Source: Halorubrum saccharovorum DSM 1137
GTDB lineage: Archaea; Halobacteriota; Halobacteria; Halobacteriales; Haloferacaceae
Direction: 5' to 3'
DNA: 61,380 nucleotides
Assembly (NCBI RefSeq): GCF_000337915.1
Contig: NZ_AOJE01000060.1
Span: 62,870-124,249 of the forward strand
Shown: positions 1 through 61,380 of the stretch, piece after piece
How positions within the stretch are numbered: the stretch's first letter is position 1
Layout of the letters: each line of letters starts with the position of its first letter
The notes under the pieces: generated by a model
Seen by the model: the letters and a program-made list of their open reading frames with translations, nothing else
Database searches by the model: none
Told to the model about the DNA's origin: nothing
Translations under genes and position numbers: made by a program

Positions 1-155
1 CTATCGCTCGCGGGAACGCAACCGCAGCCTCACACCTCCCCAGCCTCGCGGTTCGCGCTCTCCGAGCGCTCACCGCGTCCCTCGCGCGGCACTCCTCGCG
101 GTCGCCGGTGGCGACCGCTCGGAGGCGCGCGCCGACAGCAGAATTCGTTTATAAA
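1..155 (+). repeat. Dispersed hairpin repeat, copy A (5' part outside the window)
   Basis: Right-hand part of the repeat family also seen at 7829, 49688 and 61154. It shares the block CCGCAGCCTCAC...CCTCCCCAGCCTCG and ends in TTTATAAA (148-155), 20 bases from the stop of the convergent gene at 175. Two stem-loops are visible. 48-60 pairs with 64-76 around a TCC loop, with a symmetric TC/TC internal mismatch. 98-106 pairs perfectly with 110-118 around a GGT loop. The second stem is the counterpart of 8129-8149 but has one T-A pair where that copy has C-G, so pairing is kept. No coding capacity is evident. Confidence 0.8.
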
Positions 156-174
156 GAGTCGCTACCGGTGTCGC

Positions 175-1245
175 TCAGTCGTCCGCGGCCGCCGCGTCGA
201 CTTCGGGCTCGTACAGCTCGCCGGCGCGCTCGCGCTCGGTGAGGTACTCGTCGACGTCGAGCGCGGCCTTCACGCCCATCCCGCTGGCCGTGGCCGCCTG
301 CTGGTAGTGGAAGTCCACCACGTCGCCCGCGCCGAACAGCCCCTCGACGCCGGTCGCGGTCTGGTTCCCGCCGCGACCGCCCTCGGTGATGAGGTAGCCG
401 TCGTCGTCGGTCTCGATCCCGGTGCCTTCGAGGAAGTCGGTGTTCGGCGTGTGGCCGATGGCGAAGAAGACGGCGCCCACGTCGAAGTCGTACTCGTCGA
501 CCTCGTCGGCGGTGGCGGGGTCGTCGAGCTTCTCTTTGGGGTGGCCGTCCGGGTGCTCGACGAGGGTGACATGGTCGACGCCTTCCTCGGGAGTGCCGTG
601 GATCTCGGTGAGCTCGGTGTTGAGGAGCAGTTCGATCTCGCCGTCCTCCACCTTCTCCATCGTGCGCTCAATCCACACGTCCTCCGCGCGGAACTCCTCG
701 CGGCGGTGGGCGACGTAGACGGTGTCCGCGAACTTCGTCAGGAAGTTCGCCTCCTCCATCGCGGCGTCGCCGCCGCCGACGACGAGCATGTCCTCGTCGC
801 GGAAGAACGCGCCGTCGCAGGTCGCGCACGTCGAGAGCCCGTACCCCATCAGCTCGTCCTCGCCAGGGACGCCCAGCGTGCGGGCGCTGGCGCCCGAGGC
901 GGCGATGAAGGCGTCGGCGGTGTAGACGTCGCCGTCGGAGAGCTCGACGCGGAAGTGGCCCGCGGGCTCTTTGGTGACGTCCTCGATGACCCCGTTTCGG
1001 GTCTCGGCGCCGAACTTCGTCGCCTGCGCTTTCATGTCGTTGATCAGGTCCGGCCCGGAGATCCCCTCGGGGAAGCCGGGGTAGTTCTCCACGTCGGTGG
1101 TGAGCGTGAGCTGGCCGCCCGGCTCGTCCCCCTCGATGAGCAGGGGGTCGTTGTTCGACCGCGCGGCGTAGATGCCCGCGGAGAGCCCGGCGATCCCGGT
1201 GCCGGCGATGATGAGTCGGCGGTGTTCGACGGCGTTGTCTGTCAT
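175..1245 (-). CDS. trxB: Thioredoxin-disulfide reductase family flavoprotein
   Basis: FAD/NADPH oxidoreductase that would pass electrons from NADPH through a CxxC pair to thioredoxin-like proteins in the cytosol. From the start at 1245 it is 356 residues, normal for the family. Visible motifs are the FAD-binding AGTGIAG (about 14-20), the redox pair C140/C143 in CATCDG, and the NADPH signature HRREEFR (180-186). An ATG at 1341 would add 32 residues without family character. A TATA-like CTACATAC (1270-1277 on this strand) lies about 25-30 bases before 1245 and supports the shorter form. The gene ends 20 bases from repeat copy A and is transcribed toward it. Confidence 0.95.
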   Translation of the reverse strand: MTDNAVEHRRLIIAGTGIAGLSAGIYAARSNNDPLLIEGDEPGGQLTLTTDVENYPGFPEGISGPDLINDMKAQATKFGAETRNGVIEDVTKEPAGHFRVELSDGDVYTADAFIAASGASARTLGVPGEDELMGYGLSTCATCDGAFFRDEDMLVVGGGDAAMEEANFLTKFADTVYVAHRREEFRAEDVWIERTMEKVEDGEIELLLNTELTEIHGTPEEGVDHVTLVEHPDGHPKEKLDDPATADEVDEYDFDVGAVFFAIGHTPNTDFLEGTGIETDDDGYLITEGGRGGNQTATGVEGLFGAGDVVDFHYQQAATASGMGVKAALDVDEYLTERERAGELYEPEVDAAAADD

Positions 1246-1368
1246 ACTCACCAGTTCGACGTCGGGAAGTATGTAGGTTGCGACCGTTGCATCTCCGCTG
1301 CACGACCGGTGGACGATCACCCGTCGCACGGCGACGAACACGCCGGCCAGGCCCCGCCGTCGCCGTCC

Positions 1369-2805
1369 TCAGTCCGTCGGGAACTCCGGAACTCCCCCCG
1401 AGGGCGGCGAGGGCGCGTCGTCGAGCGCCTCGAAGAACCGTCCGGCGACGAACGCCTCGACGATGTCCTCGAGCGACTCCTCGTCGGTCACCTCTTCGAG
1501 GATGCCGAGCGAGACCTGTGCGCCGGCCATGGTCGCGTGGCCGCCGGCGGAGCCGACCGGGTCGAGCGCGTCGCGGAGCAGTTCGCCCACGTCGAGGTCC
1601 GCGCCGCGAGCGCGCGCGGAGCCGTAGATCACTCCGTCCATGTAGCCGAACACGAACGTCACCGCGATCCCGTCCAGATCGAGGAGGCGCTCGGCGGCCT
1701 GCGCGAGGGCGTCGCGGTCGCCGATCTCGCCCACGCAGGAGGCGACGGTCGAGCCGCGCACGTCCCGCCCCTCGATGGCGCGGGCGAGCACGCGGAGCGT
1801 CTCGGGGCTCACGCTCGGGCTCTCGACGCGTTCGAGCGTCGACTCGTCGGCGAACGCCGACAGCGACGCGGCCGCCTCGAAGTCCGGGATCGACGTCGAC
1901 CGCGTGAAGTCCTTCGTGTCGATCCGGATCCCGTACAGGAGGGCGGTCGCGAGGTCCCGATCCGGCTCGATCCCGATCCGCGAGAGGTACTCTTCGATCA
2001 GCGTGCTCGTCGCGCCCGCGTCCGGTCTGATGTCGACGAACTCCCCGGCGACGGGGCCGCGCGGCGGGTGATGGTCGATGACGACGTCGACCGGGTACCC
2101 CTCGGGGAGGCTGTCGTTGATCCCGGCGCGCGAGTGGTCGACGAGGGCGACCCCGCCGTAGTCGTCGAGGTCGATCCCGTCGAAGGTCCGCAGCGAGAGG
2201 TCCAGGAGGTTCACCATCGCGCGGTTCTCCTGGTGGGCGATCTCGCCGCCGTAAGAGGCGTCCGCCGGGACGCCGACCTCCTCGGCGACGCGGGCGAGCC
2301 CGAGCGCGCTCGCGATGGCGTCGGGGTCGGGGTTGTCGTGCGCGACGACGAGCAGGGGTCCGGAGAGGTTCCGAAGCGCTCGCAACAGCCGGACCGGCTC
2401 CTCGTCGGCGTCGACGCCGGTCGCCTCGCGGACCCGCGAGACGACGGCCTCGACCGGGTCGACGACGCGGTCGGCGACCGCCTCCAGCGCGTCCTGCTGG
2501 GCCGCGGTCGGGTTCGTGCCGACGTGCGCGACGATCATCGCGTCCGGGTAGCGGCGCCGTGCGGCCTCCGCGGCGGCGACGTTCCGCTCCGGGTCGTCGC
2601 TCGCGACCAGCACGACCGCGGCGCTGTCGGGATACGCCGCGGGGTCGGTCGGGTCGGCCTCCACGGTGGCGACGTTGCGGTCGCGCAGCGTCGAGACCCA
2701 CCCGGTGTCGTCGGTGATCGCGACGAGCTCGCCGTGCGACTCGCGGGTGCGCTCGACGAGCGTGTTCCCGACCGCGCTACAGCCGAGCAGCAGACGCCGG
2801 GCCAT
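1369..2805 (-). CDS. DHH family phosphoesterase with N-terminal TrkA-N-like domain
   Basis: A 478-residue predicted cytosolic phosphoesterase. Residues about 1-125 look like a Rossmann-type nucleotide-binding (TrkA-N-like) domain. The DHH catalytic domain follows, with metal-binding motifs HDNPDPDA (156-163), DHS (223-225) and DHHPP (244-248). A DHHA1-like region with an SAGGH motif, which normally contacts substrate, lies near the C terminus. The family includes nanoRNases and cyclic-dinucleotide phosphodiesterases, but the substrate cannot be read from sequence. The nucleotide-binding front end suggests ligand control, which is inference. It is transcribed in the same direction as the flanking trxB and folate genes, with gaps of 36 bp to folCP and about 120 bp to trxB. 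Confidence 0.88.
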   Translation of the reverse strand: MARRLLLGCSAVGNTLVERTRESHGELVAITDDTGWVSTLRDRNVATVEADPTDPAAYPDSAAVVLVASDDPERNVAAAEAARRRYPDAMIVAHVGTNPTAAQQDALEAVADRVVDPVEAVVSRVREATGVDADEEPVRLLRALRNLSGPLLVVAHDNPDPDAIASALGLARVAEEVGVPADASYGGEIAHQENRAMVNLLDLSLRTFDGIDLDDYGGVALVDHSRAGINDSLPEGYPVDVVIDHHPPRGPVAGEFVDIRPDAGATSTLIEEYLSRIGIEPDRDLATALLYGIRIDTKDFTRSTSIPDFEAAASLSAFADESTLERVESPSVSPETLRVLARAIEGRDVRGSTVASCVGEIGDRDALAQAAERLLDLDGIAVTFVFGYMDGVIYGSARARGADLDVGELLRDALDPVGSAGGHATMAGAQVSLGILEEVTDEESLEDIVEAFVAGRFFEALDDAPSPPSGGVPEFPTD

Positions 2806-2841
2806 ATCGGAGCGAGGCGGTCGCGACGCAAAACGCTGCCG

Positions 2842-5508
2842 TCATTCGCCCGGTTCGTCTCCTTCGGTCTCGTCGCCGGGGTCCGTCTCTCCTCGCGACG
2901 CCCCGCCCTCTCGGAGGGAGCCGTTCACCGCGGCGGCGATGTCGACGGCGGCGCGGTTCTCGGCCACGTCGTGGACCCGAACGATATCCGCCCCCCGATC
3001 GGCGGCGAGCGCTGTCGCGGCGACGGTGGCGTGCTCGCGGTCGTCCGGCCCCCGATCGACCGCACCGTACATCGACTTGTGGGAGTGCCCGATCAGCACC
3101 GGGCAGTCGAGCGCGGCGAACTCCCCGGCGCGGTCGATCAGCTCGAACGCCTCGGCGGCGGACTTGCCGAAGCCGATCCCCGGGTCGACGATCACCTTCT
3201 CCCGGTCGATCCCGGCGGTCTCGGCCAGCGCGAGCCGCTCGCGGAGCGCCGCGATCACGTCGTCGACGGCGTCGTCGTACTCGGGGTCGTTCGTCGGGTC
3301 GACAGGCGCGTCGAGGCTGTGCATCACCACGACCGGGCAGCCGGCGTCGGCGACGATCTCGCGCATCTCCGGGTCCGCCAGGCCGGTCACGTCGTTGATG
3401 ACGTCGGCGCCCGCCTCCAGCGCCGCCTCCGCGACGGCCGGCTTCCGCGTGTCGACCGAGACCAGCACGTCGCCGTCGGCGACCGCCGGCACCGACTGAA
3501 TCGCTTCGAGCGTCGGGACGACGCGGTCGATCTCCTCGTCGACCGGTACGGGCTCGGCGCCCGGCCGGGTCGACTCGCCGCCGACGTCCACGATGTCGAC
3601 GCCGGCCTCGGCCATCCGCTCGACGCCCGCGACCGCGTCGTCGAGGCCCGCGTGTCGTCCGCCGTCGTGGAAGGAGTCCGGCGTGACGTTGAGCACGCCC
3701 ATGACCGCGGTGCCGTCGGTCCACGGGTAGTCGTCGGAACCGTCGGGGTCGGAGTCGTCGGGAGCGAAGTCGCCCCGCGAGCCCTCGGCGATCCCGATCC
3801 GGTCGGCGATGTCGTCGGCGATCCCCGCGAACTCCTCGTCCTCACGCTCTCTGAGCCGAGAGAGCAGTGCGCGGTACTCCGCCACCGTCCCCGCGAGCGT
3901 GACGGGAACGCGCTCGCCACCGGGGACGCGTCCCTCCCCCGCCCCGAGCCCGCCGATCGCGGCGTCGCCGCCGGCCTCGCGGAGGGCGCCCGCGAGCCGC
4001 TCCGCTCGGTCGCCGCGGAGCCGGAGCGCGAGGACGCGGTGATCGACTGCCTCGCGTCGGGGTCGACCCGCGCCGGATTCGCCCGCCTCGGGCGGAACGC
4101 CGCCGGCGTCGAGCGCGCGCCTCGCGCTCGCGTCGGGGTCGTTCCCGCCGCCGACCGACCGCGGCGTCACGGTCCGCATGCGCGCCGCGCGCGCCTCGGC
4201 GACCGCGAACAGCGAGCCGACGAGCAGCACGCAGTCGTCGGGGTCGGCGCGCTCCACCGCGGCGTCGAGGGCGGCGGCCACGTCGCCGCCGGCGGCCACG
4301 TCGTCGACGCCCCCGTTCCGGAGCGCGGCGGCCAACACCTCGGGGTCCTCGGCGCGGTCGAGATCCGGGCGGCAGGTGACCGCCGAGGCGGCCGGGGGAA
4401 GCGCGCTCGCCGCGCCCGCGTGATCCTTGTCGTGCATCGCGCCGTACACGAGGTGGAGGTCGTCGTAGTCGTACTCGGCGAGGGTCCCCGCGAGGGTCCG
4501 GCAGGCCGCCGGGTTGTGCGCGCCGTCGAGCACCGTCAGCGGGGCCGTGTCGACCACCTCGAACCGACCGGGCCACGTCGCCCGGACGAGGCCGTCCCGG
4601 ACCGCGGCGTCGGAGAGGGGAGCGTCGCCCCCGTCCGCGTCGCCGAGAGCCGCCGCGGTGCGCCGAGCGAGCGCGACCGCGATCCCCGCGTTCGTCGCCT
4701 GGTGGTCGCCGACGAGGGGGATCCGATAGGTTCCCTCCACCTCGCCCGACAGCGTCACCTCGGAGTCGGTCGGGCTCACGCATCCCTCGTAGGCGACGGA
4801 GATTGCGGGGTCGCCGTTCCCCTCGGCGTCCCCGCCCTCGTCAGCCCCCGCGACCGTCGCGACCGGGGCGCCCGCCTCGTCGGCGACCTCGCGAACGACC
4901 GACAGGGCCTCGCCCTCGCAGGCGGTGACGAAGGGGGCGCCCGACTCGGCGATCCGCGCTTTGGTGCGGGCGATCTCCTCGATCGTGTCGCCGAGGACCG
5001 CGGTGTGTTCGAGCGAGACGTTGGTGACCGCGGTCGCGACGGGGCCGACCGCGCTGGTGGCATCGTACTCGCCGCCGAGCCCGACCTCCAGGACGGCCAC
5101 GTCGACCTCGCGGCGCGCGAAGTCGTGGACCGCCATCGCCGTGACGACCTCGAAGAAGGTGAGGGGCTCGCCGGCCGCCGCGCGCTCGACGAGCCACGGT
5201 TTCACCTCCGCGACGAAGTCGGCGATCGCGTCCTCGGTCATCGCCAGCCCGTCGACCCGGATCCGCTCGGCGAGCGCGGAGAGGTGCGGGGAGGTGTAGA
5301 GGCCGACGGAGAGCCCGACCTCGCGCAGGATCGACTCGGTCATCCGCGCCGTGCTTCCCTTCCCGTTCGAGCCGGCGACCTGCACGAACGACACGTCCTC
5401 CTCCGGATTCCCGAGGTGATCGAGCAGCGCCGCCACGCGCTCGGTCCCCGGCTTCACCGAGAAGCGGCGGAGGTCGAAGAGGAACGCCGCCGCCTCGTGG
5501 TAGTGCAT
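2842..5508 (-). CDS. folCP: Bifunctional folylpolyglutamate synthase / dihydropteroate synthase (FolC-FolP fusion)
   Basis: An 888-residue fusion. The N-terminal part is FolC/MurC-like ligase: P-loop GSNGKGST at 46-53, then the ATP-grasp-like AGAHNPAA-type segment written here as DGAHNPAA. The C-terminal part, from about residue 594, is dihydropteroate synthase: GVLNVTPDSFHDGG, DVGGESTRPGA and the GFGKS/IGHSHK motifs that bind pterin and p-aminobenzoate. FolC and FolP fusions are known in haloarchaea. The linker region (about 430-590) is rich in Gly, Asp and Glu. The start at 5508 begins MHYHEAAAFL, right at the FolC domain; the same frame stays open for about 290 codons upstream but without homology. 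Dihydrofolate reductase is encoded at 56.4 kb. Confidence 0.93.
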   Translation of the reverse strand: MHYHEAAAFLFDLRRFSVKPGTERVAALLDHLGNPEEDVSFVQVAGSNGKGSTARMTESILREVGLSVGLYTSPHLSALAERIRVDGLAMTEDAIADFVAEVKPWLVERAAAGEPLTFFEVVTAMAVHDFARREVDVAVLEVGLGGEYDATSAVGPVATAVTNVSLEHTAVLGDTIEEIARTKARIAESGAPFVTACEGEALSVVREVADEAGAPVATVAGADEGGDAEGNGDPAISVAYEGCVSPTDSEVTLSGEVEGTYRIPLVGDHQATNAGIAVALARRTAAALGDADGGDAPLSDAAVRDGLVRATWPGRFEVVDTAPLTVLDGAHNPAACRTLAGTLAEYDYDDLHLVYGAMHDKDHAGAASALPPAASAVTCRPDLDRAEDPEVLAAALRNGGVDDVAAGGDVAAALDAAVERADPDDCVLLVGSLFAVAEARAARMRTVTPRSVGGGNDPDASARRALDAGGVPPEAGESGAGRPRREAVDHRVLALRLRGDRAERLAGALREAGGDAAIGGLGAGEGRVPGGERVPVTLAGTVAEYRALLSRLREREDEEFAGIADDIADRIGIAEGSRGDFAPDDSDPDGSDDYPWTDGTAVMGVLNVTPDSFHDGGRHAGLDDAVAGVERMAEAGVDIVDVGGESTRPGAEPVPVDEEIDRVVPTLEAIQSVPAVADGDVLVSVDTRKPAVAEAALEAGADVINDVTGLADPEMREIVADAGCPVVVMHSLDAPVDPTNDPEYDDAVDDVIAALRERLALAETAGIDREKVIVDPGIGFGKSAAEAFELIDRAGEFAALDCPVLIGHSHKSMYGAVDRGPDDREHATVAATALAADRGADIVRVHDVAENRAAVDIAAAVNGSLREGGASRGETDPGDETEGDEPGE

Positions 5509-5649
5509 ACGCCGTGGGTCGGCTCGCCGTCGCTTAGGCGTAACGGACCGGGAGCGGTGTCGGGGGACTTCTCGGCCGCCCCCTTCGACCGACCACCCGC
5601 CGCGACCGGAAGAGCAACCCTTACGCGCGCGGCACCCCGACCGGTTCGC

Positions 5650-6762
5650 ATGAACGAGACTGCGGCCGCGTCGGCGTCCGCGGCCGACGGCGGGGAGCCG
5701 GACCGCGAGGCCGACGCGACCGACTCCGCAGGCGGACCCGACCCGGTCGTCGTCGGAGAGGGCGTCCGCAAGTCGTACGGCGAGGTCGTCGCGCTCGACG
5801 GCGTCGACCTCCGGGTCGAGCCCGGTGAGGTGTTCGGGCTCATCGGTCCCAACGGCGCGGGGAAGACGACGCTCGTCCGTGCGCTGACGGGGACGACCGA
5901 GGCCGAGGGCGACCTGCGGGTGTTCGGTGCCCCGCCCGACGAGGTCGACCCGCAGCGGGTCGGGCTGCTCCCCCAGTCGTTCGACCCGCCGGAGCGGCTC
6001 ACGGCGGCCGAGCTGGTCGACTACTACGGCGGGCTGTACGACGCGGCGCGCGACACCGAGCCCGTCCTGCGGGACGTGGGGATGGCCGACGACGCGGACG
6101 CGTGGTACGAGAAGCTCTCGGGCGGCCAGAAGCGTCGGACCTGCGTCGCGACCGCCATCGTCAACGACCCCGACCTCCTCTTCCTCGACGAGCCGACCAC
6201 GGGGATCGACCCGGCCGGTCGACGCTCGATCCACCGCCTGATCGAGCGGCTCGCGGGCGACGGCACCACCGTCTTCCTCACGAGCCACGCGATGGACGAG
6301 GTCGAGCGGCTGGCCGACCGCGTCGCGCTCCTCCGGGACGGGGCAGTCGTCGCGGTCGGCGCCCCCGACGCGCTCATCGCCGAGCACGGGGGCGAGCCGA
6401 GCCTGGAGGTCGCGCTCGACGGTCCGGCTTCAGAGGCCGACGTCGAGTCGGTCCGAGGGGCGGTCCGTGGGGCGCTCTCGGTGGGGGCCGAGGAGGGGGG
6501 GGCGGAGGGTGGAGCAGACGCGTCCGGGAGCGAGGACGCGTCCGCGGTCGAGTCGACTCGCGAAGGGCTCCGGATCGGCGGCGTCCGGCCCGAGGGGATC
6601 GGCACCGCCGTCGACGCGCTGGAGGCGGCGGGGGTCGCCTTCGAGTCGCTCGCGTGGTCCGAGCCATCGCTGGAGGACGTGTACCTCCGGCTCACCGGCG
6701 AGGAGTACTCGCCGCGGTCGGAAGGGCCTGACGGGGTCACACGGGGCGGAGGTGACCGATGA
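5650..6762 (+). CDS. ABC transporter ATP-binding protein
   Basis: A 370-residue ATPase of the drug/lipid exporter type (ABC-2 class). After a disordered acidic head of about 35 residues come Walker A GPNGAGKTT, the signature LSGGQKRR, Walker B LLFLDEPT and the H-loop TSHAMDE. The C-terminal 110 residues form a regulatory tail with a Gly/Ala/Glu-rich insert. Its last four bases overlap the permease gene, so the two form an operon and very likely one exporter. The ATG at 5650 lies inside a frame that stays open far upstream, antisense to folCP, so codon context alone does not set the start; the ATG precedes the conserved fold. Confidence 0.93.
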   Translation: MNETAAASASAADGGEPDREADATDSAGGPDPVVVGEGVRKSYGEVVALDGVDLRVEPGEVFGLIGPNGAGKTTLVRALTGTTEAEGDLRVFGAPPDEVDPQRVGLLPQSFDPPERLTAAELVDYYGGLYDAARDTEPVLRDVGMADDADAWYEKLSGGQKRRTCVATAIVNDPDLLFLDEPTTGIDPAGRRSIHRLIERLAGDGTTVFLTSHAMDEVERLADRVALLRDGAVVAVGAPDALIAEHGGEPSLEVALDGPASEADVESVRGAVRGALSVGAEEGGAEGGADASGSEDASAVESTREGLRIGGVRPEGIGTAVDALEAAGVAFESLAWSEPSLEDVYLRLTGEEYSPRSEGPDGVTRGGGDR

Positions 6763-7514
6763 GCCGGTTCGGGCGGATCGCGACCGAGGCGAGCGCGGCG
6801 GCGCGGTCGTTCCTCCGGCGGCGGACGGCGGTGTTCTTCACCTTCTTCTTCCCCGTAATCTTAGTGATGATCTTCGGCGCGCTGGTCCAGACGCAGCCGA
6901 CCGGGGGCGGGCTGTTCGCGGAGCCCGCCGGCTACTACATCCCCGGCTACCTCGCGGTCGTCGTCCTCTTCACGCCGCTGTCGCGGGTCGGCTCCGAGAT
7001 CGCACGCCACCGCGACGGCGGCCGGTTCGAGAAGCTGGCGACGACGCCCCTCTCGCGCGCCGAGTGGCTGCTCGCGCACACGCTGGTCAACGTCGCGATC
7101 ATCGGCGCGGCGAGCCTGCTCATCCTCGGGCTCGTCCTGGTCGTGACCGACGCGGAGCCGGTCGTCTCGCCCGCGCTGGCGGCGCTGCCGGTCTTCGTCG
7201 CCGTCGCGGTCGCGCTCTTCTGCGGGCTCGGCGCGCTGCTCGGCGCGCTCGCGGACTCGCAGGACGGCGTGATCGCCGCGAGCAACACGGTCGCGCTCCC
7301 CCTGCTGTTCCTCTCCGAGACGTTCGTCTCGCCCGGCCTGCTGCCGGAGTGGTTCCTGCCGGCGGTCGCGGCCTCGCCGCTCACGTACTTCGCGCGCGGC
7401 ACGCGAGCGATCATCTACGAACCCGGGCCGTGGATCGGCGATCTGGCGGTGCTGTCGGTCCTCGCGGTCGCGTTCCTCGCGTTCGGGGCGTACGCGGTCC
7501 CGCGGACGGACTGA
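6759..7514 (+). CDS. ABC-2 type transporter permease
   Basis: A 251-residue integral membrane protein with about six hydrophobic segments: one near residues 25-42 (TAVFFTFFFPVILVMIF), then four to five from residue 60 to the end. The layout, with a large extracytoplasmic loop after the first segment and an ERG/RFE-type coupling region (HRDGGRFEKLATTPLSR), is that of ABC-2 exporter permeases. It starts within the stop region of the ATPase gene (ATGA overlap at 6759-6762), implying translational coupling and a 2+2 complex. Substrate unknown; relatives export drugs, lipids or carbohydrate. Confidence 0.92.
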   Translation: MSRFGRIATEASAAARSFLRRRTAVFFTFFFPVILVMIFGALVQTQPTGGGLFAEPAGYYIPGYLAVVVLFTPLSRVGSEIARHRDGGRFEKLATTPLSRAEWLLAHTLVNVAIIGAASLLILGLVLVVTDAEPVVSPALAALPVFVAVAVALFCGLGALLGALADSQDGVIAASNTVALPLLFLSETFVSPGLLPEWFLPAVAASPLTYFARGTRAIIYEPGPWIGDLAVLSVLAVAFLAFGAYAVPRTD

Positions 7515-7648
7515 AGGCGCCGGCGGCCGGCGCGCTCTCGGAGGCGGGCGCCGAGGTATCTCGGGGTCCGGACGCCGGATTCTCGGGTCTCGAAACGGAA
7601 GCCGGTCATTTATATCGCCCGCCGCCGTCTCCGACAACGAGAGAAAGC

Positions 7649-7786
7649 GTGCCCACCGTTCAATTCACCTGCTCGGACTGCACGCAGACGATCGAGGTCA
7701 ACGAGGAGATGCGAGAGACGATCCTCGACACCGGCTGCCCGGTCTGTACAACCCCGGCCAGCGAGGACGACTTCGAGGACGAGTAG
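7649..7786 (+). CDS. Small CxxC zinc-ribbon protein
   Basis: A 45-residue protein from a GTG start. It carries two CxxC pairs, FTCSDC (8 and 11) and GCPVC (30 and 33), which would bind one zinc ion, and ends in an acidic tail EDDFEDE. Haloarchaea encode many such one-domain zinc micro-proteins; most have no known function. A TATA-like CATTTATATC lies at 7608-7617, about 32 bases before the GTG, supporting a separate leaderless-type transcript. Codon usage and C-pair spacing make it a real gene despite the short length. Confidence 0.75.
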   Translation: MPTVQFTCSDCTQTIEVNEEMRETILDTGCPVCTTPASEDDFEDE

Positions 7787-7828
7787 GGGTTTTACCGTCA
7801 CGTGGTCAGGGCGTTTGTGTTTGGCTGC

Positions 7829-8188
7829 TTATAAACGATCGAGTCTTCTGCGGTGACGCTCTCCAAAGCCCCAGTCGGTGAGGACGGCGCACGCTCGCTG
7901 TGCTCCTCTCTCAGTCGCTGACGCTCCTTCGCTGCGGTGCTTGCGTCACCTGCGCCGTCCTCACCGACTGCCCCTTTGAGTCCCATCCCGCCCGCTACCG
8001 CACAGCAGCCTCACGCCTCCCCAGCCTCGCGGTTCGCGCTCTGCGAGCGCGAACCGCCCCCTCGCACGGCGCTCTCGCCGGCGGCGGAGCCGCCGGCTGT
8101 CAGAGAGACCTTCGGTCTCTCCCTACTCGCGGCCGCCGGTGGCGGCCGCTCGGAGGCGCGCGCCACCGCACCGCAGATCTATTTATAA
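7829..8188 (+). repeat. Dispersed hairpin repeat, copy B (complete, with near-matching ends)
   Basis: Complete copy of the family, in the gap between two gene ends. Outer ends are near inverted repeats: TTATAAACGATC (7829-7840) against GATCTATTTATAA (8176-8188). The head block CAAAGCCCCAG is followed by a perfect 20-bp stem, 7872-7891 with 7951-7970, enclosing 59 bases; CAAAG and CTTTG outside it can also pair. Then come four perfect stem-loops with three-base loops: 8029-8041/8045-8057, 8077-8085/8089-8097, 8103-8110/8114-8121 and 8129-8137/8141-8149. The right end lies 12 bases from the stop of ilvA. Short frames through it look spurious. Confidence 0.85.
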
Positions 8189-8199
8189 GGCGTCTGCGA

Positions 8200-9411
8200 T
8201 CACGAGAGCACTTCGACCTCGTAGCCGTCGGCTTCGAGGGCGTCGATGATGTCGGCGGCGTGTTCGGCGTCGTCGGTCTCCAGTTCGAGTTCGAGTTCGG
8301 CGGCGTTGACGGCCACGTCCCGCGAGGTGCGGTCGTGGTGGACCGCGTACACGTTCGCGCCGGTGCGGGCGACGATACTGGAGACGCGCTCTAACTCGCC
8401 GGGGCGGTCCTTCAGGTCGATCGTGATCTTGAGGTACCGGCCCATCTGGACCAGCCCGCGCCGGATCACGGTGCCGAGGCGGTTGAGGTCGATGTTGCCG
8501 CCACAGAGGGCGGCGACGATCGTCTCGTCGTCCTCGTAGTCGAACGCCTCGGAGAGGACGGCCGCCAGCGCGACCGCGCCGGCCCCCTCGACCAGCGTCT
8601 TCGAGCGCTCCAGGAGGAGCGTGAGCGCGAGGGCGATCTCGCGGTCGTCGACCGTGGCGACCTCGTCGACGTACTCGCTCATCACTTCGAGCGTCTGCTC
8701 GCCGATCGATCGGGTCGCGATCCCGTCGGCGATCGTGTCGACGCTGTCGATCTCGTGGACTTCTCCCCTCTTCAGCGACTCCCCCGCCGAGGCCGCGCCC
8801 TCGGCCTGCACGCCGACGACTCGCACGTCCGGGAGCTGCTCTTTGATCGCGACCGCGACCCCCGAGATGAGCCCGCCGCCGCCGATCGGGACGACGACCG
8901 TGTCCAGTTCGGGGCAGTCGTCGACGATTTCGAGGCCGAGCGTCCCCTGTCCGGCCATCACCACGGGGTCGTCGAACGCGTGGACGTAGGTCCGACCCTC
9001 CTCGCGTTCCAGCTGGTGGGCGTACGCCTGCGCCTCGTCGTAGTCGACGCCCTCCAGCCGGACGCTGGCGCCGTACCCGCGGGTGGCCTTCACCTTCGAG
9101 ACGGGTGCGAACTTCGGCATCACGACGGTGGCGTCGACGCCCGCGCGGTCGGCCGCCAAGGCGACGCCCTGCGCGTGGTTGCCCGCGCTCGCCGTGACCA
9201 CTCCGGCCTCGCGTTCGGCGTCTGAGAGCGTGGCGATCCGGTTCATCGCCCCGCGGATCTTGAACGCACCGGTGCGCTGGAAGTTCTCCAGTTTGAGGTG
9301 AACGTCCGCGCCGCTCATCTCGGAGAAGGTCCGCGACCGCTCTAAGGGCGTGTGCCGAGCCACGTCGTCGACGCGCCCGCGCGCCTCGCGAACGTCGGAG
9401 AGGGTTATCAT
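8200..9411 (-). CDS. ilvA: Threonine ammonia-lyase (threonine deaminase)
   Basis: A 403-residue pyridoxal-phosphate enzyme that converts threonine to 2-oxobutanoate and ammonia, the first step toward isoleucine. The cofactor lysine is K51 in GAFKIRGA, and the glycine loop that holds the phosphate is GGGGLISG. Residues from about 325 to the end form an ACT domain (MGRYLKITIDLKDRPGEL onward), typical of the short, ACT-containing class. The gene ends 12 bases from repeat copy B, pointing at it. A serine racemase or dehydratase activity is a less likely alternative. Confidence 0.93.
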   Translation of the reverse strand: MITLSDVREARGRVDDVARHTPLERSRTFSEMSGADVHLKLENFQRTGAFKIRGAMNRIATLSDAEREAGVVTASAGNHAQGVALAADRAGVDATVVMPKFAPVSKVKATRGYGASVRLEGVDYDEAQAYAHQLEREEGRTYVHAFDDPVVMAGQGTLGLEIVDDCPELDTVVVPIGGGGLISGVAVAIKEQLPDVRVVGVQAEGAASAGESLKRGEVHEIDSVDTIADGIATRSIGEQTLEVMSEYVDEVATVDDREIALALTLLLERSKTLVEGAGAVALAAVLSEAFDYEDDETIVAALCGGNIDLNRLGTVIRRGLVQMGRYLKITIDLKDRPGELERVSSIVARTGANVYAVHHDRTSRDVAVNAAELELELETDDAEHAADIIDALEADGYEVEVLS

Positions 9412-9647
9412 ACACCGCCTTCGCCGCGCCGGGCGCTAATCGGTTCCGGTCCGTCCCGTTTTGCCGTCGAACGAGGCGAGCCGAGACCGCGTCGAGCCGA
9501 GCCGCTGGCTCGCCGTCTGTGAAAGGGGGAATGCACGCGTGTGACGTGCAGGTGAACCGAGACGTGCCGAATACAAAAAGGTGAGGCTAGCGGAGTGAAA
9601 GTGAAACCGCACGACTGCAGCGCCGTCATCTCTCCGTCAGACGGATC

Positions 9648-10082
9648 TCAGGGGGCCAAACGCACCCCGACGGCTTCGCGTTCGAGGTACCGGTCGACCC
9701 GATCCGTGAACCCGGAACCGCCGCCGTTCCGTTCGCCATCGCTACCATCGCCTCCCTCGTCCGGCCACGTCGCGTCCGCGTCGAGCCGGTCGGGGTCGCC
9801 GACGTACACCGCCGCTTCGTCCGGGTGGCCGTCGGGCGCGTCGAGCGGGACCGTCACTCGCCGATACAGCCCCTCTCCGACGCGCTCGTACTCGTCGAGC
9901 GCGTCCATCTCCTCTGTCCGGAGGAGCCGACCGCCCGTCTCGCCGCCCGGCGCGAGCGTCGGGTACCGACCCTCGACGAGGTGGAGGCCGAACAGCGTCG
10001 CCGGCCCGACGTACACGTACGAGTCGAGCACCTCGGCGACCCGATCCGGTTCGGTCAGCGTCCCGTACACGAAGATGTCCAT
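9648..10082 (-). CDS. Gamma-glutamylcyclotransferase-like (AIG2 fold) protein
   Basis: A 144-residue protein beginning MDIFVYGTLT, the YGTL hallmark that binds the gamma-glutamyl or analogous amide substrate. The catalytic acid is expected in the DALDEYERVGEGLY segment (about 65-80), and LYRRVTV follows as in the family. The C-terminal 40 residues are Gly/Asp-rich and less conserved. Relatives act on gamma-glutamyl amino acids or amine adducts; haloarchaea use gamma-glutamylcysteine as a thiol, so a role in its turnover is possible but unproven. The start at 10082 is chosen because the YGTL fold begins at residue 5; the longer frame adds 83 unlike residues. Confidence 0.82.
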   Translation of the reverse strand: MDIFVYGTLTEPDRVAEVLDSYVYVGPATLFGLHLVEGRYPTLAPGGETGGRLLRTEEMDALDEYERVGEGLYRRVTVPLDAPDGHPDEAAVYVGDPDRLDADATWPDEGGDGSDGERNGGGSGFTDRVDRYLEREAVGVRLAP

Positions 10083-10218
10083 ACTCCGTGTGTGTCCGTC
10101 ACATGTTTCAACGTTCGGTCGCCCGGGCACTCCGATCCGGACCGGCGGACGGTTCGCATCCGGCGGCGCCCTCCGGCTCCGATACGCAAAAGCCCCGTCC
10201 GCCCCTCCGCGGTGACAC

Positions 10219-11682
10219 ATGGACCTTCCGCGGCTGCGGCGCGTCTGGACGCGGGTGTTCTCGCTCGCGTGGCCGGTCATGGCCGAGCAGACGTTCCGCA
10301 CCGCGATGCGGACGACCGACGTCCTCGTCACCGCGCTGTTCTCGCCCGCGGCCGTGGTCGCGATCGGGCTCGCCGACCTCTACGCCCGGTTTCCCCTCCG
10401 GATTGGCCTCGGACTCGGCGGCGGCGCGATCGCGCTCTCCTCGCAGGACACCGGCGCGGGCGTGACCGGAACGCGCGACGAGGCGGTGACGCAGGCGGTC
10501 CTCGTGGGCGCGCTCGCCGGGATCCCCTTCGTGCTCTTCGGCCTCTTCTTCGGCGAGTTCGCGATCGGCGTGTTCGGGCGGCTCGTCGGCGATCGGACCT
10601 CGCCGGCCGTCGTCGATCTGGGCTCCACGTACCTCGCGATCGTCTTCGCGACCGCCCCCGCGCGCCACGTCGCCTTGGTCGCCGCTCGCGCGTTGCAGGG
10701 GACCGGCGACACCCGCACCCCGATGTACGTCAACGTCGCCGCCAACTCTGTCAACATCGCGGGGTCGGTCGCCCTCGGACTTGGTCTGCTCGGGCTCCCG
10801 CGACTGGAGGTCGTCGGCGTCGGCCTCGCGACCGCCGGCGCCAACGTGCTCACGGCCGGGCTCCTCTGTCTCGCCATCTGGGGCCCGTGGACCGAGGCGT
10901 CGTTCGCGCGCCCCCGCGACCTCACGATCGCGAGCCAGCTCCTCCGGGTGAGCGCTCCCCGCGTGCTGGAGGGGTTCGGCTCGGAGATCGCCGAGTTCCC
11001 CTTCAACGCGCTACTCCTCGGCTTCGGCGAGTCGGTCAACGCCGGGTTCCAGATCGGGCGTCGGGTGTACCAGCAGGTGACCGGCCCGCTCTCGCGCGGC
11101 TACAACGTCGCCGCCTCGGTGCTCGTCGGGCAGTCGCTCGGCGCAGGCGACCCCGACGAGGCCCGGTTCAACGGGTGGGCCGTCGCCGGGCTAGGCGTGC
11201 TCACGGTCGGAGCGATCGGAATTGGTCTGGTCGCGCTCGCGCCCCGGCTCGTCCCGATCTTCACCGACGACGGACCCACGATCGCGTACGCGGTCGACTT
11301 CGCGCGCGTCTACGGCCTCGCGGGCGCCGTCCTGGTCTGCTTCTCCGCGCTCTCCGGCGCGCTGCAGGGGGCGAGCGAGACCCGGATTCCGCTCGTCGCC
11401 CGCGTCTCCGGGATGTTCGGCCTCTTTCTCGGGGCGTCCTGGCTGCTCGGGCGCACCGCCGGATTCGGCCCGCAGGGGGCGTACGTCGGCGTGTTCCTCG
11501 CGTACGCGTGGATGGCGCTCGTCGTTATCGCTGGCTTCCGCTATTCGGGGTGGGCCGACCGCGCCGCGGAGATGATGGCCGAGCGGGGGAGCGACAGCGG
11601 GCCGGGCGTTTCGACGCCAGGCGGTCCGTCACCGGACGACCCGACACCGGACGACTCGGCTTCGGACCGTGCCTCGAAGTGA
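10219..11682 (+). CDS. MATE family efflux transporter
   Basis: A 487-residue polytopic membrane protein with about 12 hydrophobic helices in two homologous halves, the multidrug and toxin extrusion architecture. Recognisable stretches are WPVMAEQTFRTAMRTTD in the first helix, ALQGTGDTRTPM between halves (repeated as ALQGASETRIPL in the second half) and FNGWAVAGLG. It would expel cationic or aromatic compounds using a sodium or proton gradient. The C-terminal 45 residues are a polar tail rich in Pro, Asp and Ser. It starts 136 bp from the divergent gamma-glutamylcyclotransferase-like gene. Confidence 0.92.
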   Translation: MDLPRLRRVWTRVFSLAWPVMAEQTFRTAMRTTDVLVTALFSPAAVVAIGLADLYARFPLRIGLGLGGGAIALSSQDTGAGVTGTRDEAVTQAVLVGALAGIPFVLFGLFFGEFAIGVFGRLVGDRTSPAVVDLGSTYLAIVFATAPARHVALVAARALQGTGDTRTPMYVNVAANSVNIAGSVALGLGLLGLPRLEVVGVGLATAGANVLTAGLLCLAIWGPWTEASFARPRDLTIASQLLRVSAPRVLEGFGSEIAEFPFNALLLGFGESVNAGFQIGRRVYQQVTGPLSRGYNVAASVLVGQSLGAGDPDEARFNGWAVAGLGVLTVGAIGIGLVALAPRLVPIFTDDGPTIAYAVDFARVYGLAGAVLVCFSALSGALQGASETRIPLVARVSGMFGLFLGASWLLGRTAGFGPQGAYVGVFLAYAWMALVVIAGFRYSGWADRAAEMMAERGSDSGPGVSTPGGPSPDDPTPDDSASDRASK

Positions 11683-11701
11683 GCGCCCGGACCGCTCGGG
11701 C

Positions 11702-11707
11702 TTTTAA
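11702..11707 (+). promoter_or_regulatory. TATA-like box before the SpoIIM-like gene
   Basis: TTTTAA lies 26 bases before the ATG at 11733, the spacing expected for a leaderless haloarchaeal transcript. It sits only 20 bases after the MATE stop, indicating that the two genes can be transcribed separately. Confidence 0.55.
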
Positions 11708-11732
11708 GTATTCGACGGACAAACCGCTCCGC

Positions 11733-13241
11733 ATGGACTTGTCATCCGCCGTCTCCGCCACCGCGTCGACCCTCCGACGGCGCCCCGCCGACCTGCTCCC
11801 GTTTTACCTCCTCGGCACGGCGGTCCCCGTCGTCGCCCGGATGGGCCTCTTCGTCGCGCTCGCCGGGACGTACCTCCACTACGAGCTGACCGGTCGGCTC
11901 GCTGACGCGCGCCGAGCGCTCGCCGACCTGGATCTGACGCCGCCCGACACGCAGGACCCCGAGGCGGTCCAGGCGTGGGGCGAGAGCGTGGCGCCCGCGC
12001 TCGAACCCCTCGCGTCGCCGACCGCGCTCCTCCTCCTGACCGTCGGCACGGTCGCGACGCTTCTCCTGGCTATCCTCACGTACGCTGCGGTCTCCGCCGG
12101 ACAGATGTCGGCGGTCGCGGGCCGCGTCCGCGGCGACCGTGGACTCCCCGCCGGAATCGCCGGTGTGCGGGGGCGCTGGCTCACGTTCCTCGGCCTCTAC
12201 GTCTCCGAGTTCCTGCTGTGGGTCGGCGTGTCGCTGCTCGCCGGCCTCGCGATCGGCGGGGCGTTCCTCGTTAACCCCTTCGTGGGCGCCGTGGTCGCGC
12301 TCCTCGCGCTGCTCGTCGGGTTGGTCGTCCTGCTTCTCGTCCGCGCGGTGTTCGCGTTCGCGCCGGCCGCGGTCGTCGTCGACGACGCCGGCGTCGTCGG
12401 CGCCGTCGAGGGCGCCGGCGGATTCATCCGGTCGAACCCCGTCGACGCCCTCGCGTACCTCGTCGTCGCCGTCGGCGTGCTCGTGGCGATCTCCTCGGCC
12501 GCGTCCGCGCTCGCGTTCCTCGGGGGCGGGGCCGTCGTCGCGCTCGCCAGTGCGGTCGTCGCCGCTCCCGCGCTCGATCTGCTCAAGACCGTCCTGTACG
12601 GCGACCACCGCGGCGCGGTCGCCCCCATCGATCCGGTCGACGCCCGGCTCCGCGACCAGTTCGTCGGCGGCGTCCGCCGCGGCTGGCGGGAGATGATCGG
12701 GTTCGTCCGCCGGACCCCGGGGCTGCACGTGATCACCGTCCTCGTCGGCGTCGGGTTCGGCGCGGTCGGGTGGCTCGCCGTCGACCCCTTCGTCGGCGCG
12801 TTCACCACGTCGATCGAGTCGCGGCTGGTCGGCCACCTCCCGCCGACGGCAGCGCTCAACTTCTTCGGGAACAACTGGTCGGTCGCGATGGCGACCTCGC
12901 TCGGCGGCGTCGCGCTCGCGGTCCCCGCGCTCTCGTCGATTGCGTTCAACGGGATCGCGCTCGGCGCCACCGCGGCGCTCGAGGAGAACCTCGCCGCGCT
13001 GCTCGCGTTCGTCGTCCCGCACGGAATCCTCGAAATCCCCGCGCTGTTCATCTCCGGCGCGCTGGGGATCCACCTCGGGATCGTCTCGTGGAAGACGCTC
13101 CGCGGCCGTCTGTCCCGCGAGGCGTTCGCCGATTCGCTGGAGAACGCGTTCTGGGTGCTGATGGGTATCGGCGTGTTGATCGCCGTCGCCGCGTTCATCG
13201 AGGGGTTCGTGAGCCCGTACTACTGGCGGCCGTTCCTCTAG
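11733..13241 (+). CDS. SpoIIM-like (DUF95) membrane protein
   Basis: A 502-residue membrane protein. The N-terminal half has several hydrophobic segments (one near 18-45, then 100-125, 150-235), as in glycerophosphoryl-diester-like membrane domains of archaeal SpoIIM proteins. The last 190 residues match the stage II sporulation M fold: FFGNNWSVAMATSLGG, SSIAFNGIALG and PHGILEIPALFISGALG, then a final helix ending in YYWRPFL. Archaea do not sporulate, and the role is unknown; membrane remodelling or envelope maintenance is only a suggestion. The start is supported by the TATA-like box at 11702. Confidence 0.85.
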   Translation: MDLSSAVSATASTLRRRPADLLPFYLLGTAVPVVARMGLFVALAGTYLHYELTGRLADARRALADLDLTPPDTQDPEAVQAWGESVAPALEPLASPTALLLLTVGTVATLLLAILTYAAVSAGQMSAVAGRVRGDRGLPAGIAGVRGRWLTFLGLYVSEFLLWVGVSLLAGLAIGGAFLVNPFVGAVVALLALLVGLVVLLLVRAVFAFAPAAVVVDDAGVVGAVEGAGGFIRSNPVDALAYLVVAVGVLVAISSAASALAFLGGGAVVALASAVVAAPALDLLKTVLYGDHRGAVAPIDPVDARLRDQFVGGVRRGWREMIGFVRRTPGLHVITVLVGVGFGAVGWLAVDPFVGAFTTSIESRLVGHLPPTAALNFFGNNWSVAMATSLGGVALAVPALSSIAFNGIALGATAALEENLAALLAFVVPHGILEIPALFISGALGIHLGIVSWKTLRGRLSREAFADSLENAFWVLMGIGVLIAVAAFIEGFVSPYYWRPFL

Positions 13242-13333
13242 GTCTCGACTCCTCGCGCCGCTTCCGTTTCGCTTTCCGTACGCTCGACTACCGCCCGTAC
13301 GTTCAAGTCTCTCCGTCACGAATCCTGACCTGT

Positions 13334-13864
13334 ATGACGCGACGCGATCCCTTCACCGAGATAGAGGACCTGCTCGAACGGATGGGCCAGGAGTTCGAGG
13401 AGCTCGGCGGCACGCTCGACTCGCCCGGCCCCGGCGCCCCCGACTTCCCGGGCGCTCGCGACGTCGATGTCGACGTTATCGAGGACGGCGAGGTGATCAC
13501 CGTGCTCGCCGACCTCCCCGGCTTCGACGCCGCCGATATCGAGGTAGAGCTTCACGACGACGCGCTGTCGATCGCGGCCGCCCGCGAGGAGACGCGGAGC
13601 GCCGAGGTGACCGCCGACGAAGGCGGCGCGGCCGGAGACGACGCGGCTGAGGGCGACACAGCCGAACCCGACGACGCGGGCGACGCGGACGTTCGCTACC
13701 ATCGCCGCGAGCGCCGTCACCGCGCGGTATCACGCCGGATTTCGATCCCAGAACCCGTCGAGAGCGGCGGCGCGACCGCCTCGTACGACGACGGCGTGCT
13801 CACCGTCACCCTCCCCAAGCGGTCGCCGTCGGACTCCGCCGGCCACAGCATCGACGTGAACTGA
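13334..13864 (+). CDS. Hsp20/alpha-crystallin family chaperone
   Basis: A 176-residue small heat shock protein. The alpha-crystallin domain begins near DVDVDVIEDGEVITVLADLPGF-type residues (about 40-60; LPGF hallmark) and closes with GVLTVTLPK, the conserved A-x-x-x-n-G-V-L motif. It is unusual in carrying an acidic, low-complexity insert of about 35 residues (TADEGGAAGDDAAEGDT region) between the beta strands. It would hold unfolding proteins without ATP. A second Hsp20 gene follows 108 bp downstream, so the two may form mixed oligomers, although each has its own upstream AT-rich region. Confidence 0.9.
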   Translation: MTRRDPFTEIEDLLERMGQEFEELGGTLDSPGPGAPDFPGARDVDVDVIEDGEVITVLADLPGFDAADIEVELHDDALSIAAAREETRSAEVTADEGGAAGDDAAEGDTAEPDDAGDADVRYHRRERRHRAVSRRISIPEPVESGGATASYDDGVLTVTLPKRSPSDSAGHSIDVN

Positions 13865-13944
13865 CCGTCCGGCGATCGGGCCTCCTCGTCGTGGTTTCGA
13901 GTCTTCCGATCCGCCTGACCCGAGCTATCAATCATCCTGTCGTC

Positions 13945-13950
13945 TTTAAT
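13945..13950 (+). promoter_or_regulatory. TATA-like box before the second Hsp20 gene
   Basis: TTTAAT lies 23-28 bases before the ATG at 13973, in a short AT-richer stretch between the two Hsp20 genes. This fits an independent leaderless-type promoter. Confidence 0.5.
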
Positions 13951-13972
13951 ACCACAGAGTGCGTCTCCATAG

Positions 13973-14410
13973 ATGATCACCATGAACGGAACCAACCCCT
14001 TCGACGAGATCGAGCAGTTCCTCGGCCGCACCTCTTTCGGCGGCGACCGCGCGTGGGGGCGTGACCTCCGGACCACCGACATCGACGTGGCCGAGTACGA
14101 CGACGAGTTCGTCGTCATGGCCGACCTCCCGGGGTACGACCGCGAGGACATCGATGTGCGCGCGACGGACGGCCGGCTCACGATCACCGCCGAGCGCGAC
14201 GCGGAGCGCGAAGCCGAAGAGAGCGAGGACGCGAACCGGCGGTACCTCCGACGCGAGCGGCGCCACGAGTCGATCACCCGGTCCGTCGACCTTCCGGGAC
14301 GGGTCGTCGACGCGGACGCGAGCGCGACGTACCGCCACGGCGTGCTCACTGTCACGCTCCCGAAGGCCGCCGCCGAGGAGGACGACGGCCACCGGATCGA
14401 CGTGGCGTAG
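13973..14410 (+). CDS. Hsp20/alpha-crystallin family chaperone
   Basis: A 145-residue small heat shock protein of compact, usual length. The alpha-crystallin domain includes DIDVAEYDDEFVVMADLPGY and ends with GVLTVTLPK; residues between carry the Arg-rich RRYLRRERRHE stretch typical of haloarchaeal members. It lacks the acidic insert of its upstream paralogue. A second ATG at 13982 (MNGTNPFDEIE) fits the family start equally well; both sit near the start point predicted from the TATA-like box at 13945. Together with the thermosome at 50.3 kb it belongs to the proteostasis set of the window. Confidence 0.92.
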   Translation: MITMNGTNPFDEIEQFLGRTSFGGDRAWGRDLRTTDIDVAEYDDEFVVMADLPGYDREDIDVRATDGRLTITAERDAEREAEESEDANRRYLRRERRHESITRSVDLPGRVVDADASATYRHGVLTVTLPKAAAEEDDGHRIDVA

Positions 14411-14492
14411 GTCCCGGTTTCGTCTCTCTTACCCCGCCGACGTTCTCTCCCCCGCCGACACCTTCTCCACGCGCGGCGTGCTAGGGTGACCC

Positions 14493-15125
14493 ATGGACGA
14501 CGCTGACCGCGAAGCGGCGCGCCGCGAACTCGTCGACGCGCTCCGCCGTCGCCTCGACGTCGACGAGCGCACGCTCGCGGCGATCGAGGCGGTACCGCGA
14601 CACGCGTTCGTCCCGGAGGGCCGACGATCGCGCGCCTACGCCGACCGACCGCTCCCGATCGGCCACGATCAGACGATCAGCGCGCCGCACATGGTCGCGG
14701 TCATGACCGACCTGCTCGATGTCGAACCCGGCGACAGGGTGTTCGAGATCGGCACGGGCTGCGGCTATCACGCCGCGGTCGTCGCTGAGATCGTCGGTCC
14801 GGGGAACGTCTACAGCGTCGAGTACGAACCGGACCTGGCCGGATCCGCCCGCGAGCGACTTCGGCGGCTCGGGTACGACGTGACCGTCTGCGCCGGCGAC
14901 GGTCGGACGGCATTCTCCGACGAGGCCCCCTTCGATGCCGCGTACCTGACCTGCGCGCCGACCGACGGTGTCCCCGATCAAATCGTCGACCGCGTGCGGA
15001 CTGGCGGTCGGGTCGTCGCGCCGGTCGGTCGCGCCGGTACGCAGCGGCTCGTCCGCCTGACGATCGAGGAAGAGGGCGTCGACCGCGAGGACCACGGCGG
15101 CGTCCGGTTCGTTCCGATGCGATGA
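14493..15125 (+). CDS. pcm: Protein-L-isoaspartate O-methyltransferase
   Basis: A 210-residue SAM-dependent enzyme that methylates L-isoaspartate residues and so starts repair of damaged proteins. The family markers are intact: VPRHAFVPE, the substrate-loop GHDQTISAPHM, the SAM motif VFEIGTGCGYHAAV, and TCAPTDGVPDQI followed by GGRVVAPVG. Repair of isoaspartate is a plausible load for acidic, Asp-rich haloarchaeal proteins. It is followed 70 bp downstream by a divergent paralogue in the same direction. Confidence 0.95.
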   Translation: MDDADREAARRELVDALRRRLDVDERTLAAIEAVPRHAFVPEGRRSRAYADRPLPIGHDQTISAPHMVAVMTDLLDVEPGDRVFEIGTGCGYHAAVVAEIVGPGNVYSVEYEPDLAGSARERLRRLGYDVTVCAGDGRTAFSDEAPFDAAYLTCAPTDGVPDQIVDRVRTGGRVVAPVGRAGTQRLVRLTIEEEGVDREDHGGVRFVPMR

Positions 15126-15195
15126 GGGACGGTGTGACGGTGGCTGACGCGATGCCGAGCGAGCGCTTTTAGAGGACCGAGCACCGAGTCCGACT

Positions 15196-16002
15196 ATGGA
15201 CGAGGCGTCGCTTCGGGCCGACATGATCGAGGGGCTCGAACACCAGATCGGCGAGACGCTGGACGAGCCCGTGCTCGCGGCGCTCCAGCGCGTCTCCCGG
15301 GATCCGTTCGTCGACGACAGCCCGACTGCGGCAGGGGGCGACGCTGGCCGAGAACGGGGGAGCGCTGGGAACGGGGATCGATCGCTGGCTCCCGAGACGG
15401 TCGTTCGGCTACTCTCAGCGCTCGACGCCGACGAGGGTGACGAAGTGCTCGTCGTGGGCGCGGGTGTCGGCTATTCTGTCGCGCTGCTCGCCGAGATGGC
15501 CGGCGCGAGGCACGTCCACGCGGTCGACATCGATCGCGAGGCAGTCGCGGTCGCCCGCTCGAACCTCTCGACGGCCGGATACGACGCCGTCCTCGTCGAC
15601 CGACGCGACGGGGCGAACGGGCTCCCCGAGTACGCCCCGTACGACCGGATACTCCTCGAAGCCGGGGTCGTCGAGCCGCCGCGCGCGCTCCGCGAGCAGC
15701 TGGCCGAGGGAGGCCGGATCGTCTACCCCCGCGGGACGGCGGTCCAGACGATCGCCGCGATCGAACCCGACTCGGAGCGGGGTGCGTCCGACGGCTCGGC
15801 CGACGACGATGACGCCCCGCCGGGATTCCGGACCGTCGAGACGGCCGGTCCGGCGCGGCTCCAGCCGATGCTCGTCGACGGCGAGCAGCGCGGCGTCGAA
15901 CGGAACCGAACGCGCCGAGAGGACGCTGAGCGCGCCGATATGGGTCACTTCGCGCGTCACGGCTGGGAGCAGGACTGGATCGACTGGGACGACCGGCTCT
16001 AA
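15196..16002 (+). CDS. PCMT-like methyltransferase paralogue, substrate loop missing
   Basis: A 268-residue relative of the preceding Pcm. It keeps a SAM-binding Rossmann motif (EVLVVGAGVGYSVALLAEM) and the ILLEAGVVEPP and GGRIVYPRG stretches that match Pcm motifs. However the GHDQTISAPHM loop is absent, replaced by a short variable segment (SPTAAGGDAGRERGS...). The C terminus adds about 60 residues ending in GHFARHGWEQDWIDWDDRL-like aromatic/acidic sequence. Pairs like this occur in haloarchaea; a changed substrate or loss of catalysis are both possible. Its stop overlaps by four bases the stop of the convergent gene at 15999. Confidence 0.82.
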   Translation: MDEASLRADMIEGLEHQIGETLDEPVLAALQRVSRDPFVDDSPTAAGGDAGRERGSAGNGDRSLAPETVVRLLSALDADEGDEVLVVGAGVGYSVALLAEMAGARHVHAVDIDREAVAVARSNLSTAGYDAVLVDRRDGANGLPEYAPYDRILLEAGVVEPPRALREQLAEGGRIVYPRGTAVQTIAAIEPDSERGASDGSADDDDAPPGFRTVETAGPARLQPMLVDGEQRGVERNRTRREDAERADMGHFARHGWEQDWIDWDDRL

Positions 16003-16478
16003 TTCTCCGCGACGACCAGCACCTCCGTGTTCCCGCGCTCGTCGACGTAGTCGCCTTCAGCCGGCGGTTTCACTTCGACGGTGAGAGTGCCGTCCGGCTG
16101 GTTCGGTCCGAGCTCCGGGTCGACGTCGACCGTCGCGACCCCGTCGGAGTCGGTCGTTCCGGTGGCGACGCCGTCTATCTGTGCCGATCCGCTTCGCACG
16201 ATCACGGTCGCGTCGGCGACCCGGGAGCCGTCCGGATCGACGACGGCCACGTCGAGCGACTGCTCGCCCGGCGTGGTAACTTCCGGCTGCGGCTGCGCGT
16301 CGAGCTCCGTCGCCGACAGCCCTTCGATGTCGCCGATCATCCCCATCATCACGCTGAGGCTCGCGACGCCGACGACGAGCGCGATGACCAGCCTGACCGG
16401 AAGCCCCTCGATCGCCCGGCGGTCCGCGCGAAACGATCGGTCGTTCGCGGTGCGTCCGTCCCGTTTCGAGTGCGTCAT
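15999..16478 (-). CDS. Membrane-anchored protein with Ig/carboxypeptidase-regulatory-like domain
   Basis: A 159-residue protein, not recognised as a named enzyme. A basic head (residues 1-28) precedes one hydrophobic helix, VRLVIALVVGVASLSVMMGMI (about 28-48); the rest is predicted outside the cell. Residues 70-150 (SLDVAVVDPDGSRVADATVIV...TDSDGVATVDVD) look like a beta-sandwich domain of the carboxypeptidase-regulatory/Ig type. It is probably a membrane-tethered surface protein. Its last four bases overlap the convergent PCMT-like gene. Confidence 0.75.
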   Translation of the reverse strand: MTHSKRDGRTANDRSFRADRRAIEGLPVRLVIALVVGVASLSVMMGMIGDIEGLSATELDAQPQPEVTTPGEQSLDVAVVDPDGSRVADATVIVRSGSAQIDGVATGTTDSDGVATVDVDPELGPNQPDGTLTVEVKPPAEGDYVDERGNTEVLVVAEN

Positions 16479-16580
16479 ATCGTCGGTGGCCGCGGTATCA
16501 CTGATAAAGGGTCGGACTCCGGAGCCGGACCGACCCTAACGTACAAAACGTCTTGTCTCACACACACGACGTGACCGGGG

Positions 16581-17927
16581 ATGGTACTCGATTCAACCGC
16601 TGCGTACGCCGAAACAGCGGTCGGTACCGTCGGTTCACACGCCGCCGTCGTCGGGGGGAGCATGGCCGGGTTGCTGGCCGCCCGTGTGCTCGCCGACGGG
16701 TACGATCGAGTCACGCTCGTCGAACGAGATCCGATGCCGGACGGATCCGTCGTCCGCCGAGGCGTCCCGCAGGCGAGTCACGTCCACGTGATGCTTGAGC
16801 CGGCCCGCGTGATTCTCGAAGACCTGTTCGACGGCTACCAGTCGGAGCTGCGGGCCGCGGGCGGGCTCGTCATCGACGCCTGTCGGGAGTTGGAGTACTA
16901 CGACAACGGTGGCGTGCTAACGCCCGCGGAGCCCGAGATGCTGATGCCCTGCGCGAGCCGGCCGCTGTTCGAGCGGGTCGCCCGGCAGCGGGTCGCCGCG
17001 GCGACCGGGATCACGGTCCGTGACGAGTGTCACGTCACGGAGTACGAGACGAGCGCCGACGCGGACGCGGTCGAAGGGCTCTCGATCAGGCGGGCGGACG
17101 GAGGCGAGGAGACGCTCGAAGCCGACCTCGTCGTCGACGCGACGGGGCGCGCGTCCAAGACGCCGATGTGGCTCGCGGAGCACGGGTATCGAAAGCCGCG
17201 AACGGAACGGGCCGAGGTCGATCTCGCGTACGGAACGGTGACTGTCGACCGGCCGAGCGAGGATACGTCGGCGTATCTGTGTGCCCCGTCCGCGCCGAAC
17301 ACGCGCGGCGGGACGGCGATCCCGATAGAGGGCGATCGCTGGCTGGTAACCCTGTTCGGCATGCACGGTGACCATCCGCCGACCGACCGGTCGGGGTTTC
17401 TCGCGTTCGCCGACGCGCTGCCGTTCGATCGCCTCGCGGGCCTGCTCCGGGAGCGAGAGTGGACGAGCGACGAGATCGAGCGGTATCCGTTCGCGGCGAG
17501 TCAGTGGCGCCGGTACGACGAGCTCGACCGGTTTCCCGACGGGCTGGTCGTGACCGGCGACGCGATCGCGAGTTTCAATCCGATCTACGGGCAGGGAATG
17601 TCCGCCGCCGCGCTCGACGCGCTACAACTTCACCACACCATTGCGAACGGAACGGAGAACATCGGGTCACGCTTCTTTCGTCGGGCGGCCGACCACCTCG
17701 ATGTCGTGTGGCAGACGGCGGTGGGCGCCGACTTCGAGTTCGAGGAGACGACGGGAACGAAGCCGACCGGAGCCGGACTGTTCAACCGCTACGTGGATCG
17801 AGTGACTGCGACGGCACACACCGACGCCACCGTCGCCGAGGCGTTCTATCGCGTCCTCCGACTCGAACGCGAGCCGACAACCCTGTTCCGTCCGCGGATC
17901 GCCGCCCGAGTCCTCTGGCCGTCGTAA
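16581..17927 (+). CDS. FAD-dependent oxidoreductase (PHBH/halogenase-like)
   Basis: A 448-residue flavoprotein with an N-terminal dinucleotide motif VVGGSMAGLLAARVLAD (about 27-43), the DxATGRxS-type motif VVDATGRASKTP, and GDAIASFNPIYGQGMSAAALDA, the GD motif that contacts the FAD ribityl chain and flavin. These place it among aromatic-ring hydroxylase, halogenase or geranylgeranyl-reductase-like flavoproteins. The substrate is unknown. It stands alone: 102 bp from the upstream divergent gene and about 90 bp before the ATPase gene. An AT-richer TACAAAAC lies about 35-40 bases before the ATG. Confidence 0.85.
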   Translation: MVLDSTAAYAETAVGTVGSHAAVVGGSMAGLLAARVLADGYDRVTLVERDPMPDGSVVRRGVPQASHVHVMLEPARVILEDLFDGYQSELRAAGGLVIDACRELEYYDNGGVLTPAEPEMLMPCASRPLFERVARQRVAAATGITVRDECHVTEYETSADADAVEGLSIRRADGGEETLEADLVVDATGRASKTPMWLAEHGYRKPRTERAEVDLAYGTVTVDRPSEDTSAYLCAPSAPNTRGGTAIPIEGDRWLVTLFGMHGDHPPTDRSGFLAFADALPFDRLAGLLREREWTSDEIERYPFAASQWRRYDELDRFPDGLVVTGDAIASFNPIYGQGMSAAALDALQLHHTIANGTENIGSRFFRRAADHLDVVWQTAVGADFEFEETTGTKPTGAGLFNRYVDRVTATAHTDATVAEAFYRVLRLEREPTTLFRPRIAARVLWPS

Positions 17928-18015
17928 CTCTCCGTCGCGTTTCGGCACAGGGCAGCGGGACGAGCGCCTCCGCGCTCGCCCCACGTTTTTGTGCGATACC
18001 GCGGCCACCGCGGCT

Positions 18016-19209
18016 ATGCACGTGCTCGGACGCGACTCCGATTCGGACGACGGGGCCAGCCCCGACGGGGGCATCTCCCCCCGCACGAACGGTGAGGGCG
18101 ACTGCGAGACCGACGGCGAACTCCCCCCGACCGTCCGGATCGGGTCGTTCCTCGCGCGCGACGGCAGCGCCGGCGCCGCGGTCGGCGTCGACGCCGACGG
18201 CCCGCACGCCGGCGTGGTCTTCGGGAAGCGGGGAACCGGAAAGTCGTACACGCTCGGCGTCCTCGCGGAGGGGCTCGGGATGGCCCGCGGCGTCGCGCCG
18301 GTCGTGGTCGACCCGATGGGCGTCTTCGGCGGGCTCCGGGCTGCCGGCGGGCGGGTCGTCGAGCCGCGAGTCCGACCGGCGGCGATCCCCCCGAAGGCGT
18401 GGCCGGACCTACTTGGCCTCGACCCGGCGAGCGGGCCGGGAAGCCTGGTGTGGCGCGTCGTGGCCGACGCTCGCGACGACTCGGACCCCCTCGCGTCCGG
18501 AGACGATTCGGAGGGGTCGGACGGGTCGCCCTCGCTCGCGGCGCTCCGCGACCGAGTCGCGGACGCGGACGCGCCCGCGGCGGACCGTCGCGCGGCCGCG
18601 AACCACCTTCGTCTCGCCGAGTCGTGGGGCGTGTTCGGCGCGGACGCGCCGCCGGTCAGACGGTTCGTCGCAGACGGGGACCCGACCGTGCTCGATCTCG
18701 CTGGAACGCCCGAGGCGGCCGCGGGCGCGGTCGTCAGGGCGGTCGCCCGCGGGCTCTACGACGCCCGGATCGACGGTGAGATCGACCGGCTCCCGTGGCT
18801 GCTCGTCGACGAGGCGCACGCCTTCTTCGACGGCGTGGCCGACCCCGCGCTCCGGACGCTGCTGACGCGCGGCCGAGCGCCCGGCGTCTCGTTGGTCTGC
18901 GCGACGCAGCGCCCCGGCGCGCTGCCGAGTGTCGCCGTCTCGCAGTCGGATCTCCTCGTTGCCCACCGGCTCACGGCCGAACGCGACCTCGACCGGCTCG
19001 CCGAGGCCGAGGCGACCTACCTCGCCGGCGACCTCGCCTCGCGGCTCCCGACCGGGACCGGCGAGGCGCTCGTCGTCGACGACGCGACGGAGACGGCCCA
19101 CACCGTTCGGATTCGCGAGCGGCGGACTCCGCACGGCGGCGGGAGCCCTCGGGCGAGCGAAACGGAGGCAGTCACGGGGGCCGCCGCGGAGTCCGAAGAC
19201 CCAAGATAA
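18016..19209 (+). CDS. HerA/FtsK-superfamily-like ATP-binding protein
   Basis: A 397-residue cytosolic ATPase. After an acidic, disordered head of about 40 residues comes a P-loop, GKRGTGKSYTL (70-80), and later Walker B WLLVDEAHAFF, a sensor-like ATQRP (CATQRPGALPS) and an arginine-bearing TRGRAPG segment. This pattern fits the HerA/DUF87 branch of DNA- or protein-translocating ATPases, but with no HerA N-terminal barrel. A low-complexity acidic insert (SDPLASGDDSEGSDGS) interrupts the fold. The ATG at 18016 is preferred over a TTG at 17989. Neighbours (flavoprotein, fluoride channels) give no clear functional hint. Confidence 0.8.
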   Translation: MHVLGRDSDSDDGASPDGGISPRTNGEGDCETDGELPPTVRIGSFLARDGSAGAAVGVDADGPHAGVVFGKRGTGKSYTLGVLAEGLGMARGVAPVVVDPMGVFGGLRAAGGRVVEPRVRPAAIPPKAWPDLLGLDPASGPGSLVWRVVADARDDSDPLASGDDSEGSDGSPSLAALRDRVADADAPAADRRAAANHLRLAESWGVFGADAPPVRRFVADGDPTVLDLAGTPEAAAGAVVRAVARGLYDARIDGEIDRLPWLLVDEAHAFFDGVADPALRTLLTRGRAPGVSLVCATQRPGALPSVAVSQSDLLVAHRLTAERDLDRLAEAEATYLAGDLASRLPTGTGEALVVDDATETAHTVRIRERRTPHGGGSPRASETEAVTGAAAESEDPR

Positions 19210-19228
19210 GCGCCGGTGACGCCCCGGT

Positions 19229-19576
19229 ATGGAACGGACGCCGCTGGGATTCTCACTCGTCGCGCTCGGCGGATTCGCCGGCGCCGTCGCCCGACACGGG
19301 ATCGACGTCGCCGTCGGCGACGCGACCGGGGCCGGAACGCTCCTCGCGAACGTCCTCGGCTCCTTCGCGCTCGGCCTGCTGCTTACGCGCGCCGCGAGCC
19401 GTCGGACGCGACTGTTCGTCGGCACCGGCGCGCTTTCCTCGTTCACCACCTACAGCACCTTCGTCGGTGACGCCGTGTCGCTCGGGACGACGGCCGGCGC
19501 CGCGTACGTCGCCGCGAGCTACGCCGCCGGGTTCGGAGCCGCCACGGCCGGACTGCTCGTCGGGGGGAGACTGTGA
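19229..19576 (+). CDS. crcB1: CrcB/Fluc family fluoride channel subunit 1
   Basis: A 115-residue membrane protein with four hydrophobic helices. It begins with GGFAGAVARHGID, the GGxxGAxxR motif of Fluc fluoride channels, and carries TLLANVLGSFALG and the TYSTF pore segment (FTTYSTFVGDA). Fluc proteins form dual-topology dimers that let fluoride out of the cell. The next gene encodes a second subunit overlapping by four bases, so the channel is probably a heterodimer of two oppositely oriented subunits, as seen where two adjacent crcB genes occur. Confidence 0.93.
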   Translation: MERTPLGFSLVALGGFAGAVARHGIDVAVGDATGAGTLLANVLGSFALGLLLTRAASRRTRLFVGTGALSSFTTYSTFVGDAVSLGTTAGAAYVAASYAAGFGAATAGLLVGGRL

Positions 19577-19929
19577 CCGACCCGCTGCTCGCGGCCGTTC
19601 TCGTGGGTCTCGGCGGTTCTGTCGGCGCAGTGGGGCGACACGCGGTCGGCCTCCGGGTCGAGGGCCGGCGCTCGGTCGTGGCCGTCAACGCGCTCGGGAG
19701 CCTCGCGCTCGGCGTCCTCCTCGCCGCGCCGATCGGCTCGGGAGCGATCCTTTTCGCCGCGGTCGGGTTCTGCGGCGCCTTCACGACCTTCTCGTCGTTC
19801 GCCGTCGAAACCGTCTCCGCCGCGGCCGACGGGGACAACCGGGCCGCCGTCGAATTCGCGGTCGCGAACCTGGCGGCCGCGCTGCCCGCGTTCCTCGTCG
19901 GCGCGGCGGTCGGGGGCGCGCTCTCCTGA
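19573..19929 (+). CDS. crcB2: CrcB/Fluc family fluoride channel subunit 2
   Basis: A 118-residue, four-helix partner of the preceding subunit, starting at GTG 19573 inside the last codons of crcB1. It carries GGSVGAVGRHAVG, VNALGSLALGVL and the TFSSF pore segment (FTTFSSFAVET). Sequence differs enough from crcB1 that the two are old duplicates rather than a recent tandem copy. Function: passive fluoride export as a paired channel. No fluoride riboswitch is expected in archaea of this type, and I see none upstream of crcB1. Confidence 0.93.
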   Translation: MTDPLLAAVLVGLGGSVGAVGRHAVGLRVEGRRSVVAVNALGSLALGVLLAAPIGSGAILFAAVGFCGAFTTFSSFAVETVSAAADGDNRAAVEFAVANLAAALPAFLVGAAVGGALS

Positions 19930-19981
19930 CCGGGGCTCGGGGAACGACAGGTACAGGCGCATTCGGACCGTACCGCCTCGC

Positions 19982-20326
19982 GTGACCGACGACGCTGAGG
20001 ACCGAGCCGATGTCGGGGATCGGACCGACGCCGACGGATCCGCAGTCGACGTCTCGCCAGGCGATGCCCTTCCCGACCCTCCCGACGACCGCGACGTTCC
20101 GGTCGATTTCGGAGACCTCTCGCTCCCGCAACGCGCGTTCGTCGCGGCCGTCCAGAACCCCACTCGCGGGATCGTGATCGTCGGCCTGCTCGCGTTCGCG
20201 TTCTCGTTTTACGTCGCCTTCTGGCTGGTCTTCCCGCGAGTCGCGGCCTTCATGTCCGCGATCGGCGCCGCCCTGCTCGCGATCGTCGCTCTCGTGTACC
20301 TCGTCTCGGACCGGCGATCGCGGTAG
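19982..20326 (+). CDS. Hypothetical two-helix membrane protein
   Basis: A 114-residue protein from a GTG start. The first 60 residues are highly acidic and disordered (DDAEDRADVGDRTDADG...); then LSLPQRAFVAAVQNPTRG leads to two membrane helices (about 70-90 and 92-108) and a short basic end RRSR. I do not recognise a function. The pattern of acidic cytosolic head plus two helices recurs among haloarchaeal hypotheticals. It follows the fluoride channel genes by 52 bp but has no evident link to them. Confidence 0.65.
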   Translation: MTDDAEDRADVGDRTDADGSAVDVSPGDALPDPPDDRDVPVDFGDLSLPQRAFVAAVQNPTRGIVIVGLLAFAFSFYVAFWLVFPRVAAFMSAIGAALLAIVALVYLVSDRRSR

Positions 20327-20368
20327 GCCGTCCCCTCGGTCTCGGCTCTCACGTCTCCCCTGTGCGAC

Positions 20369-21757
20369 TCACGGGTGCGGCTCGTAGAACTCCCTGAGCG
20401 GCACCCCGAACGCGGGCGCCAGCGTCGCCACCGCGTCGCCGACCAGTACGTCGCGCTCGGCGAACTCCCGTTCCACCTGCGCGCCGAGTGCCACGTCGCC
20501 GGCCGCCTCGCTTTCGAGGTATTCGCGGACCGTCGTGAACTCCCGCTCGCGCTCGACGACGTACCGGTCGCCGTCGATGAACGGACCGTAGGTCTCGGGG
20601 TCCACGTCGTCGGCGTACGACTCGTAGAAGCTCGCTGCGTGTTTCCGCACCGCGACCGGTGGCCCCTCGTGACGCGTGACGGCCGGCCGCTCTGCGACCT
20701 CCAGTTCGGCGTACAGCGCGGCGCGCTTGGCGCTGTCTCCGTCGGGGTCCCGATCGCTCCCGTCAGTCATCGCCCGCGCGCGGAGCACGTCGAAGCCGCG
20801 GCCGTTCAGCCCCCGAACGATCCCGTCGAGCGACCGCCGGAGCTGCGGCCACAGCTGGTCGTCGACCACGTCGGGCGCGTCGAACACGACCGCCGCCGGC
20901 GTCGTTTCCCGTCGGTCGAGGTGGTCGCGAACGCCGGCGGGATCGAGAGGGGCCGGATCCGCCGGTTCGAACAGCTCCTCGCTCGGCGCCGCGAGCAGCT
21001 CGCGGGCGTAGTGCTGGAACCGCGCGAGGTTCGCGGCCGAGAGGACGGCCGCGACGTTCCGCGTCGGGTCGGTCGGGTCGACTACTACGAGCGGGTCGTC
21101 GAAGGTCCGTTCGGCGTGGCCCTCCGAGTCGAACTCGACGGGCGGATGCCAGCTCCGCGCGGACTCCACCAGGGGGACGAACCCGCCGAGTTCCAAGACG
21201 AGCAGCTCGGTCAGATACCCCGAGAATCCCTCGGTGCGGAGGTCGCTGCCGTACGCGCCGATCCCCTTCAGAAACGCCTTCGCGAGCACCACGTCGCCGG
21301 CGAGATCGTCGTCCAGTCGCGCGGAGAGGTACGCGTCGTGAAACGGGGTGCGGTCGACGGCGGAGACGAGGTCGCCGGCGGTCTCCACGTCGTGACAGGG
21401 CACCAGGTCCACGTCGAACCCCTCGTGGGTGCCCTTCACGTAGGGGTGCTCGGCGTACTCTTCGTGGCCGTCCGGGAGGACCGCGTGGCCGACGGCGAGC
21501 CCGTACTCCTCCAGCTGTTCGCGGTCGAGATTGGCGTCGAACCGCACGAACAGATCGATGTCGCGGTCGCCGGAGACCCACGTGCCGCGGGCGGTCGATC
21601 CCACCTGCACCACGTCGGCGTCGACGGGGAGGTCGGCGATCGCCTCGCGCGTCCGGTCGGCGAGCTCGGTGGCGACCGCCCGCAGGTGCTCGCGCTCCGC
21701 GGGCTCGGGCACCACCCGGTCGCGAACGCGCGACAGCACCGCCTCGAGATCGTCCAT
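20369..21757 (-). CDS. cca: CCA tRNA nucleotidyltransferase, archaeal class I
   Basis: A 462-residue enzyme that adds or repairs the CCA end of tRNAs. The nucleotidyltransferase core carries the GSTARGTWVSGDRDIDLFVRFD motif, with the catalytic DxD in DRDID. The tail region (KHAASFYESYADD, RYVVEREREFTT) matches the archaeal class I head-to-tail layout. The tRNA genes directly downstream on the other strand lack an encoded CCA, so the enzyme is needed for them. The start at 21757 (MDDLEAVLSR) is preferred; an ATG at 21799 would add 14 residues. Confidence 0.93.
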   Translation of the reverse strand: MDDLEAVLSRVRDRVVPEPAEREHLRAVATELADRTREAIADLPVDADVVQVGSTARGTWVSGDRDIDLFVRFDANLDREQLEEYGLAVGHAVLPDGHEEYAEHPYVKGTHEGFDVDLVPCHDVETAGDLVSAVDRTPFHDAYLSARLDDDLAGDVVLAKAFLKGIGAYGSDLRTEGFSGYLTELLVLELGGFVPLVESARSWHPPVEFDSEGHAERTFDDPLVVVDPTDPTRNVAAVLSAANLARFQHYARELLAAPSEELFEPADPAPLDPAGVRDHLDRRETTPAAVVFDAPDVVDDQLWPQLRRSLDGIVRGLNGRGFDVLRARAMTDGSDRDPDGDSAKRAALYAELEVAERPAVTRHEGPPVAVRKHAASFYESYADDVDPETYGPFIDGDRYVVEREREFTTVREYLESEAAGDVALGAQVEREFAERDVLVGDAVATLAPAFGVPLREFYEPHP

Positions 21758-21930
21758 GGAGTCGCATTCTCGCGGTCCGGCCGAAAACGTGTCGGTCACC
21801 GGGCGAACGAGATGCTCCGGGTCGCGATCGGGCGACGTCGAACCGATGAGAGCGGGGCGCGGTAACCGATCGCATCCGAGTCGGGCGGAAACGAAAGCCC
21901 TATCAAAACGAATCGAGTACCCTGAATCGA

Positions 21931-22003
21931 GCCGAAGTAGCTCAGTTGGTAGAGCGCCTCGCTGTTAACGAGGCGGTCCCAGGTTCGAGTCCTGGCTTCG
22001 GCG
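21931..22003 (+). tRNA. tRNA-Asn (GTT)
   Basis: A 73-base cloverleaf. Acceptor GCCGAAG pairs with CTTCGGC, discriminator G at 22003; D arm AGCTCAGTTGGTAGAGC; anticodon stem CTCGC...; anticodon GTT at 21964-21966 in the loop CTGTTAA; T arm with GGTTCGAGTCC. No encoded CCA, no intron. A TATA-like CTATCAAAA lies about 30 bases upstream. Confidence 0.97.
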
Positions 22004-22138
22004 CCTCTTTCCGTTTCCTACATCTTGTAGCGTTGAATGTAGCTTCCGGCTTTTCGTCGTCGATTTCATCGCCGGTCCCGTCCGGCGATCACGTGAATTC
22101 GGTACGCTAAAGGGTTCGTCTCGTTTACCCCGAATCAC

Positions 22139-22213
22139 GGGCCTTTAGCTTAGTCCGGTTAAAGCGACTCGCTCATAACGAGTTGATCGCCGGTTCGAAT
22201 CCGGCAAGGCCCA
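22139..22213 (+). tRNA. tRNA with CAT anticodon (Ile2 or elongator Met)
   Basis: A 75-base cloverleaf. Acceptor GGGCCTT pairs with AAGGCCC, discriminator A; anticodon CAT at 22174-22176 in loop CTCATAA on stem ACTCG/CGAGT; T arm GGTTCGAATCC. It is not the initiator, which has a distinct GGG/CCC anticodon stem and an AGC-type acceptor. The GGGCC acceptor and A73 fit an archaeal tRNA-Ile2, whose C34 is modified to agmatidine, but an elongator tRNA-Met cannot be excluded by eye. Confidence 0.95.
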
Positions 22214-22217
22214 TCTT

Positions 22218-23081
22218 CTACTCCAACAGCTCGACGAGATCGTTCACGTCCCCGACGACCGCGTCCGCTCCGACCTCGGTGTACTTCCGTCGCCCCTCGT
22301 CACCGGTCAGCCCGCCGGTGAGGACGCCGATCCCGTAGTAGACGCGACTCGGGTCCTCGTCGTCGGCGTTGCGCGCGGTCCGCACGTCGTCGAGGGTGTC
22401 GCCGGCGAAGGCGACCCGGTCGGCGTCGAACCGCTCCGCGAGCTCGACGAGCGCCCGCGGGTGCGGCTTCCCCTCCTCCCAGTCGTCCATCGTGAACCGG
22501 TGTTCTTCGGGCACGTCGAGGCCGACGCGCTCCAGAGCGATCTCCGCCTCGGCGGCGGGCCGCCCCGTCAACACCCCCACGTCGAACCGCTCTGTGAGGT
22601 CGGCGACCGTCTCCGGATCGACCAGCGTGGGCTCGTCGTGGATGTACCCCGGCGCCGAAATCGGGGGCTCGCCGCCCTCTAGCTCGCGGTACAGCTCCTC
22701 ACCGAGATACAGCGCCTGGAACGTCTCGCGGAGGCGGTCGGTGTCCCACTGGTCACGGACCCGCGCCTGCGCGACCCGGGGCAGGTCGCCGACGGCCTCC
22801 TTCGCCGCGTCGAGCCCGCCGCCGCCCTCGGCGACCCGGTCCGTGAACGTCTCCACGTCCATCCCGAGTCCCTCGCGGCGGGCCAGCACGTAGAGTGCGG
22901 CCGCGTTCGTCAGCTCCCAGTCGTTGTTGAACCCCCCGGCGTCCTTGAACGACTGGACCGCGTCGCGATCGATCGTCTTGTCACACCCCCGTTCGACGGA
23001 CTCGATGATCGCCCGTCGGTAGGAGTCCGCCACGTCGACCAACACCCCGTCGATGTCGAGGACGACTGCGTCGACCTGCAT
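22218..23081 (-). CDS. HAD superfamily hydrolase
   Basis: A 287-residue phosphatase-like protein. Motif I DIDGVLVD (9-16) supplies the nucleophilic Asp and the acid/base; motif [11 protein letters not shown] and the [12 protein letters not shown] motif (motif IV) follow, with K in GKPHPRALV as motif III. The length and cap insertion match a subfamily IA-type group annotated in archaea and cyanobacteria. Substrate unknown, probably a small phosphate ester. Its stop is only four bases from the tRNA end, so the two transcription units converge tightly. The start at 23081 places motif I near the N terminus. Confidence 0.87.
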
Positions 23082-23155
23082 ACCCGTACGCCGGTAGGAG
23101 CGGGAAAGAACGTTCGGGTTCTCGTCGAATCGGCCGCCTCTCGGTCTCCGCCGGC

Positions 23156-23683
23156 TCACTCGGGAGCGATCGACCGCTCACCGAAGTCGTCGTCCCGAGC
23201 GACGTACAGCGCGGTCCCCCCGACGGAGCGACGCCGGACCGGGACGACCGGCTCTTCGAATCCGAGGGTAGTGAACACGCAGACGGCGTCGAGGCGGTCT
23301 GCGAGCCCGACGGTCGGTCGCTGGATCTCGGCCGGGAGGTTACACGCGTACACCGCGTCGATCGCGTCGATTTCGCCGATCGCGCCGACCGCGCCTCTAT
23401 CGTCCGCGTCCCCGATCGGTCCGAGTTCGCTTTCACCCGTCCCCTTCGCGAGCGCGAGCACGTCCCCTCGACGGACGCGGAGCGAGCCGTCGCTCGCCTC
23501 GTCTCGGGTTGCCCGCGCAGCGGCACGCGTCCGATCGCCCGGATCGACGTCGACGGCGACGACCCGACAGCCGCGCTCCGCGAGCGCCTGCGCGACCGCC
23601 GGTCGGTCGCCGACGCCGATTTCCACGAGGCGATCGTGTTCCGCGAGTTCGTCGGTCAGTGCGCGTCGAGAGGGAGAGACCAC
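23156..23683 (-). CDS. UPF0146 family protein (Rossmann-fold, methyltransferase-like)
   Basis: A 175-residue archaeal protein of the UPF0146 family. The N-terminal [30 protein letters not shown] is a SAM-dependent methyltransferase-like nucleotide motif, and [12 protein letters not shown] ([12 protein letters not shown]) is the family hallmark near residue 110. Family function is unknown. The start is set at GTG 23683 because upstream codons would run into the divergent archaemetzincin promoter region. The acidic insert [19 protein letters not shown] is a haloarchaeal variation. Confidence 0.75.
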
Positions 23684-23692
23684 GGCGCGGGC

Positions 23693-23698
23693 TTTATG
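23693..23698 (+). promoter_or_regulatory. TATA-like box for archaemetzincin
   Basis: TTTATG lies 25-30 bases before the ATG at 23723, correct for a leaderless transcript. It is only about 10 bases from the proposed GTG of the divergent UPF0146 gene, so the two promoters share the same few dozen bases. Confidence 0.5.
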
Positions 23699-23722
23699 AT
23701 TGCGGCGGTCATAAGCGATTCC

Positions 23723-24244
23723 ATGCTCGTGGACATCGTCCCAGTCGGGGAGGTCACCCCCCGCGTGAAACGCGAGGCCTCCGCCGCGCTCCGTTCGGTA
23801 TACGACTGCGACGTGACCGTCCACGACGACCAGCCGATCCCCGGGACGGCCTACGACGAGGGCCGCGATCAGTACCGCGCCGAGGACCTCATCGAGACGG
23901 TCGGCCGCGTCGGCGGCGGCGACAAGAACATCGGGATCACCCCGCGCGACCTCTACTACCGCCGCCGGAACTACGTGTTCGGGCTTGCGTACCTCAACGG
24001 CAGCGGCTCCGTCATCTCGACGCACCGGCTCCGAACCTCCTCGGACGGGGGCGTCTCCACCAAGCCCGCGGTCGACGTGTTCGCCGACCGCGTCCGTAAG
24101 GAAGTGGTCCACGAGATCGGCCACACGCTCGGCTTGGAGCACTGCGACAACAGCAAGTGCGTCATGTCGTTCTCGCCGACCGTGCGCGAGGTCGACGTGA
24201 AAGAGGAGAACCTCTGCGGTTCCTGTTCGCGGCTCGTCCGGTAG
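23723..24244 (+). CDS. amzA: Archaemetzincin family zinc metalloprotease
   Basis: A 173-residue metallopeptidase, the compact archaeal length. The zinc motif HEIGHTLGLEHC spans 130-141, with the extended cysteine pattern CDNSKCVMSFS and a C-terminal CGSC (165-168) that binds the second, structural zinc. H130, E131, H134 and H140 supply the catalytic site. The MSF Met-turn is present. The substrate is unknown; archaemetzincins have poor activity in vitro. Divergent from the UPF0146 gene, an arrangement that may be conserved among haloarchaea (inference). Confidence 0.95.
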   Translation: MLVDIVPVGEVTPRVKREASAALRSVYDCDVTVHDDQPIPGTAYDEGRDQYRAEDLIETVGRVGGGDKNIGITPRDLYYRRRNYVFGLAYLNGSGSVISTHRLRTSSDGGVSTKPAVDVFADRVRKEVVHEIGHTLGLEHCDNSKCVMSFSPTVREVDVKEENLCGSCSRLVR

Positions 24245-24314
24245 GGGCTCCGTCGGCCGGCGACGGCTCGTCCCCGCCGGTAAACGTAAACCGCACCCTG
24301 TTCAACAACTGCGT

Positions 24315-24614
24315 ATGGCCGCAAAGCCGGAGTACCGCGACCGGCCGGACGTCGAGGTCGCGCTGCTGGACGCGCTCGTCGACCGCGGCGACGACGGGAT
24401 GACGGTGCTGGAGTTGCGCGCGGCCGTCGACGCCGACATCGACGCCGTCGAGGAGGCGCTCTCCGCGTTGAAGGAGGACTCGCTCATCACCGTCGAGAGC
24501 GAGGAGCGGGTGCGCGTGTACCCGCACGACCGCGTCGTTCCCGACCCCGAAGACCAGGTTGAAGCGGACTCGGAGACCCTCGTCGACGCCGTCCGCGACC
24601 GACTCGGACTGTAG
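24315..24614 (+). CDS. Small winged-helix-like protein (DUF6432-type)
   Basis: A 99-residue protein with a predicted winged-helix fold: helices around VEVALLDALVDRGDDGMTVLELRAAV, then the recognition-like DAVEEALSALKEDSLI and a short wing TVESEERVRVYP. This corresponds, from memory, to the haloarchaeal DUF6432 group. It may bind DNA, but no target is known. It follows amzA by 70 bp and may be co-transcribed with it. Confidence 0.72.
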   Translation: MAAKPEYRDRPDVEVALLDALVDRGDDGMTVLELRAAVDADIDAVEEALSALKEDSLITVESEERVRVYPHDRVVPDPEDQVEADSETLVDAVRDRLGL

Positions 24615-24706
24615 CGATACGGCACGTTTACGAGGCCCGCGCGGAGCGGCCTCGCGTCCACACCGAAGCCAGCGACCTTTTGCCGCTCCCCCGACTCCCT
24701 ACTGGT

Positions 24707-25864
24707 ATGACTCTCGTCTCCGATACCCACGGCGCCCACGGCGCGGTGTACCGCGACCGCGGCGGTCGTCAGGTGGTCGACCACTACAGGAAGCCAGAGC
24801 GCGTCGGCAAGGCGGTCCGAAACGTCGTCGGCGCGATCGAGATGGGATACGGCGTGCTCGCCGTCACGGGCGAGGACCGCGTCGAGTTCATCGACAACGC
24901 CGTCTCCAATCGAGTCCCGGACGAGGACGGGCGAGGCGTGTACGCGCTCCTGCTCGATCCCCAGGGCGGCATCGAGACGGACATGTACGTGTACAACGCC
25001 GACGAGCGCCTGCTCGTCTTCCTCCCGCCCGAGCGCGCAGAGGCGGTCGCCGAGGACTGGGCGGAGAAGGTGTTCATCCAGGACGTGGCGATCGACGACA
25101 TCTCCGACGAACTCGGTGTCTTCGGGGTCCACGGCCCCAAGTCGACCGAGAAGATCGCCTCGGTGCTCGGCGGGCCGGGCGCGCCCGAGGAGCCGCTCTC
25201 GTTCGTCCGCGGGTCGATGGTCGACGCCGGCGTCACCGTGATCGCGAGCGACGCGCCCCTCGGCGAGGAGGGGTACGAGGTCGTCTGCGCGGCCGAGGAC
25301 TCGGAAGAGGTGCTCGACACCCTGCTCAACCGCGGGCTCAACGCGGCCCCGTTCGGCTACCGGACGTGGGACGCGCTCTCGCTCGAAGCCGGCACTCCCC
25401 TCTTCGAGTACGAGCTGGAGGGGACGGTGCCGAACGTCCTCGGGCTCCGCAACGCCTTGGACTTCGACAAGGGGTGTTACGTCGGCCAGGAGGTCGTCTC
25501 CCGCGTCGAGAACCAGGGCCGTCCGAGTCGGCGGCTCGTCGGGCTCGACCTCGACGGGCTCGCCGACGCGATCGCTGCGATCGACGGCGACGCAGACCCG
25601 GAGGGGTACGACGAGGTCCTTCCCTCCCCCGGCGCGGCCGTGTTCGACGGCGACGAGGCGGTCGGCGAGGTGACACGCGCGGCGGTCGGCCCCGCCGACG
25701 GTGACCCGATCGCGCTTGCGCTCGTCCGGTTCGACGCCGGCCTCGTCGACCCCGCCGTGCGCGTCGGCGGCGAGGAGGTCTCGGTGACGCGCGCCGACCT
25801 CCCCTTCCCGTCCGTCGAGGGGAGCGCGCAGTCGGCGCGGCTGCCGACGTACCCCGACGCCTGA
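24707..25864 (+). CDS. GcvT/YgfZ-like folate-binding protein
   Basis: A 385-residue aminomethyltransferase-family protein. The distinctive motif KGCYVGQE (about 254-261) marks the YgfZ branch, whose members help iron-sulfur cluster enzymes mature using tetrahydrofolate, rather than true GcvT. The three-domain tetrahydrofolate-binding layout runs the whole length (DYRKPERVGK, GVHGPKSTEKIASVL, NALDFDKGCY). No gcv partner genes (P or H protein) are nearby, which supports the YgfZ reading; a glycine-cleavage T protein is the main alternative. Confidence 0.85.
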   Translation: MTLVSDTHGAHGAVYRDRGGRQVVDHYRKPERVGKAVRNVVGAIEMGYGVLAVTGEDRVEFIDNAVSNRVPDEDGRGVYALLLDPQGGIETDMYVYNADERLLVFLPPERAEAVAEDWAEKVFIQDVAIDDISDELGVFGVHGPKSTEKIASVLGGPGAPEEPLSFVRGSMVDAGVTVIASDAPLGEEGYEVVCAAEDSEEVLDTLLNRGLNAAPFGYRTWDALSLEAGTPLFEYELEGTVPNVLGLRNALDFDKGCYVGQEVVSRVENQGRPSRRLVGLDLDGLADAIAAIDGDADPEGYDEVLPSPGAAVFDGDEAVGEVTRAAVGPADGDPIALALVRFDAGLVDPAVRVGGEEVSVTRADLPFPSVEGSAQSARLPTYPDA

Positions 25865-25883
25865 CGGATCGAGACGCGTCCCG

Positions 25884-27059
25884 CTACAGGACGAACTGCA
25901 CGGCGGTGTACACGCCGAACCCGAGTCCCAGCGACCCGACGAGCGACGCGATCCACGCGAAGACGGTGTACCCCATCTTCGCCCGGCTCACGCCCGCGTC
26001 TCCCGCGGCGTAGCCGGCGCCGACGATGGCGGAGACGATGATCTCGTTGAACGAGACGGGGATCCCGAACGCGACGGCGGTCTGTGCGATCGCGAACGAC
26101 GGGATGAGCGCCGAGATCGACCGCCGCGGCCCCATCGAGGCGTAGTCCTGCGAGATCGCCTTGATCATCCGCGGCGCGCCGGTCCACGACCCGACGAGCA
26201 GTCCCGCGCCGCCGCCGACGAGCAGCGCCCACAGCGGGACCCCCACGTCGCTGAAGATCGGGACGAGCGGACCGATCGCGAGTCCGACCTGCGAGCCGCC
26301 CGCGGAGAAGGCGACGAGCCCGCCCATCGCGAGGAGGAACCGTCGCTGGGCGCCCTCGCGATCGCGACCGAGGTCGGCGTACACCGCGAGGGCGACGATC
26401 GAGGCGAACGCGACCGTGACCAGGGGCGTGCCGATTTCGCCGACTCCGAGTCCGGGGGCGACCGCCTCCGACAGCGACGCCTGCTCGCCCGCCGGTCCGA
26501 GCAGCGCGAATCCGACGTTCGCGACGATCGCGCCGACCACCCCGGCGAGCGCGGCGGTGAGTGGTCGTTGCGGGATCTTCTCGCCGATGAGGCCGCGCGC
26601 GACGACGTAAGCGACGCCGCCGCCGACGAACGGGGTGAGCACCCACAGCGTGAGGATCTCGGAGTACTTCGGCCACGCCGGATCGCCGCCCATCGCGAGG
26701 CCGACGCCGACGACGGCGCCGGTGACGGTGAAGGCGGTCGCGATCGGGTAGCCGGCGAACACCCCGATCGCGACGAGCGCGGCCGCGGTGAGCAGCGCGA
26801 CGATGGCCGCGCCGGCGGTGAGGGTGACGCCGCCGATCAGCTCGGTCCCCACCGCCTCCGTCACGTTCGCGCCCTGGAGGATCGCGCCCATCAGCCCCAA
26901 CACGCCGACGATGAGGCCCGCGCGCATCACGGAGATGGCGTTGGCGCCGACCGCCGGGGCGAACGGCGTCGACCCGGAGGAACCGGCGCCGATCGACCAC
27001 GCCATAAAGAGGCTGGCCGCGCCGGCGACGCCGAGGGTGGCGACGGTTACGACGGCCAT
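25884..27059 (-). CDS. PiT family inorganic phosphate transporter
   Basis: A 391-residue membrane protein with about ten helices in two repeats. The first repeat carries PFAPAVGANAISV (about 32-44) and the second VGSWTGAPRMIKAISQDYA, with GVSFNEIIVSAIVGAGYA near the C terminus (written here as PVSFNEIIV...), the inverted-repeat hallmark of PiT transporters for sodium- or proton-coupled phosphate uptake. It is preceded one base upstream by a 42-residue membrane protein on the same strand, an apparent coupled pair. No phoU is adjacent. Confidence 0.9.
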   Translation of the reverse strand: MAVVTVATLGVAGAASLFMAWSIGAGSSGSTPFAPAVGANAISVMRAGLIVGVLGLMGAILQGANVTEAVGTELIGGVTLTAGAAIVALLTAAALVAIGVFAGYPIATAFTVTGAVVGVGLAMGGDPAWPKYSEILTLWVLTPFVGGGVAYVVARGLIGEKIPQRPLTAALAGVVGAIVANVGFALLGPAGEQASLSEAVAPGLGVGEIGTPLVTVAFASIVALAVYADLGRDREGAQRRFLLAMGGLVAFSAGGSQVGLAIGPLVPIFSDVGVPLWALLVGGGAGLLVGSWTGAPRMIKAISQDYASMGPRRSISALIPSFAIAQTAVAFGIPVSFNEIIVSAIVGAGYAAGDAGVSRAKMGYTVFAWIASLVGSLGLGFGVYTAVQFVL

Positions 27060-27060
27060 G

Positions 27061-27189
27061 TTACCGCTGCCCGTCGTCGTACCCTTCGCGGAGCCCCGTC
27101 AGGGTGCGTCGGACAAGTAGGTACGCGAAGAAGAAGAACCCGAGCAAGACGAGAAGGATCACGACGAACAACGGTTCGACCGGGAGCAT
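27061..27189 (-). CDS. 42-residue membrane protein coupled to the PiT transporter
   Basis: Short frame with ATG at 27189 and TAA at 27061-27063, one base before the transporter ATG. The product is MLPVEPLFVVILLV... : a four-residue head, one strongly hydrophobic helix (about 5-25, rich in L, V and F), then VRRTLTGLREGYDDGQR, a basic/polar cytosolic tail. It has the composition and positive-inside layout of a genuine small membrane protein. Its TATA-like GCATAACACC is about 22-30 bases upstream. Probably an accessory subunit or a coupling leader for the transporter; homologues were not checkable here. Confidence 0.7.
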   Translation of the reverse strand: MLPVEPLFVVILLVLLGFFFFAYLLVRRTLTGLREGYDDGQR

Positions 27190-27560
27190 ACACTCGAATC
27201 CGTCGGGACGGTGTTATGCGTTTCGGCAGCCGGATCGTCCGCCGATTCCGGTCGTCCGCCGGCCGTCGGGTTCGGCCGCCGTCTGTCGATGACTAAAACG
27301 CGCTTTTGTCCATAAGCTACCTATAAGCAATTACCGGCGTAAGATGTCGATGCGACCCCCCGCTTCGGCCCTCCCCCACGATCGGTCGCCGACCGGCGAG
27401 CCGCGACGGCACACGACGCCCGCGAGATCGGGTCTCCGCCTACTCTCCCCCTCCCTCTTCGCCGTCCCCGCCTCCCGGTCTGACCGACGCACGCGGGGCG
27501 TCGCGTTCGCCCGCCGAGCGCTCCCCCCCTTCGGCGGGCGTCACCTTCTCGACACCCGAC
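27190..27560. other. Intergenic region with AT-rich core
   Basis: Holds the promoter of the membrane-protein/PiT pair (minus strand). It also has an AT-richer core at 27293-27340 with CTATAAGC, and an AAAACGCGCTTTT near-palindrome at about 27295-27307. A forward frame at 27344-27607 overlaps the end of the next gene and has no protein-like composition, so it is not called. I see no RNA fold or repeat that I can support here. Confidence 0.5.
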
Positions 27561-28076
27561 TCAGGGCGCGATCCGGAACTCCTCGAAGATCTCACCGTCC
27601 GGCGTGACGAGCCGCCCGTTCAGCCCGGCCTCTTCGGCGATCGGCCCGAGCTCCGCGTGCGCCGGTCGGTTCCCGCGCGGCTGGGCGTGACTTCCGGGGT
27701 TCAGTATCGGGAGCGCACCGCTGTCGTCGAACCGAGGTCGGTGGCTGTGTCCGCAGATCACGGCGTCGGCGTCGCGCTCCCGGCCGAGCATCACGAGTCC
27801 GGTGTCGCCGTTGCGGTGTCGGTGGGTGACCGCGAATCGGACGCCCGCGTACTCCACCGTTCGCACTTCGGGGAGTCGGTCGCGGATCGCCGCGTCGGCG
27901 TTGTTGCCGTAGACGGCTCGGAGGCTCCGAGCGGCCGACTCGAACGCGTCGAGCACCGGCTCCCGGTAGAAGTCCCCGGCGTGAATGACGAGGTCGGCCT
28001 CGCGGACCGCCTCGGCGGTCCGGCCCTGTAGCTTCGTCTCCTCGCGCGAATGGGTGTCCGAGACGACGACGAGCAT
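27561..28076 (-). CDS. YfcE/MJ0936-type metallophosphoesterase
   Basis: A 171-residue calcineurin-like phosphodiesterase. The two-metal site motifs are complete: DTH (7-9), GDF (about 34-36), GNNAD (about 58-62), THRH, GHSHRP and the closing NPGSHAQPRG. Archaeal relatives hydrolyse phosphodiesters in vitro and the physiological substrate is unknown. It is followed on the same strand, after 88 bp of intergenic sequence upstream, by rfcS. Confidence 0.92.
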   Translation of the reverse strand: MLVVVSDTHSREETKLQGRTAEAVREADLVIHAGDFYREPVLDAFESAARSLRAVYGNNADAAIRDRLPEVRTVEYAGVRFAVTHRHRNGDTGLVMLGRERDADAVICGHSHRPRFDDSGALPILNPGSHAQPRGNRPAHAELGPIAEEAGLNGRLVTPDGEIFEEFRIAP

Positions 28077-28164
28077 ACCGTCGCTCGGCCGCGGGCGCTC
28101 TTAAAAAGCCCGACGGCGACGAATCAGCCCGGGGCGAGTCGGTCCGGCGACGCCGCGGAACCGC

Positions 28165-29151
28165 CTACGCCTCGTCCAGCGACAGCGACGCGAGCAGCGA
28201 CTCCAACTGCACCTGCTCGTTCGCGCCCTCGGCGATCCGGTAGTCGGCCTCGCCGATCCGCTCCATCAGCGCGACCGCCTCGCGCTCGCTCAGGTCGAAC
28301 TCCCAGACGGAGCGGTGGAGCTGGTCGATCACGTCGCCGCCGGCCATCCCCGTCTCGGTGAGAAGCGTATCGAGCGTCGCCCGCGCCCGCGAGAAGTCGC
28401 CCTCCAGCGCGTTCGTCACCATCGACTCGATCTCCTCGGGCCGCGCGGTCGCCGTGATCGCGTACACTGCCTCCTCGTCGACGACGTCGCCGGTCGTCGC
28501 CGCCGCCTGCAGCGAGTTGATCGCGCGGCGCATGTCGCCGTCCGCGGCGTACACCAAGGCGTCGACACCCTCGTCCGTCACCTCGATCCCCTCCGCGGCC
28601 GCGATCTCGCGGGTCTGCGCGGCGACGGCCTCGTCCGAGAGCGGCGAGAAGCGGAAGACGGCGCAGCGCGACTGGATCGGGTCGATGATCTTCGACGAGT
28701 AGTTACACGAGAGGATGAAGCGCGTGTTGTCGGAGAACTGCTCCATCGTGCGGCGTAATGCTGACTGAGCGTCATCGGTAAGCGAGTCAGCCTCGTCAAG
28801 AAACACGATCCGGAAGTCGCCGCCGAACGACGAGCGCGCGAACCCCTTGATCCGGTCGCGCACCACGTCGATGCCGCGCTGGTCTGAGGCGTTGAGTTCG
28901 AGGAAGTTCCCCCGCCAGTTGTCCTCGCCGTACACCTGCCGCGCGATGGCGGTGGCGGCGGTCGTCTTCCCGACGCCCGCCGGCCCGCTGAAGAGCAGGT
29001 GGGGGATGTCGTCCTGCTCGATGTAGCTCTGGAGCCGCTCGACGATCTCCTCCTGTCCGTGGATGTCGTCGAGCGACTGCGGCCGGTACTTCTCGATCCA
29101 GATCTCCCGGCCGGTCGCGGTCGCAGCCGTCTGCTCGTCGGCCTCGCTCAT
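28165..29151 (-). CDS. rfcS: Replication factor C small subunit
   Basis: A 328-residue AAA+ clamp-loader subunit that opens PCNA and places it on primed DNA. Motifs are Walker [10 protein letters not shown] (about 42-50), Walker B FLDEAD, the sensor-1 LSCNYS and the SRC arginine-finger motif (QSRCAVFRF). The lid and collar regions continue to the end ([12 protein letters not shown]...). Length is typical for archaeal RfcS; no intein is present, which is worth noting because haloarchaeal rfcS genes often carry one. Confidence 0.96.
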
Positions 29152-29255
29152 GGCGAATCGGAGGGTCGGCGGGGTGATAAACGCCCCGAGACCCGGCCGC
29201 GTCGGCGAGCGGAGGAGAGCAGAAGCGAGAAGGTTCGCGCCCCGACTCCCGGGTG

Positions 29256-29510
29256 TCAGTCGCTCCGCGAGAGCCGCTGGAGCTCGTAGGCGAACACCCA
29301 GATACCCATCAACACGCCGACGGGCAGGACCACCTCAGCGATCTCTCGCGAGATCGGCAGCTCCGCGACGTCGAAGAGCAGGTGCGTCGTCGTCGCGGCG
29401 AGCTGCGCGAACAGCTCGTACTCCGCGCGAATCGTGTTCGTTAGCATTGACCCGACCACGAGCATCACCATCGCGGCGACGCCATGGATCGTCCCCCGAA
29501 TATGTGGCAT
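29256..29510 (-). CDS. Hypothetical membrane protein
   Basis: An 84-residue protein with two hydrophobic segments: about 8-28 ([20 protein letters not shown]) and 60-78 ([19 protein letters not shown]), separated by a polar stretch [19 protein letters not shown] do not recognise the family. The start at 29510 (MPHIRG) places the first helix near the N terminus; an ATG at 29537 adds nine residues. It follows the DUF5995-like gene on the same strand after 52 bp. Confidence 0.6.
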
Positions 29511-29562
29511 AACCGTCAGATCCGCGACGACCCCCATAGGTGTTTCTCCCGCGGCGGTTCGC

Positions 29563-30486
29563 TTACAGGCGCCGTCGGACGGCTTCACAGAACGCATCCG
29601 CCGCGTCGACCTCGGCCTCCGCGTCCCGCAGGCGCGCGCTCGCGGCGGCGTCGACCTCGGGCGCGAGTACGACCCCCGCGGCGCCCGTCGCGACGGTCTC
29701 GGTCCGCCAGTCGACGTACGGCCCGCCGACCCACGCCGGGAGGTCGGCGCGCAACACGGCGTTTCGCCACGCGAACTCCCGGCTCCCTTTCAGTCCGAGC
29801 AGGGCCAACCGGTCGTCGAAGGGGTCGAGAAGCGTGTCGATCCCGGCGATTCCGACCGCGGCGTACGTCTCCACGAGGGCGTCTTGGACGGTCTGGACGA
29901 GCCGAGCCAGGATGGCGTTTATCCGGTCGTGGTCCTCCCGCTTCGCGTCGCGATCGGGATCGATCCCCACGTCGCCGAGCGTGTACGTGAGATCGTAGGT
30001 GATGTGCGCGTTGATACCCAGCAGGGCGTCCTGCGCGACGAGCGTCTCGCCGCGAGCCGCGGCGGCGAAGGCGATCAGCCACGGGCGCGGGAGCGACTCG
30101 AAGGCTCTGCGCTCGAACGCGACCAGCGCCCGGCGGTAGCGGTTCGCGAAGGCGACGAGATACGACGCGGCCCACTCGGGGTCGAGGAACGCGCCGTCGT
30201 CGATCGCGGTTCGAACGGCCCCAGTCATCCGACTGTACACCGTGAGAAACACCGCGCGCCGGTCGCCGCGCTCGCGGAGGTACGACTCGGTCCGGGACAG
30301 CCGCTCGTCGACGTCGGCGACGGACGCGAACGGCGTCGAAACGAGATCGAGCAGCGCCGCGTCCGGCTCGTCGTCGGCCAGTTCCGCGGCGACGGTGTCG
30401 GCCTCGACGTCGACGGTCCGGCGGACCCCGGCGAGCAGGGCTCTCGCTTCCTCGACGGTCGGGACGGCGGCGCGGATCGGGATCAT
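29563..30486 (-). CDS. DUF5995-like protein
   Basis: A 307-residue, mostly helical cytosolic protein. The stretch ARNRYR (VAFANRYRRAL) followed by DALLGINAHITYDLT is what I recall as the mark of DUF5995 proteins, found in actinobacteria and haloarchaea and of unknown function. Conserved His, Asp and Glu residues in GINAHITYDL and KREDHDRIN could bind a metal (inference). The start at 30486 is chosen because a longer form adds only a Pro/Arg-rich head. Confidence 0.7.
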   Translation of the reverse strand: MIPIRAAVPTVEEARALLAGVRRTVDVEADTVAAELADDEPDAALLDLVSTPFASVADVDERLSRTESYLRERGDRRAVFLTVYSRMTGAVRTAIDDGAFLDPEWAASYLVAFANRYRRALVAFERRAFESLPRPWLIAFAAAARGETLVAQDALLGINAHITYDLTYTLGDVGIDPDRDAKREDHDRINAILARLVQTVQDALVETYAAVGIAGIDTLLDPFDDRLALLGLKGSREFAWRNAVLRADLPAWVGGPYVDWRTETVATGAAGVVLAPEVDAAASARLRDAEAEVDAADAFCEAVRRRL

Positions 30487-30611
30487 CGTGAGCGACGGCG
30501 GGCGCCGTCGGATCGGCCGATACTCAGCCGGCACGGAAGAGCGTTGCTGCCGGAACGGGTCGCCGCCGACTCCCTACACTCGTCGATGGATTCCGCGAAC
30601 TCGTCGATCAG

Positions 30612-31559
30612 CTACGCGAACTCGTCGATCAGCTCGGGCACCACGTCGAACAGGTCCCCGACGATGCCGTAGTCGGCGATGTCGAAGATCGGGGCGTTCG
30701 GGTCGGTGTTTACCGCGACGATCGTGTCCGAGCCCTTCATGCCGGCGACGTGCTGGACCGCGCCGGAGATGCCGATCGCGATGTACACGTCCGGCGTGAC
30801 GACCTTCCCGCTCTGCCCGACCTGCCGGTTCTTCGGGAGCCAGCCGTTGTCGACGATCGGTCGCGACGCGGAGAGCGTCGCGCCGAGCGCGTCGGCGAGG
30901 TCCTCGACGAGCTCCAAGTTCTCCTCCTCCTCGATACCGCGGCCGACCGAGACGAGCACGTCGGCGTCCGCGATGTCGACGTCGCCGCCGCCGACCTCCT
31001 CGAAGCCCGTGACGCGCGCCCCCGACTCGGGGTGGTCGACCTCGACGGGCTCGACCGTCGCGTCGCCGACGCCCTCGGCGGGCGCCCACTCGCCGCCTCG
31101 GACGGTGAGGACGAACTGGTCACCGGTCACGTCGACGGTCGTCTCCACCTTCGAACCGTACATCTCGCGGGTGACGGTCAGCCCGTCGTCGTACTCGAAG
31201 CCGATCGCGTCGGTCACCAGCGGGTAGCCGTGCGCCTCGGCGACGGCGGGCGCGTAGTCCAGCCCGTTGACCGAGTTCGGGATCACGACGGCCTCGGCGC
31301 CGGTCCCCTCTAGCAGTGCCCCGACGGCCGACTGGTAGACGTTGTGGTCGAACTCCTCGCCGTTCGAAACCGCGTGGACCGCGTCGACGCCCTGGCGGTT
31401 CAGGTCCTCGGCAAATCGGCCGACGTCGCCGCCGACCACTGCGACGTGGAGGTCACCGTCGCGCGCGTCGGCGAGCTCGCGACCCGCCGTGATCGCCTCG
31501 TAGGAGACGTCGCGAAGCTCTCCGCGCCGATGTTCCGAGACGACGAGAACGTCGGACAT
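30612..31559 (-). CDS. etfA: Electron transfer flavoprotein subunit alpha
   Basis: A 315-residue FixB/EtfA protein that binds FAD and passes electrons from acyl-CoA and related dehydrogenases to the quinone pool. The C-terminal FAD-binding domain is clear: VSVGRGI, GWLPKNRQVGQSGK, GISGAVQHVAGM and NTDPNAPIFDIADYG. Its ATG overlaps the stop of etfB (TGATG at 31557-31561), so the heterodimer is made from one message. A GTG three bases further upstream is an alternative start. Confidence 0.96.
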   Translation of the reverse strand: MSDVLVVSEHRRGELRDVSYEAITAGRELADARDGDLHVAVVGGDVGRFAEDLNRQGVDAVHAVSNGEEFDHNVYQSAVGALLEGTGAEAVVIPNSVNGLDYAPAVAEAHGYPLVTDAIGFEYDDGLTVTREMYGSKVETTVDVTGDQFVLTVRGGEWAPAEGVGDATVEPVEVDHPESGARVTGFEEVGGGDVDIADADVLVSVGRGIEEEENLELVEDLADALGATLSASRPIVDNGWLPKNRQVGQSGKVVTPDVYIAIGISGAVQHVAGMKGSDTIVAVNTDPNAPIFDIADYGIVGDLFDVVPELIDEFA

Positions 31560-32347
31560 CACGCGCCCACCCCCTTCTCGCGGAGGACCTCCGCAAGTCG
31601 CGACGCGGTCTCCCCCGCGTCGCCCTCGATGATCTCGGCGTCCGACTCGCTCTCCGGCTCGTACATCGAGGTGATCGCCAGCGAGCTTTCGACGTCCTCG
31701 ACTGACAGCCCGAGGGCGGACAGGTCCTTCGCGTCGATCTCCTTGCGCTGCGCCTGTCGGATGCCCCGGAGGCTCGCGTATCGCGGCTCGTTGAGCCCGG
31801 TCTGGACGGTCAGCACGGCGGGGAGGTCAACGTCGGTCAGCTCCTCGACGCCGCCCTCCAGTTCGCGGTGGACGTGCGCGACGCCCGCGTCGTCGTCGAC
31901 CTCGAGGTCGTTGACGACGGCGGCGTGCTCGAAGCCGATCCGCTCGGCGAGCGCGACGCCCGTCGCTCCGAACCCGGTGTCCGCTGCCTGGACGCCGCCG
32001 AGCACGAGGTCGGGATCCTCCGTCTCGACGACCGCCTCGAACGCCGTCACCTTCGCCGCCACGTCGGCGAAGCCCGCCTCGAAGGCCTCGTCCCAGACGC
32101 GTACGGCGCGGTCGGCGCCCTTCGCGAGCGCCATCCGGACCGTCTCCTCCGCGCGCTCCGGCCCGATGGTGACGGCGACGACCTCGTCCGCGATCCCCGC
32201 TTCGGCCAGCTGCACCGCGGCCTCGACCGCGTAGTCGTCCCACTCGTTGAGGTCGTACTCGAGGTCGGACGCCGCGATGTCGGTGCCCTCGACCGCGAAG
32301 TCGTCGTCCGGCTCCGCGACCTCCTTGACTGTCACCAGAACTTTCAT
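31559..32347 (-). CDS. etfB: Electron transfer flavoprotein subunit beta
   Basis: A 262-residue FixA/EtfB partner of the following etfA gene. It begins MKVLVTVKEVAEPD and carries the conserved LNEWDDYAVEAAVQL, GGVQAADTGFGATG and the signature-type TGLNEPRYASLRGIRQAQRKEI that contacts AMP and dehydrogenases. The two subunits supply electrons from fatty-acid or amino-acid oxidation. No ETF-quinone oxidoreductase is present in the immediate neighbourhood. Confidence 0.96.
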   Translation of the reverse strand: MKVLVTVKEVAEPDDDFAVEGTDIAASDLEYDLNEWDDYAVEAAVQLAEAGIADEVVAVTIGPERAEETVRMALAKGADRAVRVWDEAFEAGFADVAAKVTAFEAVVETEDPDLVLGGVQAADTGFGATGVALAERIGFEHAAVVNDLEVDDDAGVAHVHRELEGGVEELTDVDLPAVLTVQTGLNEPRYASLRGIRQAQRKEIDAKDLSALGLSVEDVESSLAITSMYEPESESDAEIIEGDAGETASRLAEVLREKGVGA

Positions 32348-32453
32348 GATCGATACTCCGTCGTTCGACCTGTAAGAGCTTTCGGAACACCTCACCGCGG
32401 GCTCGCGGTTTCTGCTGCCACGCGGCCTCTCGCCGCGACTCTGGAGCCTCGGA

Positions 32454-33797
32454 TCAGCGTTCGTCGTCGGTCCCGACGCCGTCTCCGCCGTCTTCCTCGC
32501 CGCCGTCTCCGCCGCCTTCCTCACTGTCGTCTCCGCCGTCTTCCTCGTCGTCTGGGACCGAGATCAGGTTCTCGCGACCGAGACGGAGCTTCTCCACGCG
32601 GCCCGAATCGGCCATCGACGAGAGCAGCTGCGACACCTTCGCGTCCGACCACCCAGTCTCCGCGACGATGTCGGCCTGCCGCATCCGCCCGCCGTTGTCT
32701 TCGAGGAGCCGTTCGACGCGCTCCTCGTCCGACAGCAGCGAGAGGTCCTCCTCTCCGGCCGCTACGTCGTCGGATTCCGTCCCGCCGCTTGCCGGGCCCG
32801 GATCGCCAGAGACCCCGGTCGCGGCGTCGCGCCGCCCGCTGTCGGTGCGTTCCCCGCCGTCGCTGTCGACGGTCGCCTCGTCGGCGCTCCCTCTCCCCCC
32901 GGATCCGGTGTCCCCGTCTATCCGACGGTAGCCGACGATGCTCCCGGCGATGAGCACCGCGGCGACGACGATCGCGGCGGTGAGCATCGTCCACGGGGGC
33001 GCGGTCGTTTCCGTGGGCGCGTACACGACTGCGATCCGATCGTTCTCGCCGAAGGTGCGCGGCCCCTCGACGATCACGGCGTTATCGCGTAGCGGGACGG
33101 TTGCGCCCGGAGTTCCCGTGACGGTGTACCCCTCCGGCGTCGCCACTTCGAGCGTCTGTCCCTCCTCCAGCGAGACCAGCCACGTTCCGCCGTCGGGGGT
33201 CGTCAGCGCGTCGCCCAACAGCAGGTTCTCGCCGTCCTCCTCGAGGAACTCGGTCCAGACGAACGTCAGTCGGAACTCGCCGACCGCCGTCGTTTCGGCG
33301 TCCGCCACGTCGAACGACGAGGTGTCCTCGTGGACGACGACCTCGCGGTCGACGTCTTCGATCTGCATCTCTCGGTCGACGCTCCGGCTGGCCTCGCGGG
33401 CGAACCCCTCGAACAGGGTTGCGTCGGGACCGATCTCACCGTCGAGAAACCTGTCTCGGATCGCGTCGAACGCCGCGCGATCGGTCTCGTCGGCGAGCGC
33501 GTATCTGACCGAGACGGTCCACCGCGCGTCGCGCTCCGGCGTCAGCTCGATCCGGATCCGCGTCGCTGTGGTCGGGTCGAACGGCTCGTCGATCTGTTCG
33601 GTGGCCGACGGGTCGACGGCCGGCGGTTCGACGACCGACGGTTCGACGGTCGACGGGTCGACGGTCGACGGATCGGCGTCGAGGGAGGGCGAAGACGAGG
33701 GCGAGAGCGCGTCTCCCGCGACGGGCGCGACGCCGCTCGCGACGAGCGCGACGGCCACCAGCCCGACGAGGAGAACGCGAAACGGGGCGTTCCGCAT
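32454..33797 (-). CDS. Membrane-anchored protein with cytosolic winged-helix domain
   Basis: A 447-residue single-span protein. A signal sequence (MRNAPFRVLLVGLVAVALVASG) leads to an external domain of about 250 residues containing a WTVSVRYALADETDR-type beta domain. One membrane helix follows (PPWTMLTAAIVVAAVLIAGSIVG, about 290), then a disordered acidic linker and a winged helix, RMRQADIVAETGWSDAKVSQLLSSM. The tail is Asp/Glu/Gly-rich. It could be a one-component surface sensor that regulates genes directly. The external part starts with a Pro/Val/Asp/Ser repeat tract (DPSTVDPSTVEPSVVEP) encoded by 15-base repeats near 33600-33690. It is divergent from the exported-protein gene at 33952. 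Confidence 0.8.
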   Translation of the reverse strand: MRNAPFRVLLVGLVAVALVASGVAPVAGDALSPSSSPSLDADPSTVDPSTVEPSVVEPPAVDPSATEQIDEPFDPTTATRIRIELTPERDARWTVSVRYALADETDRAAFDAIRDRFLDGEIGPDATLFEGFAREASRSVDREMQIEDVDREVVVHEDTSSFDVADAETTAVGEFRLTFVWTEFLEEDGENLLLGDALTTPDGGTWLVSLEEGQTLEVATPEGYTVTGTPGATVPLRDNAVIVEGPRTFGENDRIAVVYAPTETTAPPWTMLTAAIVVAAVLIAGSIVGYRRIDGDTGSGGRGSADEATVDSDGGERTDSGRRDAATGVSGDPGPASGGTESDDVAAGEEDLSLLSDEERVERLLEDNGGRMRQADIVAETGWSDAKVSQLLSSMADSGRVEKLRLGRENLISVPDDEEDGGDDSEEGGGDGGEEDGGDGVGTDDER

Positions 33798-33920
33798 ACA
33801 GATCAGCGCACTCAGGCGCCGGGCAAAACGCTTTCCATCGTTCGTTTTGCTCGTCCACGAATTCGAGATGACCGGATCGGATGCGGACCTCGGCGGGTCG
33901 CGTCGCTTCGTTGAGGTGGA

Positions 33921-33930
33921 TTTTTTATAT
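33921..33930 (+). promoter_or_regulatory. TATA box for the exported protein at 33952
   Basis: TTTTTTATAT ends 22 bases before the ATG, the best-defined TATA box in this part of the window. The same 150-bp gap must also hold the promoter of the divergent membrane-anchored winged-helix gene. Confidence 0.65.
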
Positions 33931-33951
33931 CGCGACGCGAACCGACGTGGT

Positions 33952-35331
33952 ATGAGAGCCCTCCCGATCTCCCTCGCGGTGCTGCTCCTGCTCGCGCCGA
34001 TCGCCGGAGCGGTGTCGCCGGCGGCCGTCGCGGGGGCGGTCGTCGACCCTCCGGCGGCTACCGACTTTGATGCAGAGGACACCGGATCGGATGCGATCGG
34101 AGTCGAGCCGGCCGTCGGTGTCGAATCGACCGCCGTCGGCGTCGATCCGCCCGTCGGGAGCGCCGTCGACCCACTTGACGTCGACGGTGTGGACCGCGAC
34201 CGCCCGCAGGTCGATCCGGAGAATCTCACTCTCCGGACGCTGTCGTCGCCGGTTGACGTCGACACGCGCTTCGGATCCGGGACCCGCGGCGCGAATCTCG
34301 GCCCGTCGGTCGGGTTCGCCGTCGGCGAGACGGACGCCGCCATGGAGACCGCGGCGGTCGTCCAGCGGATCGAGGCCGCCGAGACGAACGCCGAACGGCA
34401 GCGCCGAATCCTCGCCGCGATCAACCGCGTCGAGCGCGACGAGGTGACGCTCAACAGCCGACAGGCGGAGGTGTTCAGCGCCCACGCCACCGGCGAGCTC
34501 TCCAACCGAGAGCTCCTCGACGAACTCGTTCGCATCGCCGCGACCGCCCGCGAGTACGACGAGCGACTCGAAGAGCTCGACGCGCTGGCCCAAGAGACGG
34601 ACGGGTTCAGCGCCCCGGTCCGACTCGACGAGCTCCAGGTCGCGCTCCAAGTGTACGAGGGGCCCGTCCGCGACTACGCGCTCTCGGCCGCGCGCGGCGA
34701 GTTGTCGCCCACCGAGGTGTACGTCGAGTCGAGCGAACGGTCGATCGTGTTAGCGACGATCGTCGACGGCGAGTACGTTCGTGAGGTCTTCCGGCTCGAC
34801 CGCTGGGACCGGGGGGGAGGTTCGATCAGCAACGACGAGGCGATCAATGTCACCTCCGCAGCCTATCCCGAGACGGCGTCGCTCCGCGAGCCCGACGCCT
34901 TCGGCGCCGGCTCGGTCCAGCGGATCACTATCCCCCACGAGTTCGGGATCCTCCGAACCTTCGTCAGCGGCGGCACGGGACAGGTGTTCGTCGAGCACCA
35001 GCGGATCGCGCTCGCCACGTTCCCCGACAGTGAGTCCGTCTCTGTGACTGGTGACGGCTTCAACATCACCGTCGATCGGAGCTACGCCGGCGGCCCGGTG
35101 ACGGTTACCGTCCGCGACGAGGAGACCGGCGAGCCCGCCCCCGACGTCACCGTTACGAAGAGCGTCGGTGACGGCGACAGTCAGGCGATCGGCGCCACCG
35201 ACACGGACGGCGTGGTTCGGACGCTCTCGCCCGCGGAGTCCTACCGAATCACCGTCGTCGACGAACCGCGTGCGGTGTTCGTGGACGGCCTCGAACCCGT
35301 CGCGACCCCGCGCCCGGTCGACGACGAGTAG
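33952..35331 (+). CDS. Exported or membrane-tethered protein (DUF7094/7096-like)
   Basis: A 459-residue protein with a signal peptide (MRALPISLAVLLLLAPIAGAVSPA) and no further clear membrane helix. After a Val/Asp/Gly-rich spacer comes a helical region (ETNAERQRRILAAINRVERDEVTLNSRQ), then a beta-rich body, and a C-terminal carboxypeptidase-regulatory-like domain (EPAPDVTVTKSVGDGDSQAIGATDTDG). Not recognised as an enzyme. It is divergent from the membrane-anchored winged-helix gene and shares its promoter region, which suggests a link. It is followed by the pilin-like gene. Confidence 0.75.
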   Translation: MRALPISLAVLLLLAPIAGAVSPAAVAGAVVDPPAATDFDAEDTGSDAIGVEPAVGVESTAVGVDPPVGSAVDPLDVDGVDRDRPQVDPENLTLRTLSSPVDVDTRFGSGTRGANLGPSVGFAVGETDAAMETAAVVQRIEAAETNAERQRRILAAINRVERDEVTLNSRQAEVFSAHATGELSNRELLDELVRIAATAREYDERLEELDALAQETDGFSAPVRLDELQVALQVYEGPVRDYALSAARGELSPTEVYVESSERSIVLATIVDGEYVREVFRLDRWDRGGGSISNDEAINVTSAAYPETASLREPDAFGAGSVQRITIPHEFGILRTFVSGGTGQVFVEHQRIALATFPDSESVSVTGDGFNITVDRSYAGGPVTVTVRDEETGEPAPDVTVTKSVGDGDSQAIGATDTDGVVRTLSPAESYRITVVDEPRAVFVDGLEPVATPRPVDDE

Positions 35332-35382
35332 GCGCTCGCTGCTCGTCCGGACGTTTTTATCGGATCCCGCGGCAGGCTCTCC

Positions 35383-35907
35383 GTGCCCAGCGACACCGAC
35401 CCGTCGACCAAGACGAAGTCGCCGGCTGAGCCGCGATCGACAGCCGATCGGTCCGACCGCGCGCTCACGCCGATCGCCGGCGTGTTGCTGCTCGCCATCA
35501 CGGTCGTGCTCGCGGGCGGCGTCGTGACCGCGGCGATCGACGCGCCGCCCGAGCCGGCACCGACGACTTCCCTGTCGCTGTCGGCGACCGACGATCGGAT
35601 CACACTCACGCATCGCGGCGGCGACGCTCTCGACGTGAGCGAACTGAACGTTCGGGTGCGCGTCGACGGCGAGCCGCTCGCCCGGCAGCCGCCCGTCCCG
35701 TTCTTCTCCGCGGCGGGGTTCCATCCGGGCCCGACGGGCGCGTTCAACGCCGCGACCGACGGCGACTGGCGGGTCGGCGGATCGGCGTCACTCCGGGTCG
35801 CGGGGACGAACGAGCCGACTCTCGAACCCGGTCGAACCGTGAGCGTCACGGTCTCGGCCGACGGCCTACCCGTCGCGACGTTGGAGACGGTCGTCGAGCC
35901 GGGGTAG
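35383..35907 (+). CDS. Type IV pilin-like protein (haloarchaeal)
   Basis: A 174-residue protein from a GTG start. A charged head of about 26 residues precedes RALTPIAGVLLLAITVVLAGGVVTAAI, the archaeal type IV pilin/archaellin N-terminal motif with a prepilin-peptidase-type site before the hydrophobic helix. The mature part is beta-rich and ends ETVVEPG. No assembly ATPase or platform genes are adjacent, so it is an orphan pilin that would use genes elsewhere. The last codons are part of a direct DNA duplication described as the repeat at 35871-35942. Confidence 0.82.
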   Translation: MPSDTDPSTKTKSPAEPRSTADRSDRALTPIAGVLLLAITVVLAGGVVTAAIDAPPEPAPTTSLSLSATDDRITLTHRGGDALDVSELNVRVRVDGEPLARQPPVPFFSAAGFHPGPTGAFNAATDGDWRVGGSASLRVAGTNEPTLEPGRTVSVTVSADGLPVATLETVVEPG

Positions 35908-35942
35908 CGTCGCGACGTTGGAGACGGTCGTCGAGCCGGGGT
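35871..35942 (+). repeat. 35-bp direct repeat across the pilin stop codon
   Basis: Bases 35871-35905 recur exactly at 35908-35942, with AG between. The first copy encodes the last 11 pilin codons plus the T of its TAG stop (35905-35907). In the second copy the same T is followed by GG, so it would lack this stop. The 37-base offset shifts the frame. Most likely a recent replication slip; it leaves a spare gene end downstream. Confidence 0.85.
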
Positions 35943-35970
35943 GGGGGAAAACGGTCCGAGCGCTGCGCAG

Positions 35971-36594
35971 CTACTCTTCGGGGACTCGTGCGACCGTCGT
36001 GATCGCTCGCGGGCTCCGCGGCGTCGACCGCTGGATGTGGTGTTCGTACGCTTCGTAGCCGGCCGCCTCGAACATCCGGTCGGCCTCGTCCTCGTCGTAG
36101 AACAGCATGATCGCGTCGGCGACTCGCTGGAGGATACGGTTGTGCGGGTAGTCGGGGCCGACGACGAGCACCTGACCGCCCGGCTTCGCGACGCGCCGGA
36201 GCTCCCGGAGCCCCTCGATCGGGTTCGGCCAGTACTCGATCGATCCCGAGGACCAGACGACGTCGAACGTGTCGTCACGGAACGGGAGGCGCTCGGCGTC
36301 GCCGCGGTAGAAGTTCACGCGGTCGTGTTTCCCGAACTTCTCGAACGCCTTCTCCATCTGGTGGACGCTCTGGTCGAGTCCGTGAACGTCGTCGGCGTGT
36401 TCGAGCAGGCCCTCGGTGCCGAACCCGGTGCCACAGCCAACGTCGAGCACTTTCGGATCCTCGCCGAACTCCAGCCACGAGAGCGCCTCCGAGCGCATCT
36501 CCTCGTTCCAGTTGAACCAGTTGATCTTGTCGTACACCTTCGAGAGGTACTTGTAGAACACCCGGGCGTTCGACTTGTCCTCGAGGATCCCCAT
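35971..36594 (-). CDS. SAM-dependent methyltransferase (UbiE/MenG or VTE3-like)
   Basis: A 207-residue methyltransferase. Motif I is VLDVGCGTGFGT (about 49-60), with HGLDQSVHQMEKAFEK (motif II acidic residue), GDAERLPFRDDTFDVV and the LRELRRVAKPGGQVLVVGPD motif. The N-terminal NARVFYKYLSKVYDKINWFNW resembles methyltransferases that act on quinone head groups, including plant VTE3-type enzymes. A role in methylating menaquinone is possible but not shown. It converges toward the duplicated pilin end. Confidence 0.85.
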   Translation of the reverse strand: MGILEDKSNARVFYKYLSKVYDKINWFNWNEEMRSEALSWLEFGEDPKVLDVGCGTGFGTEGLLEHADDVHGLDQSVHQMEKAFEKFGKHDRVNFYRGDAERLPFRDDTFDVVWSSGSIEYWPNPIEGLRELRRVAKPGGQVLVVGPDYPHNRILQRVADAIMLFYDEDEADRMFEAAGYEAYEHHIQRSTPRSPRAITTVARVPEE

Positions 36595-36686
36595 TTACCG
36601 CTCGGTTAGGCCGCCCGCCCCATAACGACACGGATCCGGTGTCTCCGTTCCGACCGGCTTTTCCGCTCCCCGCCCGACCGTCGGAT

Positions 36687-37499
36687 ATGGAACCGACGAC
36701 GAGCGGCCGCTTCCGCGTCCACGACCGCCGCCCGCGTCCCGACATCGACGGGACCGGGCCGTCCGACCCTCCCGAGGAGTTCGTCCTCGTCGAGCACCCG
36801 GAGGAGCCGATCGATCCGGCTGCCCCCGACGCCGAGGACCGGTTCGATCCGCTGTACACCGCCGCCGAGGGGTACGAGGGAGATCTCGCCGACCGCGTGG
36901 CGTCGCTGGAGCCCGGGTTCGTCGTCGACGCGACGCTGGCGTGGACCGACGGTTCGGCTCGCTTCGTGGACGTCGAGACCGTCCGCGAGAGCCGCTTCCG
37001 TTTCGCGGACGAGGTGGAAGGGATGTTCGAGGCGGCCGTCGACGCGTGGGACCAGATCCGCTCCGCCGGCGAGGCCGTCGGCTCGATCACGACGCGATCG
37101 AACGACGGCGAACCGAACGGCGCGCTGTACCTGTTCGCCGACGCGCCCGGGAGCGACGCGTTCGCCGACCTCCGGGCGGGTCGACTCCCGATCGAACCGC
37201 TCGTCGCGCGGGTCAACGAGTCGCGCGAGGACGACGAGCCGCGAGAAGTGTTCGTCCTCCGACCGGCCGCGCACGACTTCGTCGCCGTCTACGTCGTCTT
37301 CGACCGCGAGGGCGTGTTGGCCCAGACGGTGCGCGACACCTACGACCTCGGCCCCGGGCTCGCGGCGGGCCTCGATGACGGCGCGCTCGACGCCGCCAAG
37401 GCGGGAGCGGACGGTGACGGTGCGAGCGACGGCGAACGGGACGACTCAGGAGACGACGGCAGCGACGAAGACGGCTTCGACGCGCTCGATCGGTTGTAG
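36687..37499 (+). CDS. Conserved haloarchaeal protein (DUF6663-like)
   Basis: A 270-residue cytosolic protein without membrane helices or enzyme motifs I can name. From memory it corresponds to DUF6663. The middle (FRFADEVEGMFEAAVDAWDQIRSAGEAVGSITTRSN) and FVLRPAAHDFVAVYVVFDREGVLAQTVRDTYDL look well conserved; the last 40 residues are an acidic, low-complexity tail ending DALDRL. It is divergent from the methyltransferase gene by 92 bp, with no other context hint. Confidence 0.68.
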   Translation: MEPTTSGRFRVHDRRPRPDIDGTGPSDPPEEFVLVEHPEEPIDPAAPDAEDRFDPLYTAAEGYEGDLADRVASLEPGFVVDATLAWTDGSARFVDVETVRESRFRFADEVEGMFEAAVDAWDQIRSAGEAVGSITTRSNDGEPNGALYLFADAPGSDAFADLRAGRLPIEPLVARVNESREDDEPREVFVLRPAAHDFVAVYVVFDREGVLAQTVRDTYDLGPGLAAGLDDGALDAAKAGADGDGASDGERDDSGDDGSDEDGFDALDRL

Positions 37500-37528
37500 C
37501 CGCGGTCCGTCCTCTCTCCTCGGCCCGC

Positions 37529-38503
37529 TTAGAGCCAGTCGGCGTCCGGATCCACCCGCCCGTCCGGGACATCGCCGTTGAGAACGGCGGCCACGTCGGC
37601 GGCGCCGCTCCGGTTCAGGTCGTCGCGCGCCTCCTCGCTGTACCACGCCGCGTGCGGCGTGACGACCGTGTCGTCGCGGCCGACGAGCGGATCGTCCTCG
37701 GGCGGTTCCTCGGTGAGAACGTCGAGCCCGGCGCCCTTGACGGTCCCCGACTCCAGCGCGTCGAGCAGCGCGTCGTCGTCGACGACCGGCCCGCGGCTCA
37801 CGTTGACGACCACCGAGTCCTCGTCGAGGCGGCCGAGAGCGTCGGCGTCGACCATGCCCCGAGTCGCGTCCGTCAGGGGGGCGTAGACGACGACGTGGTC
37901 GGCGCGGTCGAACAGCTCGTCGAACGACGCCTTCTCGACGCCGTACTCCGCCATCTCTTCGGAATCCACGAACGGGTCGTAGGCGACGAGCTCGGCGTCG
38001 AAGCCGGCGATCTGCTCGGCCGCGCGTTTCGCGATCGGGCCGAACGAGACGAACCCGATCGTCGACGCGTTCACACGGCGGATCGGTCGCCCGGCCTCCC
38101 AGCTCCAGCCCCCGGCGGTGACGGCGTCGTCGTACCCCTTCAGCGACCGCAGGCAGGCGAGCAGCAGCGAGACGGAATGGGTCGCCACCTCGTCGGTGCA
38201 GTAATCGGGAACGCGGGTGACGGTGACGCCGTTGTTGGCCGCGGCGTCCACGTCGACGTTGTCCACGCCGACGGCCGACCGGACGACGGCCCGCAGGTCC
38301 AGCCGGTCAAGCGCTTCCGCGGTGACCGGCGTGTTGATGTCGGTCACGACCGCGTCGGCGCCCGCCGCCGCCGCGATCAGGTTCTCCGTGGACCCCAGCT
38401 CGGCGACCTCGATATCGACGGGCTCGTCGACCGCTTCGCCGAGTACCTCACGGTACATCTCCGGGTCGATCATCGGAAACGCCGACAGCACCACTCTGGC
38501 CAT
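37529..38503 (-). CDS. D-2-hydroxyacid dehydrogenase family protein (CtBP/SerA-like)
   Basis: A 324-residue NAD-dependent oxidoreductase of the D-isomer-specific 2-hydroxyacid dehydrogenase fold. The nucleotide motif is altered: IGFVSFGPIAKRA in place of the usual GxGxIG. The substrate-site arginine lies in VNVSRGPVVD, and the histidine in VVTPHAAWYSEEA, followed by a Trp-Tyr-Ser triplet as in C-terminal-binding-protein-type members. Substrate unknown; phosphoglycerate or glyoxylate are candidates. The stop is 30 bp from the convergent DUF6663-like gene. Confidence 0.87.
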   Translation of the reverse strand: MARVVLSAFPMIDPEMYREVLGEAVDEPVDIEVAELGSTENLIAAAAGADAVVTDINTPVTAEALDRLDLRAVVRSAVGVDNVDVDAAANNGVTVTRVPDYCTDEVATHSVSLLLACLRSLKGYDDAVTAGGWSWEAGRPIRRVNASTIGFVSFGPIAKRAAEQIAGFDAELVAYDPFVDSEEMAEYGVEKASFDELFDRADHVVVYAPLTDATRGMVDADALGRLDEDSVVVNVSRGPVVDDDALLDALESGTVKGAGLDVLTEEPPEDDPLVGRDDTVVTPHAAWYSEEARDDLNRSGAADVAAVLNGDVPDGRVDPDADWL

Positions 38504-38659
38504 ATGGAGCCGTTCGTCCCGCCCCCACTTGACGGCTTTCTTGCGTTCTCAGCCCCCGAGACACCGGTACACGATCGTGATGAATTGTCTCGTCTCGGCT
38601 TCGATCCGCCTCGCTCTCAGTTCCGATGCCTCTTTGCGCGCGCGCTCGCTAAAGCGTCC

Positions 38660-38995
38660 GTGAGCGACGATACTTCGGTCGACCGATCTTCGGTCGACCA
38701 ATCTACCAAACCGCCGATGCTCGTCCTCTTGGAGTCGCTGGCGTTCTACCGGAACGCCCGCGTCGGGCTCGTCGCCGGAGCGGTCCTCGCCGCTCTCCTG
38801 TACGCGGTCCGGGCGCTGGAGCTGCTCGGCCCGGTGATCGACACCCGAGACTACCCGCTGTTCGGTCCGGACGTGTGGTTCCTGCTGTTGGCGTTCGTGC
38901 TGGCGGCGACGTTCGCGCTGCTCGTCGCCATCGCGCTCACAGTCGCCGAGGCCGTGCGTGGGGCCCGCGGCATGTCTGAGGAGAGCGACGAGTAG
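38660..38995 (+). CDS. Small two-helix membrane protein (DUF7536-like)
   Basis: A 111-residue protein from the proposed GTG at 38660. Alternatively ATG 38717 gives 92 residues (MLVLLESLAFYRNARVGL). Two membrane helices are clear (about 35-55 and 75-98 in the longer form) linked by GPVIDTRDYPLFGPDVWF, and a polar tail ends in EESDE. The composition and two-helix shape match haloarchaeal DUF7536-type proteins as I recall them. Function unknown. It precedes the small HTH gene on the opposite strand. Confidence 0.62.
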   Translation: MSDDTSVDRSSVDQSTKPPMLVLLESLAFYRNARVGLVAGAVLAALLYAVRALELLGPVIDTRDYPLFGPDVWFLLLAFVLAATFALLVAIALTVAEAVRGARGMSEESDE

Positions 38996-39015
38996 AAGAC
39001 CGAGAGACGCGGCGA

Positions 39016-39297
39016 TCAGTCGGCGGTGCAGGAGGCGTCGCTCTCGTCGCCGGTGAACTCCTGTGCGGGCTCGGTGAGCTTGTAGAGATTCTGCCGGGCG
39101 TCCGCGAAGTACACGTCTTCGTCGACGACGCCGATCCCCTCTAACCGTTCGAGCGCGTAGCGGACGGTTCGGGCCGACAGCATCGACTCTTCGACGATCC
39201 CCTTCTGGGTCAACGGCCCGTTGTACTCGAGCACCTTGAAGACGAGCTTGGCGCTCGGCGGGAGGTCGTCGAGCCCCTCCGTTTGAGTTCCTTCCAT
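39016..39297 (-). CDS. Small winged-helix transcription regulator (MarR/TrmB-like)
   Basis: A 93-residue DNA-binding protein. The helix-turn-helix core is LPPSAKLVFKVLEYNGPLTQKGIVEESMLSARTVRYALERL with a wing GIGVVDEDVYFADARQNLYKL. It is essentially the DNA-binding domain alone, so it would act as a dimer through its end helices. The palindromic AT-rich stretch at 39383-39413 lies 86 bases upstream and could be its own operator. The ATG at 39297 (MEGTQTEG) is favoured over an upstream ATG at 39318. Confidence 0.85.
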   Translation of the reverse strand: MEGTQTEGLDDLPPSAKLVFKVLEYNGPLTQKGIVEESMLSARTVRYALERLEGIGVVDEDVYFADARQNLYKLTEPAQEFTGDESDASCTAD

Positions 39298-39635
39298 CGT
39301 TACGAATCGAAACCGCACATCGGCATAAATGTTGATGCGTCACCGCGCTCGATCCGGGGTTTTCTCGCAGAAAGAGGATTTTATTGCCGGATTATCCCGC
39401 AATATGCGGCAATATTGTCTGACAAACCGGTTCCAAACTGACCAGTCAGTCAGCGACTCTCTCTCGCGCGCTTCGCTCCCGGCCGTCTGCGGGGTCGATT
39501 GTCGGACGGCGTCCCGGCCACCCGACGCGACCCGGGCGGGTTCGTCACTGCGGTGACATCGCGGCCGGTGGCGCCCCGTGACGGATCGCTCGGCGGAACG
39601 AACGGCTTTTCACCTGTGCTCGCGGATCGACTCGT
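39298..39635. other. Intergenic region with nested palindrome
   Basis: Contains the AT-rich stretch described at 39383-39413 and, upstream of the regulator, ATCGGCATAAATGTTGATG, a likely promoter core for the minus-strand HTH gene. The rest (39420-39610) is ordinary GC-rich spacer leading to the EMC6-like gene. No supported ORF. Confidence 0.5.
39383..39413. promoter_or_regulatory. Nested palindrome, candidate operator
   Basis: ATTGCCG (39383-39389) is the inverted complement of CGGCAAT (39407-39413), and between them CCGCA (39397-39401) pairs with TGCGG (39405-39409), spaced by ATA. Both palindromes lie in one of the most AT-rich stretches of the window, between the divergent small HTH gene and the EMC6-like gene. 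It could bind the regulator at 39016 or another dimeric repressor; this is inference from symmetry and position. Confidence 0.5.
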
Positions 39636-39944
39636 ATGAGCGACGACTCGGGGATATCAGGCCATACCCGAAGCGTGGTCGTCACGACGATCTGCTGTCT
39701 CGCGGGGATCGCCGCCGGCGTCGTTTCGGCCGCGTACGTCGGGACGGCTCCGGCCGACGCCGCCAGCACCACCGGCGTGTTAGTGATGGGTGCGTTCGTG
39801 GTCGCCCAGTTCCCGCTGTACAAGGTGATCGGCGTCGGCGACTTCGGGGTCAAGGACAACCTCTACGTGGCGTTTCTGACGTTCACGCTGTGGTTCATCA
39901 GCTACACCGTGCTTGCGACGTCCGGCGTCCAACTGGTGGCCTGA
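39636..39944 (+). CDS. EMC6-like membrane protein
   Basis: A 102-residue protein with three membrane segments (about 14-35, 43-62 and 77-96) and the polar motif VIGVGDFGVKDNLYVAFLTF in the loop. It matches, as I recall, haloarchaeal EMC6-like proteins, distant relatives of a subunit of the ER membrane-protein insertion complex. Its stop is one base before the start of ABCE1, so the two are coupled; membrane-protein synthesis and ribosome recycling fit together as a theme, but that is inference. Confidence 0.7.
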   Translation: MSDDSGISGHTRSVVVTTICCLAGIAAGVVSAAYVGTAPADAASTTGVLVMGAFVVAQFPLYKVIGVGDFGVKDNLYVAFLTFTLWFISYTVLATSGVQLVA

Positions 39945-39945
39945 G

Positions 39946-41766
39946 ATGGCGGACGACAGCATCGCGGTCGTCGACCTCGATCGGTGTCAGCCCGACCGGT
40001 GTAACTACGAGTGCATGAACTACTGCCCGCCGAACCGGACGGGCAAAGAGTGCATCACGAAGCGCGGCGAAGACGCCGCCGAGGGCGACCCTGACCAGAT
40101 CCACATCTCCGAGGAGATCTGTCTCGGCGAGACCTGCGGGATCTGCGTCGAGAAGTGCCCGTTCGACGCGATCGAGATCATCAACCTCCCCTCCGAACTC
40201 GACGAGGAGCCGGTCCACCGCTACGGCGACAACGCCTTCTCGCTGTACGGACTTCCGACTCCGGAGCCGGGCAACGTCACCGGAATTCTCGGCCCGAACG
40301 GGATCGGGAAGTCGACGGCGGTCCACGCGCTCGCCGGCGAGATGGTCCCGAACCTCGGCGACCACGAGTCGGAGGACGACTGGGAACGCGTGCTCGACCG
40401 GTTCCGCGGCACCGGGCTGCAGAACTACCTCGAATCGCTGAAGGAGGGCGACGTGACGGTCGCGCGCAAGCCGCAGTACGTCGATCAGATCCCGAACCAG
40501 TTCGACGGCAACACCCGCGAGCTGTTGGAGCGCACCGACGAGCGCGGCGCGCTCGACTCCCTCATCGACCGGCTCAACATCGCCCCGGTGATGGACCAAC
40601 CGATCGACTCCATCTCCGGGGGCGAGCTCCAGCGCGTCGCCATCGCGGCGTGTCTCGCCCGCGACGCCGACTTCTACTTCCTCGACGAGATCACGCCGTA
40701 CCTCGACATCGGTCAGCGGATGGTCGTCGCCCGCCTCATCCGCGAGCTCGCGGACGACGACGCCGCCGAGCGCTCGATGCTCGTCGTCGAGCACGACCTC
40801 GCCATCCTCGATCTCCTCGCCGACACCCTCCACGTCGCGTACGGGGAGCCGGGGGCGTACGGGGTCATCACCGACCCCAAGTCGGTCCGCAACGGGATCA
40901 ACGAGTACCTGAAGGGGTACCTCGACAACGAGAACATGCGGATCCGGCCGTCCGCGATCACCTTCGAGGAGCACGCCCCGCGGGTCTCCTCGCGGAGCGA
41001 GACGCTGATCGAGTACCCCGAGCTCACGAAGTCGTACGGCGACGGCGAGTTCGAGCTGCACGTCGAGGCGGGCGAGATCAACCGCTCCGAGGTGCTCGGC
41101 GTGGTCGGCCCGAACGGGATCGGGAAGTCGACGCTCGCGAAGCTGTTCGCGGGCTCGCTGGAGCCGGACGAGGGCGAGCTCGACTTCGCGCTCGACATCG
41201 CGTACAAGCCGCAGTACATCGAGATCGACCAGCCGATGCGCGTCGACGCGTTCCTCTCCTCGATCACCGACGAGTTCGGGAGCTCCTACTGGAACACCGA
41301 GGTCGCCCAGCCGCTCCAGCTCGACCGCGTGATGGAGCAGAACCTCTCGGACCTGTCGGGCGGGGAGCGCCAGCGCGTCGCCATCGCGGCGTGTCTCTCC
41401 GAGGACGCCGACCTCTATCTCCTCGACGAGCCCTCCGCGCACCTCGACGTGGAACAGCGGGTGCGCGCGACGACGGCGATCCGCCGATACGCGGAGAACC
41501 ACGACGCGACCGTGATGGTGATCGACCACGACATCTACATGATCGACCTGCTGGCCGACCGCCTGATGGTGTTCGACGGCGAGCCGGCCGAGCGCGGGCA
41601 CGCGACCCCGCCCCAGGAGATGCGCGAGGGGATGAACGAGTTCCTGGCGGACCTGGACATCACCTTCCGGCGCGACGAGCGGACGGGTCGTCCCCGGATC
41701 AACAAGCCGGGCTCGCAGCTCGACAGCCAGCAGAAGCGCGACGGCGAGTACTACTACTCCACCTAA
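39946..41766 (+). CDS. abce1: ABCE1/RLI ribosome-recycling ATPase
   Basis: A 606-residue iron-sulfur ABC protein, the universal archaeal/eukaryotic factor that splits ribosomes after termination. The N-terminal pair of [4Fe-4S] motifs is complete (CNYECMNYCPP and CLGETCGICVEKCPFDAI). Two ABC cassettes follow, each with Walker A (GPNGIGKST twice), signature (ISGGELQR and LSGGERQR) and Walker B (FYFLDEITPYLD, LYLLDEPSAHLD). The hinge between cassettes contains the characteristic NIAPVMDQPIDS-type segment. Not an exporter despite the ABC fold. Confidence 0.97.
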   Translation: MADDSIAVVDLDRCQPDRCNYECMNYCPPNRTGKECITKRGEDAAEGDPDQIHISEEICLGETCGICVEKCPFDAIEIINLPSELDEEPVHRYGDNAFSLYGLPTPEPGNVTGILGPNGIGKSTAVHALAGEMVPNLGDHESEDDWERVLDRFRGTGLQNYLESLKEGDVTVARKPQYVDQIPNQFDGNTRELLERTDERGALDSLIDRLNIAPVMDQPIDSISGGELQRVAIAACLARDADFYFLDEITPYLDIGQRMVVARLIRELADDDAAERSMLVVEHDLAILDLLADTLHVAYGEPGAYGVITDPKSVRNGINEYLKGYLDNENMRIRPSAITFEEHAPRVSSRSETLIEYPELTKSYGDGEFELHVEAGEINRSEVLGVVGPNGIGKSTLAKLFAGSLEPDEGELDFALDIAYKPQYIEIDQPMRVDAFLSSITDEFGSSYWNTEVAQPLQLDRVMEQNLSDLSGGERQRVAIAACLSEDADLYLLDEPSAHLDVEQRVRATTAIRRYAENHDATVMVIDHDIYMIDLLADRLMVFDGEPAERGHATPPQEMREGMNEFLADLDITFRRDERTGRPRINKPGSQLDSQQKRDGEYYYST

Positions 41767-41886
41767 GCCGTCGGCCGCTCCGCCACGTCGGCCCGCCCAC
41801 CGCTCTCCCGTTCCGCCGCCCGCTTTTGGAACCCACCGATCGGCGGTATCGAAGCGATTAAGCGGGGAACCCGCAAACGACGGTGT

Positions 41887-42153
41887 ATGCAACACCTCAT
41901 CATTCGCGGCGACCCCGGGATCCGGCGGGACGCGGTGATCGAGTACGAGGGCGAGGAGCTGGTGTGTTTCGGCATCAACGTCCAGGGCGGCTGGCACGGC
42001 CCGGACGAACCCCAGCTCTGGTGTACCGTCGGCACCGAGGACGAGCGCGAGGCCTACGACAAGCGCGAGTACGTCCCCCACTGGCTCGACGTCGACACGA
42101 TCGACGCCGAGGAGCTCGACGTGATCAAAGCGAAGGGCGAGCTGTCGGTCTAG
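41887..42153 (+). CDS. HAH_0734-like conserved protein
   Basis: An 88-residue acidic protein. IIRGDPGIRRDAVIEYEGEELVCFGINVQGGWHG, LWCTVGTEDEREAYDKREYVPHWLDVDTI are what I recall as the HAH_0734 group, restricted to haloarchaea and of unknown function. The order and tight spacing of charged residues suggest a small all-beta fold. ATTAAG lies about 30 bases upstream, so it may have its own start. Confidence 0.75.
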   Translation: MQHLIIRGDPGIRRDAVIEYEGEELVCFGINVQGGWHGPDEPQLWCTVGTEDEREAYDKREYVPHWLDVDTIDAEELDVIKAKGELSV

Positions 42154-42186
42154 CGGCGCGGCACTTCTGCGGTTTCGACTCGGCTC

Positions 42187-42786
42187 CTACACCGGCGGGT
42201 CGTCCAGCCACGCCTCGATCGCCCCCGCCATCGCGCCGCGGCGGTGGATCGTCCTCGACTCGGGGTCGACGACGGTGCTCTCGGTGCCCGGCGTCTCGCC
42301 GTCGTCGACGACGGCCGCGACCCCCTCGCGGATCCGGTCGTCGAGGTCGTCGGGGTGCGTGACGCTCCCCCGTCCGGAGACGTTCGCACTCGTCGCGGTG
42401 AGGGGCCCGGTCTCCCCGAGTAGCTCGCGGGCGACCGCGTGGTCAGGGACGCGGATCCCGACCCGGTCGCGTCCGGCGGTGAGCGCGTCCGGGACCGCGT
42501 CGCCGCGCTCGACGATCACGGTCACGGGACCCGGCAGGAACGCCCGAGCGAACGCGACCGCGAACTCCGTGGGATTGGTGTAGCGGAGCGCGGCGTCGGC
42601 GCTCGGGACGCCGAGCGAGAGCGGGTTCGAGCGCTCTCGACCCTTCAGCTCGAAGACCCGTTCGACGGCGGCGGGATCGAGGGCGTCGCCGCCGAGCCCG
42701 TACACCGTTTCGGTGGGGTAGACCACGAGGTCGCCGTCGGTGGCCGCCTCGATCGCTCGTCGGAGGGCGTCGCTGTCCTTTGTCAC
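42187..42786 (-). CDS. sua5: L-threonylcarbamoyladenylate synthase (Sua5/YrdC)
   Basis: A 199-residue enzyme that makes threonylcarbamoyl-AMP for t6A modification at position 37 of ANN-decoding tRNAs. The YrdC core motifs are seen: YPTETVYGLGGDALD, KGRERSNPLSLGVPS and SATSANVSGRG-type (LTATSANVSGRGS). It lacks the extra Sua5 C-terminal domain, so YrdC/TsaC in layout. The ANN-decoding tRNAs at 21.9 kb are likely substrates. Confidence 0.94.
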   Translation of the reverse strand: MTKDSDALRRAIEAATDGDLVVYPTETVYGLGGDALDPAAVERVFELKGRERSNPLSLGVPSADAALRYTNPTEFAVAFARAFLPGPVTVIVERGDAVPDALTAGRDRVGIRVPDHAVARELLGETGPLTATSANVSGRGSVTHPDDLDDRIREGVAAVVDDGETPGTESTVVDPESRTIHRRGAMAGAIEAWLDDPPV

Positions 42787-42886
42787 AGAGATCCGTTCGT
42801 GACGGTCGCGAAAAAGGGTGACGAGTGGGGGTGTCGCGGTCGGGATCGGCCAACGGGTCGATCGGAGTCGGCACTCCCGCCCCGTC

Positions 42887-43396
42887 TCAGTCGACGAGAC
42901 GGTCGATCGCGTCCTCGATGGGCTCGGCGTCGGGGAACTCGGGGTGTTCGCTCGCGACCCACGCGTACTCGACGGTGCGGTCGGCGTCGAGGAGGAAGAC
43001 TGCCGGGCGCGACTCCGTGATCCCGGTCATGCCGTCGATGTCGTGTTCGAGGCCGTACTCTCCGATCACGCCCGCGCCGGGGTCGGAGAAGATCCGGGCC
43101 CCGTCGCCCCGCTCGGAGAGCAGGCGCTTGTGGGCGTACGGCGAGGAGATCGAGACGCCGACGACCTCCAGATCGTCTGCCCAGCCGTGGTCGTCGACGG
43201 TGTTGTAGAGGTACGTCGCCTGGAACGCGCCGTTCATCGGGTGGAACAACAGGAGGGTCGGCCCGTCGACGACCTCGCTCAGCGCGCGGTCCTCCCAGTA
43301 CTCCTCGTCGACGAGCGGCCGGGTGAAGTCGGGCGCCGTGTCGCCCTCGTCGACGTGATCGGTCTCGGGCAGGGAGACGACGTCGAAGTCGGGCAT
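42887..43396 (-). CDS. Cysteine-less redoxin/peroxiredoxin-like protein
   Basis: A 169-residue protein with the thioredoxin-type fold of AhpC/TSA peroxiredoxins: DFTRPLVDEEYWEDRALSEVVDGPTLLLFHPMNG, then GVSISSPYAHKRLLSE and PAVFLLDADRTVEYAWVASE. The place where a peroxidatic cysteine should be reads FHPMNGAF, and the protein has no cysteine at all. It cannot act as a normal peroxidase. It follows a CPFC glutaredoxin-like gene with a gap of one base and is probably co-expressed with it. A scaffold, regulator or chaperone-like role is possible (inference). Confidence 0.85.
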   Translation of the reverse strand: MPDFDVVSLPETDHVDEGDTAPDFTRPLVDEEYWEDRALSEVVDGPTLLLFHPMNGAFQATYLYNTVDDHGWADDLEVVGVSISSPYAHKRLLSERGDGARIFSDPGAGVIGEYGLEHDIDGMTGITESRPAVFLLDADRTVEYAWVASEHPEFPDAEPIEDAIDRLVD

Positions 43397-43397
43397 C

Positions 43398-43658
43398 TCA
43401 GGCACCCCCCTCGGCGTAGGTGGACTCCAGGTACTCCACGATGTTCGCGCTCTCGGACATGGTCACGCCCGTCTCGCGGTCGACGATCGCCGGCACGCTG
43501 CGCGCGCCGGAGACGCGCTTGACGACGTTGCGCTCGGAGTGCATCGGCTCGACGTACCGCGACCGGTACTCCAAGCCGAGCTCGTTCAGGGTGCGGACGA
43601 CGCGCTCGCAGAAGGGACACGCCTGCAGTCGGTACAGGGTGATCGCTGGTTCGCTCAT
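43398..43658 (-). CDS. Glutaredoxin-like / GST N-terminal domain protein
   Basis: An 86-residue thioredoxin-fold protein with the active site CPFC (YRLQACPFCERVVRTL, about 13-20) and the cis-Pro segment SVPAIVD, followed by SESANIVEYLE as in GST N-terminal or glutaredoxin-3 domains. It could reduce mixed disulfides using gamma-glutamylcysteine-type thiols. Its stop is one base before the redoxin-like gene, and the two form an operon in which the partner has no cysteines. Confidence 0.9.
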   Translation of the reverse strand: MSEPAITLYRLQACPFCERVVRTLNELGLEYRSRYVEPMHSERNVVKRVSGARSVPAIVDRETGVTMSESANIVEYLESTYAEGGA

Positions 43659-43865
43659 GCCCCGCTGTTCGCCGGCGAGACGGGTAATCGTGTCGACGGC
43701 GGTATTCGAGAAGGCGGCGCCTCGGACCGCGGGCTTCGGTGTCGAACCACTCGCGTCGCTGTCGGCCGCCTGAGTGCCCGAGGGTGGCCGAGGGATCCGA
43801 TGCGCCGGCCGTGAGGGTGTCCGAAGGGAACGCTTTAATCGCGGGGCGACAGAAAACAAACGAAT

Positions 43866-45287
43866 ATGGGCTTGTCGTCTAGCGTGCCAGTGACCGACCT
43901 CCTCCAGATACCGATGCCCGCAGACGGCGTCGTAACTATTCTCGGCGTCGCCGCGATTCTCATCTTGGTCGGGCTGTCGGCGTTCTTCTCCTCGTCGGAG
44001 ATCGCCATGTTCTCGCTGCCGCAACACCGCGTCGACAGCCTCGTGGACGAGGGTGTAACGGGCGCGAAGACGATCAGCGACATGAAACAGAACCCCCACC
44101 GCCTGTTGGTGACGATCCTCGTCGGCAACAACATTGTCAACGTGGCGATGACCTCCATCGCGACCGCGCTGTTCGGGATCTATCTCTCGCGGGGGGAGTC
44201 GGTGCTGGCGACGACGTTCGGCATCACGACGCTCGTGTTGATCTTCGGCGAGAGCGCGCCGAAGTCGTACGCCGTCGAAAACACCGAGTCGTGGGCGCTC
44301 CGGATCGCCCGCCCGCTGAAGCTCTCGGAGTACGCGCTCTATCCACTCGTCGTCCTCTTCGACTACATCGTGAAAGGGGTCAACAAGGTCATCGGCGGCT
44401 CGTCCGCCATCGAGTCGACGTACGTCACCCGCGACGAGATCCAAGACATCATCGAGACGGGCGAGCGCGAAGGGGTCATCGAGGAGGAGGAACGGGAGAT
44501 GCTCGACCGCATCTTCCGGTTCAACAACACCATCGCCAAGGAGGTGATGACGCCTCGCCTCGATGTCACCGCGGTCGCGAAGGAGTCCTCGGTCGAGGAG
44601 GCGATCGAGAAGTGCATTCAGGCCGACCACGAGCGTGTCCCCGTCTACGAGGGGAACCTCGACAACATCATCGGCGTGGTCACGGTGCGAGACCTGGTAC
44701 GCGAGCTGCGCTACTCCGAGGGCGAACCCTCCCTGGAGCGCGTCGTCAAGCCGACGCTCCACGTCCCCGAGTCGAAGAACGCCGACGAGCTGCTCGCGGA
44801 GATGCAGGACAATCGCCTCCAGATGGTCACCGTTATCGACGAGTTCGGGACCACGGAGGGGATCATCACCCTCGAAGACATGGTCGAGGAGATCGTCGGC
44901 GAGATCCTGGAGGGCGACGAGGAGGCCCCGGTGGAGTTCTTAGAGGAGAACGTCGCCGTCGTGCAGGGCGAGGTGAACATCGACGAGGTCAACGAGATTC
45001 TCGGGATCGACCTCCCCGAGGGCGAGGAGTTCGAGACGCTCGCCGGCTTCGTGTTCAACCGTGCCGGGCGCCTCGTCGAGGAGGGGGAAGAGATCGAGTT
45101 CGACGGGATCCGGATCCGGATCGAGCGGGTGGACAACACCCGGATCATGTCCGCCCGGGTCACCGTGCTCGAGCCCGCGGAGGCGGCCAAGTCGGCCGAC
45201 TCCGACGGCTCGGTCGACCGAGTCGCCGACGACGGGGTCGTGGAGTCGAGCGCCGACCCCGAGGCGACCCCGAACGACGCTGAGTAG
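43866..45287 (+). CDS. CNNM/CorC family transporter (DUF21 plus CBS)
   Basis: A 473-residue membrane protein of the CorC/CNNM group, linked to magnesium or cobalt efflux. The first 200 residues form a DUF21 domain with about four helices, including LVGLSAFFSSSEIAMFSLPQHRVDSLV and NIVNVAMTSIATALFG. Two CBS domains follow (about 210-335, MTPRLDVTAVAKESSVEEAIEK), then a CorC_HlyC domain (VAVVQGEVNIDEVNEILGIDL) and an acidic tail. A TATA-like CTTTAATCG lies about 30 bases upstream of the ATG. Often annotated as hemolysin, but the fold points to ion transport. Confidence 0.9.
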   Translation: MGLSSSVPVTDLLQIPMPADGVVTILGVAAILILVGLSAFFSSSEIAMFSLPQHRVDSLVDEGVTGAKTISDMKQNPHRLLVTILVGNNIVNVAMTSIATALFGIYLSRGESVLATTFGITTLVLIFGESAPKSYAVENTESWALRIARPLKLSEYALYPLVVLFDYIVKGVNKVIGGSSAIESTYVTRDEIQDIIETGEREGVIEEEEREMLDRIFRFNNTIAKEVMTPRLDVTAVAKESSVEEAIEKCIQADHERVPVYEGNLDNIIGVVTVRDLVRELRYSEGEPSLERVVKPTLHVPESKNADELLAEMQDNRLQMVTVIDEFGTTEGIITLEDMVEEIVGEILEGDEEAPVEFLEENVAVVQGEVNIDEVNEILGIDLPEGEEFETLAGFVFNRAGRLVEEGEEIEFDGIRIRIERVDNTRIMSARVTVLEPAEAAKSADSDGSVDRVADDGVVESSADPEATPNDAE

Positions 45288-45367
45288 AAGTCGAACACGA
45301 TCTGTTCCCCTCGCGAAGCCCGATCCGCAACCCGGCTTCGAGGCGCTATCTGACTCTCGGTTGACGT

Positions 45368-46099
45368 TCAAACGGCGTACGCGCGGGCGGCGGCGACGAG
45401 CGCCTTCCGGTAGTCGCTCTCCGAGGGATCGGGACCGAGCTCGAGGAACCGGCGCTTGAACGCGTCGACGTCGACGGCGTCGGTGTCGCTGCCCGCCGCG
45501 CGCGCGAGGTCGTAGATCCGGTGGTCCGGGCCGGCGATCTCGTGTCGCTCGACCAAGGCGAGCGCGAACGCGGCGTTGACCGCGGTGATCTCCGGGTCCG
45601 CTCCGCCCGTGACCGGCGGAGAGCCGTCCCGCGAGATGTCGGGGCGATCGGCGACGGCGGCCGCGAGGGTCGATTCGAGGAAGCCGAGGAGCTTGTTCGC
45701 GGGCGCGACCGAGAGCGTGATGTCGTCGGCGTAGATGTCTTTCATGTGATTCGCGATCTGGTAACAGTGAGCGAGCTTACGCCGCTCCACCTGTTCGCCG
45801 GCGAGTCCCAGATACAGCGCCTCCTCCGTCGACTGGACGTGGGAAGGGTGGCCCTCCTCGTAGCGGGCCATGTGCGAGAGCTCGTGGACGGCGAGCTCGC
45901 GGGCCATCGCGCTGGTGGCGGCGCGCTTCGAGACGTTGAGGACGTGATAGCCGTCGTAGTGGCCGGCCCACGTCCGCTCGTCGGGGTCCTCGCGCACCTT
46001 CACGTGGACCGGGTCGTCGAGGGACCACTCGGTCTCGAACAGGTCGGCGGCGCCGAGAAACGGGTCGGGGGGAACATCCCCCTTCACGCGGAGATCCAT
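45368..46099 (-). CDS. HELSH-motif protein (DUF5781-like)
   Basis: A 243-residue cytosolic protein. The central segment ARELAVHELSHMARYEEGHPSH has the HExxH zinc-peptidase signature (H-E-L-S-H) followed by a third candidate ligand, His or Glu, about ten residues on. From memory this is the archaeal DUF5781 family. The rest is mostly helical, ending YRKALVAAARAYAV. A metal-dependent hydrolase is likely but unproven. Confidence 0.75.
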   Translation of the reverse strand: MDLRVKGDVPPDPFLGAADLFETEWSLDDPVHVKVREDPDERTWAGHYDGYHVLNVSKRAATSAMARELAVHELSHMARYEEGHPSHVQSTEEALYLGLAGEQVERRKLAHCYQIANHMKDIYADDITLSVAPANKLLGFLESTLAAAVADRPDISRDGSPPVTGGADPEITAVNAAFALALVERHEIAGPDHRIYDLARAAGSDTDAVDVDAFKRRFLELGPDPSESDYRKALVAAARAYAV

Positions 46100-46180
46100 G
46101 CGTACAGTTCACACGGGAGCGTCGGGTAAGTCTCTTGCGCTCGTCGAAGCCTTTTGCCGCCGCGTGTCCAACGTCGGGCC

Positions 46181-47233
46181 ATGGAGACACGCGTTCACGC
46201 GGGCTACGACGACGGGCTCCGGATCGTCGACCCCGAGACGGGATCGGTCTCGCTCCGGCTGGCGGACCGGGCGATCGAGTGTCTCTCGGTCACCCCCGTC
46301 TCCGACGCTGACGCCGAGACTCCCGAGGCGGAAGGCGATAACGCCGCCGCTCGGGTGCTCGTCGGGACGTTCGACGCGGGGTTGTTCCGGTCGACCGACG
46401 GCGGGGAGTCCTTCGAGCGCGTCGCCGTCGATACCCTCGGTCCCGGCGGATCCGGACCGCGGGCGGTTACCGCGGTCGCGACGAGCCCGCACGACCCCGC
46501 TGTCGTCTGGATCGGTACGGAGCCCTCGCGGGTGTATCGGTCGACGGACGGCGGGGTGACCGCCGAGCGAGTCGGCGGACTGACCGAGGTCCCCTCCGCG
46601 TCCGAGTGGTCGTTCCCGCCCCGACCGGACACCCACCACGTCAGATGGATCGAACCGTGTCCGGCGGACCCGGACCGGTGGTTCGTGGGCGTGGAGGCCG
46701 GCGCACTTGTCGTCACGTCGGACGGCGGGAAGACGTGGGTCGACCGACCCGAGGGGTCCCGGCGCGACAACCACGCGCTCGCGACGCACCCGGACGCGCC
46801 GGATCGGGTGTACGCGGCCGCGGGCGACGGGTTCGCGGAGAGCGACGACCGCGGCGACTCGTGGCGCGTCGTCGGCCGCGAGGCGGGCCTCGACCACGGG
46901 TACGTCTGGGGGCTCGCGGTCGACCCCGACGATCCGGAGACGGCGCTCGTGAGCGCGGCCTCCGGTGCGATGGCGGCGCACCGCCGCGGCGAGGCGTACC
47001 TCTATCGCCGGTCGGCGTCTGACTCCGGCTCCCGCTTCGAGCGCCTCGACGACCGGGGGATCCCGACCGGCGAGGGAACGTACCGGGCGGTCATCGCGAG
47101 CGGGCGAACGGACGGGACGGTTTGGGCGGTACACAACGTGGGGCTCTACCGGACCCGAGACGCCGGAGGGTCGTTCGAGCGAATTCCCGCGGACCTGCCG
47201 GCGTCGCCCGCGCGGGCGCTGGCGGTCAACTAA
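46181..47233 (+). CDS. BNR/sortilin-type beta-propeller protein
   Basis: A 350-residue beta-propeller. At least five Asp-box repeats of the S-x-DGG-x-x-W/F kind are visible: LFRSTDGGESF, VYRSTDGGVT, VVTSDGGKTW, AESDDRGDSW and LYRTRDAGGSF. No signal peptide or membrane helix is seen, so it is cytosolic unless exported by another route. Relatives include photosystem-II-stability-type (Ycf48) proteins and sialidase-like folds; here a binding role is more likely than glycosidase activity. The ATG at 46181 is favoured over the one at 46154. Confidence 0.82.
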   Translation: METRVHAGYDDGLRIVDPETGSVSLRLADRAIECLSVTPVSDADAETPEAEGDNAAARVLVGTFDAGLFRSTDGGESFERVAVDTLGPGGSGPRAVTAVATSPHDPAVVWIGTEPSRVYRSTDGGVTAERVGGLTEVPSASEWSFPPRPDTHHVRWIEPCPADPDRWFVGVEAGALVVTSDGGKTWVDRPEGSRRDNHALATHPDAPDRVYAAAGDGFAESDDRGDSWRVVGREAGLDHGYVWGLAVDPDDPETALVSAASGAMAAHRRGEAYLYRRSASDSGSRFERLDDRGIPTGEGTYRAVIASGRTDGTVWAVHNVGLYRTRDAGGSFERIPADLPASPARALAVN

Positions 47234-47280
47234 GGAGGAAATAACGGGAAAGGTGGAACCGGAGCGACTCGACCCCGGAG

Positions 47281-48006
47281 CTACTCGCGCACGGCGCCGA
47301 CGACGAGGTAGACGATCGGCGTGTCGAGGACGGCGATCGCGAGCTTGAGGAGGTACTGGCCGAGACCCAGCGCGAGGAGGATGCCCGGCTGGAGGGGGTC
47401 CCCGGACCCGAGTAGGATCGGCGCCCCGTAGAAGGCGACGCCGACGAAGATCGCGGTGTCGATCGCCTGACTGCTGGCGGTCGAGGCGATGTTGCGCAGC
47501 CACAGCAGTCCCTCTCCGGTGCGGTCGCGGATCGCGTGGAAGACGAACACGTCCCAGTTCTGGCTCACGACGTACGCGAGCAGGCTCCCGGCGACGATGT
47601 TCGCCGCGGGGCCGAGGGCGGTGTCGAAGGCGGCGGCGACCTCGGGGTCGATGCCCGGCGCGGCGAGGGTGGACCAGACGAGGGCGAGCACGAGGAAGTT
47701 CGCCAGGAAGGCGACGTTGACGACCACCTGCGTGGCGCGGCGGCCGTACAGCTCGGCGTAGCAGTCGGACGCGAGGAACGTCAGCGCGTACGCGAGCGCG
47801 GCGCCCGGCAGGGTGATCTCCGGACCCACGACCGGGAGCGCGAACGGGAGCGGTAAGGCGATCACCTTCGCGGCGGTGAGCTGCGAGGTGGCCAAGGCGA
47901 CGACGAACAGCGTGATCAGCGAGACGGCTGCCACCGCTGAGCGGTCCAGCGGGTCGGCCGCGAACGGGCCGTCGCCCCCCGCCCGCGTCGCCGTCCCCTC
48001 ACTCAT
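47281..48006 (-). CDS. VUT family transporter (queuosine precursor type)
   Basis: A 241-residue membrane protein with about six helices. FLASDCYAELYGRRATQVVVNVAFLANFLV and QNWDVFVFHAIRDRT and LRNIASTASSQAIDTAIFVGVAFYG are the hallmarks of the YhhQ/VUT family that imports preQ0-like precursors. In archaea the imported deazaguanine would feed archaeosine in tRNA, although archaea can also make preQ0. Its start overlaps by eight bases the ribbon-helix-helix gene upstream; the pair may be a regulator plus transporter. Confidence 0.88.
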   Translation of the reverse strand: MSEGTATRAGGDGPFAADPLDRSAVAAVSLITLFVVALATSQLTAAKVIALPLPFALPVVGPEITLPGAALAYALTFLASDCYAELYGRRATQVVVNVAFLANFLVLALVWSTLAAPGIDPEVAAAFDTALGPAANIVAGSLLAYVVSQNWDVFVFHAIRDRTGEGLLWLRNIASTASSQAIDTAIFVGVAFYGAPILLGSGDPLQPGILLALGLGQYLLKLAIAVLDTPIVYLVVGAVRE

Positions 48007-48214
48007 CGTCGTCTCCGGCGGGCCCGTCGGAGCCGGCGGCGCCCTCGCCGTCGAGCCGGTCGTGGCGCGCGTCGATCTCGTCGAGCACGTCGAGCGTCTT
48101 GCGGATCGACGCGCGGACGGCGTCGCTGCGGTTCACGAACTTCCCCTCGTCTCCGACGTGGTCGTCGAGATCGTCGAGCAGTTCGCCCGGGATCTCGACG
48201 CTTATCTTAGGCAT
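47999..48214 (-). CDS. Ribbon-helix-helix DNA-binding protein
   Basis: A 71-residue CopG/NikR-like regulator. The beta strand MPKISVEIPGELLDDLDDHV and the two helices NRSDAVRASIRKTLDVLDEI form the RHH fold that binds DNA as a dimer. It ends with an acidic tail DGEGAAGSDGPAGDDDE. No antitoxin partner is adjacent. It overlaps the VUT transporter gene and may control it. The ATG at 48214 is favoured over one at 48310. Confidence 0.87.
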   Translation of the reverse strand: MPKISVEIPGELLDDLDDHVGDEGKFVNRSDAVRASIRKTLDVLDEIDARHDRLDGEGAAGSDGPAGDDDE

Positions 48215-48879
48215 ACCGCGTCGTCTCCGCCGCGGGCGTATGAGTGTTATTATCCGAGTATTCGCCAGGGAGTATCTATGAGGAGATCGAACCGGTGTCG
48301 GCGTCGACACCGACTGCCCCGCAGTCTCCGTCTCTCCCGATCCGACGCGCGGGCCGCGCGAACGCGGTGTGTGCCTCTGCGAGTCTTCTCATCGATCGAG
48401 GGGGGCGTGCGGTGCGGCCAGGTGTGGGTCCCTACCCGAGGCGGCGGCGTCGGACTGCGTCCGACTGCCGGTGAGCGCTTCACTCCCGCCCTTGTGCCCG
48501 GCCGCGTGCGGGGGTATCTACGCTCCTCGACTGCCTACATGTCCGGCGGATGGACGTCGGCGACGCACAGGACGGCCCGATGTGAATTGTCGGTCGGCTC
48601 GGCGCTACCGCACCGCGATCCGGCGCGCCACGATCGATGTACTGAACACCCGATCTCTGCCGTCCCCCGCGTGTCATTTATTTGCACGCGAACGCCGTAG
48701 CGAAGCGGTTAAGGGCGAACCGCGGGAAGTACGGGCAACTCGCTGGTGCGGACACAGCGGGCACTCGCCGCCGGGACCGGCTTCGACGCCGACGCCACCG
48801 TGGCCGTCGACGCCGAGTCCCGGGACGAGACGACATGTGGCCGCCTCGCGGCTGAATCGCAACCGTCCGCGGACAACAT
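48215..48879. other. Long intergenic region before the L15e gene
   Basis: The first part (48215-48670) has no supported gene. It holds the small stem-loop GTCGGACTGCGTCCGAC and short frames on both strands with Arg/Pro/Ser-rich, non-protein-like composition. The second part (48671-48879) follows a TATA-like TTTATTT at 48677-48683. If transcription starts there, L15e mRNA has a leader of about 175 bases, long for a haloarchaeon; a hairpin of GCGGTT with AACCGC (near 48703-48721) lies at its start. An unlisted small RNA is possible. Confidence 0.45.
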
Positions 48880-49470
48880 ATGGCACGAAGCTTCTACTCG
48901 CACATCAAGGAGGCGTGGCGGTCCCCCAAGGAGGGGAAACTGGCAGAGCTGCAGTGGCAGCGCAAACAGGAGTGGCGCGACGAGGGCGCCATCGAGCGCA
49001 TCGAGCGCCCCACTCGTCTGGACAAGGCCCGCGAGCTGGGCTACAAGGCGAAGCAGGGCGTCGTCGTCGCCCGCGTGAGCGTCCGCAAGGGCGGCTCCCG
49101 CAAGCAGCGCTTCAAGGCGGGCCGCCGCTCGAAGCGTCAGGGTGTCAACCGGCTCTCGCGGCGCAAGTCGATCCAGCGCATCTCGGAGGAGCGGGCCTCC
49201 CGCAAGTACCGGAACCTACGCGTGCTCAACTCCTACTGGGTCGGTGAGGACGGCTCCCAGAAGTGGCACGAAGTGATCCTGGTCGATCCGAACCACCCCG
49301 CGATCGAGAACGACGACGACCTCGGATGGATCACCTCCGACGACCACAAGGGGCGGGCCTTCCGCGGGCTCACCTCCGCCGGTACCAAGGGTCGCGGCCA
49401 GCGCACGCGCGGGAAGGGGACGGAGAAGACCCGCCCGAGCGTCACCGGCAACGACCGTCAGGGCAAGTAA
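48880..49470 (+). CDS. rpl15e: 50S ribosomal protein L15e
   Basis: A 196-residue basic ribosomal protein (eL15), essential to the large subunit. It begins MARSFYSHIKEAWRSP and carries RIERPTRLDKARELGYKAKQG, GGSRKQRFKAGRRSKRQGVNRLSRRKSIQRISEERASRKYRNLRVLNSYWVGEDG and the C-terminal KGRGQRTRGKGTEKTRPS tail, all family hallmarks. Codon use is strongly biased, as expected for a highly expressed gene. The repeat array at 49575 begins about 100 bases after the stop. Confidence 0.97.
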   Translation: MARSFYSHIKEAWRSPKEGKLAELQWQRKQEWRDEGAIERIERPTRLDKARELGYKAKQGVVVARVSVRKGGSRKQRFKAGRRSKRQGVNRLSRRKSIQRISEERASRKYRNLRVLNSYWVGEDGSQKWHEVILVDPNHPAIENDDDLGWITSDDHKGRAFRGLTSAGTKGRGQRTRGKGTEKTRPSVTGNDRQGK

Positions 49471-49574
49471 CGGTCCGTCGCGGTCTCGCCCGACTTCTTT
49501 CGTTTATCAGCCGCGTAGTAGCAACGCCGGCGTCGTCGAAGCGATCCTCGGCGATACGTGATCGACAACTCCGC

Positions 49575-49687
49575 GGTGAACACTGCCAAAGCCCCAGCCG
49601 CTCGGCTATAAGCGGCCCCAGCAGATCGACGGTGAACACTGCCAAAGCCCCAGCCGCTCGGCTATAAGCGGCCCCCAGCAGATCGAC
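49575..49687 (+). repeat. Two tandem head units of the dispersed repeat
   Basis: Two near-identical units of 56 and 57 bases, starting at 49575 and 49631, each with GGTGAACACTGCCAAAGCCCCAG and then a small stem-loop GCCGCT...AGCGGC. The full repeat copy C begins at 49688 with the same 23-base head. So the head occurs three times in series and then continues into the large stem only in the third. Spacing is regular (56, 57), which argues for tandem duplication of a head-plus-stem unit. Confidence 0.85.
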
Positions 49688-49964
49688 GGTGAACACTGCC
49701 AAAGCCCCAGTCGCGAGGACGGCGCACGCTCGTTGTGCGCTTCAGTCGCTCACTTCGTTCGCTCCTTGCAGTGCTTACGTCCCCTGCGCCGTCCTCGCGA
49801 CTGCCCCTTTGAGTCCCACCCCGCCCCACACAGCACCGCACCTCACGTCTCCCCAGCCTCGTCAGTCGCCCTCCGCGTTGCTCCGGGCGACTGACTCCCT
49901 CGCGCGGCGCTGTTCGCGCCCTTCGGGCGCTCACAGGCGCACGCCACCGCAGTTCGTTTATAAA
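49688..49964 (+). repeat. Dispersed hairpin repeat, copy C
   Basis: Full copy after the tandem head units. The main stem, 49708-49726 with 49785-49803, is a perfect 19-bp inverted repeat and differs from the stem of copy B by one base fewer and compensated changes. Downstream, 49861-49871 pairs with 49885-49895 (11 bp, 13-base loop), and GCGCCC (49916-49921) with GGGCGC (49925-49930) around TTC. The right end TTTATAAA is at 49957-49964. No coding capacity that looks real. Confidence 0.85.
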
Positions 49965-50256
49965 TGAATATCGTCGTCGCTCACAGGCATTTAAATCACG
50001 TATGGGTATCGCTGGAATAACGGTAGCAACTGCGACGGATTTCGACGGAGCCAAAAAACGAAACTGAGGGAATGCAAGCGTGCGTGTTCGAGGTGCGGTA
50101 CGCGGGCCGCTGGGGAGGGAATTGTGTCCTATCGGACGCTTACACCTCGCGGGTCGCGTACGCTCACGGGACGCATCGTCCCGTTCGCTTCGAGGTCTCC
50201 CTCCGGTCGACCTCGCTCGCTCCCCGCTCGGCAACGAGGTTCTTTCAGAACCTCGC
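49965..50256. other. Intergenic region between repeat copy C and the thermosome gene
   Basis: Holds AT-richer sequence just after the repeat (about 49965-50030, with ATTTAAATCAC), then ordinary GC-rich sequence, and at the end the hairpin next to the thermosome stop. No supported ORF. Confidence 0.45.
50235..50255 (-). terminator. Hairpin directly after the thermosome stop codon
   Basis: CGAGGTTCT (50235-50243) is perfectly complementary to AGAACCTCG (50247-50255) across a three-base loop; the TAA stop begins one base away. Archaeal termination depends mostly on T-runs, and none follows, so this may act in mRNA 3'-end stability rather than termination. Function inferred only from position and symmetry. 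Confidence 0.5.
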
Positions 50257-51915
<1,659 letters not shown>

Positions 51916-51940
51916 ACACCGTTTGATTGATTGTGATTCT

Positions 51941-51950
51941 ATATAAATAT
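51941..51950 (-). promoter_or_regulatory. TATA box of the thermosome gene
   Basis: ATATTTATAT on the minus strand, about 26-35 bases before the ATG at 51915, is the strongest TATA box in the window. It fits the high and heat-inducible expression of haloarchaeal chaperonins. A second TATA-like stretch, GTATTTATATG near 52087-52097, lies further upstream and may serve another transcript or the same gene. Confidence 0.75.
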
Positions 51951-52147
51951 GTCGTTGACCGCCGTTCGGCTGCTCCTCTCGAATTCCGCGAGACAGCCGA
52001 GAAAAACGCCCGACACAGCGGCTTTCGGACGATTTTTGTGTGTATAGTTAGCACGGGTCTCCACCGCGATCGAACGTCCTCTTCTGGTGTATTTATATGT
52101 GGCTCTTCGATGCTCGGCGGTTCCGGAGATACCTCCGTACGGGGGTG

Positions 52148-52356
52148 TCGCTGTGAGAGCGTTGCTGCCGGAGCGTCGCCGTCGGGGCGCCGTCACCGGA
52201 TTCGCTGTGAGGACGTTGCTGTCGAGGCGCCGTCACCGGATTCGCTGTGAGGACGTTGCTGTCGAGGCGCCGTCACCGGATTCCCGTGAGGACGTTGCTG
52301 TCGAGGCGCCGTCACCGGATTCGCTGTGAGGGCGTTGCTGTCGGGACGCCGGTTCG
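52148..52356. repeat. 40-bp tandem repeats upstream of the thermosome gene
   Basis: A unit of 40 bases beginning TCGCTGTGAGGACGTTGCTG and ending GGCGCCGTCACCGGAT recurs at 52202, 52242 and 52282. A longer first copy at 52148 carries a 14-base insertion, and a shortened last copy runs from 52321 to 52356. The period, 40-40-39, is not a multiple of three, so a coding repeat is unlikely. There are no unique spacers, so it is not a CRISPR array. It lies about 230-440 bases upstream of the thermosome start and just downstream of the small gene at 52400. Confidence 0.8.
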
Positions 52357-52399
52357 AACTACCGAACGAGAACGGAGAAGCGGGGTCGGCCGCGAGCAG

Positions 52400-52564
52400 T
52401 CACCGATCGAGCTCGTTCTCGGTGAGGTACTCCGAGTCGACTTCGTCGATCGTCGGTTCCGGTGGTTCGTCGGCGGCGTCGAGCTCGCGTCGGTTGAGGT
52501 GGCTCTCCAACTGCCGGCGCTTGTTCCTCCCTTTCCGCTCGCGACCTGATTTCGTGTCTGGCAT
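52400..52564 (-). CDS. Small basic-acidic protein
   Basis: A 54-residue protein: MPDTKSGRERKGRNKRRQ (basic head), then LESHLNRRELDAADEPPEPTIDEVDSEYLTENELDR (acidic tail). No cysteines or membrane helices. Composition resembles other haloarchaeal small nucleic-acid-binding proteins, but I cannot name the family. A TATA-like CATATGTATG is placed about 25 bases before the ATG on the minus strand, which supports a real gene. Confidence 0.6.
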   Translation of the reverse strand: MPDTKSGRERKGRNKRRQLESHLNRRELDAADEPPEPTIDEVDSEYLTENELDR

Positions 52565-52671
52565 CGTCAACCGTGCTAACACCACCCATACATATGAGTC
52601 TTTTGTCGGTGTGCGGAAGCGTCCGTGACATGGGCGAACAGCGCCGCTACCCGGGGCTCCGAGTTCGAGGT

Positions 52672-52706
52672 CGTCGACGAAGAACGCCAGGAGAGGGATT
52701 TGAACC
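52672..52706. repeat. Detached copy of the tRNA-Ser 3' end (att-like scar)
   Basis: This 35-bp stretch is identical to 52803-52837, which covers the 3' end of the intact tRNA-Ser gene (acceptor and T-arm) and the flanking bases after it. The two copies are 131 bp apart. Between them, TGGTTCAAACCCTCGT (near 52733-52748) looks like another degraded T-arm. Duplicated tRNA 3' ends are the usual footprint of integrases of the tyrosine type, so this looks like the scar of a lost or very short integrated element. Confidence 0.75.
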
Positions 52707-52815
52707 TCAGTCGTTCCGCCCGCTTCACTCTCTGGTTCAAACCCTCGTCTGTACTCGTCGACGCCGGACTCGCTCGTCGCTCCGCTCCTCGCTCGTGGTC
52801 GGCGTCGACGAAGAA

Positions 52816-52897
52816 CGCCAGGAGAGGGATTTGAACCCCCGATCCCGGATGGGAACACGCTTTCCAGGCGTGCGCCTTACCACTCGGCCATCCTGGC
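52816..52897 (-). tRNA. tRNA-Ser (GGA)
   Basis: An 82-base type II tRNA. Acceptor GCCAGGA pairs with TCCTGGC, discriminator G; long variable arm; anticodon loop CTGGAAA on stem CACGC/GCGTG, anticodon GGA at 52863-52865 (minus strand reading); T arm with GGTTCAAATCC. No encoded CCA. Its 3' end is duplicated at 52672-52706. Confidence 0.97.
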
Positions 52898-52924
52898 TCG
52901 GCCTGAGATAATCCGGTGAGACTG

Positions 52925-53200
52925 TTAAGTCCTTCTTTTCGCGTGGAGTCGGTGTTCGGTCGCGTACGCGATCCCGCCGGACGCGACGGCGATCGCTCCC
53001 GCGAGCGCGAACACCCCGGCGTACCCGAAGGGGAGGTCGCCGTCGAGAAGCAGGTACCCCTGTGCGAGTACGAGGAACGCGAACCCACCGACGAGCCCCC
53101 AGAGAACGGCGGACTGCGCCCTCGCCCGAGGGGTCGCCGGGACGCCCGGCGGGTCTGCGACTCCCTCCGTCTCGTTCTCCTCGACGGAGTCGTCGGCCAT
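52925..53200 (-). CDS. Hypothetical two-helix membrane protein
   Basis: A 91-residue protein with an acidic head (MADDSVEENETEGVADPP), then two membrane helices (about 34-54, AVLWGLVGGFAFLVLAQGYLLL, and 60-78, GYAGVFALAGAIAVASGGIA) and a basic end HRLHAKRRT. Not recognised. Its ATG overlaps the RidA stop by one base (TGATG), so the two genes are translated together. Confidence 0.68.
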   Translation of the reverse strand: MADDSVEENETEGVADPPGVPATPRARAQSAVLWGLVGGFAFLVLAQGYLLLDGDLPFGYAGVFALAGAIAVASGGIAYATEHRLHAKRRT

Positions 53201-53580
53201 CACTCGACGACGGCGACGGCCTCGATCTCCACATCGGCGCCCTTCGGGAGGGCGCCGGCCTGTACGGCCGACCGGGCGGGGGGAGACTCCTCGAAGTAGT
53301 CCGCGTACGTTTCGTTCATCTCGTCGAAGTCGTCGATGTCGGCGAGGAACACGGTCGTTTTGAGCACGTCCGCCGGCTCCGCGCCCGCCTCGTCGAGCAC
53401 GGCCACGAGGTTGTCGAGGACCTGCTCGGTCTGTTCGGCGATCGACGCGTCGTCGAGGAGGTCGCCGTCCGGCGTCAGCGCGATCTGTCCGGCCGTGAAC
53501 ACGAGATCGCCGTTCGTCGTCGCCTGACTGTACGCGCCGACCGCCGCGGGGGCCGCGTCGGTGTGGACTGTCTCCTTCAT
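53200..53580 (-). CDS. ridA: RidA family enamine/imine deaminase
   Basis: A 126-residue YjgF/YER057c/UK114 protein that hydrolyses reactive enamines and imines formed by PLP enzymes such as the IlvA threonine deaminase at 8.2 kb. The markers are GAYSQA, VFTAGQIAL, VLKTTVFLADIDDFDEMNETYADYF and SPPARSAVQAGALPKGADVEIEAVAV, with the catalytic arginine in SPPARSAV. The ATG at 53580 (MKETVHTDAAPAA) is favoured over 53607. Overlaps the next gene by one base. Confidence 0.95.
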   Translation of the reverse strand: MKETVHTDAAPAAVGAYSQATTNGDLVFTAGQIALTPDGDLLDDASIAEQTEQVLDNLVAVLDEAGAEPADVLKTTVFLADIDDFDEMNETYADYFEESPPARSAVQAGALPKGADVEIEAVAVVE

Positions 53581-53766
53581 ACGCGTTCGCTTTCGGCGGG
53601 CGCGCATAAAGTGACCCGGGGAACGCTCTCGGTCTGTCGGCCGTGACCGCGATCGTGGTGTCGGCTGTGACCGCGATCCTGGCGCCGGTCGTGGCCGCGG
53701 TCGTCTCCCGCCGGGCCCCCGTCGCCACCGTTGCCCCTATATCCTTCGCGTGCTAACACACGACAC

Positions 53767-54150
53767 ATGACGGGAACAGAGATCGCCCCGCTCGTCGCGA
53801 TCCTCGGCGCGGTGGCTCTGATCAACCTCGCGTTCGCGTGGCTGTTCACGCGTACCGACCGCGACCCGGCCGACTTCCTCGGGTCGGTGCGCGAGGTCCC
53901 CGATGACGCGACATCCGATTCGGAACCACCTCGCGACGAGACGACGGGGTTCGCGGTGAACGGTGTGGAGTCGGACCCCGCCGGCGACCCGCCGCCGCTC
54001 GACGCCGACGGCGAGACGGTCGTCTGTCGTCACTGCGGCGCGGAGAACCGGACGGGCTACCAGTACTGCCGCTGGTGCGTCCGCTCCGGCTTCGTCGACG
54101 ACGGGACCGGTGGGGCCGCGGGGGCGACGATGCCGAACCGGTCGCTGTGA
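53767..54150 (+). CDS. Membrane-anchored zinc-ribbon protein
   Basis: A 127-residue protein. One N-terminal membrane helix (about 7-27, LVAILGAVALINLAFAWLF), a polar linker, then a zinc ribbon VVCRHCGAENRTGYQYCRWCVRSGF with two CxxC pairs. The short tail is Gly-rich. The layout resembles haloarchaeal DUF7577-type proteins, as I recall. Role unknown; the ribbon would face the cytosol if the head is outside. Confidence 0.78.
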   Translation: MTGTEIAPLVAILGAVALINLAFAWLFTRTDRDPADFLGSVREVPDDATSDSEPPRDETTGFAVNGVESDPAGDPPPLDADGETVVCRHCGAENRTGYQYCRWCVRSGFVDDGTGGAAGATMPNRSL

Positions 54151-54203
54151 GTTCGCGCGGCCCGCGGCGCGTTCGGTTCCGTCGTGAGTGCACCGCGACG
54201 CGA

Positions 54204-55016
54204 TCAGTCCGCGTCGACGCGGCACCCGCCCGAGTAGTCGATCCCCTCGATCGTCTCGATGCCGTCGTCGCCGCAGACCGGGCAGTCGGGGTTGCGCCGG
54301 TACGGCACTGACTCGAAGGTCATGTCCATCGCGTCGTAGAAGAGGACGCGCCCCTCCAGCGCCTCGCCCGCGTCGAGCAGGAGCTTGATCGCCTCGGTCG
54401 CCTGAATGCACCCCACCGTGCCGGGTAACACGCCGAGCACGCCCGTCGCCGCGCAGTCGGGCACCGTCCCCGGTTCGGGCGCCTCCGGGAACAGACACCG
54501 GTAGCAGGGACCGCCGGGGACGAGCGTCGTCGCCTGTCCCTCGAACTTGTAGATGGCGCCGTGAACGACGGGGAGCCCCTCGATCCGAGCCGCGTCGTTG
54601 ACGACGTACCGAGTCCGGAAGTTGTCCGCGCAGTCGACGACGAGGTCGTAGCCGGCGAACAGGTCGCGGACGTTCCCCTCGTCAAGCCGCGTCTCGTGGG
54701 TCTCCACGTCGATGTCGGGGTTGAGCCGGTCGACGTACCGCGCCGCGGACTCGACCTTCGGCTCGCCCACGTCGGCGTCGCCGTGAACCACCTGTCGCTG
54801 GAGATTCGAGCGCTCGACCACGTCGTCGTCGACGATCCCGAGGGCGCCGACGCCCGCGGCCGCGAGGTACTGGATGACCGGCGCGCCGAGCCCGCCCGCT
54901 CCGATCACGAGCGCGCGTGCGTCGAGGAGACGCTTCTGGCCCTCCGGGCCGACCTCGTCCATGATCACGTGTCTGGAGTACCGGTCGAGCTGGTCGGCGT
55001 CGAGCGAGAGACTCAT
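54204..55016 (-). CDS. ubaA: E1-like SAMP-activating enzyme UbaA
   Basis: A 270-residue ThiF/MoeB/E1-like enzyme. It adenylates the C-terminal glycine of ubiquitin-like SAMPs and is needed both for protein sampylation and for sulfur transfer to tRNA and molybdopterin in haloarchaea. The ATP-binding GAGGLGAPVIQYLAAAG (39-55), the RSNLQRQ arginine (69-75), the predicted active-site C188 in PDCAATGVLG, and the zinc pairs C171/C174 and C245/C248 are all present. A SAMP2-like protein is encoded 4.3 kb downstream. Confidence 0.94.
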   Translation of the reverse strand: MSLSLDADQLDRYSRHVIMDEVGPEGQKRLLDARALVIGAGGLGAPVIQYLAAAGVGALGIVDDDVVERSNLQRQVVHGDADVGEPKVESAARYVDRLNPDIDVETHETRLDEGNVRDLFAGYDLVVDCADNFRTRYVVNDAARIEGLPVVHGAIYKFEGQATTLVPGGPCYRCLFPEAPEPGTVPDCAATGVLGVLPGTVGCIQATEAIKLLLDAGEALEGRVLFYDAMDMTFESVPYRRNPDCPVCGDDGIETIEGIDYSGGCRVDAD

Positions 55017-55240
55017 GGGTGGACGTGCGGCGTGAGCCGATATAATCGTGTTCCCGACTGTGCGGGGGTTCGGCTCTTCGAGGGGAGCGTCGCTCTCGTC
55101 GGTCGTGTCTGACCAGTCGACCTCGGTCTAGCGACGAACTCCTCCAAAGTCCGGCCTCGTCGCCTGCCGGTGGTCCCATCACCCCGCGGTCCGGCGTCGA
55201 TCCAACAGGGTTCAAGTACCCCTCCGGCAAAGTTTGCGGC

Positions 55241-56308
55241 ATGCAGACGCTGCTTCTCAACTCCGATGATGTCGACGAGAACGCCCGGATGGACCGGGTC
55301 ATCGACGCGGTTCGGGGCGCGTTCACGGCCTACGAGCGCGGTAACGCCAAGATGCCCGCGAAGTCGTACATCGACCTCCCCGAGTACAACGGCGACTTCC
55401 GCTCGATGCCCGCCTACCTCGACGTGCGAACGGAGGACACCGCAGAGGAGGCCGGCTGGGACGCCGCCGGGATCAAGTGGGTGAACGTCCACACCGACAA
55501 CCCCGCCGACCACGACCTCCCGACCGTGATGGGGACGATGATCTACTCTGACCCCGAGACGGCGTTCCCGCTGGCGGTCCTCGACGGGACGACGCTCACG
55601 ATGAAACGGACGGGCGCGGCGGCCGCGGTCGCCACCGACGAACTGGCGGTCCCGGACGCGACCTCGCTGGGGATCGTCGGCGCCGGCGTCCAGTCGTACA
55701 CCCAACTGGAGGCGATCGCGGCGGTCCGCGACATCGACGAGGTCGTGATCAGCGACCTCGACGAGGAGCGAGTCGCCGACTTCATCAACGCCTTCGACGA
55801 CCGGTTCGACGTGCGAGCTGGCCCGATATCGGAGGCCGGCCACTGCGACGTGCTCTCGACGGTGACCCCGGTCGAAGAGCCGATCGTCGGTCTCGACGAC
55901 GTGGGCGATCACACCCACGTCAACGCGATGGGCGCGGACGCGGCCGGCAAACACGAGCTCGCCGACGACCTCCTGTTGGACGCGACGATCGTCATCGACG
56001 ACCACGAGCAGTGCACCCACTCCGGCGAGATAAACGTCCCCTACGCCGCGGGGCTTCTGACCGACGACGACATCTACGGCGAGATCGGCGAGATCGTCGT
56101 CGGGAACCGTCCCGGACGCACCGGAGCCGGGTTCGGGAGCGACGATGCGGACGCGGGTGACGGCGACGACGCGGGCGTCGACGGCGTCACCGTCTTCGAC
56201 TCCACCGGTCTCGCGATCCAGGACGTGGCGGCCGCCCGCGTCGTCTACGAGCAGGCCGACGACAACGACAACGGCTACCCGTTCGACCTCCTCGGCGTCG
56301 CGGAGTAG
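55241..56308 (+). CDS. Ornithine cyclodeaminase / alanine dehydrogenase family protein
   Basis: A 355-residue NAD(P)-dependent enzyme. [35 protein letters not shown] and [19 protein letters not shown] form the substrate site; the Rossmann motif is [34 protein letters not shown] lies near the C terminus. In archaea this family includes alanine dehydrogenase, ornithine cyclodeaminase and related imine reductases, which cannot be told apart here. An acidic insert ([13 protein letters not shown]) appears in the last third, probably surface-exposed. Confidence 0.87.
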
Positions 56309-56390
56309 CGCGGCTGCTCTCGTCTCTGTTCCCTGGCAGTCCCGTCCCCCCGCCCGACCGCTTTTTGTCGCCCGAGGCCGTACGAAGCCC

Positions 56391-56900
56391 GTGCAACTCG
56401 TCAGCGTCGCGGCGCTCGCGGAGAACCGAGCGATCGGCAGGGACGGAGAAGTCCCGTGGCCTCACATCGAGACCGACGTGCGGCAGTACCGCGAGCGCGT
56501 CGCGGGCTCGCCGGTGATCCTGGGCCGCCGAACCTTCGACTCGATGCGCGACGACCTCCCCGGCTCCCGCCAGATCGTCGTGAGCCGGAGCGTCGACGCG
56601 GTCGACGTTCCGACCGCGGTCGTCGCCGACGGCGTCGGCTCGGCGATCCGACGCGCCGAGGAAATCGCCGATCGCGACGGCAACAGCGGTGGCGACCCAG
56701 TCTACGTCCTCGGCGGCGGAACGATCTACGAGCTGTTCCAGCCCCACCTCGACCGGATGGTACTCAGTCACGTGATCGGGAGCTACGAGGGCGACACGTT
56801 CTACCCGGCGTGGGACTCGGAGGAATGGGGCGTCGCCGACGAGACCGAGTTCGACCGGTTCACGCTCCGCGAGTGGGTCCGGCGTGGCGAGGCGGCCTGA
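56391..56900 (+). CDS. folA: Dihydrofolate reductase
   Basis: A 169-residue NADPH-dependent enzyme reducing dihydrofolate, from a GTG start. The markers are [22 protein letters not shown] (WP motif), [27 protein letters not shown] and [15 protein letters not shown] with the GG dinucleotide-binding turn. It acts downstream of the FolC-FolP fusion at 2.8 kb in folate synthesis. Haloarchaea carry one or two such genes; this one resembles the short, halophilic DHFR type. Confidence 0.95.
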
Positions 56901-56906
56901 CCGGGG

Positions 56907-57179
56907 TCAGGTCCCGTCGTCCGTTTCTCCGCCGACACCGCCGTCGCCGCCCCGGCGCAGTCGTCGCTTAACGGCCAGTCCGACGATCAGCACCGCCGCG
57001 GCGGTGACGAGCCCGGAGACGAGCGCGCCGCGGAGGCTCGTCGTCCCCGTCGCCACCGTGGTCGCCGAGGCGCCGCCGCCCGCGAGCGCGGCGCCGCCGG
57101 CGATCCCGCCGAGCCCGATACAACAGAGGCTGAGCAGCCCGACGATCGAGAGCGATTCGAAGATTCCGTCGCCGCTCAC
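56907..57179 (-). CDS. Hypothetical membrane protein
   Basis: A 90-residue protein with two hydrophobic segments (about 10-32, SIVGLLSLCCIGLGGIAGGAAL, and 48-68, SLRGALVSGLVTAAAVLIVGLAV) and a basic-then-acidic tail KRRLRRGGDGGVGGETDDGT. A CC pair sits in the first helix. Not recognised; it could be a small transporter or stress protein. It follows rlmE on the same strand with a six-base gap. Confidence 0.6.
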   Translation of the reverse strand: MSGDGIFESLSIVGLLSLCCIGLGGIAGGAALAGGGASATTVATGTTSLRGALVSGLVTAAAVLIVGLAVKRRLRRGGDGGVGGETDDGT

Positions 57180-57185
57180 GGCCCC

Positions 57186-58010
57186 TTACACCTCCTCGTC
57201 GCCGTCAGTCGGGTCCGGCGCGTCCGGATCGGATGTCCCCGCGTCGACCCGCGTGGCGAACCCGAACCGCGGCTTGGCGTCGTCGACCTCGACGGTCACG
57301 GTCTCGCCCACGTCGGCGTCGGAGACGAAAAGCGAGTACCCCTCGACGTACGCGATCCCGTCGCCCTCGTCGCCGCGCTCCTCGACCGTCACCTCGATCC
57401 GGTCGCCCGCTTCGACGGGGGCCGTGTTCAGTCCCCTGGCGACGAGGTACACCTCCGAGGAGGAGTCGCGCGAGGCGGGCGGCGAGACGGTCCGGAGGTA
57501 CTGGAACTCCTCGCGAACGTCCTCGCGGAACGCGTCCAGGTCCTCGCCCTGGAACACCTTCACGACGAAGTCGCCGCCGGGCGCGAGCAGCTCCTCGGCC
57601 ACGTCGAACGCCTGCCGCGCGAGGTGGACCGACCGGGCGTGATCGAGGGCGTACTCGCCGGTCATGTTCGGCGCCATGTCCGAGATCACCGCGTCCGCGC
57701 CGCGCTCGCCCACCGCCTCGCGCAGGTAGTGGCGGGTGCGCTCCTCGGTCATGTCGCCGCGGATCGTCTCCACGTCGTGTTCCTCCAGGTCGTCGATGCG
57801 CTGGAGGTCGACGCCGACGACGGTCCCCGACCCCCCCACCTCCTCGGCGGCGACCTGCAGCCACCCGCCGGGCGCGGCGCCGAGGTCGACGACGGTGTCG
57901 CCGCGCTCGAACAGGTCCGACTCCTCGTCGATCTGCTTCAGCTTGTAGGAGGCGCGGCTTCGGTACCCCTGCTGTTTCGATCGGTTGTAGTACTCGTCTT
58001 TGCCGCTCAT
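57186..58010 (-). CDS. rlmE: 23S rRNA (uridine-2'-O-)-methyltransferase RlmE/RrmJ, with TRAM domain
   Basis: A 274-residue SAM-dependent methyltransferase. The catalytic K-D-K-E set fits KLKQIDEE (first Lys), ISDMAPNMTGEY (Asp), VVKVFQGEDL (second Lys) and a Glu later on. The SAM motif is VVDLGAAPGGWLQVA. The last 70 residues form a TRAM domain (VEAGDRIEVTVEERGDEGDGIAYVEGYSLFV), which binds RNA; the fusion is typical of archaeal members. The ATG at 58010 is favoured because it begins MSGKDEYYNRSKQQGYRSRASYK. Confidence 0.94.
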   Translation of the reverse strand: MSGKDEYYNRSKQQGYRSRASYKLKQIDEESDLFERGDTVVDLGAAPGGWLQVAAEEVGGSGTVVGVDLQRIDDLEEHDVETIRGDMTEERTRHYLREAVGERGADAVISDMAPNMTGEYALDHARSVHLARQAFDVAEELLAPGGDFVVKVFQGEDLDAFREDVREEFQYLRTVSPPASRDSSSEVYLVARGLNTAPVEAGDRIEVTVEERGDEGDGIAYVEGYSLFVSDADVGETVTVEVDDAKPRFGFATRVDAGTSDPDAPDPTDGDEEV

Positions 58011-58181
58011 ACGGGCATCACCGCGCCGCGTGGCGCCGTCCGGCGGCCGACTGCGGGCGAGATCGCGTTCATACCCGTACGAAGGGGGGCGACCCGGAAA
58101 GACGTGCCGGATCCCGGCGTGAACTCGGCATCGCCGTCCGGAACCGTAACTGACAGGCCGGCGTGCGAGGGCACGTTCCGC

Positions 58182-58778
58182 ATGCTCGGTGACGCGGCCC
58201 GCACGTACTCGGCAGTGTTCGCTCCGGAACTGTTCGTCCTGCTCTGCGCGCTGCTGCTCGTCGGCTACGAGTGGCGGAGCGACCCCGATCGATCCCCGTC
58301 TGCCCTCGCGCCGCGGATCGGCGTACTCGGGGTCGGGTGGGCGCTCGCGTTCGCCGCCTACGAGGGCGTCCCGGCGCTCGTCGCCCTCCCGGCGTGGGGC
58401 TCCGACCTCACTGGGAGCGTCGGGCTGGGCGTCGGTGTTGCGGTCATCTGGCTCGGGTGGCGGCTCGGCGGCTGGGGCGCCCTCGTCGAGGGGTTCGCCG
58501 CGCTCCTCCTCGCCGTCACGGTGCCGCACCTCCTGATAACCCCGTTCTGGGACGTGTCGAGCCACGTCCTCTACGCGCTGGCGCCGGCGGGCTACCTCCT
58601 CGCGGTCGACCGGCGGTTCACTCCCCTGTTCGTCGCGGCGCTGGGGATGATCGCGGCGCGACCGCTCGCGGGCGCTCACACGTGGGGCGAGTCGGTCGGC
58701 GCGGCGCTCCTCGCCGGCGCGTTCCTGGTCGCGCTGCTGCGCTTTTCCCCGCCCGCGTCGCGCCCGGTCGCGGCGTGA
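58182..58778 (+). CDS. Hypothetical multi-helix membrane protein
   Basis: A 198-residue protein with about six hydrophobic segments covering most of its length. The segment WDVSSHVLYALAPAGYLLAVDRRFTPLFVAALGMIAARPLAGAHTWGESVGAALLA resembles the C-terminal half of PAP2-type phosphatases in spacing, but the diagnostic catalytic residues are not clear. Function unknown. It is divergent from rlmE by 171 bp. Confidence 0.65.
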   Translation: MLGDAARTYSAVFAPELFVLLCALLLVGYEWRSDPDRSPSALAPRIGVLGVGWALAFAAYEGVPALVALPAWGSDLTGSVGLGVGVAVIWLGWRLGGWGALVEGFAALLLAVTVPHLLITPFWDVSSHVLYALAPAGYLLAVDRRFTPLFVAALGMIAARPLAGAHTWGESVGAALLAGAFLVALLRFSPPASRPVAA

Positions 58779-58820
58779 TAGCGGGGTTCGATCGAGCCGT
58801 CACCGATTCCGATCCGGCGC

Positions 58821-59276
58821 TCAGCCCGGACCGTCGTCGACGCGTTTGACTCCCCGCAGGCGACCGTCTCGATCGCCGATTTCGAACCCGAGATCGGCGT
58901 AGAAGGACTCGAGCGTCGGCTCGAACGCAGCCGTGACGCGATCCGCATCGGTGTCGCCTTCAGCGCGCCGGACCGCCTCGGCGACGAGCGCGGAGCCGAT
59001 TCCCCGGCCGCGACGCGCGCGCCTGACCGCGACGGCGTCGACGTGGACCTGCCCCGATTCGGGGCGCGTCGCGACCAGCGCGCCGACGACCGCACCTGTC
59101 CTTTTAAATCGGGCGACGAGGGCGTCGTCCGCGCCGATCGCGGCGTCGACGCTCGCGGCGTCCGTCTCCAGCATGGCGGCGTCGAGCACGCGGAGGACAT
59201 CGAGCCGGTCGGCCGGCGAGGCCGTCTCGACCGCGACGTTCTCGGGAGGGTCTCCGGAACGGTTCTGCTCGCTCAC
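58821..59276 (-). CDS. GNAT family N-acetyltransferase
   Basis: A 151-residue acetyltransferase of the GNAT fold, from a GTG at 59276. The acetyl-CoA loop is seen as RARRGRGIGSALVAEAVRRAEGD (R/Q-x-x-G-x-G/A motif), and VALVARFKRTGAVVGALVATRPESGQVHVDAVAV precedes it. Target unknown. The GTG overlaps the stop of the SAMP2-like gene by three bases (GTGA), so the two are made from one message. Confidence 0.88.
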   Translation of the reverse strand: MSEQNRSGDPPENVAVETASPADRLDVLRVLDAAMLETDAASVDAAIGADDALVARFKRTGAVVGALVATRPESGQVHVDAVAVRRARRGRGIGSALVAEAVRRAEGDTDADRVTAAFEPTLESFYADLGFEIGDRDGRLRGVKRVDDGPG

Positions 59277-59506
59277 GCGCCGCCGTCAGTCGGGCTGTCG
59301 CCCGTCGACCCGCCCTTTATCAGTCGGAGCAGCCGGACCGACTCGGCGTCGACGACGCGGTCGCCGGGAACGGGCGAGCCGTCGACCAGCGCGGACGCCT
59401 CCTGCGGGTGGTAGCCCGCCTCGCGGATGAGATCGGCGTAGGTGGCGTCGTCCGGGAGGTCGTACTCCGCGGTCCCCTCGCCGACGACTTCGACGGTGAC
59501 GTTCAT
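59273..59506 (-). CDS. samp2: SAMP2-like ubiquitin-fold modifier with 11-residue C-terminal tail
   Basis: A 77-residue ubiquitin/MoaD-fold protein. The sequence MNVTVEVVGEGTAEYDLPDDATYADLIREAG and VLVDGSPVPGDRVV (SALVDGSPVP) with LLRLIKGG matches the SAMP2 group, in which the diglycine is normally the C terminus used for conjugation and sulfur transfer. Here GG is at 65-66, followed by STGDSPTDGGA (11 residues). So a processing step, for example by a JAMM-type desampylase, is needed before use, unless the tail is tolerated. UbaA, the activating enzyme, is at 54.2 kb. It overlaps the downstream GNAT gene. Confidence 0.85.
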   Translation of the reverse strand: MNVTVEVVGEGTAEYDLPDDATYADLIREAGYHPQEASALVDGSPVPGDRVVDAESVRLLRLIKGGSTGDSPTDGGA

Positions 59507-59537
59507 CGACGTGGAGCCTCGCTAGCGGTCACGGACG

Positions 59538-61025
59538 CTACCCGTCCAGCTCCTCGCGGAGCAGCCCGTTCACCTCGCCCGGGTCGGCGCTCCCCCCCGT
59601 CGCCTGCATCACCTGACCGACGAGGAAGTTGATCGCGCCCTCGTCGCCGTCGTGGTAGTCGGCGACGGCGTCGGGGTTCTCGTCGATGGCGGCCGCGACG
59701 GCGGCCTCGACCTCGCCGCTCTCGGCTTTCCCCAGTCCCTCGCGCTCGATTATCGCCTCCGGGTCGTCGCCCTCGTCGAGCATCTCGCGGAGGACGACCT
59801 CCTCGGCGTTCTTCACCGTCAGCTCCTCGTCGGCGACGAGCTCGATCAGGCGTTTGAACTCGTCGAGCCGGTGTTCCACGTCCGTGATCGCCATCTCGCG
59901 GTAGTTGAGCTCGCCGAGCAGGTTGTCGGCGACCCACGTCGCGGCGAGTTCGGGATCGAACGACTCGGCCACGTCCTCGAAGAAGTCGGCGACCGACTTC
60001 GTGGAGGTGAGCTTCGAGGCGGACTCGCGGTCGAGCCCGTACTCCTCGCGGAAGCGCTCGCGGCGGGCGTCCGGCAGCTCCGGGATCGCGATCCGGTCTT
60101 TCCAGTCCGACACCTCCAGCGCGGGGAGGTCGGCCTCCCTGAAGTAGCGGTAGTCCTTCTCGGCCTCCTTCGAGCGCATGGAGACGGTGACGCCGCGCGC
60201 CTCGTCCCAGTGGCGGGTCTCCTGTTCGATCTCGCGGCCGCGCCGGAGCACGTTCTCCTGGCGGGTGACCTCGTACGCGAGCGCCTGCTCCGCGCCCTTG
60301 TGACTGGAGATGTTCTTCACTTCCGCGCGGTTCACGTCTGCGAGGGCGTCGTCGGTGATCGTCCCGTCGTCGTCGACCGCGCTTTCGGGGATCAGGGAGA
60401 CGTTGGCGTCGACGCGCAGGCTCCCGTCGCGGGTCGCGTCGAAGACGCCGAGGTACTCCAGGACCTCCTCCAGTTTCGCCAGGAAGGCCCGGGTTTCGGC
60501 GGGCGACCGAAAGTCCGGCTCGGTGACGATCTCCATCAGGGGCGTCCCGGCTCGGTTGTAGTTCACCAGGGTGTGCGTCGCCGACTCGATGGAGCCGCCG
60601 GCGTGCTGGAGGCTGCCGGGGTCCTCTTCGAGGTGCGCGCGGGTGATCCCGATGGTTCGGGGCTCGCTGTCGACGCGGACCTCCAGCTCTCCCGACTGGC
60701 AGATCGGGGCGTCGTACTGGGTGAGCTGGAAGTTCTTCGGCAGGTCGGGGTAGTAGTAGTTCTTCCGGTGGAACGTGGTCGTCTCGGGGATGTCGGCGTC
60801 GATCGCCTTCCCGATCTTCACGGCGGCCTCGACGGCGCCCTCGTTGAGGACGGGCAGCGCGCCCGGGAGCCCGAGGCAGGTCGGGCACGTGCGCGTGTTC
60901 GGCTCCTCGTCGTCTCCGGGCTCCGTCGAGCAGCCGCAGAAGATCTTCGTGTCGGTCTCGAGCTGGACGTGGACCTCCAGCCCGATCACGACCGTCCGCT
61001 CCTCCGTCGCGGCCTGAGTGCTCAT
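59538..61025 (-). CDS. gatB: Asp-tRNA(Asn)/Glu-tRNA(Gln) amidotransferase subunit B
   Basis: A 495-residue subunit of the GatCAB amidotransferase, which makes Gln-tRNA or Asn-tRNA by transamidation. GLEVHVQLETDTKIFCGCS and NTRTCPTCLGLPGALPVLN (zinc-binding cysteines), KNYYYPDLPKNFQLTQYDAP, ESATHTLVNYNRAGTPLMEIV and EADLPALEV identify it; the C-terminal helical YqeY-like part follows. The TTTAGG-type box near 61051-61057, about 26 bases before the ATG, supports the start at 61025. GatA and GatC are not in this window. Confidence 0.96.
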   Translation of the reverse strand: MSTQAATEERTVVIGLEVHVQLETDTKIFCGCSTEPGDDEEPNTRTCPTCLGLPGALPVLNEGAVEAAVKIGKAIDADIPETTTFHRKNYYYPDLPKNFQLTQYDAPICQSGELEVRVDSEPRTIGITRAHLEEDPGSLQHAGGSIESATHTLVNYNRAGTPLMEIVTEPDFRSPAETRAFLAKLEEVLEYLGVFDATRDGSLRVDANVSLIPESAVDDDGTITDDALADVNRAEVKNISSHKGAEQALAYEVTRQENVLRRGREIEQETRHWDEARGVTVSMRSKEAEKDYRYFREADLPALEVSDWKDRIAIPELPDARRERFREEYGLDRESASKLTSTKSVADFFEDVAESFDPELAATWVADNLLGELNYREMAITDVEHRLDEFKRLIELVADEELTVKNAEEVVLREMLDEGDDPEAIIEREGLGKAESGEVEAAVAAAIDENPDAVADYHDGDEGAINFLVGQVMQATGGSADPGEVNGLLREELDG

Positions 61026-61153
61026 TACCGACCCGTTGCGGGCGGGTCACCTAAATCGTGTCGGGACCGATACGTGGTGTACTCGCGTCGAGTCGGCGTG
61101 ATTTCTGGAATTCGTTTTCGCGGTTCCCGGCGATGCGACACTGTTGCTAACAC

Positions 61154-61380
61154 GGTGAAGGCCTCCAAAGCCCCAGCCGGGAGGCGGGCGCACGCTCGCT
61201 GTGCTCCTCACTCGGTCGCTTCGCTCCCTCGCTGCGGTGCTTCCGTCGCCTGCGCCCGCCTCCCGGCTGCCCCTTTGAGTCCCGCCCTGCACAGCACCGC
61301 AGCCTCACGCCTCCCCAGCCTCGTCGCTCGGTCGGGGCTCCCGGCGGTCGCCCGCTCCCTCGCGACTCCCTCGCGCGTGC
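61154..61380 (+). repeat. Dispersed hairpin repeat, copy D (3' part outside the window)
   Basis: Fourth copy, cut by the window end. The head GGTGAAGGCCTCCAAAGCCCCAG is followed by a perfect 19-bp stem, 61174-61192 with 61251-61269, whose sequence differs from copies B and C by paired changes. The inner block GCACGCTCGCTGTGC, itself a small stem-loop, is shared with copies B and D and slightly changed in C. It lies beyond the gatB start, in the opposite direction, in an intergenic region. Confidence 0.82.

Follow-up and report, generated by a model that had tools for sequence, protein, structure and literature searches.

The window analysed here, a stretch of 61,380 nucleotides from Halorubrum saccharovorum DSM 1137, contains four copies of a real, widespread and structurally conserved haloarchaeal repeat, which is non-coding, folded, roughly 330 bases long and located between genes; its fold and its distribution are established by our analyses. 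We judge the chances to be about even that it is a haloarchaea-specific, non-autonomous REP-like element, in which one folded strand is the unit of selection and the fold is what is maintained. If this is true, most haloarchaea carry an apparently undescribed element whose fold is kept more strictly than its sequence, which would make selection on a folded DNA or RNA strand in intergenic space open to direct testing and would point to a novel mobiliser or binding protein. The initial annotation of the window had described a dispersed, structured repeat family, an observation that is confirmed here, and had offered a miniature inverted-repeat element (MITE), a REP/BIME-like repeat or a structured RNA as interpretations, which are partly supported.

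Copies in the window and in the genome

All four places at which a shared head block, a tail block or both had been reported are copies of the element (Table 1). They lie outside genes, as annotated, and no transposase was seen beside them. Their neighbours are ordinary host genes, which we named by reading the translations: the copy at 7829-8188 adjoins presumed genes for a threonine dehydratase-like protein and a small zinc-ribbon protein, and the second complete copy (49688-49964), which is preceded by two head units, adjoins what we take to be the genes of ribosomal protein L15e and a thermosome subunit. The single orientation that had been reported holds for the four window copies, whereas both orientations occur genome-wide. 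The complete copy is indeed highly structured (z = -7.3 versus shuffles), but the conserved fold is on the minus strand, and it was the complementary strand that had been read. The series of stem-loops described for this copy includes two hairpins (about 8074-8128) that belong to a separate, inserted mini-element.

The expectation of many copies genome-wide was borne out. In the own genome (3.42 Mb in 72 contigs), blastn with the complete copy yielded 77 pieces, and a covariance model of the core (R1) gave 42 matches at E ≤ 0.01, among which 35 fall below 1e-7; the copy number is about 40. The model allows the element to be annotated at once. The C domain of the third window copy is found just outside the window, at G000:C60:62748-62866. 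Both copies at the window ends (1-155 and 61154-61380; L011 and L002) run on in the scaffold across an N, which means that the assembly breaks at copies of the element, and the element would explain assembly breaks in haloarchaeal genomes. At the right scaffold join (61380), the sequence past the N duplicates the sequence leading up to it, an apparent artefact of assembly. Window positions 52167-52351 are occupied by another tandem repeat, which has a unit of ~40 nt and was recorded as four overlapping 66-nt copies (repeat family D6).

Table 1. Positions of the element copies and their parts in the window
Feature	Position	Strand	Basis
Complete element copy	7829..8188	-	read directly; TTATAA-containing motifs at 7829-7836 and 8182-8188
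C domain (GA-rod hairpin), complete copy	7860..7982	-	R1 match, 120.9 bits; covariation
T domain, complete copy (hairpins T1 and T2, GAGGGA, GAGGCTGGGGAGG)	8009..8169	-	alignment
Two-hairpin mini-element inside T domain (approximate limits)	8074..8128		missing from most aligned copies
Two tandem 46-nt head units, mutually identical	49574..49675 (49574-49619, 49630-49675)		repeat family D17
C domain, second complete copy	49696..49815	-	R1 match, 138.7 bits
T domain, second copy, with TTTATAAA at 49957-49964	49841..49964	-	repeat family D19, alignment
T domain, third copy, truncated by window start	1..155	-	repeat family D19
C domain, fourth copy	61162..61281	-	R1 match, 128.4 bits
T domain, fourth copy, truncated by window end	61303..61380	-	repeat family D19

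A conserved fold on the minus strand

The C domain is a rod of about 120 nt, in which short covarying stems are separated by near-invariant tandem G·A mismatches. Among the own copies, and then in an alignment of 40 Halorubrum cores, stem sequences vary freely yet remain complementary, and certain unpaired letters are near-invariant. The plus strand shows UC/UC steps, the equivalents of which on the minus strand are tandem GA/GA mismatches and GNA loops. These form a well-known stable combination, and because they appear on the minus strand of the window, we take this strand to be the structured one. The fold is strongly strand-specific. An outer stem, P1 (CAAAG/CUUUG), is followed by a G-rich internal loop (GGGC/GGGG, kept in 71 of 80 Halorubrum cores) and by a long, variable and covarying stem, which is interrupted by GAA/GA in some copies. 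Next come GAC/GA, a two-pair step, AA/GCA, a helix with a central A·A or A·C, and GCA/GA, and the tip usually consists of three two-pair steps separated by GA/GA, with a cap that is mostly GNA. Tandem GA/GA is kept in 75-76 of the 80 Halorubrum cores, and distant copies adopt the same rod.

Covariation in this fold is very strong. In a MAFFT alignment of 40 Halorubrum cores made without structure (A1), from which the structure was then read, 90.6% of the cells are paired, 25 of the 37 pairs changed on both sides, and 163 cells are double-changed, compared with 40 ± 7 after shuffling and no more than 20 when the structure is slid. Among 69 cores from other genera, double changes were detected in 34 of the 37 pairs and in 636 cells (188 ± 12 when shuffled, at most 86 when slid), in an alignment that was fitted to the model and whose percentages lean towards the structure. 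The shuffle test may be inflated by related copies; the slide test retains their relatedness. The covariation supports a conserved secondary structure, and does not separate RNA from DNA.

In a copy on the ilvA side (L073, in G031), the inner part of the C domain runs opposite to the outer stem that encloses it, the arrangement that a flip of the loop by recombination between the two stem arms would leave. C domains in other families are often paired head to head in inverted orientation; such pairs are about 30-40 nt apart in L123, L126, L132 and L137, and a few hundred nt apart in G075 (L355, L356, L366, L369 and L370).

T domain, ends and nested insert

The T domain, which is located 5' of the C domain on the minus strand, adds two hairpins in the order hairpin T1, an invariant GAGGGA, the variable hairpin T2 and GAGGCTGGGGAGG. 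Hairpin T1 carries GA/GA in 21-22 of 22 copies, and several distant copies have a T domain in the same place (L107, L112, L122, L125, L131, L134, L135, L138 and L139). On the plus strand, tandem head units of about 50-75 nt stand ahead of many Halorubrum copies; these units include a TATA-like motif as well as the opening letters of the core. TTATAA motifs flank most Halorubrum copies. Directly upstream of the copy beside the L15e gene in G036 (L207) is an array of about five TTGTTTATAAGTGGTCGAGTGGCGTTGCTGTCGG units.

Mini-elements like the insert at 8074-8128 are also present in L004, L014 and L022. Their layout is a GC-rich hairpin, TGTC, a second hairpin, and CTAC or similar, and they sit within hairpins of the larger element; others were seen in L030 and, apparently inside a coding frame, in L027. 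The mini-element behaves like the SMRs that hit palindromes in Haloquadratum, as described in the available text of PMC3119063.

Distribution among haloarchaea

Copies are present in all 52 genomes of the genus Halorubrum, and within the order matches at E ≤ 1e-3 were found in 161 of 243 genomes, representing 59 of 78 genera. Of 197 genomes sampled across the phylum, 25 were positive, and since all of these fall within the same order, the pattern of matches is not due to chance. A DNA pattern search covered 84,980 species genomes; among the matches listed (at least 80 records) all were Halobacteria, including Haloarcula, Natrinema, Natronococcus, Haladaptatus, Halorussus and Halobaculum. Genomes differ widely in copy number, some having no copy and G075 about 80.

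The initial annotation had named two findings that would speak against its reading, namely a match to an Rfam family or a named insertion sequence, and restriction of the copies to the window. Rfam gave no match at gathering score, and the family is haloarchaea-wide. The literature that was searched, mostly open papers, contained no description of the element, for which an earlier name is possible, and literature searches with sequence strings returned nothing on archaea.

In a phylogenetic tree, of which we use the printed origins of the loci and the clade of own copies, several distant loci being mislabelled as G000 in the table of groups, the own copies (15 rows) form one clade with 100/99 support, separate from the copies of other lineages and families, and the G075 copies group largely together. 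Such clades reflect either amplification after the lineages split or homogenisation within lineages. The lineage-specific clades and the patchy copy number indicate that the element spreads. Viral spread was considered and rejected, since phage records gave no matches to the element and a single match on a viral contig lacks the core motifs; plasmid records gave two partial matches and nothing more.

Genomic placement

Gene orientations were counted in the sister genome G017 with a codon-usage gene caller. None of its 40 copies is inside a gene; 19 are in convergent, 19 in tandem (8 sense, 11 antisense) and 2 in divergent gaps, compared with 148, 570 and 147 such gaps overall. The convergent enrichment corresponds to a binomial p of about 9e-6 by gap number and 3e-4 by intergenic length. 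The convergent/tandem/divergent counts are 10/10/5 in the own genome and 14/21/4 in other Halorubrum, and the three Halorubrum sets pooled give a convergent to divergent ratio of 43:11, i.e. the 3' ends of genes are preferred. Other families (11/40/16) show no convergent enrichment, which makes the 3'-end preference a Halorubrum feature, and its absence in these families counts against the REP-like reading. A role in terminating transcription from both sides, or in insulating convergent genes from each other's transcription, would fit the Halorubrum counts, but we regard such a function as quite improbable, because the other families are not enriched, the purging of promoter insertions yields the same pattern, and the fold is so strongly tied to one strand.

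The position beside ilvA had suggested a cis-acting mRNA element or 3'-UTR switch, which was rejected, since sense and antisense orientations are equally frequent among the tandem copies; no bias of this kind relative to genes was detected.

On the 2.74-Mb main contig of the 3.7-Mb G017 genome we found 46 of 47 sites (p 1.7e-5; the site list has 50 rows, three of which repeat a site on the opposite strand). Some distant contigs that are possibly plasmids carry copies (L252; C5 and C6 of G232), so that the restriction to the chromosome may be a feature of Halorubrum only. About 480 kb of the main chromosome (G017:C2, about 1,818,000-2,295,000) has no element match, compared with roughly one per 55 kb elsewhere.

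Persistence and sequence turnover

Mapping of insertion sites against gaps between orthologues, as proposed in the initial annotation, revealed shared positions at ilvA, in the L15e-thermosome gap and at further places, but no precise empty site. On the ilvA side, most of the 30 Halorubrum species examined keep a copy or a remnant in the same orientation, and the gene on the opposite flank often differs among species. The L15e-thermosome gap contains a copy in nine relatives, the own genome included, whereas G021 and G037 are among the genomes that have none there, although the two genes have stayed adjacent. In ten cores from the ilvA side, about 97% of the pairs are intact at a stem-position divergence of 25%, with 345 two-sided versus 130 one-sided changes. 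Standing copies that are selected for their fold would show this pattern, as would ectopic conversion or re-insertion at one spot, which could also underlie the similar divergence within and between sites. Concerted evolution was set aside, as orthologous cores (differing by 0.214 and 0.230) are no closer than cores from different sites (0.215) or own paralogues (0.230), which is a signal of neither orthology nor homogenisation.

Mobility

The element has the short imperfect palindromes, the many intergenic copies and the avoidance of genes that characterise REP-like repeats. An element mobilised by a Y1 transposase, whether of the REP/RAYT type or a PATE (derived from IS200/IS605), would likewise be hairpin-rich, intergenic, multicopy and, as in Halorubrum, without inverted terminal repeats, and PATEs are described in Haloquadratum and Halorubrum in the available text of PMC3119063 and PMC10544981. 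However, Y1_Tnp (PF01797) gave no match at E ≤ 1e-10 in five copy-carrying genomes (G075, with about 80 copies, G086, G015, G159 and G183), G106 is the reverse case with seven Y1_Tnp matches and no core match, and the neighbours of distant copies include no recurrent protein family. As several copy-rich genomes lack the Y1 transposase, a REP/RAYT or PATE origin is unsupported and, in our estimation, very improbable; the presence and absence of Y1/RAYT genes across genomes do not support them as mobilisers. The intergenic hairpin repeats agree with the REP/BIME-like interpretation in the initial annotation.

Rather unlikely, too, is an ordinary MITE, on the ends of which a DDE transposase acts and whose conserved interior is a passenger structure. 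Amplification is lineage-specific, as in MITEs, and in G054 and G055 inverted repeats (GTGTTCAGATAAG/CTTATCTGAACAC) about 205 bp apart enclose C domains; a related pair occurs in L167. In L143, L166 and L167 (families f4/f5), the C domain is located within 13-bp inverted repeats (GTGTTCAGATAAG or GTGTTTAGTTAAG). The 13-bp repeats in a few copies of other families point to an ordinary DDE-type MITE route there, and in these cases, though not as a general rule, such ends could be used by a transposase in trans. Most distant copies have no inverted repeats around them, and the Halorubrum ends carry only the palindromic TTATAA instead of terminal inverted repeats. No parent transposon or longer element with the same ends was found in the genomes searched, and a passenger structure should decay, yet the pairing and the G·A motifs persist between families. 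Terminal inverted repeats of the kind expected under the MITE option of the initial annotation were seen only in a few copies of other families, not in Halorubrum. A search for a mobilising enzyme, a precise empty site and a target duplication found none of these, and precise ends could not be derived from empty sites, the relatives being too divergent to define junctions.

RNA or DNA

A multicopy structured non-coding RNA, with an own or neighbouring promoter for each copy and a GA rod that binds a protein or ligand, appears unlikely to us. It would account for the RNA-like internal loops that are conserved over many genera, which we count for RNA, and for the excess of G·U over A·C on the structured strand (66:35 and 77:52), and the TTATAA motifs at the Halorubrum ends could be promoters. 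Outside Halorubrum, however, the upstream windows hardly show any TATA-like motifs (2 of 50 and 0 of 50), and an independent promoter was therefore rejected for most copies there, on a comparison without a matched promoter control set. By our own reckoning, the TATA spacing on the Halorubrum minus strand would put the start within hairpin T1. The loops are GNA or GNNA; all four-base GNNA loops seen in the C domain and T1 have a pyrimidine in third place, and none is GNRA. The equal numbers of sense and antisense tandem copies and the lack of an Rfam match also argue against an RNA, and the lack of an orientation rule with respect to transcription is counted for a DNA role. The G·U share of the element (2.3-3.5%, versus 4.9% in the tRNAs of a sister genome) is not decisive. 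The structured RNA proposed in the initial annotation is consistent with the covariation-supported fold, and has no counterpart in Rfam. Between the two, on arguments that are indirect and of which none is decisive, we consider DNA the more probable.

The REP-like reading implies the following sequence of events. Copies would spread within lineages through a trans-acting enzyme other than the Y1/RAYT transposase, and insertions in genes and promoters would be purged. Surviving copies may be retained because a host factor recognises the folded strand, which would more likely be extruded or single-stranded DNA than RNA, and they would act as archaeal counterparts of REP/BIME elements. A more specific version, in which a strand-specific folded DNA element is the putative target of a host factor, is selected as an extruded or single-stranded G·A rod and spreads without a known transposase, is put forward tentatively. 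It perhaps has a role in chromosome organisation or replication in polyploid, high-potassium cells.

Comparison with known repeats and motifs

Extra-stable DNA minihairpins of the d(GCGNAGC) type and tandem sheared G·A motifs are known. The C(GNA)G and C(GNNA)G loops and the 5'-GA/GA-3' tandem mismatches of the element resemble these, but here the motifs form part of a long natural rod that occurs in many copies across the genome. Like MITEs, the element is short, non-coding and lineage-amplified, with inverted repeats in a few copies from other families; unlike MITEs, most copies were found without inverted repeats or target duplication, and the interior is conserved, not the ends alone.

In placement, copy number and hairpins it comes closest to bacterial REP/BIME elements (PMC2817692), with which it shares tens of intergenic hairpin copies that are absent from genes, mosaic and tandem arrangements and, in Halorubrum, a depletion between divergent genes. 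It differs from them by its 120-nt non-Watson-Crick rod and T domain, by its restriction to haloarchaea and by its presence in genomes without a Y1/RAYT gene. A survey of archaeal REPs left out the haloarchaea (PMC12306157).

The nearest described haloarchaeal repeats are the PATEs and SMRs of Haloquadratum walsbyi (PMC3119063); a PATE is also present in Halorubrum lacusprofundi/HRTV-DL1 (PMC10544981). The available text of these two accounts does not describe the fold of the element. According to the same text, PATEs and SMRs are, like the element, free of transposase and associated with palindromes, nested small hairpin inserts and deletions between short direct repeats. PATEs derive from the ends of IS200/IS605 elements, as far as these texts go, whereas the element is without a Y1 link and is distinguished from them by its bias towards the main chromosome in G017 and its strong covariation over many genera.

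Follow-up and report, generated by a model that had tools for sequence, protein, structure and literature searches.

The hairpin at positions 7872–7970 of the analysed stretch of Halorubrum saccharovorum DNA (61,380 nt, hereafter the window) is best read, with roughly even confidence on our part, as one module (H1) of a haloarchaeal repeat that is palindromic, mobile and built of modules, with arms that are rewritten and a core under selection. H1 repeats occur in tens of copies per genome, mostly in intergenic positions, and their arms co-vary while the boxes and core remain constant. The original prediction had offered two alternatives, that the fold is selected or that the arms are rewritten, and each turned out to fit a part of the hairpin: the core points to selection, and the arms lean towards rewriting or exchange at the DNA level. 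This division is based on low G·T content, near-equal G·T and A·C among isolated mismatches outside one position, double changes, inverted interiors and unrelated H1s for the arms, and on conserved mismatches for the core.

Results

Architecture of the repeat and its copies in the window

Comparing the order of parts across 30 loci of the same genome and many relatives, we recognised a modular repeat consisting of a TATA-like box, CGGTGAACACCTC, H1, a C-rich linker ending in CCTCCCCAGCCTCG, H2, TCCCTCGC, H3, ACCGCA and finally TTTATAA, which forms the 3' end of the element. Constant boxes (CAAAG-CCC ... CCC-CTTTG-AGTCCC) enclose H1, and inserted modules are present in some copies, such as the double hairpin at 8073–8125 of copy B. 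This copy sits between a small zinc-ribbon-like gene (+ strand) and a threonine deaminase-like gene (− strand), both named from our own reading of the open reading frames (ORFs). The features of copies A to D are as follows.

7829–7835, no strand: copy B, the near-palindromic TTATAAA, a TATA-like box preceding H1
7864–7984, + strand: copy B, H1 with constant outer boxes (CAAAG-CCC ... CCC-CTTTG-AGTCCC), covariance-model match G000:C60:70733-70849
7872–7891, + strand: copy B, H1 5' arm, 20 nt
7892–7950, + strand: copy B, core inside H1, where pairs covary and pyrimidine mismatches are conserved
7951–7970, + strand: copy B, 3' arm of H1, 20 nt, fully complementary to 7872–7891
8016–8029, + strand: copy B, near-invariant linker CCTCCCCAGCCTCG
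8029–8057, + strand: copy B, H2 hairpin, in which GA at 8051–8052 makes the arm perfect
8059–8074, + strand: copy B, 5' portion of H3, split by the double hairpin
8073–8125, + strand: copy B, inserted double-hairpin module, found within an ORF elsewhere
8126–8170, + strand: copy B, 3' portion of H3 including the small stem 8129–8149
8182–8188, no strand: copy B, terminal TTTATAA
35–154, + strand: copy A, truncated by the window start (linker 35–48, H2, H3, small stem 98–118, TTTATAA 148–154)
49587–49699, + strand: copy C, a tandem pair of units, both carrying a TATA-like box (CAAAGCCCCAG at 49587 and 49643; the next at 49700)
49700–49817, + strand: copy C, H1 (arms 49708–49726 and 49785–49803)
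49818–49963, + strand: copy C, linker, H2, H3 and 3' TTTATAA (49957–49963)
61166–61283, + strand: copy D, H1 (arms 61174–61192 and 61251–61269)
61310–61380, + strand: copy D, linker (61310–61323), H2 and the start of H3, truncated by the window end

Copy A could be used for H2 and H3 only, its H1 lying to the left of the window, beyond a single assembly N (locus L011). Copies A and D are truncated by the window ends, where the assembly has single Ns (positions 1 and 61380); single Ns also fall within the copies at L002, L007, L011, L022 and L028, some with identical sequence on both sides. These are assembly joins at the repeat, and the copies concerned may be chimeric.

The number of inner units varies: among 210 copies, the 400 nt preceding H1 contain 0 to 4 extra CAAAGCCCCAGCCG-like starts; copy C carries two additional tandem TATA-like units upstream. 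In 83 of the 210 copies TTATAA lies 38 or 35 nt upstream of CAAAG, so that the spacing between a TATA-like box and the conserved CGGTGAACACCTC start is fixed. Another inserted module, which starts with CCGGAAGACG or CCAGAAGACG and ends ...GACTTCCGTGC...GGGACCGCAGCCTCACACC, was seen between H1 and H2 at L012, L026, L029 and L030. The window also holds a tandem repeat of four copies with a period of ~40 nt (52167–52351, family D3). An Rfam search of the window returned three tRNAs only, and no family above the gathering score for the element.

Arm pairing in the window and covariation over many copies

Recomputation reproduced the perfect outer arms originally described for copies B, C and D (20, 19 and 19 bp), as well as the claim that arms of differing sequence carry matching changes on their partners. 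Arms B and C differ by one inserted pair and one T-A↔C-G exchange, and arms C and D by four pairs altered on both sides (T-A↔C-G, C-G↔G-C, A-T↔C-G and C-G↔G-C); in three of these pairs, each side carries a transversion. The small stems of copies A (98–118) and B (8129–8149), which had been singled out for the same behaviour, are indeed both perfect over 9 bp and differ by one T-A↔C-G. With DNA parameters, the hairpin of copy B folds 6.6 (plus strand) and 6.8 (minus strand) sd below dinucleotide shuffles, and that of copy C 5.0 and 4.7 sd below, so that pairing in both is beyond chance.

Enlarging the alignment to 178 H1s could have dissolved the predicted covariation; it remained significant. 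In a home-made imitation of R-scape, whose null is built on trees without recombination between copies, six H1 column pairs (53–73, 20–111, 39–90, 49–82, 29–101 and 21–110) score above all 15 tree-based null alignments (S 174–283 versus a null maximum of 149). The next-ranked pairs fall on the same hairpin, a few of them from adjacent columns of two arm classes. Inverted copies were removed ahead of this test, and copies that contained N, had an unusual length or were mis-anchored at their ends were excluded before the counts.

Among 49 Halorubrum copies, 96.6% of H1 cells are paired, compared with 84.0% after shuffling of the 3' letters and 34–51% after sliding the partner by 1–3 columns; changes on both sides occur at 18 of 29 pairs, with 184 such cells versus 53.9 in shuffles. 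For 35 H1 matches from other genera, in an alignment that leans towards the structure (alignment A2 was fitted to the model), 97.3% of cells are paired, and the 33 distinct rows show both-side changes at 24 of 29 pairs (198 cells versus 49.7 in shuffles).

H1 arms differ from ordinary RNA stems

Watson–Crick pairs account for 4718 of 4928 H1 cells, with 38 G·T and 100 A·C, whereas a control of 20 distinct tRNAs from the same loci gave 11 G·T and 1 A·C in 172 pairs. The wobble share is thus 0.8% on the plus strand and 2.0% on the minus strand of H1, versus 6.4% in the tRNAs, and the preference for G·U over A·C expected of RNA stems is absent on the plus strand and weak on the minus strand. Half of the A·C cells come from the column pairs 11–122 and 45–83; excluding both leaves 34 G·T versus 50 A·C (p = 0.10). 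At these two pairs, in contrast to most others, A·C stands to G·T as 29 to 2 and 21 to 2, and pair 11–122 corresponds to window positions 7875 and 7967 in copy B. Strictly isolated mismatches outside arm position 4 comprise 14 G·T and 13 A·C (150 elements, 362 helices).

Among 54 close H1 pairs, which are not independent (any sequence was used at most twice), we counted 58 both-side changes that are Watson–Crick in both copies, versus ~6.6 expected under independent sides by arithmetic from the close-pair counts; 20 of the 58 are transversional, and 16 are C-G↔G-C. One-sided changes to a mismatch were more numerous (86). The copies at L012 and L154 differ solely by one C-G↔G-C, and those at the orthologous sites L026 and L157 by one C-G to T-A change and one base. 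In 6 of 190 distinct H1s, the interior is reversed between intact arms. Few G·T cells, C-G↔G-C double changes and flipped interiors are together signs of DNA template switching and of exchange between copies, although direct single-step rewriting of an arm was seen at no single site.

Conserved mismatches in the core and conflicting strand cues

In the H1 interior, covarying pairs are separated by near-invariant T·C and C·T mismatches (columns 54/55 with 71/72 are ~94–98% T or C), and 59 of 69 tandem mismatches in H2 are TC/CT. These plus-strand mismatches read as tandem G·A on the minus strand. Unpaired linkers and core are near-invariant across copies. Because arm correction would erase the T·C/C·T mismatches, their conservation argues for selection on the core. 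A possible case of arm correction is found in the window at H2 positions 8051–8052, where copy B has GA and copy A, like most copies of this H2 type, has TC; the type common to A and B retains TC..TC in 28 instances and has TC..GA in 3, some of these instances being repeat reads of one locus.

When the Watson–Crick structure was fixed, RNA energies favoured the minus strand in 178 of 178 H1s, with a mean advantage of 7.3 kcal/mol versus 4.4 kcal/mol with unpaired bases permuted (an excess of 2.9); with DNA parameters, the same 178 H1s gave no minus-strand excess over the permuted control. A strand difference in uncorrected fold energies, with 151 of 151 elements more stable on the minus strand, was set aside, being the same in shuffles (22.6 versus 23.1 kcal/mol, 48 elements), and for H2–H3 alone the real strand difference in fold energy is smaller than in shuffles. 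The strand cues conflict, the promoter-like phase pointing to the plus strand and the mismatch pattern to the minus strand, and do not establish the transcript fold implied in the original prediction.

Distribution across haloarchaea

A covariance model of H1 built from 49 copies gave 35 matches in the same genome at E ≤ 1e-6, and the copy B element was matched in 52 of 52 genomes of the genus. In large scans, which scored 19–31 candidates per genome and so provide lower bounds with rough E-values, the model matched at least 90 of 119 genomes and at least 21 of 28 genera of the family, and at least 140 of 194 genomes and at least 53 of 65 genera of the class. The exact H1 pattern was found in 14 of 14 same-genus genomes (53 matches in G001 and 30 in G028) and in 0 of 229 others; a range restricted to Halorubrum was nevertheless rejected, as the covariance model finds H1 in other genera and the exact-pattern result reflects diverged boxes. 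Ten other genera carry the same boxes and core with box ends altered yet paired, GAAAG/CTTTC and GGAAG/CTTCC replacing CAAAG/CTTTG.

By blastn, matches were obtained in 12 plasmid records (Halobaculum, Halorussus, Haloarcula, Haloprofundus, Halorientalis, Haloplanus, Natrinema, Halomarina and Halorarius), 11 of which have no annotated feature under the match and one of which is entirely without annotation. H1 relatives are spread through salt-loving archaea generally, and hardly any are annotated. Viral carriage was considered and dropped, with no exact-pattern match in viral contigs and no match in phages.

H2 occurs as a free hairpin with fixed flanks, between CTCCCCARCCTCG and TCCCTCGC, in 50 of 157 family genomes and 7 of 28 genera. 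Its flanks were also counted in two other genera (47 copies in genome G286 and 72 in G290); among the copies listed, the hairpins between them in G286 are long and quite different. Close H1 pairs in opposite orientation form larger palindromes in other genera (L298, L299/L310, L301, L308, L311 and L314).

Gain, loss, exchange and placement

Downstream of L15e, the element is present in 9 of 30 genomes and absent from 21. Downstream of ilvA, the H1 3' box was found at 19 of 30 sites, and only 99 and 86 nt follow the zinc-ribbon match in G021 and G037, respectively. A hydrolase-like gene carries the double-hairpin module in 12 of 20 orthologues, with clean absence from the other 8; this module measures ~51 nt (L027 1501–1577; L237–L256) and is decaying in some orthologues. 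Occupied versus empty orthologous sites represent gain and loss of the element. No target-site duplication was established by comparing empty and occupied L15e and hydrolase-gene sites.

Where orthologous copies have flanks 92–95% identical, their H1s are usually unrelated. The best match of an own H1 lies in another genome for 21 of 24 rows, so that gene conversion from the nearest own-genome paralogue does not by itself explain the arms, although the comparison covered far more foreign copies (168) than own ones (24). The own-genome exceptions are L007, L019 and L022; L029 has two rows, one of them from a mis-anchored copy. A Y1 transposase as resident mobiliser was likewise not supported: PF01797 occurs in 41 of the 52 genomes of the genus and is missing from 11, the copy-rich G001 and G028 included, while all 52 have the element.

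Of 176 placed copies, 92 are in convergent-gene gaps and 20 in divergent-gene gaps, whereas 195 background gaps measuring ≥150 nt comprise 50 convergent and 52 divergent ones. Gene orientation came from a simple GC-based caller, and the count leaves out 28 copies at the edges of loci and 8 that were called as lying within genes.

Discussion

In the reading we favour, arm complementarity would result from upkeep of the palindrome at the DNA level. When replication switches template at the hairpin, one arm would be copied from the other, with several bases rewritten at once and the interior at times flipped, and recombination through the common constant boxes would swap whole hairpins between copies. 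The core, that is the interior pyrimidine mismatches and C-rich linkers, would be under selection for recognition by a putative factor, the recognised form being perhaps folded single-stranded DNA or RNA. Rewriting is assigned to the arms because their footprints match those described for template switching; the interior inversion is the second such footprint in the terms used in passages of PMC8604942 on spacer inversion. Selection is assigned to the core because it is conserved across genera. Several observations speak against parts of this assignment, among them that no transposase was linked to the repeat and that single-step rewriting was seen at no site: the conserved T·C/C·T mismatches and the 28 TC..TC versus 3 TC..GA in the A/B type of H2 count against arm correction, and the imbalance of G·T and A·C over all H1 pairs (38 versus 100) and the excess of single mismatches over double changes (86 versus 58) count against rewriting of DNA.

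Ordinary pairing selection on the stems of a multi-copy structured RNA, such as a 3'-UTR element or a small RNA, is a somewhat unlikely account that nonetheless explains covariation spanning the whole hairpin, the near-invariant unpaired linkers and core, and the TATA-like box phased to the CGGTGAACACCTC start in 83 of 210 copies. It could also accommodate the minus-strand preference in RNA energies, which exceeds the permuted control across 178 of 178 H1s, and the A·C excess at two column pairs, which would read as G·U on the minus strand. What tells against a selected RNA is that wobble cells are too few on either strand (0.8% and 2.0% versus 6.4% in tRNAs), that the promoter-like box and the favoured strand disagree, and that interiors are inverted in 6 of 190 H1s; furthermore, the raw strand bias in fold energy is explained by composition, DNA parameters give no strand excess over the control, and tRNA is the sole Rfam family matched in the window.

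The conserved mismatches in a constant core, flanked by sequence-free arms, would also suit the hairpin substrate of a single-strand transposase or recombinase (REP/RAYT, IS200/IS605 ends or attC-like); such an enzyme would read the mismatched minus strand in its folded form, and the arms would be left free. We consider such a substrate unlikely. Presence and absence at orthologous sites and the double-hairpin module within a gene (in 12 of 20 orthologues, absent from 8) agree with it, and attC sites, whose bottom strand is recognised through its structure and not its sequence (PMC2727003), offer a precedent; the absence of a Y1 transposase (PF01797), the enzyme family searched for, from 11 of 52 genus genomes, copy-rich ones included, and the failure to establish a target-site duplication at the compared sites weigh against it. 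Finally, the excess between convergent genes (92 of 176) is what ordinary GC-rich intergenic palindromes would show if they served as terminators or end marks and evolved in no special way. Boxes, linker and core common across genera, a modular build, copies between divergent genes too (20 of 176) and a double hairpin inside an ORF make that highly improbable.

The repeat bears on a broader question. Selection on an RNA fold is usually proved by compensatory change, and in this large natural family strong covariation goes with flipped interiors and a nearly absent wobble signature, which provides a test of how far template switching alone yields 'perfect' covariation. Each genome has tens of copies and many species are sequenced, which makes the question directly countable. 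In this repeat shape is inherited and much of the sequence is not. If the core is read by an enzyme, that enzyme remains to be found. A further-reaching and doubtful extension would be a class-wide mobile element whose heritable unit is its shape, with self-templated arms and a strand-specific tandem-G·A core read single-stranded by a putative enzyme; this would be a DNA hairpin replicator of a kind for which we found no description in the literature searched. Word and sequence-string searches of open-licence PubMed Central full texts likewise yielded no description of the element.

Several known systems share parts of this design. Rickettsia palindromic elements insert in frame into protein-coding genes, and the double-hairpin module resembles them as a palindromic repeat in frame within a coding gene; organism and sequence are different, and the main haloarchaeal element, with its three hairpins, lies between genes. 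REP, BIME and REPIN sequences are dispersed hairpins associated with RAYT transposases. They are similar in being dispersed hairpins, and H1 copies of other genera also occur as close inverted pairs, but the haloarchaeal hairpin is much longer and 11 of 52 element-bearing genomes lack a Y1 transposase.

BOX elements of Streptococcus pneumoniae are characterised, in the passages of PMC3049150 on their structure and placement, as short, dispersed and modular repeats whose inner units vary in number; stem-loops are predicted for them, they are over-represented between convergent genes, and their insertions modify genes. The haloarchaeal element matches them in all of these respects of design, a relation in sequence not being expected, and differs in its sequence-free arms, measured covariation and conserved core mismatches. 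Yeast mitochondrial GC clusters, as portrayed in parts of PMC4478555, are GC-rich palindromes with presence/absence among relatives and with merging and shuffling of modules, all of which recur here; the stem of one cluster is conserved there (PMC4478555), whereas haloarchaeal arms vary freely in sequence, both sides changing together. Integron attC sites, according to the passages of PMC2727003 on their folding, likewise combine scant sequence conservation with a conserved hairpin design, mismatched bases and one favoured strand, but the haloarchaeal element has no known tie to cassettes or an integrase, and its recombination would be putative. Closest to our reading of the arms is hairpin evolution by template switching, for which passages of PMC8794818 and PMC8604942 describe multi-base compensatory changes, arm homogenisation and spacer inversion. 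The same footprints appear in the haloarchaeal repeat family; the cases treated in those passages are RNA genes and yeast coding genes, whereas here they mark a dispersed repeat family whose core escapes correction.
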